DNA from: Bdellovibrionales bacterium
GTDB taxonomy: Bacteria; Bdellovibrionota; Bdellovibrionia; Bdellovibrionales; UBA1609
Reading direction: 5' to 3'
NCBI GenBank assembly: GCA_019695175.1
Contig: JAIBAM010000026.1
Coordinates: forward strand, 1 to 39,390
Length of the DNA stretch: 39,390 bases
Positions 1-39,390 of the stretch are shown here, piece after piece. Both the position numbers and the translations under genes were made by a program. The stretch's first letter is position 1. Every line of letters starts with the position of its first letter. The notes under the pieces are model-generated. The model was not told the DNA's origin, ran no database searches, and was given only the letters and a program-made list of their open reading frames with translations.

Positions 1-105
1 TTGTTGCCATCCTTAGTTGGTGTTTATGTTGCAATAAAATCAAACCAAGTTTTGCCCTTGAACCCAAAGATTTATTTATACCCTAGACCAATTATCCACA
101 TCTGA
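1..105 (+). CDS. possible 3' end of a truncated gene
   Basis: Frame 1 is open from the first base to a TGA at 103-105, giving about 34 residues with an alternating hydrophobic and polar character. It could be the C-terminal tail of a gene cut by the window edge. Frame 3 is also open, to a TAG near position 84, so the choice of frame is not secure. No family can be recognised from so short a piece. This is an inference from openness only, and the sequence to the left of the window would decide it. Confidence 0.25.
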   Translation: MLPSLVGVYVAIKSNQVLPLNPKIYLYPRPIIHI

Positions 106-539
106 CCGGCTATTTATAGAAAGTTCCGAGGTGGGTGCACCGATTGCCCCTGGGGGACACCATTATTAAGGAAATAAAATCAGGGTAAGAAAAAAAAGAA
201 GGTCACTAAAGGTAAATATAAATTATTAATTGGTTTATAATTCTTATTTGCCCGTATTTACTCATTGGTAGGTAAATGACTTTAAACTAAATTTTTTATA
301 AGGATCCAGTCATTCTTGAACCTTAACGTTTTGCCTCAAATGAAAATATAACCATAAATTCAATTCGCGGTCCAATCGGACGATAGTTGACAATAAAATG
401 ACAAAAAAAGTCACTAAAGCCACTAAAATTTTTCCCTTACTCTTTATTAATTTATATCCTCACATTTTTCGCATGGCTTAGTTATTGCTTTACTCTTTTC
501 AAGTTAATCATATTTAATTGAATAATTAGAGAGGCTTTT
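106..539. other. intergenic region, AT-rich, with short repeated motif
   Basis: No convincing gene is seen. The words GTCACTAAAG occur twice (202-211 and 410-419). The second is followed by CCAC, so that positions 411-423 resemble the 16-bp repeat that flands the large secreted gene near 32.8-34.9 kb, with mismatches. A G/C-rich patch at about 128-164 stands out from the surrounding AT-rich DNA but I cannot assign it. The promoter of the gene at 540 must lie here, but no -35/-10 pair is convincing. Confidence 0.4.
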
Positions 540-1445
540 ATGAAAAATAAATCGATAAATTTGAGTTTATCATTTCTAATAGCAGCAGGTTCCATTCCCT
601 TTTCTAAGGTTAGGGCTGAGGAACACGTTGACGTGGAGCTGAGCCAAATTATAGATGACGTAACAACACAGTTGCCACTCACATTTGATGCAGTTAAGGA
701 TCTTTTAGCTTTATCGTATTTAAACTCACTTTCCAAAAAAAGCTCTGAACTTTCGAAGATAGCTAAGGACTATATAAAGAAAATAGAAGAAATAGATGCT
801 GGAATTTTGGAAATTGAAGGTGAAAGATTAAAATTATCAAAATCGTTCACTGAATTTAACACAGAAGTATTGGCCGAGGTAGAGAAAATTTCATCTGATA
901 CAAGTAATATAGTAGCTCATTTTAAAAACAAATATGGATTAACTATAACCACAGAAATACAACAATTAGAAGTTCCAGGAGGATACGATAAAACGGTTGC
1001 GTTTACTATACCTTCAACCCAAAATGTAGATGTTAGCAAGCTTGACCTTCCAGATACAGTTCATTCAATTTTAAAAAAAATAAGGGAAGGAACGCTTTTT
1101 CAACAAGAAATGAACTTAATAGAAGCAAAAATAACTCTTATGGCGGATAATCTTAATAAATTACAAGGTTTTGGGCAATCCTTGAGAAATCTTCAAGTAA
1201 AAAGATCTTCCGTACTTAGCCAAATGAAATCCGATCCAGAGCTAAGTAACCTACGAAACAAATTCTTAAACTTTAAACTAGTTAGATATGCTATATATGC
1301 AGGGGAAGTTTACCTTGTGTATGAAATAGGAGAAAAAATTTATCTTATCTATACAGGTAATGATAGGAGTATTTCTCTCATGGAGGTAGCTAAAGAGAAA
1401 TTAAAAAAAATAAAAGATGAAAATATTTCTGAGTCACTTCGTTGA
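540..1445 (+). CDS. secreted coiled-coil protein of unknown function
   Basis: The product has 301 residues and I do not recognise its family. It begins with a Sec-type signal peptide: positively charged start, hydrophobic core at residues 9-20 and a likely cleavage site after VRA at residue 26. From about residue 70 to 130 and again from 180 to 240 the sequence is rich in Lys, Glu, Leu and Ser in heptad-like spacing, suggesting coiled coils. A hydrophobic stretch with many Tyr and Ile lies at about 255-275 (AIYAGEVYLVYEIGEKIYLI), which could be a membrane-associated hairpin. The ATG at 540 has a GAGAGG sequence 7-8 bases upstream as a plausible ribosome binding site. It stands alone, with another secreted orphan downstream. 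A periplasmic or envelope location is inferred from the signal peptide only. Confidence 0.75.
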   Translation: MKNKSINLSLSFLIAAGSIPFSKVRAEEHVDVELSQIIDDVTTQLPLTFDAVKDLLALSYLNSLSKKSSELSKIAKDYIKKIEEIDAGILEIEGERLKLSKSFTEFNTEVLAEVEKISSDTSNIVAHFKNKYGLTITTEIQQLEVPGGYDKTVAFTIPSTQNVDVSKLDLPDTVHSILKKIREGTLFQQEMNLIEAKITLMADNLNKLQGFGQSLRNLQVKRSSVLSQMKSDPELSNLRNKFLNFKLVRYAIYAGEVYLVYEIGEKIYLIYTGNDRSISLMEVAKEKLKKIKDENISESLR

Positions 1446-1551
1446 TTCTTCACCGAATTAAAACAATATCTATCTAATTAATAAAATTAAAAAAAGAAAC
1501 TCTAAACACTAATGAAATGAATTTATTAAATAAGTTTAAATTTTTATTTAT

Positions 1552-1577
1552 ATTTAAATAAATTTGTTTATTTAAAT
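1552..1577. repeat. perfect AT-only inverted repeat before the next gene
   Basis: Arms ATTTAAATAAA (1552-1562) and TTTATTTAAAT (1567-1577) are exact reverse complements around a 4-base loop, ending 15 bases before the ATG at 1593. All pairs are A-T except the G in the loop. It could be a regulator site, a weak hairpin in the leader, or a chance product of the very AT-rich sequence here. Confidence 0.4.
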
Positions 1578-1592
1578 CAAAATGATTTCACT

Positions 1593-2867
1593 ATGAAAGA
1601 TAACATGAAAAAATTTTGGCTGAGAGTACTTCATTGTTGGATCTCAATATCTATAGGTTGTTTTTCTTTTCATGTAAACAGCAATGCATCGTCGGTTCAA
1701 CAAAATGTTGAGAAGGGGTTAGTAGCTTGTCATCTTTTTTTAAAAAATGCATCTACAGCATTAAAAGCGGAGTGGAAAAATGCAATTGCCAGCAAAGGCG
1801 CTACTCTGTTTTTACAAGGAGAAAGTAGTGATCATATAGTACTTAATCTTCCAGGACAGACTCCTTTCCTGGGGACGTTCACGCATGCTGGCCTTTATGA
1901 AGGTTGGCGCCCGTACCTTCACCCCATACATAGTTTAGGAAGATGGATTGCAAAAAGAATTGGATTTAAAGACTATATATTTACCCCATGGAGATTGGTT
2001 TATAACCTAACTATACATATTCCCACAACAACAATTGGCAAGTGGATATGGGGAGTTTCTAACCAAGAACCCCGATTCATTACTGTTTTAATGCTATCTG
2101 CATTTCTGGGATACTTTGGTCCAGTAAATACACTTGATAGATGGTTGGATGGTGTTATTGCAGCTCAGGAACAAGTTCGGGTTGCCAATTTAAGTGACAG
2201 AAGTAGACTTTTTATCCATTGGATCGATAAAGGGAACCAAGGACTTAATACCGCAGTAAAAAATGAAATTTTAAAACAAATGGTAATAGAGTGGAACGAA
2301 CTGTGGACTAGTCAACTGAGCGAACCTCCCGAAAAAGTGATCGATACATGGGTAAAAAATTTGGAGTCGTGCACGACTAATCTAGAGAGTTGTAACTATT
2401 TAAGTCTTAGTTTGCGTGAACTTTTCTCTAACGGTAAGTCCGTGACAGATTTATCTGGATTCAAAACCCAGATACCATTGACAGCCCAAGAAAAAAAAGA
2501 TTTGGTATCTCTCTTAATAAGTACTTTTTTTGATTTCAAAATAGCAGAAGATTTGGTTTTCCGTTTACCTGAAGTTACACAATTTCTTTCTCAACAAACA
2601 TCTAATTCAGGAAAAATGACATGGATTGCAGAGCGCTACTTGGAGCTAAAAAGTAAACCTTTTATCATAAAAATGCTTTCTTTGATTCAAAATCATCAGA
2701 TAAATCCGTCCGTTGGATTGTATCGCTTACAGATGTATCTTTGGCTGTCTTATCTCCATCAAGTTAATATATCCTTAGAACCAACTGAAGAAGTAATAAA
2801 ACAAGCTCAACAGCGTGAACTTTTTTTCGAAGAACTGGCTCTAAAACCAGAAGATCCCCAAAAGTAA
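1593..2867 (+). CDS. secreted protein of unknown function
   Basis: The product has 424 residues and no family I recognise. The N-terminus is a signal peptide with a core at about residues 8-25 and likely cleavage near SNA (residues 30-32). An alternative start is the in-frame ATG at 1605, which gives a more typical MKK signal sequence and has GAAAG just upstream; the ATG at 1593 has no clear ribosome binding site. The mature part is rich in Trp (for example EGWRPYL, LGRWI, KWIWG) and has one strongly hydrophobic segment at about residues 160-180, possibly a membrane helix. The remainder looks alpha-helical and includes four Cys, three of them close together (ESCTTNLESCNYL). It follows another secreted orphan after a 147-base AT-rich gap. 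The function is unknown; export is the only supported statement. Confidence 0.75.
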   Translation: MKDNMKKFWLRVLHCWISISIGCFSFHVNSNASSVQQNVEKGLVACHLFLKNASTALKAEWKNAIASKGATLFLQGESSDHIVLNLPGQTPFLGTFTHAGLYEGWRPYLHPIHSLGRWIAKRIGFKDYIFTPWRLVYNLTIHIPTTTIGKWIWGVSNQEPRFITVLMLSAFLGYFGPVNTLDRWLDGVIAAQEQVRVANLSDRSRLFIHWIDKGNQGLNTAVKNEILKQMVIEWNELWTSQLSEPPEKVIDTWVKNLESCTTNLESCNYLSLSLRELFSNGKSVTDLSGFKTQIPLTAQEKKDLVSLLISTFFDFKIAEDLVFRLPEVTQFLSQQTSNSGKMTWIAERYLELKSKPFIIKMLSLIQNHQINPSVGLYRLQMYLWLSYLHQVNISLEPTEEVIKQAQQRELFFEELALKPEDPQK

Positions 2868-2869
2868 GT

Positions 2870-2888
2870 AAAATATTTCCAATATTTT
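2870..2888. terminator. weak candidate terminator or AT hairpin
   Basis: AAAATATT and AATATTTT are exact reverse complements around TCC, immediately after the stop codon at 2867. The stem has no G-C pairs and no clean U-tract follows, so termination is only a possibility. Confidence 0.2.
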
Positions 2889-3635
2889 CGGGTAACATAT
2901 TTTGAGTTTATTTTTCCTACTCTTAAAGAAGACTTAAGTGCAGAGAGACGATAAAATGATTAAAGTAGTCTCAAAACAATTCTTTATCTCAATAATATAA
3001 ATCTCAAAATATAAATTTTTCTTATCTTTACAAAAATAAGTTTCAATGAAGATTGTATATTTTTTGCCACTCAAATGACATTTGAGTCCAATTAACTATT
3101 TATCTTTTGAATTCCTTGACTGACTGACGAAAGGACTTATGATTCACCACGACTCGTTTTGAGAATTTAATTAATCCATTTTCAGGAAAATAGTTAAATT
3201 AACTAAAATAAAAATAGAAAAATATGGTAAAATGGCAACTAGAGGATGAACAAAAAAAATAGTGTGCAGTAAAAATCCCTTAAAAGTTGAGCAAAAAAAA
3301 ATCACAAGGGACGCACACTTAAAAGCATTTAAATTTTGATTTGTTAATCTTTTAACAAACGAAAGGAGGTTCATTTAAAAAGTGAAAAGGTTGAACAAAA
3401 AATCAGTTGGTGTTGCTGTGAAATTTAACTTGTATACAATATTAAAAATCAATTCCTTCTGCGTCTTTTAGTTTAAGCTTTTTCATGAAAAATTTGGTTT
3501 ACGTAACTGACTCAAAAACAATGTTTCCAAAAATACTTTACCAACAGGACTAAATATTTTTTATTATTTAGATTCTGGATCAGAGATTTTTATTACTCTG
3601 ATTCAATAGGAACGTAATTTGTTAAAGGAGAATCT
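2889..3635. other. long intergenic region, no convincing gene
   Basis: About 750 bases of AT-rich sequence without a credible gene. A minus-strand reading frame at 3171-3374 encodes a hydrophobic, Phe-rich peptide but has no good ribosome binding site and looks like a chance frame. A strong ribosome-binding-like word, GAAAGGAGG, lies at 3361-3369 on the plus strand, followed 12 bases later by a GTG (3382) opening a 29-codon frame to a TAG at 3469-3471. The spacing is long and the peptide unremarkable. The promoter of the HPF gene at 3636 should lie in the last 100 bases. Confidence 0.4.
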
Positions 3636-3974
3636 ATGTTTTTAAATAACGTCACTTTACAAACCCAAGGTTTTCATCCCTCAGAGTTGACCAAAAGTTA
3701 TCTTCAAGACCGTTTGGATTATTTACATCATGCCGCCCCAAGCGACTCCATCATCAACGCTTTTATTGTTAAAAAGGACAAAATGTTTAAAGGACGAATT
3801 AAAGTTTCGTCATCAGCGGGTTCATTTTTCGCTACAGCTTCTGGACAACATATCCGAGAAGTGGCTAAAATGCTCACGGATCAAATCAAACGCCAATTAC
3901 AAAAGTGGAAAACGGTGCGATTACATCGAGGTGAATCGGTTCGAAAATTAAAATTTTTAAAGGAAATTGAATAA
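3636..3974 (+). CDS. hpf: ribosome hibernation promoting factor, short form (HPF/RaiA family)
   Basis: The product has 112 residues and fits the short HPF/YfiA fold. These proteins bind the decoding region of the 30S subunit and hold ribosomes inactive, usually as 100S dimers, in stationary phase or starvation. Family hallmarks seen are the opening LQTQGFHPSELTKSYLQDRLDYL, split here as a beta strand (4-10) and a helix (13-28), a second strand pair around VSSSAGSFFATASG (57-70), and the helix starting IREVAKMLTDQIKRQLQKWK (about 73-92) with a basic C-terminus. There is no C-terminal dimerisation domain, so it is the short type. AAAGGAG sits 6 bases before the ATG, an excellent ribosome binding site. 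The next gene begins 1 base after its stop, suggesting co-transcription. Confidence 0.85.
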   Translation: MFLNNVTLQTQGFHPSELTKSYLQDRLDYLHHAAPSDSIINAFIVKKDKMFKGRIKVSSSAGSFFATASGQHIREVAKMLTDQIKRQLQKWKTVRLHRGESVRKLKFLKEIE

Positions 3975-3975
3975 A

Positions 3976-4209
3976 ATGAATTTGAGGGGAAATTTTTTAA
4001 AGAAATTTGCGGGAGTAGCGATACAAACGCTGGCTTTTTCAGCGCTCATGTTCGCACTTCTGCGGGATACTTCAGTGGGACAAGTAAAGTTGATACCGTT
4101 AACTCAGCAGATTAAACCCATCAAAAACCGACTTAATATGAATCTACCAATTCAATTAAGATGCGATTCCCCCATGCTGCAGACTGTTTTTATTCACCAC
4201 TATCGATAG
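3976..4209 (+). CDS. small membrane-anchored or secreted protein, unknown
   Basis: The product has 77 residues from the ATG at 3976. An in-frame TTG at 3967 overlaps the end of hpf, but the ATG is the better start, with AAAGGA 11 bases upstream. The N-terminus has basic residues followed by a hydrophobic segment (residues about 11-26, FAGVAIQTLAFSALMFALL), consistent with a signal anchor or an uncleaved signal peptide. The rest is short and polar with a single Cys. I do not recognise it. The gene is only 1 base from hpf upstream and 9 bases from the DUF547 gene downstream, so all three probably share a transcript and may be translationally coupled. Confidence 0.55.
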   Translation: MNLRGNFLKKFAGVAIQTLAFSALMFALLRDTSVGQVKLIPLTQQIKPIKNRLNMNLPIQLRCDSPMLQTVFIHHYR

Positions 4210-4218
4210 ATTTTTTAC

Positions 4219-5004
4219 ATGAAAAGTTCACTTAGACTTTATTTTTTCGCACTTTTAATCTTTATCTCGACCCAAAAAGCAAATGCACTGGATTCTTTCG
4301 ATCACACTCATGGTTCTTGGACTCAAATTTTGCAAGAGTTCGGTACTGAAAATAAAAATAACAAAAATATAATTGCAAAAATAAACTATTCAAAACTTAA
4401 AAAATCTTCAAAATTAAAAAATTACTTAAATACTTTAGCTGATGTTATTAGCTCTCAGTTTTCCCAGTTCAACAAAGAACAACAGTTGGCTTTTTTAATT
4501 AACGCCTACAATAGTCAGGCACTTAATATTATAGCTCAAAATGATACCAAAAAATCTCTTCATGAAATGGGCTCCGCTTTTGAAGATTTTTTTCACAAAA
4601 AATCTTTTCGCCTCTTCAGAGAAGACAAGAGTCTTGATGATCTCAATCAAGAATTACGCAGCAAAGGAAAGGATCCAAGGATTTTTTTTGCATTAAGCTG
4701 CGGAGCAGTCAGTTGCCCACCTCTCATGAGCCGTGCCTATACAGCCAACAATCTCAATGAGCAGTTAGATCATCAAACCAAATCTTTTCTTCAAGACAAG
4801 AGTCAAAACGAAATGTTTTATACTAAAAGAAAATACCGCTTGTCGAAAATTTTTAAAACCTACCAAAAAGATTTTGAGATCAATGGAGACTCCGTGCAAA
4901 AATTTGTCGGACGGTATATTACTGAAGATCCTAATATAAAAAAATATCTGAGTGATGGAAATTTTACTTTAGAATATATGGATTTTAACGAAAGAATACA
5001 TTAG
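4219..5004 (+). CDS. secreted DUF547-family protein
   Basis: The product has 261 residues. A signal peptide (residues 1-23, hydrophobic core LYFFALLIFIS, cleavage near ANA) directs export. The mature protein matches DUF547 by recall of its conserved blocks: QQLAFLINAYNSQAL at about residues 90-105, and the Cys-containing DPRIFFALSCGAVSCPPL at about 152-170. Both Cys and the SCPPL word are typical. The biochemical role of DUF547 is not established; a papain-like fold with thiol chemistry has been discussed but I cannot show it from sequence. The ribosome binding site is weak, so translation may be coupled to the small gene ending 9 bases upstream. A periplasmic location is inferred. Confidence 0.8.
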   Translation: MKSSLRLYFFALLIFISTQKANALDSFDHTHGSWTQILQEFGTENKNNKNIIAKINYSKLKKSSKLKNYLNTLADVISSQFSQFNKEQQLAFLINAYNSQALNIIAQNDTKKSLHEMGSAFEDFFHKKSFRLFREDKSLDDLNQELRSKGKDPRIFFALSCGAVSCPPLMSRAYTANNLNEQLDHQTKSFLQDKSQNEMFYTKRKYRLSKIFKTYQKDFEINGDSVQKFVGRYITEDPNIKKYLSDGNFTLEYMDFNERIH

Positions 5005-5094
5005 TATAATGCTGTTGTGAGATTTTAAAGTCGTTTGACCTAATTTATTACCACTTTGATGCATCAATTTTAATTTACCTTTACGAGGTCAACA

Positions 5095-6147
5095 GTGCTT
5101 GCCGCTTGGGATATTTTTAACTCCGTAGTCACTCAGCCTTGGATTTTCGCCCTTGTTTGTTTCATTATATTTTTTGTTGGCTTTTCAACCGCTTTTCGCT
5201 GGCTTTGGAAGCTGTTCATTCGTTGGGCCAAGTCCGCTCGACCCAATTGGGCCCATGGACATTTACTAGCCTTACGACGACCTCTGCATTTTCTGCTATT
5301 TTTTATAGCAGCTTATATTTCCATTCGTTTTTGTATAGAAACTGGATCCACCACCTTAAATTGGCTTAATGGAGCCCTTAAAACCTCTCTCATATTTTGT
5401 GGGGTCTGGCTTGTCGAACGCATTTCCATTTTGGCTATTGTTGCCAATGCAAGCCATATTACATCGTCCAACGCCACAAGAGACCTGCTCCTTTTGGTCA
5501 CTCGAATCGCTATTATTTCTGTGGGTATACTGGTCGGATTAGATAATTTGGGCATCTCCATTACCCCTATATTGGCCTCTTTGGGAGTAGGTTCTGTTGC
5601 CGTGGCTCTCGCACTCCAAGACACACTCAGCAACTTCCTTAGTGGAGTTTACTTGTTGGTCGATCAACCCATTCGCGTTGGAGATTTCATTAAATTAGAG
5701 TCTGATGTGGAAGGGTATGTTAAAAAAATTGGTTGGCGTAGCACTCAAATTCAATTGCTATCTAACAACGTTGTAATCACTCCAAATACAAAGATAGCCA
5801 CTGCACGACTCACCAACTTTGACCTGTTTGATCAGGAAAGTTCAGTGGTAATTCCGGCTTCGGTTTCCTATGACGGTGACTTAGATCATATCGAACAAGT
5901 TACTCTCGCAGTCGCGACCGAAATTCAACAAAGAGTGGAAGGGGCCGTACGGAATTTTCAACCTTTGATCCGTTATACTAAACTGGCTGACTCAGGGATT
6001 GAATTTAATGTAATTTTAAGATCCAAACAGTTTACCGATAGTTATTTAATTCGTCATGAGTTTATTCGAGCCCTTATCCTAAGCTACCGCAAAGAAAATA
6101 TTGAAATTCCATTTCCACAACGAGTCGTACACACTCCAAAACAATAA
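5095..6147 (+). CDS. mscS: small-conductance mechanosensitive channel, MscS family
   Basis: The product has 350 residues. MscS-type channels open on membrane tension to release solutes after osmotic downshock. Four hydrophobic segments are visible at about residues 16-37, 62-80, 95-115 and 128-148. They are followed by the Gly/Ala-rich pore helix (LASLGVGSVAVALALQDTL, about 161-180) and the diagnostic LSGVYLLVDQPIRVGDFI and GYVKKIGWRSTQI blocks of the beta domain (about 183-219). The C-terminal alpha/beta domain runs to the end. The start is GTG, chosen because GAGGT lies 6 bases upstream and the frame is closed further up. It is longer than E. coli MscS by one N-terminal helix. It lies 90 bases after the DUF547 gene on the same strand, so it may have its own promoter. 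Confidence 0.9.
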   Translation: MLAAWDIFNSVVTQPWIFALVCFIIFFVGFSTAFRWLWKLFIRWAKSARPNWAHGHLLALRRPLHFLLFFIAAYISIRFCIETGSTTLNWLNGALKTSLIFCGVWLVERISILAIVANASHITSSNATRDLLLLVTRIAIISVGILVGLDNLGISITPILASLGVGSVAVALALQDTLSNFLSGVYLLVDQPIRVGDFIKLESDVEGYVKKIGWRSTQIQLLSNNVVITPNTKIATARLTNFDLFDQESSVVIPASVSYDGDLDHIEQVTLAVATEIQQRVEGAVRNFQPLIRYTKLADSGIEFNVILRSKQFTDSYLIRHEFIRALILSYRKENIEIPFPQRVVHTPKQ

Positions 6148-6388
6148 CTTCTGCCAAAAAATAAATTGTAAACTAAAAAATGGCGATATGATTTGAACTC
6201 AAGCTTAAAGAATCTCTTTAATTCCAAAATTTGTCACTGTGTGTGCTTTAAAATCAGACTTATAAACAAATAATGTCATTTTTATGGACCGCCAGAGATG
6301 AATTCAAAATTAAAGCCCATTGCCGAAAGCACCAAATTTGCATTTCATTCCAGTAGAGTTAATCAATAGTATTAACAAGAGGAGTTTT

Positions 6389-6844
6389 ATGAGAAAAGTC
6401 TATGTTGCTCTTATGACATTAACCCTTATTTTTATGCAAAACACACATGGAGAAGCACAAGTTGTATCGGAGTTAAATGACAAAATAGTTTTTGATACTA
6501 TTGTATCTGCAAAATTTATTACAGAAAGCCTGGGGGATAATAAATTCTTAATTATAAACAAAGAGAGAGATCTTGTTCTAAATGTAATTTGCAGTGGAGA
6601 TGATGCAAAAGGATTCAGTTCAGCGTTGACTGGTCAAGCACATTTTCTATTTGTACGTGATGTTATCGGTGGCAGAGCGTCCTTTGATATAACTGAAATT
6701 TCAAGTGATCTTGGTGATGAAATTTGTAGTAAAAAATTAATGAATGCAATCAAGAGAAAAGCTCACGTAGTCATTGAAAATGACCCAAAGACTAGTACCA
6801 GTTTCCTACGTTTAAAACTAAAAATTACCGAATCCACTAATTAG
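6389..6844 (+). CDS. small secreted protein, unknown
   Basis: The product has 151 residues. The frame is open upstream to 6320, but the start at 6389 is chosen because AGAGGAG lies 5-6 bases before it and because the protein then begins with a standard signal peptide (MRKVYVALMTLTLIF, cleavage near GEA at about residue 23). The mature domain is about 128 residues, alternating strands and turns, with two Cys (about residues 69 and 112) that could form a disulfide. I do not recognise the family. It is convergent with the lipid A operon, and the 40-bp palindrome separates the two. Export is supported; the function is unknown. Confidence 0.7.
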   Translation: MRKVYVALMTLTLIFMQNTHGEAQVVSELNDKIVFDTIVSAKFITESLGDNKFLIINKERDLVLNVICSGDDAKGFSSALTGQAHFLFVRDVIGGRASFDITEISSDLGDEICSKKLMNAIKRKAHVVIENDPKTSTSFLRLKLKITESTN

Positions 6845-6883
6845 GATTTTTTTATAAATTAATTTTATAACATTTACTTATAA

Positions 6884-6906
6884 CCTCTGCATTCAAGAAA
6901 CAGAGG
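6884..6906. repeat. short imperfect hairpin next to the palindrome
   Basis: CCTCTG (6884-6889) and CAGAGG (6901-6906) pair around an 11-base loop, immediately before the larger palindrome. Together with it this may form a convergent terminator region between the genes ending at 6844 (+) and 6962 (-). Confidence 0.35.
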
Positions 6907-6908
6907 AA

Positions 6909-6948
6909 TCTAGTGGACCCCATTGTCTGGACAATGGGGTCCACTAGA
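6909..6948. repeat. perfect 40-bp palindrome between convergent genes
   Basis: The left arm TCTAGTGGACCCCATTGTC (6909-6927) and right arm 6930-6948 are exact reverse complements around TG. It lies between two convergent genes, so a bidirectional terminator is the simplest reading. However, there is no run of T on the plus side and only a T-rich stretch on the minus side. The inner word TGGACCCC...GGACA recalls terminal repeats of some IS3-type insertion sequences, so an IS remnant or a small palindromic mobile element is the alternative. That comparison is from memory and unverified. Confidence 0.8.
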
Positions 6949-6961
6949 GAGTCTTTACCCA

Positions 6962-7888
6962 TTACCCAAACTGTTTCCAACGTTTATGTAACCACATCCA
7001 CTGTTCAGGATGTTTGCGCACATAACTTTCCAACTTGTCATTATAAATTTGGGTCATGTGTCTTACAGTGGATCGCTCCCCAAAAGAGATGTCTTTCATA
7101 TTTACAGCGTCATTAACCCTCGGATTTGCATTTTCCTCGGAAGAAATCTCATAGGGTATTTCATCTTGTAAATAAAGATTATTTATTCCATTCTGGTCAC
7201 GAAAAGTGTAACCTGGGATCACGCTGGCACCAGATCTTTCTGCTATCACTGCCAGTCCAAATCCTGTTCCGGTCTTTCTCCCAAAAAATTCAGTTTCAAC
7301 TCCGATGGGTGGTCCTGTATATTGATCTAAAACAAAAACAACGATTTCATTTCGTTTCAATGCCTTTAAAATTGCATAGGAACTATTTCTTGGAGGAATC
7401 AATTTAATCCCAATTTTTTCTCTCATGGCAAACCATTTTTGATTCAACCATTGGGTCTTGAACACTTTAGAAACTAAATTTATTTTGTATCCTTTCAAAG
7501 CCAACCCGGCTATGGCCAGATCACCATTACCTAAATGAAGAGTGAGAAGCAAAGCTCCCTTTCCCTTTGCTAAAGCATGATCAAAATATTTTAAATCATG
7601 AAAAGCAAATTTTCTTTGCAAAGTAGTTTGAGACAACTGGGACCATTCACAGTATTCTACCAAATTACACCCAAACTCCTTCATGGCTCTGCGACCCATA
7701 GAAACTCTTTCTTTATAACTCAACTGAGGATATGCAATAGCTAAATTGCTGAGAATCACTTGACGACGAATTCTGAGCACATCAAACCAAATCACTCCTA
7801 AAACAGCACCCAATCTTTTTTGAAAAGACCACGGAGTTTTTACTAAAATAGATGCGAACAAACTAAGCGGAGCAAAGATCCAACGCAA
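6962..7888 (-). CDS. lpxL: LpxL/HtrB-type lipid A acyltransferase
   Basis: The product has 308 residues and belongs to the Lpx late acyltransferase family, which adds a secondary acyl chain to lipid A precursors at the inner membrane. Seen: a hydrophobic N-terminus, the early block RRQVILSNLAIAYPQLSYKE (about 41-60) typical of the family, and the catalytic HxxxxD motif as HLGNGD at about residues 117-122 (many homologues have HLGNWE). Downstream are a conserved DQYTGPPIGVETEFFGR block (about 190-206) and the C-terminal WMWLHKRWK (about 297-305). The start is TTG, preceded by AAAGGAG with 7-base spacing and overlapping the end of lpxK by 26 bases, so translation is coupled. It is the last gene of the operon. 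Which acyl position it serves cannot be told from sequence. Confidence 0.85.
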   Translation of the reverse strand: MRWIFAPLSLFASILVKTPWSFQKRLGAVLGVIWFDVLRIRRQVILSNLAIAYPQLSYKERVSMGRRAMKEFGCNLVEYCEWSQLSQTTLQRKFAFHDLKYFDHALAKGKGALLLTLHLGNGDLAIAGLALKGYKINLVSKVFKTQWLNQKWFAMREKIGIKLIPPRNSSYAILKALKRNEIVVFVLDQYTGPPIGVETEFFGRKTGTGFGLAVIAERSGASVIPGYTFRDQNGINNLYLQDEIPYEISSEENANPRVNDAVNMKDISFGERSTVRHMTQIYNDKLESYVRKHPEQWMWLHKRWKQFG

Positions 7889-8903
7889 CTTGTAGCTCCT
7901 TTAGACCTTGATTAAAATGAAGCTCAACCGGAACGGTCCACCCATAATTGAGCAATGGATGTTTTATTTTCTGAAGCTTTACTAAATCTTTTTCCGTAGT
8001 GATCCAAGGCTGTTCCCCAATTTGCAAATAGATCTCATCCAGATTTTTTTTGGAATATCTCTGATGGTCTTTAAAGATAAAGGACTTGCCAAGGGAGACC
8101 CCAAAACTTTGTTGTAAAGACATAAGAAAAGAATTTGGATTACCAATGCCACAGATCACATGAAGTTTTTTTTCCGAAAAAGAGCCGGTACCTATTACAG
8201 GATAAGGTAAACCTAAATGGTACTTGGCCTCAGCCCAACTTTTATGCCCTTGTTTATGCAAGAGTTCTCGCCAACACTGAACCCAAGTGGGATTAGATAA
8301 ATTTATTTTATTTATAATACAAAAATCAGCTCTTTTCACCCCTGACCAAAATTCCCTACCCATCCCCCAAGGAAAAGGATGCCTCACCTGCGGGTCTTGC
8401 GAACCATCAATTACCACAATATCCAAATGACGTTTCAATCGTCGATGCTGAAAAGCATCATCAGCAATAATGCAGGAAATATTTTTTTCTAAAGCTAATA
8501 AGCACTGAGCCACAGTCACTCGGTCCTTTCCCACATAAATGGGCACCTCAGGTAGTTTAAGGGCCATAAGCGTGGGTTCATCGCCAAAAACTTGAGCCGG
8601 TAAAGGATTCTCTAAATTAACTTTTTTAATCTCCTTCTCATCCACATGGTTGGCGTTTGAGCTTCTGCCATAACCACGACTGATAATCCCGGGTAAACGC
8701 CCCTTTTCCATTAAATAATTAGCAATCCATAAAACCAATGGAGTTTTTCCCGTTCCACCCATTGTCATATTGCCCACACTTATAATGGGCTTAGGGAGAG
8801 AAATACTCTGCAGTATTTTTTGATTGTAAAGACCGTTCCGGGTTTGCATGATTTGACCATAAACTCCACCCAACGGCGCCAAAAGTGATTTAAAATTCAC
8901 CAC
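7863..8903 (-). CDS. lpxK: tetraacyldisaccharide 4'-kinase
   Basis: The product has 346 residues. LpxK phosphorylates the 4' position of the lipid A disaccharide at the inner face of the inner membrane, using ATP. The N-terminus is hydrophobic; the P-loop reads GNMTMGGTGKTP at about residues 43-54, and the family's DDAFQHRRL block (about 147-155) follows, as in other LpxK proteins. The start is one of two adjacent GTG codons (8903 or 8900). The second overlaps the lpxB stop as GTGA, the common coupled arrangement. It is interesting that Bdellovibrio lipid A has been reported with mannose in place of the phosphates; this gene nevertheless looks intact. It lies between lpxB and the acyltransferase. 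Confidence 0.93.
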   Translation of the reverse strand: MVNFKSLLAPLGGVYGQIMQTRNGLYNQKILQSISLPKPIISVGNMTMGGTGKTPLVLWIANYLMEKGRLPGIISRGYGRSSNANHVDEKEIKKVNLENPLPAQVFGDEPTLMALKLPEVPIYVGKDRVTVAQCLLALEKNISCIIADDAFQHRRLKRHLDIVVIDGSQDPQVRHPFPWGMGREFWSGVKRADFCIINKINLSNPTWVQCWRELLHKQGHKSWAEAKYHLGLPYPVIGTGSFSEKKLHVICGIGNPNSFLMSLQQSFGVSLGKSFIFKDHQRYSKKNLDEIYLQIGEQPWITTEKDLVKLQKIKHPLLNYGWTVPVELHFNQGLKELQVALDLCSA

Positions 8904-10057
8904 ATCGATTCCACTACGTTTGCGACCTTTACTGTGGCTCCACTCTGACCCAATTTGTTTTTAACTTGGGCCAGCTGTTTTACAATTTGTTCTCGAGTTT
9001 CCTTTTGGTCGATTATTTTTTGTAATTCAAAGACAAGTTTTTCAACCCCGGCTTGTTCTTGGAAAAGTTCCGGTACAACCCTATGGCCCAAAACCAAATT
9101 CACTAATCCAAAATGCGCCGTAGATTTGACAAATTTTTTAGCCAGCCATGCCGTAAACCCGTTCATGCGGTACATAATGACCATGGGTTTTTCCATCAGT
9201 CCGACCATTAAGGTCGCGGTACCCGACGCACAAAGAACAATATCGGCCATGCTAATCATGGAAAATGGTTCATCCTGAATTAAGGTCAAAGGAATATCCA
9301 ATGGGCTTAAGTGATTCAGAACATCTTCCTTTTGCATTGTTGGCGCAATTAACAAAATCACTTTAAGATCCGGGTGTTTTTGTATTAAGAGTTTAGCAGT
9401 ATCAATTTGCAATTGTAGATGATGTTTCAATTCTGAGTGACGACTTCCTGGCATCAAAGCTAAAACTAAATCTTCTTTTTTTAAACCATATCTTTCTCGA
9501 CGAATCCCGATGGCATCCCTAGAAAAAAGATCCCCTTTTAGTTCATCTAAAAGGGGATGACCCACAAACTCCACCGGCACTTGAAACTTATTATAAAAGT
9601 CCGCTTCAAAAGGAAAGAGGACTAGCATTTTATCCACAACTTTTTTTATGAGGTGAACACGTGACTGTCGCCAAGCCCAAACCTGAGGTGAAATATAATA
9701 AATCACTTTTATATCTAATTGTTTCAGTCTTTTGGCCAAGCGAAGATTAAAGTCTGGATAATCTAATAACAAAGCCACTTTGGGTCGACGCTTTTGTGCT
9801 TCTTGAATTATAAGATTGAAAGCCTGTTTGATTTGACCCCAATGGGCTAACACCTCTTGCAAGCCAACAACAGCTAAGTCCTCAGAACGACCCAGAGCCT
9901 CAAAACCCAAATGGATCATCGCCTGACTGCCTATGCCAAATGATTTATATTTAATTTGATTGGCATTCCAATATTCAAGCAATCTTTGGGCGTAAAGACT
10001 GGATGAGGCCTCCGCAGCGACAATTAAAATTTCAGGACAATCGTTTGTGGATATCAT
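8897..10057 (-). CDS. lpxB: lipid-A-disaccharide synthase
   Basis: The product has 386 residues. LpxB joins lipid X and a UDP-diacyl sugar to form the beta-1,6 disaccharide of lipid A, acting at the inner membrane as a GT-B glycosyltransferase. Conserved blocks seen: LLDYPDFNLRLAKRL (about 97-111), YYISPQVWAWR (about 120-130), MPGSRHSEL (about 202-210) and the SGTATL nucleotide-binding loop (about 278-283). The usual N-terminal AGEASGD loop reads AAEASSS, keeping the Glu but losing the last Gly-Asp. The start is ATG at 10057; a TTG directly upstream (10060) is less likely. It overlaps the end of the oxidoreductase gene by 26 bases, so the two are coupled. Confidence 0.93.
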   Translation of the reverse strand: MISTNDCPEILIVAAEASSSLYAQRLLEYWNANQIKYKSFGIGSQAMIHLGFEALGRSEDLAVVGLQEVLAHWGQIKQAFNLIIQEAQKRRPKVALLLDYPDFNLRLAKRLKQLDIKVIYYISPQVWAWRQSRVHLIKKVVDKMLVLFPFEADFYNKFQVPVEFVGHPLLDELKGDLFSRDAIGIRRERYGLKKEDLVLALMPGSRHSELKHHLQLQIDTAKLLIQKHPDLKVILLIAPTMQKEDVLNHLSPLDIPLTLIQDEPFSMISMADIVLCASGTATLMVGLMEKPMVIMYRMNGFTAWLAKKFVKSTAHFGLVNLVLGHRVVPELFQEQAGVEKLVFELQKIIDQKETREQIVKQLAQVKNKLGQSGATVKVANVVESMW

Positions 10058-10994
10058 CAAGGATTCGCTCTGCTAATTTTAGTGCCACCAGCCCATCATA
10101 ACCTGATACAATAACTGGAGCTTGTTGTTTGACCGATGCAACAAAAGCCTTTGTTTCAGCCAAAAGCGCATCCCCCTTTTGTAAATTCCAAGCTTCAGCC
10201 TGAAGTGGAATCTCCCCTTCCTGCCATTCCCCTGTTTTAGTCAATAGATTGACCTCTCCTGAAGTAAAATCAATGGACAGATACTGATCCGGCTGAAAAA
10301 CACGGAACTTGCGCTGAGTGTTTTGAGAAACCCTTGAAGCCGTAATATTAGCCACAGTTCCAGAAGCAAATTCAACTCTGGCATTAGCTAAATCAACTTT
10401 TTTGGTGATTACAGGACTTCCCACTGCTGAAACCTGAATTGGTTCACTCTTCACCAAAGACAAAATCACATCCAAATCATGGATCATCACATCGAGCACC
10501 ACATCCACATCTAGACTGCGAGGTTTAAAGGGTGCCAACCGATGACATTCAATAAATAAGGGTCGATTAAGACGTTCTCGCACCGATGTCAGTGCCGGAT
10601 TAAATCTCTCCACATGGCCAACTTGTAATATCAAATGATTTTTTTTTGCCAATTTACAAAGTATTTCTGCCTGAGCTGAAGTGGATGTGATGGGCTTTTC
10701 CATATGAACATGAATTCTATTTTCTAGAAAAATTTTTCCCAATTCAAAATGCGCTGGTGTATTCGCCGCAATAGTCACTGCATCCACTTTACCAATCAGT
10801 GCTTGAGGACTTTCATAGAATTTCGTTTGAAACTCTTGGGCCACTTGCTGGCCCTGATCCACTCGCGAATCACTGACCCCCACTAAATCAACTTCATCAT
10901 CTAATAACTTGTACTTTTGCACATGAAACTTACCCAAGTGCCCCACACCAATAACAGCCACACGCAATTTATTTTGTGGGTAAAGAACACTCAC
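10032..10994 (-). CDS. gnnA: Gfo/Idh/MocA-family oxidoreductase, GnnA-like (probable UDP-GlcNAc 3-dehydrogenase)
   Basis: The product has 320 residues with a Rossmann fold at the N-terminus: VIGVGHLGKFH, with GxGxxG at residues 16-21. The family EKP motif (99-101) and the catalytic-type HDLD block at about 172-175 follow. The C-terminal half is the alpha/beta substrate domain. Its place between lpxA and lpxB matches Acidithiobacillus ferrooxidans, where GnnA oxidises the 3-hydroxyl of UDP-GlcNAc and GnnB transaminates it, giving amide-linked 3-acyl chains. No transaminase gene is in the window. The function is thus inferred from family, position and the known 2,3-diamino-glucose lipid A of Bdellovibrio; other sugar dehydrogenases of this family are possible. 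It overlaps lpxA by 4 bases and lpxB by 26. Confidence 0.8.
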   Translation of the reverse strand: MSVLYPQNKLRVAVIGVGHLGKFHVQKYKLLDDEVDLVGVSDSRVDQGQQVAQEFQTKFYESPQALIGKVDAVTIAANTPAHFELGKIFLENRIHVHMEKPITSTSAQAEILCKLAKKNHLILQVGHVERFNPALTSVRERLNRPLFIECHRLAPFKPRSLDVDVVLDVMIHDLDVILSLVKSEPIQVSAVGSPVITKKVDLANARVEFASGTVANITASRVSQNTQRKFRVFQPDQYLSIDFTSGEVNLLTKTGEWQEGEIPLQAEAWNLQKGDALLAETKAFVASVKQQAPVIVSGYDGLVALKLAERILDDIHKRLS

Positions 10995-11773
10995 CGCGCT
11001 ATTCCTCGGGCTGAGTTTTTCACAAAATGCACCAAATGATTAATATTTTCACTAGGCAAACATTCTTGTTCTATGAGTTGTAAGGCCTCAGCTACAGTTC
11101 TCTGACCCATAATGAGGAATCTTAGGGCTCGATGGATATTTTCAATTTCCTCTTTTCCAAACCCAGCTCGATCTAAACCAATTTTATTAGTTGCCCTTGA
11201 AACCGCATAACTTCCTTGGGCCATGGAGAATGGTAAAATATCTTTGTTAATGGCACTTTCACCAGCAATATAACTGTACTTACCTATGGTCACAAACTGA
11301 CTAAAGGAACAGACGCCACCAATTCGTACTTGATCTTCGACGGTGACATGTCCTGCAAAATTAGAAGTGTTTGCAATGACCACATGATTTCCAATATGGC
11401 AGTCATGGGCAATATGTACATAAGCCATCAATAAGTTATTGTGACCAATGGTCGTTGCTCCTCCACCTTTTACTGTACCGTTGTTAATAGTAACAAACTC
11501 ACGAATAATATTGTTATTTCCAATGGAAAGAAGTGTGGGCTCATTTTTATAGGATAAATCTTGAGGCGGTCCTCCGATCATGGCCCCTGGAAAAATTTGA
11601 TTGTTACTACCAATTTCTAACTCTCCATGTTCGTGTCCCAAAACGACATGGGAAGCAATGGTGGTCCCTGACCCAATTTTGACTTTTCCACTGATAATGG
11701 AAAAGGGTCCTACTTTTACATTATCAGCAAGCTCCGCCCGATCTGAAATAATGGCTGTTGGATGAATTTGCAT
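10991..11773 (-). CDS. lpxA: acyl-ACP:UDP-N-acetylglucosamine (or diamino sugar) acyltransferase
   Basis: The product has 260 residues, the usual LpxA length. It transfers a 3-hydroxyacyl chain from ACP to position 3 of the UDP sugar, the first step of lipid A synthesis, in the cytosol. The first two-thirds are hexapeptide repeats of a left-handed beta helix, starting with MQIHPTAIISDRAELADNV. Catalytic His is H123 in the block VHIAHDCHIGNH (119-130), and GGPPQDLSYKNEPT (67-80) is conserved. The C-terminus is helical. The start ATG overlaps the stop of fabZ by 1 base (TAATG), so translation is coupled. With a gnnA-like gene next door, the natural acceptor may be the 3-amino sugar. This is an inference that sequence alone cannot settle. 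Confidence 0.95.
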   Translation of the reverse strand: MQIHPTAIISDRAELADNVKVGPFSIISGKVKIGSGTTIASHVVLGHEHGELEIGSNNQIFPGAMIGGPPQDLSYKNEPTLLSIGNNNIIREFVTINNGTVKGGGATTIGHNNLLMAYVHIAHDCHIGNHVVIANTSNFAGHVTVEDQVRIGGVCSFSQFVTIGKYSYIAGESAINKDILPFSMAQGSYAVSRATNKIGLDRAGFGKEEIENIHRALRFLIMGQRTVAEALQLIEQECLPSENINHLVHFVKNSARGIAR

Positions 11774-12234
11774 TATTTCGTCCTAAAAGTAATTGTGGCT
11801 AGAACTTCAGCTTCAGCGACCAAATGTTCATCAACATGAGCTGTACACTGGAGTAACAACATTTGTCCACGATCCCTAATAATTTCCGCGGTTAACTTTA
11901 AACTATCTCCTGGCACCACGGGCTTTCTAAAACGCGCATTTCTAACCGAGGCAATAACCACATCCATATCTGGATCATCTTTACGATGAAAGGCCATACA
12001 ACCTGCTTGGGCCATAGCTTCCAATAAAATAACTCCTGGCATAATGGGTCGATCAGGGAAATGACCTACAAAAAAATGTTCATTCATAGTTACATTTTTT
12101 AAAGCCACAGCTTTTCGACCTAATCTTGAGCCAGTTTGAGGTCCCTCATGCACCGCTAAAATACGATCAATGTATATAAATGGATAGCGATGGGGCAGCA
12201 CTTTCATAATTTCTGTGATAGTCATTGTTTCCAT
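11773..12234 (-). CDS. fabZ: 3-hydroxyacyl-ACP dehydratase
   Basis: The product has 153 residues, the normal length. FabZ dehydrates 3-hydroxyacyl-ACP in fatty acid elongation and competes with LpxA for the same substrate, which explains why the two are adjacent. Hot-dog fold hallmarks are HRYPF (residues 15-19) and the catalytic block GHFPDRPIMPGVILLEAMAQ (57-76), with His58 and Glu72 as the active-site pair. The ATG has AAGGA 7 bases upstream. The gap to skp upstream is 143 bases and contains no gene, so lpxD, present at this place in many proteobacteria, is missing here. Confidence 0.95.
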   Translation of the reverse strand: METMTITEIMKVLPHRYPFIYIDRILAVHEGPQTGSRLGRKAVALKNVTMNEHFFVGHFPDRPIMPGVILLEAMAQAGCMAFHRKDDPDMDVVIASVRNARFRKPVVPGDSLKLTAEIIRDRGQMLLLQCTAHVDEHLVAEAEVLATITFRTK

Positions 12235-12377
12235 TTGTCATCCTTAATTTATAAACAAAAACAATTAGGAAAATGATCTCTGGTCTCAGTTATAAATTTT
12301 CACCACTTACTAACCAGAAATCATTCAATTTGAATCCAAGCTTTTTTGATTTATTCTTACTAATTTATTTCCCTTTA

Positions 12378-12947
12378 TTATTTCTTCTTAGGGCTACTTT
12401 TGGTTTGGTTTTTTTCGAACTCTGAAATAACACGAGCCGTTAAATCAATTTCCTTTTTTGCCCACAATACACTCTGCTCTGATTTTTCCAGAATAACACT
12501 GTAATTCTCTTTCTCAGCAAGTTCTCCAATAACTTTACGCAAACCTTCAATAATAGGTGTTGTTAAATCATTTTGCTTCTTTTGAATTTCACCTTGGCTT
12601 TTAGATACCAGTTCACGGTACTTTAGCATCTCTTGTTGCATTTCTTGTTGCTTATGAGCTTTGGCTTCATCTGTTAATGCTAAAGCTTTTTTCTCGTAAT
12701 CATCATTCATTTTTTTCAAATCAGCTTCTCGTTTTTCCAATTCCTTTTTTTTCCTACCAAATTCCTCTTCCAACTCTTTTTTTGCTTTTTTTCCCAAACT
12801 AGTTTCTTGAATAGCTTTTTGCATATCAATATAACCAATTTTTGTTTCGGACTTTACTTCAGAACCACCCGCTGTGTTGGCGTGAACTTCTTGTGGTTGA
12901 AAGATAAAAAATGAGGATAAAAAAATGGTTGCGGTAAATAATTTCAC
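12378..12947 (-). CDS. skp: periplasmic chaperone Skp/OmpH
   Basis: The product has 189 residues. Skp is a trimeric chaperone that shields unfolded outer-membrane proteins in the periplasm on the way to BamA. A signal peptide ends near VHA at residue 24. The short N-terminal strand IGYIDMQKAIQET (about 38-50) is typical of the family and is followed by a long Lys/Glu-rich helical pair (about 55-135), the jellyfish-like arms. A closing region with YSVILEKSEQSVLW (about 152-165) completes the trimerisation domain. The start is GTG with AAGGAG 6 bases before it. It lies 42 bases after bamA, as in E. coli. The C-terminal tail is Lys/Ser-rich. Confidence 0.92.
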   Translation of the reverse strand: MKLFTATIFLSSFFIFQPQEVHANTAGGSEVKSETKIGYIDMQKAIQETSLGKKAKKELEEEFGRKKKELEKREADLKKMNDDYEKKALALTDEAKAHKQQEMQQEMLKYRELVSKSQGEIQKKQNDLTTPIIEGLRKVIGELAEKENYSVILEKSEQSVLWAKKEIDLTARVISEFEKNQTKSSPKKK

Positions 12948-12989
12948 ATGAGCTCCTTATTTGTTATGAATTCAAAATAATACTATGCA

Positions 12990-15479
12990 CTAAAAATTAG
13001 GTCCAATGGCAAACTGAAAGTTCACCCCAGTTTCCTTATACTCTGGCCTTGGGTTGATGGGAAAACCCCACTCAAACCGTAAAGGACCAATGGGTGAAAA
13101 CCAACGAAATCCAAAACCCACATCACTGCGCAAATTATCCAATGTTAAATAATCATTGGCATCACCTATATCATAAAACACAACCCCTTTGATATCCGCT
13201 TCTTTTAAGAGCGGAAACTGAAACTCAAGATTATAATAAATTTCCTGAGTCCCCCCAAAGGGTCGATAGGCTGAAGCTAAAGGATCCGGGTCGCTCACTG
13301 CAGCATTCAAGGCTTTTTGGGATAGCTTTCGTCTTCCCACCGTAAACCAATCAAACCCTCTTAAAGAATTGGCCCCTCCAAGTAGAAACAATTCATTAAA
13401 TGGAGGTTGTTGGCCTGAATCGTTAGAAGTTATAAAGCCATAGGTCAAGTTGTTACGCCAAATAATTTCCAAAAAGGTCTTTTTAAAAAATCGAACTGTT
13501 GCAAAACCTTTGGTGTATTTTTTTTCCCCTCCCAATCCCGCATATTCCATCACCAAACTACTATAAAGACCTTTAGAAGGGGTCAACCGATCATCTCTCT
13601 TGTCATATTCCAGAGTAAAGGTCAGAGAGCTGGTCCAACCGTTAGCTGTTTCTACTGGGAATAAATCTGGATCCCCATTATCTGTCAGACTCAAATCGGT
13701 GTGATCCAGTTTGTAGCGAATAATACCATCCAAATAAGGAGCTAGAGGGTGACCTATACGAATAGCTCCCCCGCTTTTAATTTCAGAAAAATCAAATAGC
13801 GTCCGTCGACTTTGGTAGACATCGAATCCAGCAGACCATTCCGTATCTCTAAAATAGGGCTCGGTAAACGACAGCTTGAAATAAGATTGTGACTTACTCA
13901 AATCAATGGAAGCCCCTAACTTTTGACCACGTCCCATTAAATTAATCTGATTTATTTGCCCATTTAAGATAAAACCTTGAAAACTAGAATAACCGGCCCC
14001 CAGTTGAATCGTCCCCGTGTTTCTCTCCTTCACAGAAATATCAATATCCATGACGTCATTGCGACCTTTAGGAGTTTTATTTATAAAATTAACTTCTTCA
14101 AAATACCCCAATCTTTTTACATTATCAAAAGACTCTCTTTTTCGAGTCTCATTGTAAAGTTCACCTTCACGAATCCGGAGCTCCCTACGAATCACTTTAT
14201 CCCTTGTCTTGCTATTACCAATCACATTAAATTTACCAAAATAAACTTTGTTTCCTTTATCAATCTCAAAGGTAATATCCACTTCTTTATCTTGTTCGCG
14301 AATGGGAGTTCGGGGAATTATGTTGGCATAAGCGTAACCCAAATCTCCATACTTCGCTTGCAACTCTCGCAAATCTGACTGCAAAGTCTCGTACCGAAAA
14401 GTTCCCGCTTTGTGAATTTGAATGGAATCAAATAGCTCCTGATTGGAAAAGAGCAAGTCCCCAGCAAAATCCACATGCCCGACACGAAACTGCTCCCCTT
14501 CCTCAATTTTTATAGTAATGTAAATCCCGGTTTTATCTGGGGTGACATAAACCTGAGGGCGCTCTATTTTTACCTGTATGTATCCTTCGTTGAAGTAGAG
14601 TAAATTGAGCAAATGCATGTCTCGATCAAAAGCTTCTTGCTTGTAGGAACCTGAGTTGGCAATAAAACTAAAAAAACCCCCTTCTTGAGTCATCATTCCT
14701 GATTTCAACTTTGAACTTGAGATTTTTTTGTTACCTAAAAATGAAACTCTTTTAACTCGAACTTTTTCATTCTCATTGACATCAAACACCAAAATCACTT
14801 GATCTGGATTTTCTGTAGGCAAAACTTTGTAATTTACCTTTGCAAGAAAATAACCTTTTTCTTCATACATTTTTTCTAACTTGGCTACTGTTTCACCCAC
14901 TTTGGTAAGGTCTAGCATTTCATAGGATTTGTAACCCGAGGCTTCTTTTAATTCATCATCAGTGAGTTCTTCATTGCCATTGTAGCGAATTTCAATCACC
15001 GATGGCTTTTCAACAACAACATAGGTTAGAGTATTTTTACCGTTTATAACGTCCCAATCGACCTTTACATCATAAAAATAACCAAGTTTGAACAGCTCTA
15101 AAACATCTTGGCGAATGACTTCATCGGAAATTGTTTCCCCTTCCCGACTGATCAATTTGGACTTCATCGCCTCCATTTCAATTTTATGCTGGCCTTTAAA
15201 TTGAATCACCTCAATTTTTCCGGTCAACTCAGTAGAATTCCTCCCGTTAGGTAAGTTTTTATATGATTTTTTTTCTTCCACTGATTTTATGACAGCAGGG
15301 GTTTTTGCTAGAATTGGTTTTTTATTTTTATTTCCAACTTTATTATTTTTTTGACCCAATGTTTTAGGAAGGCCCATAGGCTGTTTTTCCACTGAAAAAC
15401 TGGAAGAAGAAAATATAAAAAAAACTAAGATGGCTTGCCCTACGAATTGGCTAAAAAAAAAATATCGAAATTTTTCCAT
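12990..15479 (-). CDS. bamA: outer membrane protein assembly factor BamA
   Basis: The product has 829 residues. BamA is the core of the complex that folds and inserts beta-barrel proteins into the outer membrane. A signal sequence (about 1-30) is followed by a Lys/Asn-rich linker of some 55 residues not usual in E. coli BamA. Five POTRA domains follow (about 85-435) with recognisable starts such as IEVIQFKGQHKIEM and VGHVDFAGDLLFSNQELF. The C-terminal 16-strand barrel carries the conserved RGFDWFTVGRR loop (the RGF/Y motif of lid loop L6) and ends in Phe, as the barrel signal requires. The start is ATG at 15479; a GTG directly upstream (15482) is possible. The ribosome binding site is weak. 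The gene follows lolD after 104 bases. Confidence 0.95.
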   Translation of the reverse strand: MEKFRYFFFSQFVGQAILVFFIFSSSSFSVEKQPMGLPKTLGQKNNKVGNKNKKPILAKTPAVIKSVEEKKSYKNLPNGRNSTELTGKIEVIQFKGQHKIEMEAMKSKLISREGETISDEVIRQDVLELFKLGYFYDVKVDWDVINGKNTLTYVVVEKPSVIEIRYNGNEELTDDELKEASGYKSYEMLDLTKVGETVAKLEKMYEEKGYFLAKVNYKVLPTENPDQVILVFDVNENEKVRVKRVSFLGNKKISSSKLKSGMMTQEGGFFSFIANSGSYKQEAFDRDMHLLNLLYFNEGYIQVKIERPQVYVTPDKTGIYITIKIEEGEQFRVGHVDFAGDLLFSNQELFDSIQIHKAGTFRYETLQSDLRELQAKYGDLGYAYANIIPRTPIREQDKEVDITFEIDKGNKVYFGKFNVIGNSKTRDKVIRRELRIREGELYNETRKRESFDNVKRLGYFEEVNFINKTPKGRNDVMDIDISVKERNTGTIQLGAGYSSFQGFILNGQINQINLMGRGQKLGASIDLSKSQSYFKLSFTEPYFRDTEWSAGFDVYQSRRTLFDFSEIKSGGAIRIGHPLAPYLDGIIRYKLDHTDLSLTDNGDPDLFPVETANGWTSSLTFTLEYDKRDDRLTPSKGLYSSLVMEYAGLGGEKKYTKGFATVRFFKKTFLEIIWRNNLTYGFITSNDSGQQPPFNELFLLGGANSLRGFDWFTVGRRKLSQKALNAAVSDPDPLASAYRPFGGTQEIYYNLEFQFPLLKEADIKGVVFYDIGDANDYLTLDNLRSDVGFGFRWFSPIGPLRFEWGFPINPRPEYKETGVNFQFAIGPNF

Positions 15480-15583
15480 CACATAAGCCTACCAATTGAG
15501 GGCGTTTTATTGAAATGCAAATCTTATAAAAATTTTAAAAAGACTAACGGTAAACCCTGTTGATGTCAAAAGTAGCGCGATTA

Positions 15584-16264
15584 TTACCATCCTGCGCCAG
15601 GTGTCACCCAAAGACCATCCGCCATTTGTAATTGCCTAGTAAACCTGGATGCAAATTGAGCATCATGAGTGACTGTGACAAGAGTAAGCTTAAAGTTTTT
15701 CTTTAAATCAAAAAATAAATTCTGAATATTTTTAGCATTCTGACTATCCAAGTTGCCTGTGGGTTCATCGGCAAAGAGAATTTCAGGTTCACAAAATAAA
15801 GCTCTGGCTATGGCAACCCTTTGTTTCTCCCCTCCACTTAACTCTGAAGGATAGTGATGAAGCCTATGGCTGAGATCTAACATTCCCAAAAGCTTTTCAG
15901 CCTTTTTACGGCAATCACGAACTTCCCATCCGGCAATGCGACCAGGCATCATAGTGTTTTCCACTGCAGAAAATTCACTCATCAAATAATGAAATTGGAA
16001 AACAAAACCCATTTTTTGATTTCTAAATTGGGCTAAAAAATCATCGCTCTTACTAAAAAGGTCTTCTTGACGATAAAATAATTGCCCTTGGGTCGGACGG
16101 TCCAAAGTTCCTAAAATCTGTAAAAAAGTACTTTTTCCTGTTCCTGAAGCCCCAAGGATACAGACATCGTCCCCCTCACCCAACTCCAAATTTAAACCTT
16201 TTAGAATCCGAAGTTCTTTTTTTCCTTGCTTAAACTCTTTAGTAATATGCCTTGCAGACAACAT
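15584..16264 (-). CDS. lolD: lipoprotein-releasing ABC transporter ATPase
   Basis: The product has 226 residues, the usual LolD length. It is the ATPase that powers extraction of mature lipoproteins from the inner membrane and passage to the carrier LolA. Walker A is GASGTGKST (38-46), the ABC signature LSGGEKQRVAIARAL lies near 141-155, and Walker B with the LolD/MacB-type EPTGNLD follows (near 165-172). The start ATG overlaps the permease stop (TAATG), so the two are coupled. A MacB-type exporter ATPase would look similar, but the neighbouring permease and bamA support the Lol assignment. Confidence 0.93.
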   Translation of the reverse strand: MLSARHITKEFKQGKKELRILKGLNLELGEGDDVCILGASGTGKSTFLQILGTLDRPTQGQLFYRQEDLFSKSDDFLAQFRNQKMGFVFQFHYLMSEFSAVENTMMPGRIAGWEVRDCRKKAEKLLGMLDLSHRLHHYPSELSGGEKQRVAIARALFCEPEILFADEPTGNLDSQNAKNIQNLFFDLKKNFKLTLVTVTHDAQFASRFTRQLQMADGLWVTPGAGW

Positions 16265-17490
16265 TATTCGTACCTAAGTCCTTCCACAGGCGGCAAGTTT
16301 GCACCACGACGAGCTGGGACCAATGTCGCCAAAAAGCAAACCAACATCGTGCTCAAAAATATCATTATTAAATCAAGCCAACGCAACTCCAAAGTCACTT
16401 TATCTAATTTATAAACTTCAGCAGGTAAAATTTGCCAACGGTTCTGCATCCAAACAAACATGGCGCAGGCAAAGAGACCAAATGCAAGACCTAAAAAAGC
16501 CCCAACAGAGCCAATAATTAATCCCTGACATGCAAAAATTTTAGCAATGGTCATTTTTTTGGCTCCCATTGTTTTTAAAATACTTATGTCACGATATTTT
16601 TGCACCACATTTATCAGCAAAGTACTACATATATTAAAGGCAGCCGCAATCACTATGACCATAATAACAAAAAATATGACTGGCTTTTCCAACTCAATCG
16701 CTCTAAATAAATTTTGATTAACATCATACCAACTCGTGATATAGAATCTAGAACGATAGCGCTCGGCAAGTTCACGGGACCAAGCAGGTGCCAAATCATC
16801 TTGAGCCAATCGGATCCTAAACCCCGTGATTCGATCCCCAATTTGAGCAAACTTTTGTGCTGACAATAAATCTGTTAAAACATACCGTTCATCAAAATCG
16901 TGGCGCCCCATATCCAAAATTCCACTGACAAAAAAATGACCTATGCGAGGTTTAACTTGTCCCTTATCGAACTCTTGACTGCTGGGCAAAACCAAACGAA
17001 AAGAATCCCCTACTTTTAAATGATGTTTAGCTGCAAGACCCTTCCCTATTAACGCGGCGGACTCATCCCTCCTGGATTCTAAAACAAATTCCCCTTGAAT
17101 CACTCGTGACTTTAAGTTCAAGACCCGATGAACTGAATGAATATCAACACCTTCTAAAGCGATTCCCGACAACATTTCATTGTGAGGAAGTAGGGCTTCA
17201 ATATAAACAAATGAAGTTGATATCATGGGACCTTTAATGTCTTGCAAAACATCATTGAAATCGGCTTTTTCCCCTTGTCCATTGGGACGGGAAACTATCA
17301 AATGGGAGGTCACATCAATCACTGATTTTTTTAAAGTGGATTGATATCCACTCACTACCGCCATAGCGACAACAAGAGATCCCACACCTATAACAACACC
17401 TAATACACTGAGAAGAGTGGGGAAATTAAATATACTTTGTTTTAAAGCTAAAGACTTTGTTAGAGATCGCCAAGATAAAGACAAAATCAT
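16264..17490 (-). CDS. lolC: lipoprotein-releasing permease, LolC/LolE family
   Basis: The product has 408 residues. It is the membrane partner of LolD. The FtsX/MacB-type layout is visible: one membrane segment near residues 25-48, a periplasmic domain to about 265, then three segments near 268-292, 318-345 and 368-392. The cytoplasmic-loop motif DISILKTMGAKKMTIAKIF (about 300-318) is typical of LolC/LolE, and the protein ends in the family's PPVEGLRYE. Only one permease is present here, so it may act as a homodimer (LolF-like) or have a second partner elsewhere. The ATG at 17490 has AGGA 7 bases upstream. It is 54 bases after prfB on the same strand. Confidence 0.9.
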   Translation of the reverse strand: MILSLSWRSLTKSLALKQSIFNFPTLLSVLGVVIGVGSLVVAMAVVSGYQSTLKKSVIDVTSHLIVSRPNGQGEKADFNDVLQDIKGPMISTSFVYIEALLPHNEMLSGIALEGVDIHSVHRVLNLKSRVIQGEFVLESRRDESAALIGKGLAAKHHLKVGDSFRLVLPSSQEFDKGQVKPRIGHFFVSGILDMGRHDFDERYVLTDLLSAQKFAQIGDRITGFRIRLAQDDLAPAWSRELAERYRSRFYITSWYDVNQNLFRAIELEKPVIFFVIMVIVIAAAFNICSTLLINVVQKYRDISILKTMGAKKMTIAKIFACQGLIIGSVGAFLGLAFGLFACAMFVWMQNRWQILPAEVYKLDKVTLELRWLDLIMIFLSTMLVCFLATLVPARRGANLPPVEGLRYE

Positions 17491-17544
17491 ATTTGAATCC
17501 TGTTCCCTCTAAGCACTGGTTCGGAGTGATTGCAAAAACGATAT

Positions 17545-18673
17545 TTAGTGCTTTCTTTCACTGGCTTGCTTCTTTAAAAAGGCTTGAATAAACTCCTGCA
17601 GATCTCCATCTAAAATCTGCAAAGGGGCAGAAGACTCAAAATTCGTTCGATGATCCTTCACTAATTGATAAGGGTGCAGTACGTAGGAGCGAATTTGACT
17701 CCCCCATTCATTAGCCATTTTTCCTGCCGACAATTCATCAATTTTCTTTTGTCGCTTTTCCAATTCCAATTCATAGAGTTGGGCTTTAAGCATTTTCATC
17801 GCTTTACTTTTGTTATCAAATTGACTGCGTTCATTTTGGCATTGAACAACAATTCCCGAAGGTGCGTGAGTAATACGGATTGCAGAATCTGTTTTATTCA
17901 CATGCTGCCCGCCAGAACCGCTGGCACGATAGGTGTCAATGCGCAAATCTTCATCTTTGATTTCCACTTCCACATCATCATTGATTTCTGGATAGGAGAA
18001 AACGGAAGCAAAACTTGTGTGTCGCCTAGCGTTAGAATCATAAGGACTCACGCGAACCAAACGATGCACCCCGTTTTCTACCTTAAGATATCCATATGCA
18101 AATGGTCCATGGATTAATAAAGTAGCGGATTTAATACCTGCTTCTTCCCCTTCTGAAATGGACATAATTTCCACTTTATAACCTTGCTTTTCCGCATATC
18201 GAGTGTACATGCGCAACAAAAGATGGGCCCAATCACAGGCTTCAGTTCCTCCGGCACCAGCATTAATACTCAAATAGGATGAATTCCCGTCCAGTTCTCC
18301 ACTGAGTAAATTCTTAAGCTCCAAATCATGGCAGATTTTTTCCAGCTGTTTAAGCTCTTCCCTTACTTCACTGAAGGTTGGCTCATCTTCAGCCTCCACG
18401 GCCATCTCCAGAAGCAGGGCTGCATCTGCAGTTTTTTGGGTTAGAAGACGCCAATCACCCACGGATTTTTCCAACAAGGCCTTTTCCCGATTCATTTTTT
18501 GCATTTCTTGATGATTAGACCAGACCTCAGGATTTTGAGCCTTTGCCTCTAACTCATCAAGGCGTTTTTGTTTTTGATCAATGTCAAAGATACCTCCGAA
18601 GTTCAGAGGATTTTGTCTGCAACAACTCGATTAATGATTTCACTTCAGAAAGATCTGTTTGTATTGACGCCAT
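17545..18673 (-). CDS. prfB: peptide chain release factor 2 with programmed +1 frameshift
   Basis: RF2 ends translation at UGA and UAA. The gene is read in two frames. A first frame begins at an ATG at 18671-18673 and runs 29 codons to CTT TGA (TGA at 18584-18586). Reading then moves forward by one base at CTTTGAC, continuing with GAC at 18583-18585 to the stop at 17545, giving 375 residues in total. The slip site has the internal Shine-Dalgarno word CGGAGG three bases before CTT, matching the well-known autoregulatory site: low RF2 slows reading of UGA and favours the shift. The RF2 markers SPY (in VRVSPYDSNARRHTS) and the catalytic GGQ (SGSGGQHVNKTDSA) are present. Calling only the long frame (start 18504) would lose the N-terminus. 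Confidence 0.95.
18583..18600 (-). promoter_or_regulatory. prfB frameshift site (autoregulation)
   Basis: Read on the minus strand the site is CGGAGGTATCTTTGAC: an internal Shine-Dalgarno-like GGAGG, a three-base spacer, the slippery CTT and an in-frame UGA followed by C. This order and spacing is the established RF2 recoding element. The poor UGAC context slows termination and leaves time for the +1 shift. Confidence 0.93.
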
Positions 18674-18694
18674 GAAAAATATTTTTACCTTTTT

Positions 18695-19042
18695 TTATTT
18701 TACAACTGAAAAACCCAGCTCATTCCAACGCAACATACCCCCAGACATATTCCTCGTAAGGGAAAACCCCAACTCGCAGCTCAAAGCTGTAGCTTGACCA
18801 GATCGACCTCCACTGCGACAAACAAAAACCATTTCCTGTGATTTGTCTGCACTCTCAAGAAATTTGATTAAATCTGGGCCTAACGTGACGAGTTGAGCCC
18901 CCTCAATATGACCCAACTCACCCGTAAATTCTTCAGGACGTCTGACGTCCACAATTTTAAACTTTTGTCCCATTTGGGCTTGCACTTCTTCTGCCTTAAC
19001 AACGGGTATGTCATGGATTATTTGGGGCTTAAATAGGGTCAT
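18695..19042 (-). CDS. rhodanese-like domain protein
   Basis: The product has 115 residues, a single rhodanese domain. Such domains carry sulfur as a cysteine persulfide or act as small thiol carriers. The active-site loop is CRSGGRS with Cys75, the standard six-residue catalytic loop length of sulfurtransferases. The first conserved block KIVDVRRPEEFTGELGHIEGA (split here around residues 29-49) is typical. No signal peptide is present, so it should be cytosolic. The ATG has GAGG upstream (spacing 7). It is the first gene of the run leading to prfB, 21 bases apart, and so is probably co-transcribed with prfB and the envelope genes. Its partner or substrate is unknown. Confidence 0.88.
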   Translation of the reverse strand: MTLFKPQIIHDIPVVKAEEVQAQMGQKFKIVDVRRPEEFTGELGHIEGAQLVTLGPDLIKFLESADKSQEMVFVCRSGGRSGQATALSCELGFSLTRNMSGGMLRWNELGFSVVK

Positions 19043-19100
19043 ATATACCTCAAATTACTTTTGGTTTAATTTTTTAAAGGTTCCTTTTTTATCTAACAGA

Positions 19101-19128
19101 AAAAAGGAGTCGGCAAGGACTCCTTTTT
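19101..19128 (-). terminator. Rho-independent terminator
   Basis: AAAAAGGAGTC (19101-19111) and GACTCCTTTTT (19118-19128) pair around a six-base loop. Read on either strand, the stem is followed by T5. It lies about 80 bases after the stop of the lipoprotein gene (19209) and before the rhodanese operon, so its main role is probably to end the minus-strand lipoprotein transcript. Confidence 0.85.
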
Positions 19129-19208
19129 AAAAAGAAAGCATAAGGTAACTCCAAAAAACTATAGTAATTAAGCCTTGAGATTTGACGCAAAAGCTATTCT
19201 CACTATAA

Positions 19209-20168
19209 CTATGGAGTAGAAGTCCTCTGTTCTTCCAATCTAGTATCAATAACTTGCAAAGCCTTTTCCAAACGCTGGCGGACGTTGGCATTGATTGCGC
19301 TCGAACCACCTTTGGTATTTGAAGCAATAAGCCGTGACAAATTCACCCCTTTATTCTTCAATGTACCCCAAAGCTTTGTAACTTCACCTTTAGAATTTGA
19401 TGTGAGACTTCTTTCTACAGTGAAATATTTTTGAAGCTCAACATCATTTATTAAGAGAGTGATCTTCTCAGAAAAAGGTAACCTGATAATAAAGTCCATA
19501 GCCTTTAATGCCTCCACGCTCTTTTCCAAATCTCCCACCGACGATAAAGGAATTCCGTCAAGCTTCAAGGCAGCAAGTCTTCCCTCTTTCAAATAAATAA
19601 AGCGCCCCATCAATAAGTTGAGAGCCGCAAAGGCATATTCTGATTGGTTCAAAATATGACTTTGTATCATCTGTTCAATTTTAGGCTGCGGAGTCAATCC
19701 AGCCAAGGTTATTAGAGCCTGAAGACGCGCGTACTTGAGACCTATTACTTTCTTATTAAACTCGAGTTCCGCATCCGTTGGTTGGGAGGGTGAACCACCA
19801 GAATAGATTGGATTTGGATGGGTCAAATTGATTTCTAAAAGCCAGGTGTAAATTAACTTCACTATTTCATCGACCGTGGCTTCTCTGGCAAATGTTTCTG
19901 CCACCGCTAAAATTTCTGGAGAAATGGGTACTGTTAATAAATAAGAATCGGGATCACTCATTTTTTCCAGGGCAATCATCAAACCTTGCAGACGAACCTC
20001 TTGTTCCAGCTTCATTAACTTTTCATTAGTTTCTTTAGTCCGTTGGTTGACTTCTATGACTGAGTCCATGGCTTTTTCAGCCTGGCAGCCCATCAAGCCC
20101 ACAACAAAAACACCTACGAAAGAGAACCAAATCGCTTGTTTTAAAGTTCCGTATTTTCTTTCGTTCAT
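19209..20168 (-). CDS. lipoprotein of unknown function
   Basis: The product has 319 residues. A type II signal peptide is clear: basic start, hydrophobic core (about 12-25) and lipobox LMGC with Cys28 as the lipidated residue. The residue after Cys is Gln, which does not resemble the inner-membrane retention Asp, so sorting to the outer membrane is plausible. A short coiled coil (residues about 38-60, VNQRTKETNEKLMKLEQEV) follows. The rest appears helical with no known motif. I do not recognise a family. The start is supported by GGAGG 9 bases upstream, and a strong terminator follows 80 bases after the stop. The gene stands alone and diverges from the small secreted gene at 20445. Confidence 0.8.
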   Translation of the reverse strand: MNERKYGTLKQAIWFSFVGVFVVGLMGCQAEKAMDSVIEVNQRTKETNEKLMKLEQEVRLQGLMIALEKMSDPDSYLLTVPISPEILAVAETFAREATVDEIVKLIYTWLLEINLTHPNPIYSGGSPSQPTDAELEFNKKVIGLKYARLQALITLAGLTPQPKIEQMIQSHILNQSEYAFAALNLLMGRFIYLKEGRLAALKLDGIPLSSVGDLEKSVEALKAMDFIIRLPFSEKITLLINDVELQKYFTVERSLTSNSKGEVTKLWGTLKNKGVNLSRLIASNTKGGSSAINANVRQRLEKALQVIDTRLEEQRTSTP

Positions 20169-20338
20169 TCGCTTTTTCCTCCATTTTTTAATTACAAAAG
20201 TTCACAAGTTTTTGCAGGCCTAACGGACAAATTTAAAATATTCAATCCTGCCTTTACAAAGTTGCACATTTTTCATTTCCTCTTCCATCTCCATATATTT
20301 TGAATATTTTTCAAAATATAATTTTTTTTACATGATAC

Positions 20339-20367
20339 TTGTTACATAGATATAAATTTTTTATAGG
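20339..20367 (+). promoter_or_regulatory. candidate sigma-70-type promoter
   Basis: TTGTTA (20339-20344) and TATAGG (20362-20367) are 17 bases apart, upstream of the gene at 20445. The match is modest, and this stretch is AT-rich enough to give such pairs by chance. Confidence 0.3.
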
Positions 20368-20385
20368 TATTTCCAACAAAATCGA

Positions 20386-20411
20386 GGGGCTCCGGGGATG
20401 GGCTTCGGGGG
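20386..20411 (+). promoter_or_regulatory. potential G-quadruplex in the leader
   Basis: Four G-runs occur in 26 bases: GGGG (20386-20389), GGGG (20394-20397), GGG (20400-20402) and GGGGG (20407-20411), with loops of 4, 2 and 4 bases. This meets the usual G3+N1-7 rule, on the coding strand, 33 bases before the ATG. Such G-rich DNA is very unusual in this AT-rich window. Formation in RNA or DNA and any effect on expression are inference. Confidence 0.5.
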
Positions 20412-20444
20412 ACCTACAAGAAAAATTATTAGAGGGGGAAATCC

Positions 20445-20951
20445 ATGAAAAAGTTATTAATTGCTGCCTTTGCAGTGGTTGGTTTTGCAGCACAAGCTAA
20501 ATATGTTGCACCAGCTTGGGATTGCAGTTTAGACGCAAATGATAAGGGAAGAGGAGCTGCCTTTGTAGTGGGCGGAAAAACATTGGTAGGATCTGGTAAG
20601 ATCAAATGTACAGATCTTCAAGGAAACTCTAGTGAGAAATTAGTTAAAGTAAGAATTGAAAGCGGTGGTTTTGGATTCCAAGTACCTACCGAATACAGCA
20701 AAGTTCACATTACTTCGCCAGTGGTCATTGGATTGACAAGCCCTGAAGCTCTACTTGGTTCTTATTCAGTTGTTGGACCACAAGTGGAACTCACCCTGGG
20801 TGAAGCTAATGTAGCTGTGGGCGTTGGACTCAGTCTAAGAAACGATAACGGTATTGGGTTGGGACTAAATATAAGCTGGGGCGCTGCTCAAGGCTTAGGT
20901 TTAAACTTTAACTTAGGAACCAAAGTAACTTTAGAATCTGCGACTGAATAA
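20445..20951 (+). CDS. small secreted Gly-rich protein, unknown
   Basis: The product has 168 residues. A textbook signal peptide (MKKLLIAAFAVVGFAAQA, cleavage after residue 18) is present. The mature protein is rich in Gly, Val and Leu, with alternating short strands. Its last third has repeating VGVGLSLRN / IGLGLNISWG / LGLNFNLG pieces that look like beta strands of an amphipathic sheet or small barrel. Two Cys (about 28 and 65) may bridge. I do not recognise a family with confidence. A very strong ribosome binding site (AGAGGGGG) precedes the ATG by 7-8 bases, and a strong terminator follows, so high expression as a single transcript is likely. The G-rich leader is described separately. Confidence 0.8.
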   Translation: MKKLLIAAFAVVGFAAQAKYVAPAWDCSLDANDKGRGAAFVVGGKTLVGSGKIKCTDLQGNSSEKLVKVRIESGGFGFQVPTEYSKVHITSPVVIGLTSPEALLGSYSVVGPQVELTLGEANVAVGVGLSLRNDNGIGLGLNISWGAAQGLGLNFNLGTKVTLESATE

Positions 20952-21049
20952 GCAATATATTTACTAAGCTCCATTAAAGAGTTTGGGGACAATTTTATCT
21001 TAAAAAATAAACTCAAGTGATCCCCTAAGTAAACGAAACTGCTCATCTC

Positions 21050-21080
21050 GAGTCGACCCCAAGGGTCGACTCATTTTTTT
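21050..21080 (+). terminator. strong Rho-independent terminator
   Basis: GAGTCGACCC (21050-21059) and GGGTCGACTC (21063-21072) form a perfect 10-bp G/C-rich stem with a three-base loop, followed by A and T7. It is 98 bases after the stop of the gene at 20951 and faces the end of rmuC, which is convergent. Confidence 0.92.
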
Positions 21081-21163
21081 GAACCACAAAAACCTTGATT
21101 GGCAATATAGCGCTCACTGAAACTGAACGAAAAATTCCAAAAAAAATCGCGATCGAAAGTGAA

Positions 21164-22516
21164 CTATTTTTCTGTTAACTCAACATGAGAATCCTCTGTT
21201 TCTTCCGAAACATGATTCAAACGTTTTTTTGCTTTAGCACCAAGTAAACGCAGTTTCTCGACCCGATCCAACAAGTTACCCCTGCCATCTTTAATTTTAT
21301 GATACAAATTCAACCTGGCTGCACCTGCTTTTTTTAAATTGATATCAATTTCCTCCAGATCTTCTATCAAACTACAAAACTTATCGTAGAGAGCTCCAGC
21401 ATGACGAGCGATCTCCTCCGCATTTCGACTTTGTCGTTCTTGCCTCCAAATAGTTTCTACAGTTTTAAGATTGGGAAAGAGTAAAGACGGTGAGACAATG
21501 GCTATGCGCTTTTCCATAGCAAAGCTAAAAAGACTTGGATCCGTCTGGTGCGCCAAAGAGAAAGCCCCATCTGTGGGAATAAACATTAAAACAAAGTCAG
21601 GAGTGTTCACACCATATAGATCTGAATAATTTTTCACTGAGAGATCACTCACATGACGACGAACGGATTGGATAAACTCTTGTAATTCCAGTTTGTGATT
21701 TTTTTTACCTAAAACCAGACCACTTAGAACGGGATCATCTGAATTCGCGGTATTTTGCAAAGAAGCATCAATCTCACTCTTTGAAGAGTTTATATAGGCT
21801 TCGTAAGAGGTCAAAGTTACTTTTGAATCAATGATCAAATTTCGATTTCCAGGAAGGCGAACTAAAACATCTGGCTTACGCATTTCCCCTTCGTCCGTTT
21901 TTAATTTTAATCCCCTCCCTTGAACGATAAATTCTTCTCCTTCGCGCAACCCAGAGTTTTCTAAAATACGTTCCAAAACAATCTCACCCCATACCCCTTG
22001 GGTTTTCACATCCCCACGAAGAGCTTGGGTCAAAGATTGAGCTTCCAAAGTCATTTTTTGCTGAGCGAGCAACATGTACTCAATTTCTTTTTTAAGAGAA
22101 AATCTTTCTCTTGATTCTTTGTCATAAATATCTTTAATTTGTGATTTTAATTCATTTAATTGTTGATCAAAGGGTTGGATTAATTGATGAAGCCCCTCTC
22201 TATTCTTTTGCGTTAACTGAACGGTGCTTTCATCTAAAAATTTTCTTTGCAAAAGGGAAAACTCTAAATACAACTGCTTTTTTATTTCATCACTCTCCTT
22301 AGAGTTGTGAATCTGGGATTCTTGCAAATACTCTAGCTTCATTCTTAATAAACCCAACTCCTGAGCTTGAGCTTGGTTTCCAACAAGCTTTTCCTGCAAA
22401 ACTTTTTTAAGACGCATCAGGCGCCATTTCGTGACCAAATAAAGTCCGCAAAAAAACAAAGCGATTACAATCATTAATTTAATGTCAAATAAAAATTCAA
22501 ACACTGTTCCTGTCAT
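21164..22516 (-). CDS. rmuC: DNA recombination protein RmuC family
   Basis: The product has 450 residues. RmuC-family proteins have a restriction-endonuclease-like core and limit certain DNA rearrangements; the exact activity is uncertain. Seen: an N-terminal membrane segment (about 12-29), a long coiled coil (about 30-165), and the conserved core block GDVKTQGVWGEIVLERILE (about 168-186). KPDVLVRLPG and IIDSKVTLTSYEAY (about 214-245) follow, where DSK is the family's nuclease-like motif. A C-terminal helical region holds TIWRQERQSRNAEEIARHAG. The start is ATG at 22516, 15 bases after the carboxypeptidase stop on the same strand, so they are probably co-transcribed. Confidence 0.92.
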   Translation of the reverse strand: MTGTVFEFLFDIKLMIVIALFFCGLYLVTKWRLMRLKKVLQEKLVGNQAQAQELGLLRMKLEYLQESQIHNSKESDEIKKQLYLEFSLLQRKFLDESTVQLTQKNREGLHQLIQPFDQQLNELKSQIKDIYDKESRERFSLKKEIEYMLLAQQKMTLEAQSLTQALRGDVKTQGVWGEIVLERILENSGLREGEEFIVQGRGLKLKTDEGEMRKPDVLVRLPGNRNLIIDSKVTLTSYEAYINSSKSEIDASLQNTANSDDPVLSGLVLGKKNHKLELQEFIQSVRRHVSDLSVKNYSDLYGVNTPDFVLMFIPTDGAFSLAHQTDPSLFSFAMEKRIAIVSPSLLFPNLKTVETIWRQERQSRNAEEIARHAGALYDKFCSLIEDLEEIDINLKKAGAARLNLYHKIKDGRGNLLDRVEKLRLLGAKAKKRLNHVSEETEDSHVELTEK

Positions 22517-22531
22517 AAAGTTTTCAACTCC

Positions 22532-24208
22532 CTAAGTAAGTGCGATCTGTTTTTGAAGTGACCCTCCCGCACCATAGTTAATTTGCAAAAGAATCTGACC
22601 TGATCCCTCAATATACCACTCTAGCCTGGTTTCATTATCATTCTCCACGCAACCACTACCCATAACCGAGGAAGACCACGGAGAACGACAACTTCGTCCC
22701 TTGAGATGGGGCAAATGGGTTTCGGGTTTTCCCACAATAATTTTTTGTTGTGGACCTAATTGTATTGTGGCCCGAGGCGAGTCATAGACGTTGATTTTTT
22801 GTGCCATATCTGAAATTGATGTTGGCAAGAATCCGGTATTTTGCAACTCCACTTTAACTAAAAAACCATCTTTAGATTTTTTTTCCACACCCATGTTTTT
22901 AATTAAAATTTTTGGTAACATTTGAGCCAAACACAAAGTAAATTCATTTACTTTTTTCAGTTCCGGAGCCAAATACTCTGCTGGAGGGTTGCTCCAAGTA
23001 AAAAGAGTTCTCCACCCACCGACCTCCACCGCACCTAACTGGGGATGGCTGACCTTTTTCCAATCCTTAAAATAAGAACCAGGGGTTAAATTTTGATCAC
23101 ACCACTGAAGGACTTTGAGTAAGTTTTCATTTCCGGGCTTTAAATAGATATCGGTTGCATTTTCGTATTGGATTCCACATTGGGCCGGCAGACTCCAAAA
23201 CTCAGTGGTCCACGAAAATATTCCTCGATGCAAATAACACCAGTCGTCCCAGGCCCCGGCAATACACTCTTTTGGGTCATACCTAAATTCGTGATAAACA
23301 GAGAGAGTTTTGTAGCCAGTTAACTTTTGCCCGATTTCACCCATTGCTTTAAAAATAGATAAGTCATTAACAGTAAAATCACTGTCAGGATGGGTTGACA
23401 TGGGTCGCAATAAATAACCACCATAGGTATGATGGGTTAAACTAATAGCAATATTGGGACGTTCCACGATGGCATTCATTAACATTTTTGCTTCTGGAAG
23501 CTCTGTTGGAGTGGCACCAGCCCCATATTCTTTTGGGGAAAATTCCGCTGGAGCCTGTCGATTTAAGTCATAACGCATGGGATTTATAAATTTCTTATGA
23601 AATCCATCAAAATTTACAAATTCACCCTCCGGATAAAGATGATAAAAGGGTCCCGCATTGGAAAATCGATCAAAGGGTTCCCTTTGAATCATTAACCTTG
23701 GATCCTCTGGAGAAACTTTAAACAAACCTGATTCATCTGGAACTCTCATCATAAGAACTTCATTGTCTCCATCCATGTCCTTAATAACAAAATTTTCTTT
23801 AGGAATATGTCCAGGAAATATTTCAGGCGAAGATCGCAAAGGGGATTTATTTTTTAAAACATACTCTGCTCCATCTACAGAAAGACGAGGAATAACATAG
23901 AAAACCACATCTTGCAGGAGAGCTTGTATCTCTTTTGTTTCACTTTGTTCGGTCAAATACTGGATCAAAAAAAGAGCGGCCTGACAACCAGTTAATTCTG
24001 AGGCATGAGTATTTCCATCAACCCAAATCCCGGGTCTTTGCTTTGGCTCATGGCTGGAAAATGACGTCAGTGTCATCAACCATATATTTCGACCTTGTGA
24101 AGATATCCCCAAAGATTCTAAGCGAGTTATTAAGGGATATTTTCGATTCGTTTCCTGTAAAAAAAGTGTGAGTTGATCATAATCGTAATATTGATTTTCT
24201 AACCCCAT
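22532..24208 (-). CDS. M14-family zinc carboxypeptidase
   Basis: The product has 558 residues. The peptidase M14 fold cleaves C-terminal residues using one zinc. The first zinc ligands are His68 and Glu71 in DGNTHASE (64-71), and the third His falls in SLTHHTYGG (about 254-262). The likely catalytic Glu is in FSWTTEFW (about 333-340). Residues 1-370 form the peptidase domain. The last part (about 430-558) resembles a small beta-rich domain with two Cys (GRSCRSPW) and may bind substrate. No signal peptide is apparent, so the location is cytosolic or by an unusual route. The ATG has GGAGGG 7 bases upstream. In predatory relatives such enzymes could digest prey protein, but here that is speculation. 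Confidence 0.88.
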   Translation of the reverse strand: MGLENQYYDYDQLTLFLQETNRKYPLITRLESLGISSQGRNIWLMTLTSFSSHEPKQRPGIWVDGNTHASELTGCQAALFLIQYLTEQSETKEIQALLQDVVFYVIPRLSVDGAEYVLKNKSPLRSSPEIFPGHIPKENFVIKDMDGDNEVLMMRVPDESGLFKVSPEDPRLMIQREPFDRFSNAGPFYHLYPEGEFVNFDGFHKKFINPMRYDLNRQAPAEFSPKEYGAGATPTELPEAKMLMNAIVERPNIAISLTHHTYGGYLLRPMSTHPDSDFTVNDLSIFKAMGEIGQKLTGYKTLSVYHEFRYDPKECIAGAWDDWCYLHRGIFSWTTEFWSLPAQCGIQYENATDIYLKPGNENLLKVLQWCDQNLTPGSYFKDWKKVSHPQLGAVEVGGWRTLFTWSNPPAEYLAPELKKVNEFTLCLAQMLPKILIKNMGVEKKSKDGFLVKVELQNTGFLPTSISDMAQKINVYDSPRATIQLGPQQKIIVGKPETHLPHLKGRSCRSPWSSSVMGSGCVENDNETRLEWYIEGSGQILLQINYGAGGSLQKQIALT

Positions 24209-24566
24209 AAATACCCTCCACCACTTTCATTCCTCTTTGCTGAGCTTTTGTTTGAATTTTAATTAGAGCCATTAAACATTGGCAGAACCCTTGAGGCAAG
24301 AAATGAAAAAACAAAAAAATATTTTTTGTATCCTCAGTTGAGAAAAATAACTCGACCAAAATCCACTGGCCTTTTGATAAGAGCTCGACTTTTTCTTGGC
24401 GTCATTTAAGTCAAAAAATAAATTATGAGTATATTTTTCTAAAAAAACTTGAATGGAAAAGAAACATCTCCCATTGCAATCTAAAAATTGGCCTCGAAAG
24501 TTCTCATTCAAAATTATAGAATGTAAACAAACAATAATTTTTCACGAAGACTAATGGAACACTAAA
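24209..24566. other. divergent intergenic region
   Basis: About 358 bases between the minus-strand carboxypeptidase and the plus-strand lipoprotein. It should hold promoters for both, but no clear -35/-10 pairs can be claimed. Minus-strand reading frames at 24177-24359 and 24272-24511 have no good ribosome binding site and look like chance frames. Confidence 0.4.
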
Positions 24567-25415
24567 TTGAGCTCCAAAAATGCGCGCTATGTTCAACAAT
24601 TTAAAAGACTTTTTTGTTTCATTACTTTTTTGATCACAGGTTGCTCTGTTAATATCTTAGAAACATTTAGTGATCCTTATACAGATGAAGCCCTTTACGA
24701 AGACGCCAAACAACTTATCAATCAAAGTAACTACTCCGCAGCCTTGACAAAGTTTAGTGGTATGACCACAAGCTTTTTAGCAAGAAGAGAAGTAGCCGGA
24801 TTGAAAGCCACGGCCTACGGAGGGCTTTGTGGTCTTAATTTTTTAAATTTACTTACATCATTAAACAATATTGGTGCTACGAGATTTTTACTTTGGTTGC
24901 TACAAACCTTTCCCGGGGGGAATTCAACTTTACAAAATTATTGTATTCAAGCTGAAACCTTAATTAAGACCATTGGTCTTAGAGGATCGAATCGAACCGC
25001 AGATGAAAATTTTCTCATGGCCTTTATTGCCTTCGCAAAAATCGGCACCATTTTGACCCGCTACGGCGACAGTTCGCCAGCTAACGGAACTGTGGATGCA
25101 GGATTTGATCCCTGTGCTGGAGGCAGTCTTCCCTCAGCTGATGCCAAGGAAGTTGCCACCGGATTTACCATTGCCATCGATGCTTTACAAAATATTGGAA
25201 CTAGCACCGTAGGGGCTAATATTGTTTCTCAGGTCACAACTGTATGTGCTTTGCTTCCCCCTGCCTATGCCACACTTTGCAGCAGTCCTGCAATTGTTGA
25301 CACCACATCCATAACAGCTAATGACGAAAAAGCCATACGTACTCTCCTGAATGAAAGTCAAAACATAGGACTAGGAACTTGTACGGGTGATGCGGCCGCA
25401 TGCGCATGCCCATAA
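24567..25415 (+). CDS. Cys-containing lipoprotein, possibly TPR-like
   Basis: The product has 282 residues from a TTG start at 24567. No ATG lies further up in frame before a stop, and the signal peptide begins just after. The lipobox is LITGC with Cys26. The segment EALYEDAKQLINQSNYSAALTKF (split; about residues 39-61) has the pattern of a TPR-type helix pair. Eight or more further Cys lie in the mature part, including a CTGDAAACACP tail, hinting at disulfides. The next gene overlaps its end by 16 bases, so the two are translationally coupled and likely act together. The family is not recognised. The ribosome binding site is weak. Confidence 0.75.
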   Translation: MSSKNARYVQQFKRLFCFITFLITGCSVNILETFSDPYTDEALYEDAKQLINQSNYSAALTKFSGMTTSFLARREVAGLKATAYGGLCGLNFLNLLTSLNNIGATRFLLWLLQTFPGGNSTLQNYCIQAETLIKTIGLRGSNRTADENFLMAFIAFAKIGTILTRYGDSSPANGTVDAGFDPCAGGSLPSADAKEVATGFTIAIDALQNIGTSTVGANIVSQVTTVCALLPPAYATLCSSPAIVDTTSITANDEKAIRTLLNESQNIGLGTCTGDAAACACP

Positions 25416-26584
25416 TATTTGTTTATATTATAATTTTGTTTTTACTTAAATTGGATTTTAGTCAAGCCACAGAGTTATATGAAATAAATACTTCAGTGCG
25501 AGCCCTTGGCATGGGAAATGCCTACGTGGGTGTGGTACAAAATGCGGACGCCCTTTTTTATAATCCAGCTGGGTTATCTAGAGTCAGTGGAATCAATTGG
25601 CTCATTATGGATCCAAAAATTGGACTAAACGGAGCTCAGGTATTATCCACAGTCAGTGATATTCAAAGCTCTTCTTCTTTTGAACAAACCGTACAAAATC
25701 TATATGGCGATCATGTATGGGCGGGAGGTGGAGCCAAGTCAGCATTGACATTACCTAATCTTGGTTTTGCGATTTACGATCATGCCGACGCCAGTTTTGA
25801 TGTAAATAATCCTGTTTACCCGAACTTAGACGTGAGTATTGTAAATGATTATGGTTATGCGCTTGGGGCCTCCCTCCCCTTACTCCCAGTTTTTCATATT
25901 GGCACAACCATTAAATACATTCAAAGAACCGGGTCACGTAAACCCTTTGGTCCTTCCTACATTTCAAATTTAGATCCTTCAACCATCACTGATAATGCAC
26001 AAAACAAGGGAACGGGGTACTCGTTTGATTTAGGCATGAACCTTCTCATTCCAGGTCCCATTTCCCCAGTTTTTTCTCTCGTATGGAAGGATGTAGGAAA
26101 TACCACTTTTCGCCCAACAAGTTTGGGATTAGAAACACCTCCCACACAACAAAGCGAAATGATCGTTGGCATGGCATTAAATATTGATACACCTATTGTT
26201 TCGGTGGCCCCGGCATTTGATTTTAAATATTTAGATCGGTCTGGCGTTCAGCTAGGTCGAAAAATTCATTTGGGGGTTGAAATTGGCATACCCTTAATTG
26301 ATATTCGTGCAGGATTTAGCGAAGGATATTACACTCTAGGTGCAGGATTTAATTTAGGTTTGATTCGTATTGACGCAGCCACATATGGAGTTGAGTTAGG
26401 AGATTACCCTGGCCAACGCGAAGATCGGCGTTATATTTTACAAGCCTCCTTAGAACTTGGCTTTGGACCACTAGCAAGTATCCTTGGATTAAAAAATTCA
26501 TCCAGTTCCTCCGACCGCCAAGGGAAGGGTAGCGGTGGCAGCAGCGGAAGTAGTTTCCGACGCCACCTCAAACAGCGAAGATAG
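25400..26584 (+). CDS. outer-membrane beta-barrel-like protein (PorV/TraF/UPF0164-like)
   Basis: The product has 394 residues. The signal peptide ends near SQA (residue 23). The opening VRALGMGNAYVGVVQNADALFYNPAGL (split; about 30-56) is the hallmark of FadL/PorV/UPF0164-like outer-membrane barrels. These have an N-terminal GMGNAY...NPAGL block followed by repeated amphipathic strands such as VSIVNDYGYALGASLPLLP and IRIDAATYGVELGDYPGQ. The C-terminal tail (about 360-394) is Ser/Gly-rich and basic, unlike a normal barrel end. The start overlaps the upstream lipoprotein by 16 bases; an ATG two codons later is an alternative. The substrate is unknown. An outer-membrane pair of lipoprotein and barrel is inferred. 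Confidence 0.78.
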   Translation: MRMPIIFVYIIILFLLKLDFSQATELYEINTSVRALGMGNAYVGVVQNADALFYNPAGLSRVSGINWLIMDPKIGLNGAQVLSTVSDIQSSSSFEQTVQNLYGDHVWAGGGAKSALTLPNLGFAIYDHADASFDVNNPVYPNLDVSIVNDYGYALGASLPLLPVFHIGTTIKYIQRTGSRKPFGPSYISNLDPSTITDNAQNKGTGYSFDLGMNLLIPGPISPVFSLVWKDVGNTTFRPTSLGLETPPTQQSEMIVGMALNIDTPIVSVAPAFDFKYLDRSGVQLGRKIHLGVEIGIPLIDIRAGFSEGYYTLGAGFNLGLIRIDAATYGVELGDYPGQREDRRYILQASLELGFGPLASILGLKNSSSSSDRQGKGSGGSSGSSFRRHLKQRR

Positions 26585-26640
26585 TTTATGTAACTTTCTT
26601 CTTAATACATCTTAATACAAGAAAGGCCACCTTCTGAAAA

Positions 26641-29415
26641 ATGCCCAGCACTATTTGTCATATAAAAAACTTTAATGAAAAAAAGAACCACTTAGACTTG
26701 TTTGACCCAAAAACAGAAACCTGGGTGGTTCCCGACCTCCAATCCAAAATTGAACTTCAGAATCATCTGCTTAAAAAATATGGCCATTTAGAAGAAGACT
26801 CCGTACTTCGCGCCAATGAACTTTGGCAAAAGTTGGCTTGGAGATACAAACCACAATGGAAAATTCTCGATTCAGATCTTATCCGAGTGAGGATCGAACA
26901 AGAATTAAATCATTCACAGTATGCCTGGGCTCGCGGCCCTTCTGTAGCCCACAATCTAATGCAACTCATGCCACAACTCATTCCCCTACTCACTCAAATT
27001 CCTTCAACAGAACTCGTAGAGGATTGGTTCCGTCAAAATTTAGAAAGTTTTTCCAAATGGGGCCACTGGTTTAGATTGGCGGAAAAAATTTGGCAGTTTC
27101 TCGATCACCAAAAAATAACGACCTCCGCCTGGATCATAGGACTGCTACAAGAGAACTCATCTGAATACACTTGGAACAAGAATTTGAAATTTGACTTGGG
27201 GGTTAAAATGAGCGGTCTAGAACTGAAAACCATAGAAACCCTAGCTAAATATAAAAATGTACAAATCCTTATTCCAACACCAAGTTGGGCTGGTGCTTTT
27301 AGTGAAGTTCTATCACCCTATCAAAAAATATCTAAAAAAACTCAACCCAAAATAACTTTAGCACAACTCAAAAGCCAAGTTCAGCCAGAGGTTCGACATT
27401 TTTCTACCTTGCTCAGCGAAATTAAAGATGCCGTCGCCACAGTTAGAAAGTGGTTGGAACAAGGAAATAATATAAATAATATTTGTATTTTATGTCCGGA
27501 AATTGAACCCATTTGGAGTCTTTTATCCGCCCATCTTAAGCAGGAGGGAATTCCAACTCAAAAGAAAACCACCATCTCCTATCACAGCTTACCACAAGTA
27601 CAAACTTGTCTAGCAAAAATGCGACTGCAGCTGGGTGAACTCTCAACAAGTGATTTGGAAACAACCCTTTTTAATCAATCTCATCCTCAGATTTCTCATA
27701 ATACCTTTTCACAATTATTTTCTAACTTTCATGATACGTCCCAATTGAATTGGCTCTATAAAGAAAACAACGTATCCCAACAAGATCGAAATCAAGAACA
27801 CATTCTTGCTCAGATAAACTCAGAAAATCTAACTTTCGATCAGTATATAGAATGGTTTGTATCATCATGGAATTCATTTCCCCAATGGGCCGAAGAAAAG
27901 GAAATGCAATTACTTACAGACGTCGTTCGCAAAATGGCTCAGGCGGCAGCGGTACCTATCCTCATGCCTTCGAAACACTGGGTGCAATGGACTGAAAGTT
28001 TTCTAGGTAAAATGGAGATCTCTTTAGAAGAAGATTTTCAGACGGGCATTTTTTGTGGAAACATTTCCACTGCAGAATATCTAGAAATGGATTTTGTGTA
28101 TTTCCTGGGTTTAAATGGGGAACGTAAAACCTATCCCAACGGAATCAGCTCTAAAGAAATATCCACCTTAGAGCAAGATTTAGGTGTACAAATTCCCTAT
28201 CTCGAAAATGACACATTTTCCTTTGATCTACGTTGGTTGTTAGATAAAAACTGCAAAGAATTTATTCTAAGCTCAAGTTCCTGTGACCTTAAAGGAAATC
28301 CCAATTCCATTGAAAAAATATGGGCGATTCACTCCCAACAATTGAAACAGGATTTAACTCAACCCAAAGCACCTCAAGCCACACGTTGGGACGAAATTCA
28401 ACAACTCCCTCCCCAGACCCTTACAAACCTGAGGTCTTGGCCCAAAGAAAGGGAAAACCTATTTATAGAATCCATGGAGCAAGATTTGGGAATCAAACCT
28501 CTCTTAGCTTTTGCTCAAAACAAAATAACAAAATTTTCACCCTCTAGTTTAGAGCGTTATGCTCAATGCCCTTTTATTTTTGCAGCAGAAAAGGTTTTTA
28601 ACCTAAAAGACTCTCCCCCACTGGATTTTGATTTAGATCCAATGAGTCGAGGACAAATAACTCATAAAATATTTGAAACTTTGACAAAAGAACCTTTCCA
28701 AGGAGATCTTTCAACCGATGAAATTTCAAGTATTGTACAACAAAAAAGAAATGAACTGAGTTTGCCAGAACACGACCTCTGGTTTTATTTTTCAAAAAAA
28801 TTTGTGGAGCAGGTACAAAATTTTATTCAAGCCGAAAAGCAATGGAGAAAAAAATTTCCAAACACAAAAACCGTTGCTAGAGAATTAAAATTCTCCGTTC
28901 CTTGGAAAAATTTTATGTCTCAAGATCTTAACTCTTCCAATTACATTTGGGAAATCAACGGCTTTATTGATCGCATTGATACGAATGGCAGTGGCGATTA
29001 TGTTGTCCTTGATTATAAATCCTCCACGAGCAGTTTAGTTCAAGCAGCTTCTTGGAACACGAACAATCATTTCCAATTGGCTTTATATGCCCAAGCAGTA
29101 GAACATGGTTGGACCTCATTACCTAAAGGTAATGTCGTTGGTGCTTTCTATTATGATACCAAAAATATGAACCGTGATAAGGGATTACGGATTTCAGTGG
29201 ATACTGATTTGCTCCCTGAAGAGTTCAAAAAAATTAAAATAAATAAGTTTTATTCTGAAGAAGAGAAAATTCAACTTTGGAAAGAAATCAACTCTAACAT
29301 CCATCAAATAATGCATAATATTGATCAGGGATTTTTTTCCCCCAATCCCAAAAATATGGAGGACTGCTCCAAATGTCCGTGGCAAAAAAATTGTCGTGCG
29401 CCCCATTTAAACTAG
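26641..29415 (+). CDS. addB: AddB-like PD-(D/E)XK nuclease with Fe-S cluster
   Basis: The product has 924 residues. In AddAB/RecBCD-type complexes, this subunit degrades one strand of a broken DNA end and supports recombination. The C-terminal nuclease domain shows GFIDRID (Asp777) and VVLDYKSS (Asp791, Lys793), the PD-(D/E)XK core. Four Cys fit the AddB/Cas4 Fe-S pattern: Cys643 (YAQCPF), then Cys909, Cys912 and Cys918 (CSKCPWQKNC). The N-terminal part has the size of the inactivated helicase region, but no Walker A GxGKT is seen near the start, unlike Firmicute AddB. It is followed after 70 bases by the AddA-like gene. The ribosome binding site is poor. The assignment as AddB rather than another RecB-nuclease family member rests on the Cys pattern and partner. 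Confidence 0.85.
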   Translation: MPSTICHIKNFNEKKNHLDLFDPKTETWVVPDLQSKIELQNHLLKKYGHLEEDSVLRANELWQKLAWRYKPQWKILDSDLIRVRIEQELNHSQYAWARGPSVAHNLMQLMPQLIPLLTQIPSTELVEDWFRQNLESFSKWGHWFRLAEKIWQFLDHQKITTSAWIIGLLQENSSEYTWNKNLKFDLGVKMSGLELKTIETLAKYKNVQILIPTPSWAGAFSEVLSPYQKISKKTQPKITLAQLKSQVQPEVRHFSTLLSEIKDAVATVRKWLEQGNNINNICILCPEIEPIWSLLSAHLKQEGIPTQKKTTISYHSLPQVQTCLAKMRLQLGELSTSDLETTLFNQSHPQISHNTFSQLFSNFHDTSQLNWLYKENNVSQQDRNQEHILAQINSENLTFDQYIEWFVSSWNSFPQWAEEKEMQLLTDVVRKMAQAAAVPILMPSKHWVQWTESFLGKMEISLEEDFQTGIFCGNISTAEYLEMDFVYFLGLNGERKTYPNGISSKEISTLEQDLGVQIPYLENDTFSFDLRWLLDKNCKEFILSSSSCDLKGNPNSIEKIWAIHSQQLKQDLTQPKAPQATRWDEIQQLPPQTLTNLRSWPKERENLFIESMEQDLGIKPLLAFAQNKITKFSPSSLERYAQCPFIFAAEKVFNLKDSPPLDFDLDPMSRGQITHKIFETLTKEPFQGDLSTDEISSIVQQKRNELSLPEHDLWFYFSKKFVEQVQNFIQAEKQWRKKFPNTKTVARELKFSVPWKNFMSQDLNSSNYIWEINGFIDRIDTNGSGDYVVLDYKSSTSSLVQAASWNTNNHFQLALYAQAVEHGWTSLPKGNVVGAFYYDTKNMNRDKGLRISVDTDLLPEEFKKIKINKFYSEEEKIQLWKEINSNIHQIMHNIDQGFFSPNPKNMEDCSKCPWQKNCRAPHLN

Positions 29416-29485
29416 TTTATTTTACTAAAAATTAATTTTTTATCCCATTTTATAGAAAACAAAAGCAAGAAAAGGTTCCCTATTT

Positions 29486-32400
29486 ATGAATATTCAAAAT
29501 CTGACCGAATCATTTAAAGACGAAATTGTTCGTGCCGGAGCTGGGGCTGGTAAAACTACAGCTTTAGTCCAAAAGGTGTTATCTACTTCGCTCCATTGGA
29601 AAGATCAGCATGGAAATTGGCCTCGATGGATTGTTACTACTTTCACAAAAAAAGCCACCCAGGAACTTCGAGAAAGATTAACAATTGAAGCCTGCACAAA
29701 AGGGGATTTAAGTCTTTTAGATTTCTGCAACTCCTCAAGCAAGCTTCACATTTCAACAATTCACGGTGTTCTCAATCTATTTCTGCGACGCTACGGTCAT
29801 TTGGGCGGACTCAATCCCACCTTTTCCTTTATCGATGAATCCAGCGCACAAAAAATAAGACGAAAAATTCTTAAAGATTGTTTTTTAGAATTTCCAGAAA
29901 CTGCGACACTACTGGAACACTGGAGCTTTAATCAAATAGAACAACAAGTCACCCAATTAGGTCTCCACCAACACCTTCCCAACCTTCGACCCTCGAGTTT
30001 AGAAGATAAATGGGTTTTATTTAAAAATGAACTTGCAGAAAACGCACATAAAATTGACTTCTTTGTGCAAGAAATCCATCAACAAACTCAAAACGAAAGT
30101 TGGCGATCCTATGCTCAATATCTTTTAGAATTAAAAAATATTATAGAAACTCTTAGAGATGGAGATCTCGCCTTTGCAGAATTAAAAACAGCGGCAAGAG
30201 ATTCAAATCCAAGTGAATTAGCTCTTCTAAAAATTAATAAATTTTACAATAGTCTTTCAGAAAAAGTTGCAGCTTGGCATCGAAAGCCCAGCAAACGAAA
30301 AGGCGAATCTCTTATTGGGCTTGACCTGGAGGATCAAATCTCTGAATTTGCAAAGAAATTAAAGGACGCATTTGCACAACCGTCGTCCTCACCTCTCTCC
30401 TGGCCTCTGTTTACCTATTACGCCGACAAAGTTCATTTGTTAACAAATCATTTCTTTCAACGCTGGAATCAAATGAAATCAGAACAATCTTTATTGGAGC
30501 TGGAAGAGCTGGAACAGAGAACTTTGACTGTCATTAGAAATAACCCTGCCTTAGCTCAAGCTTTTTCCGCAGACTGGGATTTTTGGTGCATCGATGAATT
30601 TCAGGACACCAGCCCGGTTCAAGTGGAAATCTTAGATCATCTTATAAATAAAAAACCACGCTATATCGTCGGTGATCCTCAACAAAGTATTTACTTATTT
30701 CGAGGTGCTAATGTCAGTGTCTTTAAGGATCGTGAAGATCGCATTCGCCTCTATGGAAAAAACACAACCCTTCGAACCAACTACAGATCACAACCTGATT
30801 TACTACATTTTTTTAATGATTTCTTTTTAAAAATGAATTGTCAATTTGAACCAATGAATCCAAGAAGTGAACTCACCATGGAAAAACGAACCGTCGCCAC
30901 TTTTTTTTCTGCAGAAAAAAATGAAGACGGTTTTGTAAGACAAAATGAATACGAGGGAATTGTCCATCATATCAAAAAAACCATGGAAAAATATCAGGCC
31001 CCCCATTCTGATTTTTTGATTCTGGCCAGAAGAAATCAAACGCTCTATCAATTGGCTCAGTTTCTAAAAACCCAGGGTCTTCCCACCCATGTCCACGGAT
31101 CCCAAGGATTTCTGCAACGACGTGAAATTCGAGATGCCCTAGCTTTACTTAAATTTTTAGTTCATCCCTTTGATGACCGTAATATTGTGGAGCTTTTAAG
31201 GTCACCCTGGTTTCGCATACCAGATATGGATTTAGCTCAAAATATTCACAAAATAAATCTACCCATTTGGACTCAACTCATTAAAAGTAGTTTACAAAGT
31301 CATCCCACGATAAATTCGCTGTTAAATTTAAAAATTAAATGTCAAAAGCAAGGTTTTATTTTAACTTGGGAGCAAGCTTTAGTTGATTTTGGTTTTTTTG
31401 ATTTTTGTAATTTTCATGATTCCACGGGAAGACGGGAAGCCAACCTGTGGAAATTGGTCTCTCTTCTAAACGAATCGGCTCGAAAGCCGGGTTTTAAAAT
31501 ATTAGACTTTGTGTATCAAACAACGATATCCACCGACTTTGAAAATAAAAATGAGGGCGATGCGGTCACTGCTATTGAACCAAATGTAATCAACTTAATG
31601 ACAGTACATGGTGCTAAAGGATTGCAAAACAAACACATTGTATTACCCCACTGTGATGAAGCCCCACGACAATCCTATCAAAATTGGATTGTGATTAATC
31701 AGCAACAACAAACTTGGTCTTTGAAAGCTCCTGTAGGTGAAAATCAATCTTTTGAATACTCTATTCACGCACGAGAAGAGCTTGAAAGAAAAAGCCTACA
31801 AGAGTTGGAGGAACGGGATCGATTGCTCTATGTCGCCCTCACCCGAGCTCAAGAAACAGTTTTCCTTTCTTGGACTGGGGAAGGAAGGCCCGGCTCCTGG
31901 CTCAAAAGATGGAACTGGTCCACTCAAGAGCAGGGAATTTATGAAAATAATTATTATTTATATGAAGTGCTCCAAAAAAAAACCAACGAAGCCTGCACAG
32001 ATCCCCTCATATCCATTTCTCCGCCCCACGTTCGTCCGTCTTGGATGCAATTATCAGATAAAAATCATATTTTAGATATCAAAAATTCTGACCCCAAAAA
32101 GCAACCTATATTGTCAAAATCTGTGACGAGCTTAATCCAAAAAAATAATACGGAGAGTAACAATCCATTGAGTTACAAATGGATTGAAAGAGGGGTAATG
32201 CTTCATCAATTGTTCGAACAAATAGGGATGAACCAACTCTCCATAGAGGAGCTCCTTAAGCTATTTTCTGGGACAAAATACAATCTAATGAACGCAAACG
32301 AGTCCTATTCTGATCAAACCATCCCTGACAAAATAACCCCTAACCAAATAACCCCTGACAAAATAACCCCTGACAAAATAACCCCTGACAAAATTAAAAG

Positions 32401-32728
32401 TGCCTTGGATTTTTTATATAAATTGGAAACCCCTCCCTTTATGCACTTACTTCGCAAAGGCTATTTAGAGTGGGGGTTTAAAGTCTTACAAAAAAACAGT
32501 TCCACTTTAGAGGGGAAAATAGATCTTTGGGGTGAAACTGACAGTGCAATCTGGATTGTTGACTACAAAACAGGTGATTCCTTGCAACTAGATAAAGCTT
32601 TTGCCCAACTGAGTTTTTATGGGAAGGCATTAAAAGCCTTTGGGCATATCAAGCCCATGAAAGGAGTCGTGATTTATCCCTTTATGCCTTACCTCGAGAT
32701 TCGTGATATTTTATTTAACGATCTTTAA
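29486..32728 (+). CDS. addA: AddA-like UvrD/RecB helicase-nuclease
   Basis: The product has 1080 residues. It is a superfamily 1A helicase fused to a RecB-type nuclease, for processing DNA double-strand breaks. Helicase motifs in order: I AGAGAGKT (17-24), II CIDEFQDTSP (about 370-379), III GDPQQSIYLFRG (about 395-406), IV TNYRSQ (about 431-436), V TVHGAKG (about 706-712) and VI LYVALTRA (about 781-788). The C-terminal nuclease has Asp1013 (GKIDLWG) and Asp1026-Tyr-Lys1028. Between the helicase and nuclease parts lies a linker with five 5-residue repeats of the ITPDK type (residues about 945-969). A GAAAAGG sequence lies upstream of the ATG. It is paired with the AddB-like gene just upstream. 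Confidence 0.92.
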   Translation: MNIQNLTESFKDEIVRAGAGAGKTTALVQKVLSTSLHWKDQHGNWPRWIVTTFTKKATQELRERLTIEACTKGDLSLLDFCNSSSKLHISTIHGVLNLFLRRYGHLGGLNPTFSFIDESSAQKIRRKILKDCFLEFPETATLLEHWSFNQIEQQVTQLGLHQHLPNLRPSSLEDKWVLFKNELAENAHKIDFFVQEIHQQTQNESWRSYAQYLLELKNIIETLRDGDLAFAELKTAARDSNPSELALLKINKFYNSLSEKVAAWHRKPSKRKGESLIGLDLEDQISEFAKKLKDAFAQPSSSPLSWPLFTYYADKVHLLTNHFFQRWNQMKSEQSLLELEELEQRTLTVIRNNPALAQAFSADWDFWCIDEFQDTSPVQVEILDHLINKKPRYIVGDPQQSIYLFRGANVSVFKDREDRIRLYGKNTTLRTNYRSQPDLLHFFNDFFLKMNCQFEPMNPRSELTMEKRTVATFFSAEKNEDGFVRQNEYEGIVHHIKKTMEKYQAPHSDFLILARRNQTLYQLAQFLKTQGLPTHVHGSQGFLQRREIRDALALLKFLVHPFDDRNIVELLRSPWFRIPDMDLAQNIHKINLPIWTQLIKSSLQSHPTINSLLNLKIKCQKQGFILTWEQALVDFGFFDFCNFHDSTGRREANLWKLVSLLNESARKPGFKILDFVYQTTISTDFENKNEGDAVTAIEPNVINLMTVHGAKGLQNKHIVLPHCDEAPRQSYQNWIVINQQQQTWSLKAPVGENQSFEYSIHAREELERKSLQELEERDRLLYVALTRAQETVFLSWTGEGRPGSWLKRWNWSTQEQGIYENNYYLYEVLQKKTNEACTDPLISISPPHVRPSWMQLSDKNHILDIKNSDPKKQPILSKSVTSLIQKNNTESNNPLSYKWIERGVMLHQLFEQIGMNQLSIEELLKLFSGTKYNLMNANESYSDQTIPDKITPNQITPDKITPDKITPDKIKSALDFLYKLETPPFMHLLRKGYLEWGFKVLQKNSSTLEGKIDLWGETDSAIWIVDYKTGDSLQLDKAFAQLSFYGKALKAFGHIKPMKGVVIYPFMPYLEIRDILFNDL
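32318..32392 (+). repeat. 15-bp in-frame tandem repeat inside the AddA-like gene
   Basis: Five units of ATAACCCCTGACAAA or near variants run head to tail. The last three copies are identical; the first starts ACCATCCCT and the second reads CCTAACCAA. Each unit is five codons (ITPDK), so changes in copy number keep the frame. It lies in the linker before the nuclease domain. Confidence 0.9.
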
Positions 32729-32729
32729 A

Positions 32730-32760
32730 ATAATCCCTCATTAATATAATCCCTCATTAA
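32730..32760. repeat. two copies of a 15-bp direct repeat after the AddA-like gene
   Basis: ATAATCCCTCATTAA occurs at 32730-32744 and at 32746-32760, one base apart. A degenerate third piece (TATACCCTCATA) follows near 32769-32780. It begins immediately after the stop codon at 32728. No hairpin is formed, so it is not a terminator. Confidence 0.8.
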
Positions 32761-32810
32761 AAATAATTTATACCCTCATAACTCATAATTGTTTGTAATA
32801 AGTTTAGACC

Positions 32811-32826
32811 ACGACAGTAAAGCCAC
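32811..32826 (+). repeat. left copy of 16-bp direct repeat flanking the secreted gene
   Basis: ACGACAGTAAAGCCAC, identical to 34868-34883 in the same orientation. It lies 117 bases before the ATG of the gene at 32943. Confidence 0.75.
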
Positions 32827-32866
32827 GCCTAAACCATGTAAAAATGACTATTTTATAAGCAATTTG

Positions 32867-32895
32867 TTGACATTACTTTTAAGAGAACATTAAAG
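32867..32895 (+). promoter_or_regulatory. candidate promoter of the secreted gene
   Basis: TTGACA (32867-32872), a perfect -35, is followed after 17 bases by TTAAAG (32890-32895), a weak -10. The gene begins 47 bases further on, so this is a reasonable position. Confidence 0.4.
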
Positions 32896-32942
32896 CACCA
32901 CTTCCACTGGACAAAATACAAAAAATAAAGGGGCCTTTATTT

Positions 32943-34796
32943 ATGTTCATGATTAGATCTTTTTTTGTTTTTTTAATAGTCACTATTGCAACGACACCCA
33001 AATTCAGCTTTGCTGATGGAGTCATCCCCAATTATGAAGCACTCCTAGCTGCGAGTGGGTTATCTCAAGCGCTGAACAGTCCGTCCTTGAGGAATTATGC
33101 TTTGAGAGCACTTAGTAACCATAATCTAGACCAACATTTTGATCAAGGAATGCCCAGACCTCTGTTTGCTCCAATGCCTCCAGAAAGAAGCCCTGGACCA
33201 ACATGTAGAGCTTTACTTTCATCCCTTGGTTTTGGTAACCGAAAAACTGATTCGGAAGATCCTCGTAAGCCTAGGTATGTTAGTGGACCTACAAGACTAA
33301 TGAGTGATTTCGATGTAGTAGATCCGAACAATACTCCTTTAGCTAGAAGTATTGTTGATGCATACGCTACACTACTTCGTTCCCTCGATGCAAAGATGTA
33401 TGGTGAAGTAATGACTCTTGGAGCTTTTGACTTATTCATCAGTGATGCAGCACCTCCAGAAGCTTTATATAAAGAAGTACAAGCTTTTGTAAGAAGAGCA
33501 CTCGCGGCCGATTGGAGGTTAGCAAGGTCTGGTGTAATTGAGCAGTTCTTTCACCCTTCTGTGCAAGGAAGTATTCAAGCTTTCCTAAGCCAACTAAGCG
33601 GACCGAACCGTGTGGATCTTGCAAGTTACTTTGACCAGAATATCAAGATGCCACCAGGCAGACTAAGCGCAGTTTTAGATGCTGAATTTCAAATAGAACA
33701 GTATCGGCAATCAAATCCTATCGTCCCTGATGGAATAGATGTCGACCTTTGGGTAGATCCAATGAGTGGTGTTGAGGGTTGGGAAGATTTGTCTTCACTA
33801 AAGACCTATCAAGCACGCCTCGGCCAAGTTAAGGAAGGTAAAATCAAAGTAAGATTAAAAGATGGTCTTCTTATGCCTGAAACTCTTGCGCTAATGGTTG
33901 ACTTCAGTTCATTTTTTACGACTAAGCATAGAGGAGGTAACGCTCACAACCTAAGTTATAGCATTCATACCATCCCCGTTCCCCTCATAGGCCAAGCTTC
34001 TAGAAAGGAGGTCATTGCTGCAACAGCTCTCGCATTAATGGAGTTCCGCCATCATGTAGAGAGTCCTTCTACTCCCGGACCACTTCTCTGGGATTTTGCA
34101 GCGGAGCTGCTGGGCTTGAAGCACCTAATTAATCTACTTTTGGAATCTAATCTATCGACGAAGAGAGAAGTTTTGTTACAGGCAAATCAACTAGCTAAAA
34201 TCGATATTCGTGGTTACGACGTCGCTATAGGGACATTGGTAGCAGCACGTCTTGCAATTTTTGAATACATTAATGCTAATCTATTCTCATTTAGGGAGAA
34301 AATTCCTGGAGTGCGTACGCTTACTACACCTGAACCAGATGTTTTACTTACTACACAACAATTGCTTACTTTCATTGTAAAATATATAAAGCCAGACAAT
34401 GCTGCTGAGAGTTATCAGACCCTTGTTACCCTTATAACCACAGTGGGTAGACAGATAAGAGTAACACAAGAAATAGCCAAACAAGAACATCTTAGAAGAT
34501 TGGCTCTCGAAGATATACAACGGCAAACAGAGTATCTACAAAGGCGCCAACAAGCAGATGCCCGTGCGGAAATTGCAAGTTGGGTACGAGATCACGAACA
34601 AGAAATCCAAGAGAGGAGACGTCTTCTCGAAGCGCGGCCTCAACGTCCACCCACTACTACTCACCCCTCCCCACAACACGCTGTCGTAGTAGTAGAAGGT
34701 GTAACTCTTCCCATCGACGAAGAGTTACCTCCTCAAGAAATTGGGGATCCTGCTGCAGATGATGGTGGTGGTGGACAAGTGGAAGCGGATGATTAG
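32943..34796 (+). CDS. large secreted protein, unknown, with Pro-rich and acidic tail
   Basis: The product has 617 residues and no recognised family. A signal peptide (MFMIRSFFVFLIVTIATT, cleavage near SFA at residue 24) directs export. The central part (about 100-500) is helical with few Cys. Residues about 505-560 form a strongly charged Arg/Glu/Gln-rich coiled coil (LRRLALEDIQRQTEYL is typical). A Pro/Thr/His-rich stretch (PQRPPTTTHPSPQ) and an acidic Gly tail (DDGGGG...EADD) follow. The base composition looks richer in G+C than its neighbours by eye. It is bracketed by a 16-bp direct repeat, which could mark acquisition or may be chance. AAGGGG lies about 9 bases before the ATG. In a predatory relative it might be a secreted effector, but nothing here proves it. 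Confidence 0.75.
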   Translation: MFMIRSFFVFLIVTIATTPKFSFADGVIPNYEALLAASGLSQALNSPSLRNYALRALSNHNLDQHFDQGMPRPLFAPMPPERSPGPTCRALLSSLGFGNRKTDSEDPRKPRYVSGPTRLMSDFDVVDPNNTPLARSIVDAYATLLRSLDAKMYGEVMTLGAFDLFISDAAPPEALYKEVQAFVRRALAADWRLARSGVIEQFFHPSVQGSIQAFLSQLSGPNRVDLASYFDQNIKMPPGRLSAVLDAEFQIEQYRQSNPIVPDGIDVDLWVDPMSGVEGWEDLSSLKTYQARLGQVKEGKIKVRLKDGLLMPETLALMVDFSSFFTTKHRGGNAHNLSYSIHTIPVPLIGQASRKEVIAATALALMEFRHHVESPSTPGPLLWDFAAELLGLKHLINLLLESNLSTKREVLLQANQLAKIDIRGYDVAIGTLVAARLAIFEYINANLFSFREKIPGVRTLTTPEPDVLLTTQQLLTFIVKYIKPDNAAESYQTLVTLITTVGRQIRVTQEIAKQEHLRRLALEDIQRQTEYLQRRQQADARAEIASWVRDHEQEIQERRRLLEARPQRPPTTTHPSPQHAVVVVEGVTLPIDEELPPQEIGDPAADDGGGGQVEADD

Positions 34797-34867
34797 CGAA
34801 ATCAGACGATTCGATTACAAAGAGACCTTAAGTAATAAATTGGAAAAATATAATGTAAATTAGCCAG

Positions 34868-34883
34868 ACGACAGTAAAGCCAC
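34868..34883 (+). repeat. right copy of 16-bp direct repeat
   Basis: ACGACAGTAAAGCCAC, identical to the copy at 32811-32826, 72 bases after the stop of the secreted gene and 25 bases before the end of the pirin gene. Confidence 0.75.
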
Positions 34884-34907
34884 TGCAATCTCAAACCAAG
34901 AGTCCGT

Positions 34908-35627
34908 CTAAGGAAGAGCAAACAAGAGTAAGTGTGCACCTTGCGACCATTGCAAGGTGCAGGACTTTGTTTGTCTCAAACCGATTGCATCACCCGTGAG
35001 CAACTTATTGTTGTCTATTAAAATATCTCCACAAATAACCTGAAGCCAATAGTTTTCAAATTGGGAAAGTTGAAATTGGATTTTCCCTGATGAAGTGGCT
35101 TTGAGAACGTAGATTTCCACCTCTTGATGGATCCTTACGGAGTTATTTTTACCTTCTTTTGAGGCAACCAAAATGGGTTGATTCTTCTTAAGTTCTGGCA
35201 AAAAAGATTTTTGTTCATACCCAGGGGCTAAGTTCATTTTATCTGGTACAATCCAGATCTGTAACAAATGAGTTCTAGAGTTTTTCAGGTGATTAAACTC
35301 AGAATGACGAACTCCCATTCCAGCACTCATTCTCTGAACTTCACCAGGATAAATAATGCTTTGATTTCCCATGGAATCCTTGTGTTCAAGAGCTCCTTCT
35401 ACAACGTAGGTTAAAATCTCCATATCTTTGTGTCCATGGGTAGCAAAACCGGCGCCCCCTTTTATGATGTCCTCATTAATGACACGTAAAACCCCAAAAC
35501 CCATAAATTTCTCATCATAGTAGTCTGCAAAGGAAAAGGTGTGATGACTTTGCAGCCAACCATGATCAGCAAAGCCCCTGTCGGCTGATTTTCGTAAAAT
35601 CAATTGTTTTTTTTCATCCTCTAACAT
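34908..35627 (-). CDS. pirin-family cupin protein
   Basis: The product has 239 residues. Bacterial pirins are two-domain cupins binding Fe or another metal; some have quercetinase activity, but the physiological role is usually unknown. The N-terminal block shows GWLQSHHTFSFADYYDEKFMGFGVLRVINED (split; around 20-50). The metal ligands fall in HGHKDMEILTYVVEGALEH (about 61-79) and GVRHSEFN (about 103-110). No signal peptide is present, so it is cytosolic. The frame is open up to a TTG at 35648, but the ATG at 35627 is chosen because GGAGG lies 6 bases before it. The last 60 bases hold a 10-bp inverted repeat. It stands alone, convergent with the secreted gene. Confidence 0.88.
   Translation of the reverse strand: MLEDEKKQLILRKSADRGFADHGWLQSHHTFSFADYYDEKFMGFGVLRVINEDIIKGGAGFATHGHKDMEILTYVVEGALEHKDSMGNQSIIYPGEVQRMSAGMGVRHSEFNHLKNSRTHLLQIWIVPDKMNLAPGYEQKSFLPELKKNQPILVASKEGKNNSVRIHQEVEIYVLKATSSGKIQFQLSQFENYWLQVICGDILIDNNKLLTGDAIGLRQTKSCTLQWSQGAHLLLFALP
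34935..34961. repeat. inverted repeat inside the end of the pirin gene
   Basis: TGCACCTTGC (34935-34944) and GCAAGGTGCA (34952-34961) are exact reverse complements around seven bases. Read on the plus strand it is followed by GGACTTTGTTTGTC, somewhat T-rich, so it could help to stop transcripts from the secreted gene ending at 34796. Confidence 0.5.
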
Positions 35628-35874
35628 CAAAACCTCCACTTCGCCCAAAAAGCCAGTGAACCTATAAAAAGCAAAGAAGGATTTTCTTTTAAAAATGGGT
35701 TGTATTCAAGTTTGAAATTAAAGTTGTCATTAAGTCACTTTCTAACTAATGCTAATTGAGAAGGTGAAGCTTACACGAGCTAGAACTTATTGGAAAGGGC
35801 AGCAGCAGGCTCGAAAATTAAGACTTCAAAATAAATCTTAAAAGGTTCATTACTTTTGCAGCTGACTTATATAC

Positions 35875-35920
35875 TTTGAATCAAAGACGACAAGCAAATT
35901 TTGAATCAAGGCTGACAAGC
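35875..35920. repeat. tandem 21-bp duplication across the stop codon of the lipoprotein gene
   Basis: Two near-identical 21-base units lie 25 bases apart: 35875-35895 and 35900-35920. Both contain TTTGAATCAA and end in GACAAGC. The right unit contains the true stop codon (35906-35908) of the minus-strand gene; the left unit repeats it downstream. Confidence 0.75.
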
Positions 35921-38890
35921 TAAAGTTGTTCCACTGATAGTTGCCGTTGAGTTTGAAAGACTCGACGTACCAACTCCGCCATACTTAAGTACGGAACTCA
36001 AAGCTGACTTCAGATCGCCAACCACTAAGTGTGAAGAGCAAACATTGAGCTCACCAGCTACGAGATCAACACTATTTAATTGACCGTCATTCACCACATT
36101 CACAACTCCTTGAGATTTATTTATAGATATTTTGTAGTTTGAAAATCCACCAGACAAGCTTGGTTCTACAAATTTTATTGTCTGATCATTCGACCCAATA
36201 AGTTCAATATTTTTCAAACCATCACTATAGTTAGTAGCACTCTTAACTAAATTAACATCATTTAAAACTTGAATCTTGTTTCCTGCAGCGATCAGGCCAG
36301 AATAACTTGTGGACAGACCAATAGTTAAATTTTTTGTCACAAGATCACTCGCCAATTCTGTACCATGCTGAATTTCTAAAGATTCGAAACTAACACCTGA
36401 CGCCTTAATCGTGGATTTAACGTTATTAATTCCATGGGCTCGAGTATAAAATAAACTCCCAGATGCCGCTTCAACTCTTCCCGAAGTCACAATAAAATCA
36501 GCCATGGTCCCTATTTGACCCGAAAGTTGTGTCACTCCAGAACACTTATTTATTTCCACATGTCCGACGAGATAACCCGAAGACCCAATTTGACGGATGG
36601 ACTGATTTTTTTCGCCCTCAAGTGTGAAAACAACGGCCCGGTCCAAACGATCGTGATCTCCGGAATTTTCAACTATTAGATCCCCCTCAACAATGACTTT
36701 TGTTCCTCTTCCAAGTTTACCAAACACATAATAATTACCTCGGTGTTCAAAGTTTCCGTGAACCACAAGGCGATCCGCTTGAATATCCAGAGAACCAAAA
36801 AAATGCGCCCAGATAATATCCTGATACTCAGCAGATCCAGGAATAAAGCTGGACCCATGCCAAGCTCCTGCAAAGACCAATTTGGAATTTGCAAAATCAT
36901 ATCCAGCGGATTTGACATACTCGAAGGTGCCCGTAACCCCAACAACATCATTCATAACTACTTTTCCACTGGACTTATTAATTTTTAAAGTAGGAGCGTA
37001 GCTCACAACGTTAAATCTATTATCCAAATGGAATAAAACTCCGTTCGCTTGAGACCAAGCATCTGGTTCAACGATAAGACCACGAATATTTTGTTGTCCT
37101 TCACCCGCCAGCTCTACGACCAGAGGAATACATTGATAGTCGCAATGGGCTCCACCATAACCACCCATGACCACATCACCTAAAACTGTAATGACTGCTG
37201 GTGAAGTTAAATCTTCCCAAGTGTCGGGATTTCTACCTGTACCCAAGTTAGCATCAATACCGTAGGGGTTTATACCTAAATTTCTTTCAACAATAATATG
37301 AGAGGCCCACTGCAACCCTACAGCGTCACCCTGTTTTTTTGTAACCTCTGAAGCCCCAAGGTTGAGATCATAGAATCGAACTTCTGGAGCATAATTATTT
37401 GCATTACGAGACCAATATCGATTCAAAGTAATTTGACCTAAATTATGAGAAAACGATGCCGCAGAAGAGATGTAAAGCGATCCATTTATAGTCATTTCTT
37501 TAGGACTCACAAATGAACCACCGGTAATTTTAAGCGCTATATCATTTTTACGTTCAGGAATCCACCCGGCCCAAACTGTAGCACGATCAATCCAAAGGGA
37601 GTGCTGATCACCCACCCATTTACTTGAATTCATATTCAAGCTCACAGCTTTTAACCAAGTTCTCTGCAAATAAGCTAAAGCCACATTTGATTTTTGATAT
37701 AAAATACCACTGAAATTATTTATATCAATACTTGTTCCTCTTAATCCCACAAAACCCAACTGACCAGGAGTTCCATCAATTTCGACTTCACAGTTTGCAA
37801 CACAAGTATCATCAAACACATAATGAGCCTCTAAAAAGTTTTCATAATATATTTGTCCTGGAAATGTAGACCCATCACATTTCCCACTGACCACTTTTCC
37901 ACAGAAATTCTTCTGACTATGAGTTCCTTTACTTGTGGAATCAGCTCCAGTCCAAGTGTAGGGTGTCATCACATTTACAACCACTTTTCCTTTGCCAATT
38001 TTTTTTGTTTTGTTATTTGTTATTTGATAGGTAAATTCATCTTTGCCATAAAACCCACTTGCAGGAAGGTAAGAAATGACTTTTTCATCTAAAGTCACCG
38101 ACCCATTTTTTACCGAAACATTCTGATCTAAAGTCAACTTCAGATCACTCAAATCGACTCCAGTAACTGAACCAGTAACTGAATTAGGTAAACTTATTTT
38201 TATCTGACTTTCATCAGCATAATAATGAGTGCTGTTGGTATAAACTGTCCAATCAGTTAAGGCGACAGGATCAGAACTTGGGTTGGGATCATTAGGGGGA
38301 ATCGATGGGTCTGTTGTCGGACAATCTGTAATCGTCATTTCGGAACCATTGGGATTTTCATGAGTTGTACAACCACTCACATCAATAACGGGATTAACTT
38401 TTTTCCAACTATAAACTGTAACCTCTCTACCTTCGGCGGTACCAGAGGAGCTCACGCGATTTCCTTTAAGACACAGTATCACTTCAGAGGAAACCGCTAT
38501 ATGACTAAGGTCTAAGATTAAACGTTGGGAGATAGGAATCATTTGGGAATAATTCAAATCCATTCCACAACTTACTTGCGAGCTCAATCCAAATTTGTAC
38601 CTGTAGTGATTTGCCTGATCACTTTTAATGGATAATGCAAGAAGTTGAATGGTACTTTCCCCTGTTGGAACTCCTTCGGCACTTACTTTTAAACCTTCTG
38701 TTGTATTTCTGTTATCTGATCCATCTGAACTCGAGGATTCTTGTAGGGCTTCAGAACTCAAAGAAGAAATTTTAACTGCCACATTGTTTGTGCAGCCCAA
38801 AGCAAATGAAATACCCAATATCATCGCCGCATACAATTTTGAAATCACAATCGGCTGAATATCTATTAATATTTTGGTTTCATTTTTCAT
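35906..38890 (-). CDS. large surface lipoprotein with beta-helix-like body
   Basis: The product has 994 residues. The N-terminus is a lipoprotein signal with lipobox ALGC and Cys33, followed by a Ser/Asp-rich linker (about 45-70). An Ig-like or cadherin-like domain ends near residue 305, with the tandem motif FYGKDEFTYQITNN typical of VCBS/cadherin-like repeats. A Pro/Ser/Asp-rich spacer (DPSIPPNDPNPSSDP) precedes it. The rest, from about 310 to the end, is a long run of short Val/Ile/Asn/Gly strands, consistent with a right-handed beta helix or similar solenoid. Several Cys pairs occur (CDGST, CVANCEV, CDYQCIP). There is no C-terminal barrel. The ATG has AGGTGG 8-9 bases upstream. Surface display is inferred, since Bdellovibrio-like genomes often carry such proteins. 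Confidence 0.8.
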   Translation of the reverse strand: MKNETKILIDIQPIVISKLYAAMILGISFALGCTNNVAVKISSLSSEALQESSSSDGSDNRNTTEGLKVSAEGVPTGESTIQLLALSIKSDQANHYRYKFGLSSQVSCGMDLNYSQMIPISQRLILDLSHIAVSSEVILCLKGNRVSSSGTAEGREVTVYSWKKVNPVIDVSGCTTHENPNGSEMTITDCPTTDPSIPPNDPNPSSDPVALTDWTVYTNSTHYYADESQIKISLPNSVTGSVTGVDLSDLKLTLDQNVSVKNGSVTLDEKVISYLPASGFYGKDEFTYQITNNKTKKIGKGKVVVNVMTPYTWTGADSTSKGTHSQKNFCGKVVSGKCDGSTFPGQIYYENFLEAHYVFDDTCVANCEVEIDGTPGQLGFVGLRGTSIDINNFSGILYQKSNVALAYLQRTWLKAVSLNMNSSKWVGDQHSLWIDRATVWAGWIPERKNDIALKITGGSFVSPKEMTINGSLYISSAASFSHNLGQITLNRYWSRNANNYAPEVRFYDLNLGASEVTKKQGDAVGLQWASHIIVERNLGINPYGIDANLGTGRNPDTWEDLTSPAVITVLGDVVMGGYGGAHCDYQCIPLVVELAGEGQQNIRGLIVEPDAWSQANGVLFHLDNRFNVVSYAPTLKINKSSGKVVMNDVVGVTGTFEYVKSAGYDFANSKLVFAGAWHGSSFIPGSAEYQDIIWAHFFGSLDIQADRLVVHGNFEHRGNYYVFGKLGRGTKVIVEGDLIVENSGDHDRLDRAVVFTLEGEKNQSIRQIGSSGYLVGHVEINKCSGVTQLSGQIGTMADFIVTSGRVEAASGSLFYTRAHGINNVKSTIKASGVSFESLEIQHGTELASDLVTKNLTIGLSTSYSGLIAAGNKIQVLNDVNLVKSATNYSDGLKNIELIGSNDQTIKFVEPSLSGGFSNYKISINKSQGVVNVVNDGQLNSVDLVAGELNVCSSHLVVGDLKSALSSVLKYGGVGTSSLSNSTATISGTTLACQP

Positions 38891-39356
38891 TTAAGAACCA
38901 CCTGTTAAATTACAAAACCATTTAATTACCAGATGATTATTTATCGGTTTAACCTAGACTTAAGGTGAGATACAAAATGAGACTGAACCAAAAAATATAA
39001 ATTTAACAATAAACATAAATAGTTAAATAAATATTCTAAAATCCATTTCTCGTAGGAATCGAATTTTCTTTAGAAATACTGTCTCAAATCGAGATCTATT
39101 TTTTATTTTCAGAACCTTCTTCTATTAAAAATTTTTGCACAAATTTTATTTAAATCGACAGTTGTATAGAAATTTCTAACCACACTTAAATTAATTCATT
39201 TTAATCTGGAACAAGTGTTGCACCTTGAATTATGGAATAGGCAGGGGAAACTTTTTATTTATATAATAAAAAAAAATAAATTTATTTTAATATAAATATC
39301 AAATATTTTGTGAAAAACTACCCTACTCGAAGTTTTTCTCATGAGAATAAAATATT
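38891..39356. other. AT-rich intergenic region
   Basis: About 466 bases with no convincing gene. A perfect AT palindrome AAAATAAATTTATTTT lies at 39273-39288. It is nested between ATTTATAT (39257-39264) and ATATAAAT (39290-39297), giving an extended AT-only hairpin. It could be a regulator site or a chance product of composition. Promoters for the divergent genes at 38890 (-) and 39357 (+) should lie here. Confidence 0.4.
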
Positions 39357-39390
39357 ATGAAAAAAATTTATTTTCTTAATTTGATTTCAA
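39357..39390 (+). CDS. possible start of a secreted protein (truncated by the window end)
   Basis: ATG at 39357 opens a frame reading MKKIYFLNLIS to the window edge. The charged start followed by hydrophobic residues looks like a signal peptide. The ribosome binding site is weak (GAGAAT, 11 bases upstream). Too little is present to name the product. Confidence 0.35.
   Translation, partial: MKKIYFLNLIS

Follow-up and report, generated by a model that had tools for sequence, protein, structure and literature searches.

Lipid A built on 2,3-diamino-glucose carries amide-linked chains that resist deacylation, and its endotoxicity is lowered. The original work on the GnnA/GnnB–LpxA pathway is said to be that of Sweet et al. 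in 2004 on Acidithiobacillus ferrooxidans, a bacterium in which gnnA lies between lpxA and lpxB. In the WbpB/WbpE pathway, a 3-dehydrogenase and a 3-aminotransferase make UDP-GlcNAc3NA for O-antigen. Schwudke in 2003 reportedly found diamino-glucose in the lipid A of Bdellovibrio bacteriovorus HD100, and published passages describe that lipid A as mannose-bearing and neutral; a literature search covering few subscription journals found no mention of Bdellovibrio in papers naming both GnnA and GnnB. According to passages of PMC8036547, GnnA/GnnB chemistry runs in two steps. Passages of PMC5644692 describe gnnA and gnnB as unlinked in Mesorhizobium loti, and those of PMC7956469 report GlcN3N in the lipid A of Legionella pneumophila. 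The chemistry of GnnA and GnnB and the separation of their genes are already known, and the gene order described below is common to relatives of the organism studied here.

The DNA analysed, a 39,390-nucleotide stretch from a Bdellovibrionales bacterium (the window), belongs to an assembly of 2.6 Mb in 56 contigs that is listed as 97% complete. Its minus strand carries, in this order, bamA (12990–15482; TIGR03303, 617 bits, over cut-off), an ORF (12378–12947) which from its position between bamA and fabZ we take to encode an OmpH/Skp-like periplasmic chaperone, fabZ (11773–12234; scoring 161 bits with NCBIfam PRK00006 and 159.7 bits with TIGR01750, each above its cut-off), lpxA for the acyl-ACP–UDP-GlcNAc(3N) acyltransferase (10991–11773; NCBIfam PRK05289, 329 bits, and TIGR01852, 308 bits, both passing their cut-offs), gnnA for a Gfo/Idh-family putative UDP-GlcNAc 3-dehydrogenase (10032–10994; 320 aa, GTG start), lpxB for lipid-A-disaccharide synthase (8897–10057; TIGR00215, 286.5 bits, passing the NCBIfam cut-off), lpxK for tetraacyldisaccharide 4'-kinase (7863–8903; TIGR00682, 192 bits, over cut-off) and an lpxL/htrB-like late acyltransferase gene (6962–7888; Pfam Lip_A_acyltrans, 152 bits, under the cut-offs of the NCBIfam models listed). 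The stop codon of lpxA and the GTG of gnnA share 4 bases (GTGA), and the 3' end of gnnA overlaps lpxB by 26 bases when lpxB starts at the ATG at 10057, or by 29 with the alternative TTG at 10060 chosen by a mechanical ORF caller. The first-pass annotation had described a 320-residue oxidoreductase with GxGxxG, EKP and HDLD motifs, sharing 4 bases with lpxA on one side and 26 with lpxB on the other; the ORF, its motifs and the lpxA overlap were found as described, and the overlap with lpxB holds with the ATG start. The span given there, 10032–11773, comprises the oxidoreductase plus lpxA.

The motifs of the oxidoreductase read VIGVGHLGKFH (GxGxxG, the NAD motif), MEKP and MIHDLD, with EKP, GH and MIHD invariant in a seven-row alignment, and the protein matches Pfam GFO_IDH_MocA at 95.7 bits, the sole Gfo/Idh match in the assembly. 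Its closest PDB chain is 7bvj (232.9 bits, E 4e-68, 299 residues), with the next chain at 82.1 bits; 7bvj is titled 'Oxidoreductase, NAD-binding', and we take it to be the A. ferrooxidans GnnA. In a thinned tree of 85 rows, which has weak deep forks and contains a single wbp-type row, the protein falls among lpx-linked rows. Judged by sequence and position, the claim that the gene belongs with A. ferrooxidans gnnA is supported, and more specifically as an orthologue, in preference to WbpB or IolG. A profile search placed no NCBIfam equivalog model over its cut-off, the best being NF040723 (178.5 bits against 450), which would allow an enzyme acting on an unrelated substrate and merely carried along in the operon; we regard this as very improbable, given that NF040723 itself describes an archaeal UDP-GlcNAc 3-dehydrogenase, that 7bvj is matched, and that the lipid A gene neighbourhood is conserved in many named bacteria. 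The window gene is a gnnA of the usual kind, well conserved and set among lipid A genes, and its predicted product very probably helps to replace oxygen by nitrogen in lipid A by known chemistry.

Conservation of the locus was followed through a phylum sample of 191 genomes, 126 of which contain gnnA (a match at E≤1e-20). After the window gene itself, the 13 highest-ranking sequences of the phylum (L033–L045) are 56–65% identical to GnnA and all 13 lie between lpxA and lpxB, so the ORF does not reflect chance; in one of them (L041) the reading frame passes through a TAG. The order lpxA-gnnA-lpxB is found in 29 of the 30 best phylum loci, the window's own counted, and the remaining one (L049) ends at a contig end before lpxA. 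Among 20 further phylum loci, 18 have the same order, one (L271) reads lpxA-gnnB-gnnA-lpxB, and one (L274, a 27% match) is a wbp-type cluster and not a lipid A operon. Where gnnA is missing, lpxB directly follows lpxA in 7 of 8 relatives' loci, the eighth (G031, L242) having a run of N between the two; a gnnA match is absent in seven of these eight genomes, and the other, G030, lies outside the 191-genome sample.

We also surveyed 80 loci in named bacteria, as contained among the matches listed, with A. ferrooxidans not one of them; neighbouring genes were called by tblastn, ORF-based calling missing genes in GC-rich loci. Among the matches listed, a DegT gene lies within 600 bases of gnnA in 31 of the 80 loci, and lpxB lies at most 2.8 kb downstream in 51. 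Some of these loci end at contig ends; at least 3 kb is available on both sides in 54, of which 24 have a linked DegT, again among the matches listed. In 29 of the 80, gnnA stands immediately before lpxB with no adjoining DegT, a Bdellovibrionaceae MAG (L169) included, so the window's arrangement is common among the matches listed. The lack of gnnB in the operon had been put forward as a departure from the known pairing; this view does not stand, given these 29 loci and the unlinked pair described in passages on M. loti (PMC5644692).

The genome-wide search for a DegT aminotransferase called for by the first-pass annotation returned one full-length DegT outside the window, on contig C15 (111968–113074; PF01041, 394.7 bits), with two other PF01041 matches in the assembly being partial (31 and 22 bits). 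We therefore rejected the absence of GnnB from the genome; the combination of an unrelated dehydrogenase and a genome without GnnB, which that annotation had set against its own proposal, does not apply because of this full-length DegT. What the gene is, where it lies, how far it is conserved and that the genome has a candidate transaminase are direct observations. Since GnnA is the only Gfo/Idh protein and the C15 DegT the only full-length DegT, neither has another evident partner within the assembly. The C15 gene adjoins a heptosyltransferase-like gene, itself under its NCBIfam cut-off, and no hexapeptide gene or second Gfo/Idh gene was found around it.

By lineage, the C15 DegT is closer to WbpE than to classical GnnB. 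WbpE is its closest PDB chain (404 bits), and in an 82-row tree it falls in a Bdellovibrionota group of 25 rows (support 93/98) nested in a larger group with WbpE (support 100/100); the tree has long branches, and this larger group is drawn open. Of 30 gnnA-linked DegTs, 29, from Geobacter, Methylococcus, Thioalkalivibrio and other bacteria, make up a clade of their own, L197 falling in the WbpE group, and in this tree the C15 DegT lies outside the clade of most linked GnnBs and is not classed as a member of it. Of 22 positions that divide WbpE from the linked GnnBs, 14 in the C15 DegT agree with WbpE, His308 among them, 5 agree with GnnB and 3 match neither. The genome thus has a full-length DegT that may work like GnnB, though its companions in the tree are WbpE and its kin and not the bulk of the gnnA-linked enzymes.

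WbpE requires a uronic-acid substrate, hence a UDP-sugar 6-dehydrogenase. In the assembly, listed as 97% complete, a PF03721 search found no such enzyme, and neither of the WbpE pathway partners, UDP-GlcNAc 6-dehydrogenase and WbpB, was found; the sole PF03721 match (30.7 bits, Pfam cut-off 27, 107 of 187 positions) lies in a 314-residue protein that we take to be malate-dehydrogenase-like. Among 32 DegT loci compared, of which four (L086, L088, L089, L091) are in the WbpE group and L111 is outside both groups, manC and/or kdsA lie near the DegT in 21: 13 loci have manC nearby (six in family f1, seven in f8), and 15, all from f8, have kdsA. Two kdsA rows and one manC row were tested and confirmed by NCBIfam. 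The window genome's own C15 DegT adjoins neither gene, and neither was found near three DegTs of the type present in HD100 (below). From the manC and kdsA neighbours in many relatives, together with the missing UDP-sugar 6-dehydrogenase, we take the C15 DegT as GnnB: most likely it is a WbpE-lineage enzyme that would work as one.

The distribution of the two genes is consistent with such a pairing, as are the gnnA-linked DegT of L197, which is of the WbpE group, and the L271 operon, which has both genes. A DegT matching that of C15 at E≤1e-60 occurs in 83 of 126 phylum genomes with gnnA and in 14 of 65 without (p 8e-9, relatedness ignored), and within the window organism's family a C15-type DegT occurs in 10 of 11 with gnnA against 1 of 7 without (p 0.0025, relatedness likewise ignored). 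That one genome is G031, the same one that has the run of N between lpxA and lpxB. Against the pairing, 43 of the 126 gnnA-bearing genomes have no DegT at the E≤1e-60 threshold; 28 of these belong to family f17, whose 47 gnnA-bearing genomes all have at least one DegT, 19 of them at that threshold. A PF01041 search found some DegT in 30 of 31 gnnA-bearing genomes examined and in 1 of 5 lacking gnnA. The exception among the 31, G009, also speaks against the pairing: it is listed as 100% complete and has gnnA, and no DegT was found in it at E≤1e-15. The lone DegT of G166, which also has gnnA, is of another type and groups in the 82-row tree with rows that we presume to be WecE-like.

Genome G119, which we take to be that of B. 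bacteriovorus HD100, has the order lpxA-gnnA-lpxB-lpxK (L061) and a GnnA 45% identical to the window's. No DegT was found there at E≤1e-60 to the C15 DegT, and the PF01041 search gave three DegTs of other types. In G052, G130 and G193, gnnB and kdsA are both present between manC and an LPG_synthase_TM gene; in HD100 these flanking genes are separated by 206 bases, and both gnnB and kdsA are missing from the gap. The HD100 DegT at 2.147 Mb (L131) represents a very conserved type, 85–99% identical within Bdellovibrionaceae, that occurs in 9 of 10 gnnA-bearing Bdellovibrionaceae without a window-type DegT against 1 of 8 with one (p 0.003; 18 genomes examined, G205 being put among the eight by 59% identity, not by tree). 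This pattern, the WbpE lineage of the C15 DegT in the tree and at the 22 positions, and G009 with its gnnA and no DegT all speak for GnnA acting as proposed with some other, unrecognised aminotransferase serving lipid A, and with the WbpE-like gene devoted to a different sugar of the LPS. We consider this unlikely, as the assembly has no other full-length DegT, no second Gfo/Idh and no UDP-sugar 6-dehydrogenase, but it is incomplete, with no metG over cut-off.

The C15 DegT is the preferred candidate partner in the window genome. A role for the HD100-type DegT as a phylum-wide GnnB was set aside as a lead only: several f17 genomes (for example G085 and G162) have further DegTs alongside it, and its identity in that family is out of step with that of GnnA. 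Among 20 f17 DegT rows, taken mostly for scores resembling the HD100 type, 12 were of that type, eight at 71–79% identity and four at 55–56%, whereas GnnA in two genomes compared from that family is 31–32% identical. Possibly, and we put it forward tentatively, the pathway in Bdellovibrionota has kept its GnnA throughout and replaced its transaminase several times, the latter being of WbpE lineage in the window genome, a linked GnnB in L271 and a conserved third DegT in the HD100 lineage, with gnnB and kdsA gone from the HD100 manC locus. What most deserves testing is the lineage of the partner enzyme and the exchange that it seems to have undergone in HD100.

The LpxA residues compared are ones that we take to have catalytic roles. 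In E. coli numbering, the window LpxA keeps Q73, D74, H122, H125, H144, Q161, N198 and R204 and has Asn for H99 and Ser for H160. Most LpxAs of the phylum share this whether gnnA is present or not, although residue 160 differs among them (Asn, Ser and others). In an alignment within the phylum, no active-site position separates 31 LpxAs of gnnA-bearing loci from 8 of loci without gnnA, and this comparison yielded no LpxA signature for the amino sugar. The non-catalytic position P81 is strongly skewed, with Lys in 7 of 8 LpxAs without gnnA and 2 of 31 with it. LpxA shows no active-site switch, and its putative preference for the amino sugar is proposed from the operon context. The likeness of the active sites would also suit UDP-GlcNAc3N going to core or O-antigen, with LpxA acylating ordinary UDP-GlcNAc, or a hybrid backbone with one diamino sugar, as known from Campylobacter jejuni according to passages of PMC7956469. 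These alternatives are quite improbable, since gnnA overlaps both of its lpx neighbours and the three genes keep their order in 29 of 30 phylum loci and in 18 of 20 others.

A search for LpxD with TIGR01853 in the window assembly returned only LpxA and weak hexapeptide matches. Genes that from their sequences we take to be infA-like and/or metG-like adjoin lpxD in 7 of the 9 relatives' loci read. No metG over cut-off was found in G000 and G001 (control, 14 of 14 genomes positive), nor an infA match, which is weaker evidence (control positive in 10 of 14). A true loss of LpxD was rejected because these usual neighbours of lpxD are likewise missing from both; most likely the lpxD/metG stretch is missing from the assemblies.

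Taken together, we infer the substrates, the pairing of GnnA with the C15 DegT, the product and an LpxD encoded outside the assembly, and we give the whole scheme a probability of roughly 0.7. GnnA would oxidise C3 of UDP-GlcNAc with NAD+ to a 3-keto sugar, which the unlinked WbpE-lineage DegT would transaminate to UDP-GlcNAc3N; LpxA would place a 3-hydroxyacyl chain on the nitrogen of this sugar, and LpxC, LpxD, LpxB and LpxK would complete a lipid A whose chains are amide-linked and whose backbone is 2,3-diamino-glucose in whole or in part. On these genomic grounds the window organism is likely to have diamino-glucose in its lipid A. If so, much of the phylum, having this operon too, would share the chemistry reported for B. 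bacteriovorus, and the HD100 DegT would become a definite candidate for a knockout test. Partner genes would then be overlooked by searches that expect gnnB next to gnnA or that rely on similarity to the classical GnnB.

Set beside the described systems, the window genome shares with WbpB/WbpE a 3-dehydrogenase and a 3-aminotransferase, the C15 DegT being closest to WbpE in the PDB, but unlike that pathway, and in contrast to the wbp-like cluster of L274, no UDP-sugar 6-dehydrogenase was found in it. Three Legionella loci (L225, L229, L239) resemble the window in that gnnA immediately precedes lpxB and the flank read contains no recognisable DegT; they differ in that no lpxA was recognised there, and they come from species other than the L. 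pneumophila for which the chemistry is described. In M. loti, as in the window genome, gnnA and gnnB lie apart, but passages of PMC5644692 place gnnA also away from the lpxA/B/D cluster. HD100 matches the window in the order lpxA-gnnA-lpxB-lpxK and differs in having DegTs of other types only. The A. ferrooxidans GnnA/GnnB–LpxA system is like the window in placing a Gfo/Idh gene between lpxA and lpxB, with a DegT transaminase in the genome, whereas the candidate gnnB of the window genome lies outside the operon and groups with WbpE.

The DegT aminotransferase at locus L131 of G119, the genome resembling B. bacteriovorus HD100 (C1, about 2,147,170–2,148,290), is strongly conserved, with related proteins showing 85–99% identity across Bdellovibrionaceae. 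Against eight genomes of f17, another family of the phylum, identity remains at 71–79%, whereas GnnA, the oxidoreductase presumed to act with a DegT partner, shows just 31–32% in the two genomes compared between the same families. Since the aminotransferase is so much better conserved than GnnA, these sequence comparisons suggest that it has been subject to horizontal transfer or to strong constraint.

The relative G009 (listed as 100% complete) carries gnnA between lpxA and lpxB, and despite this, zero matches to the DegT family were detected in this genome at E ≤ 1e-15. Within the manC locus of G119, both kdsA and gnnB are absent between manC and the LPG_synthase_TM gene (L334:12789–12996), and no kdsA was detected in the 400 kb of this genome that were read.

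In the assembly containing the window (G000) and in a congeneric assembly (G001), neither LpxD nor metG gave a match over the cut-off, and infA gave no match whatever. Since lpxD lies next to infA-like and/or metG-like genes in relatives (7 of the 9 loci read), a single stretch seems to have been lost from both assemblies.

Within the window, the opening frame of prfB (18583–18673, minus strand) spans 29 codons and ends at the TGA of CTTTGAC, preceded by a GGAGG stretch, an arrangement that is the usual programmed +1 frameshift motif of release factor 2.
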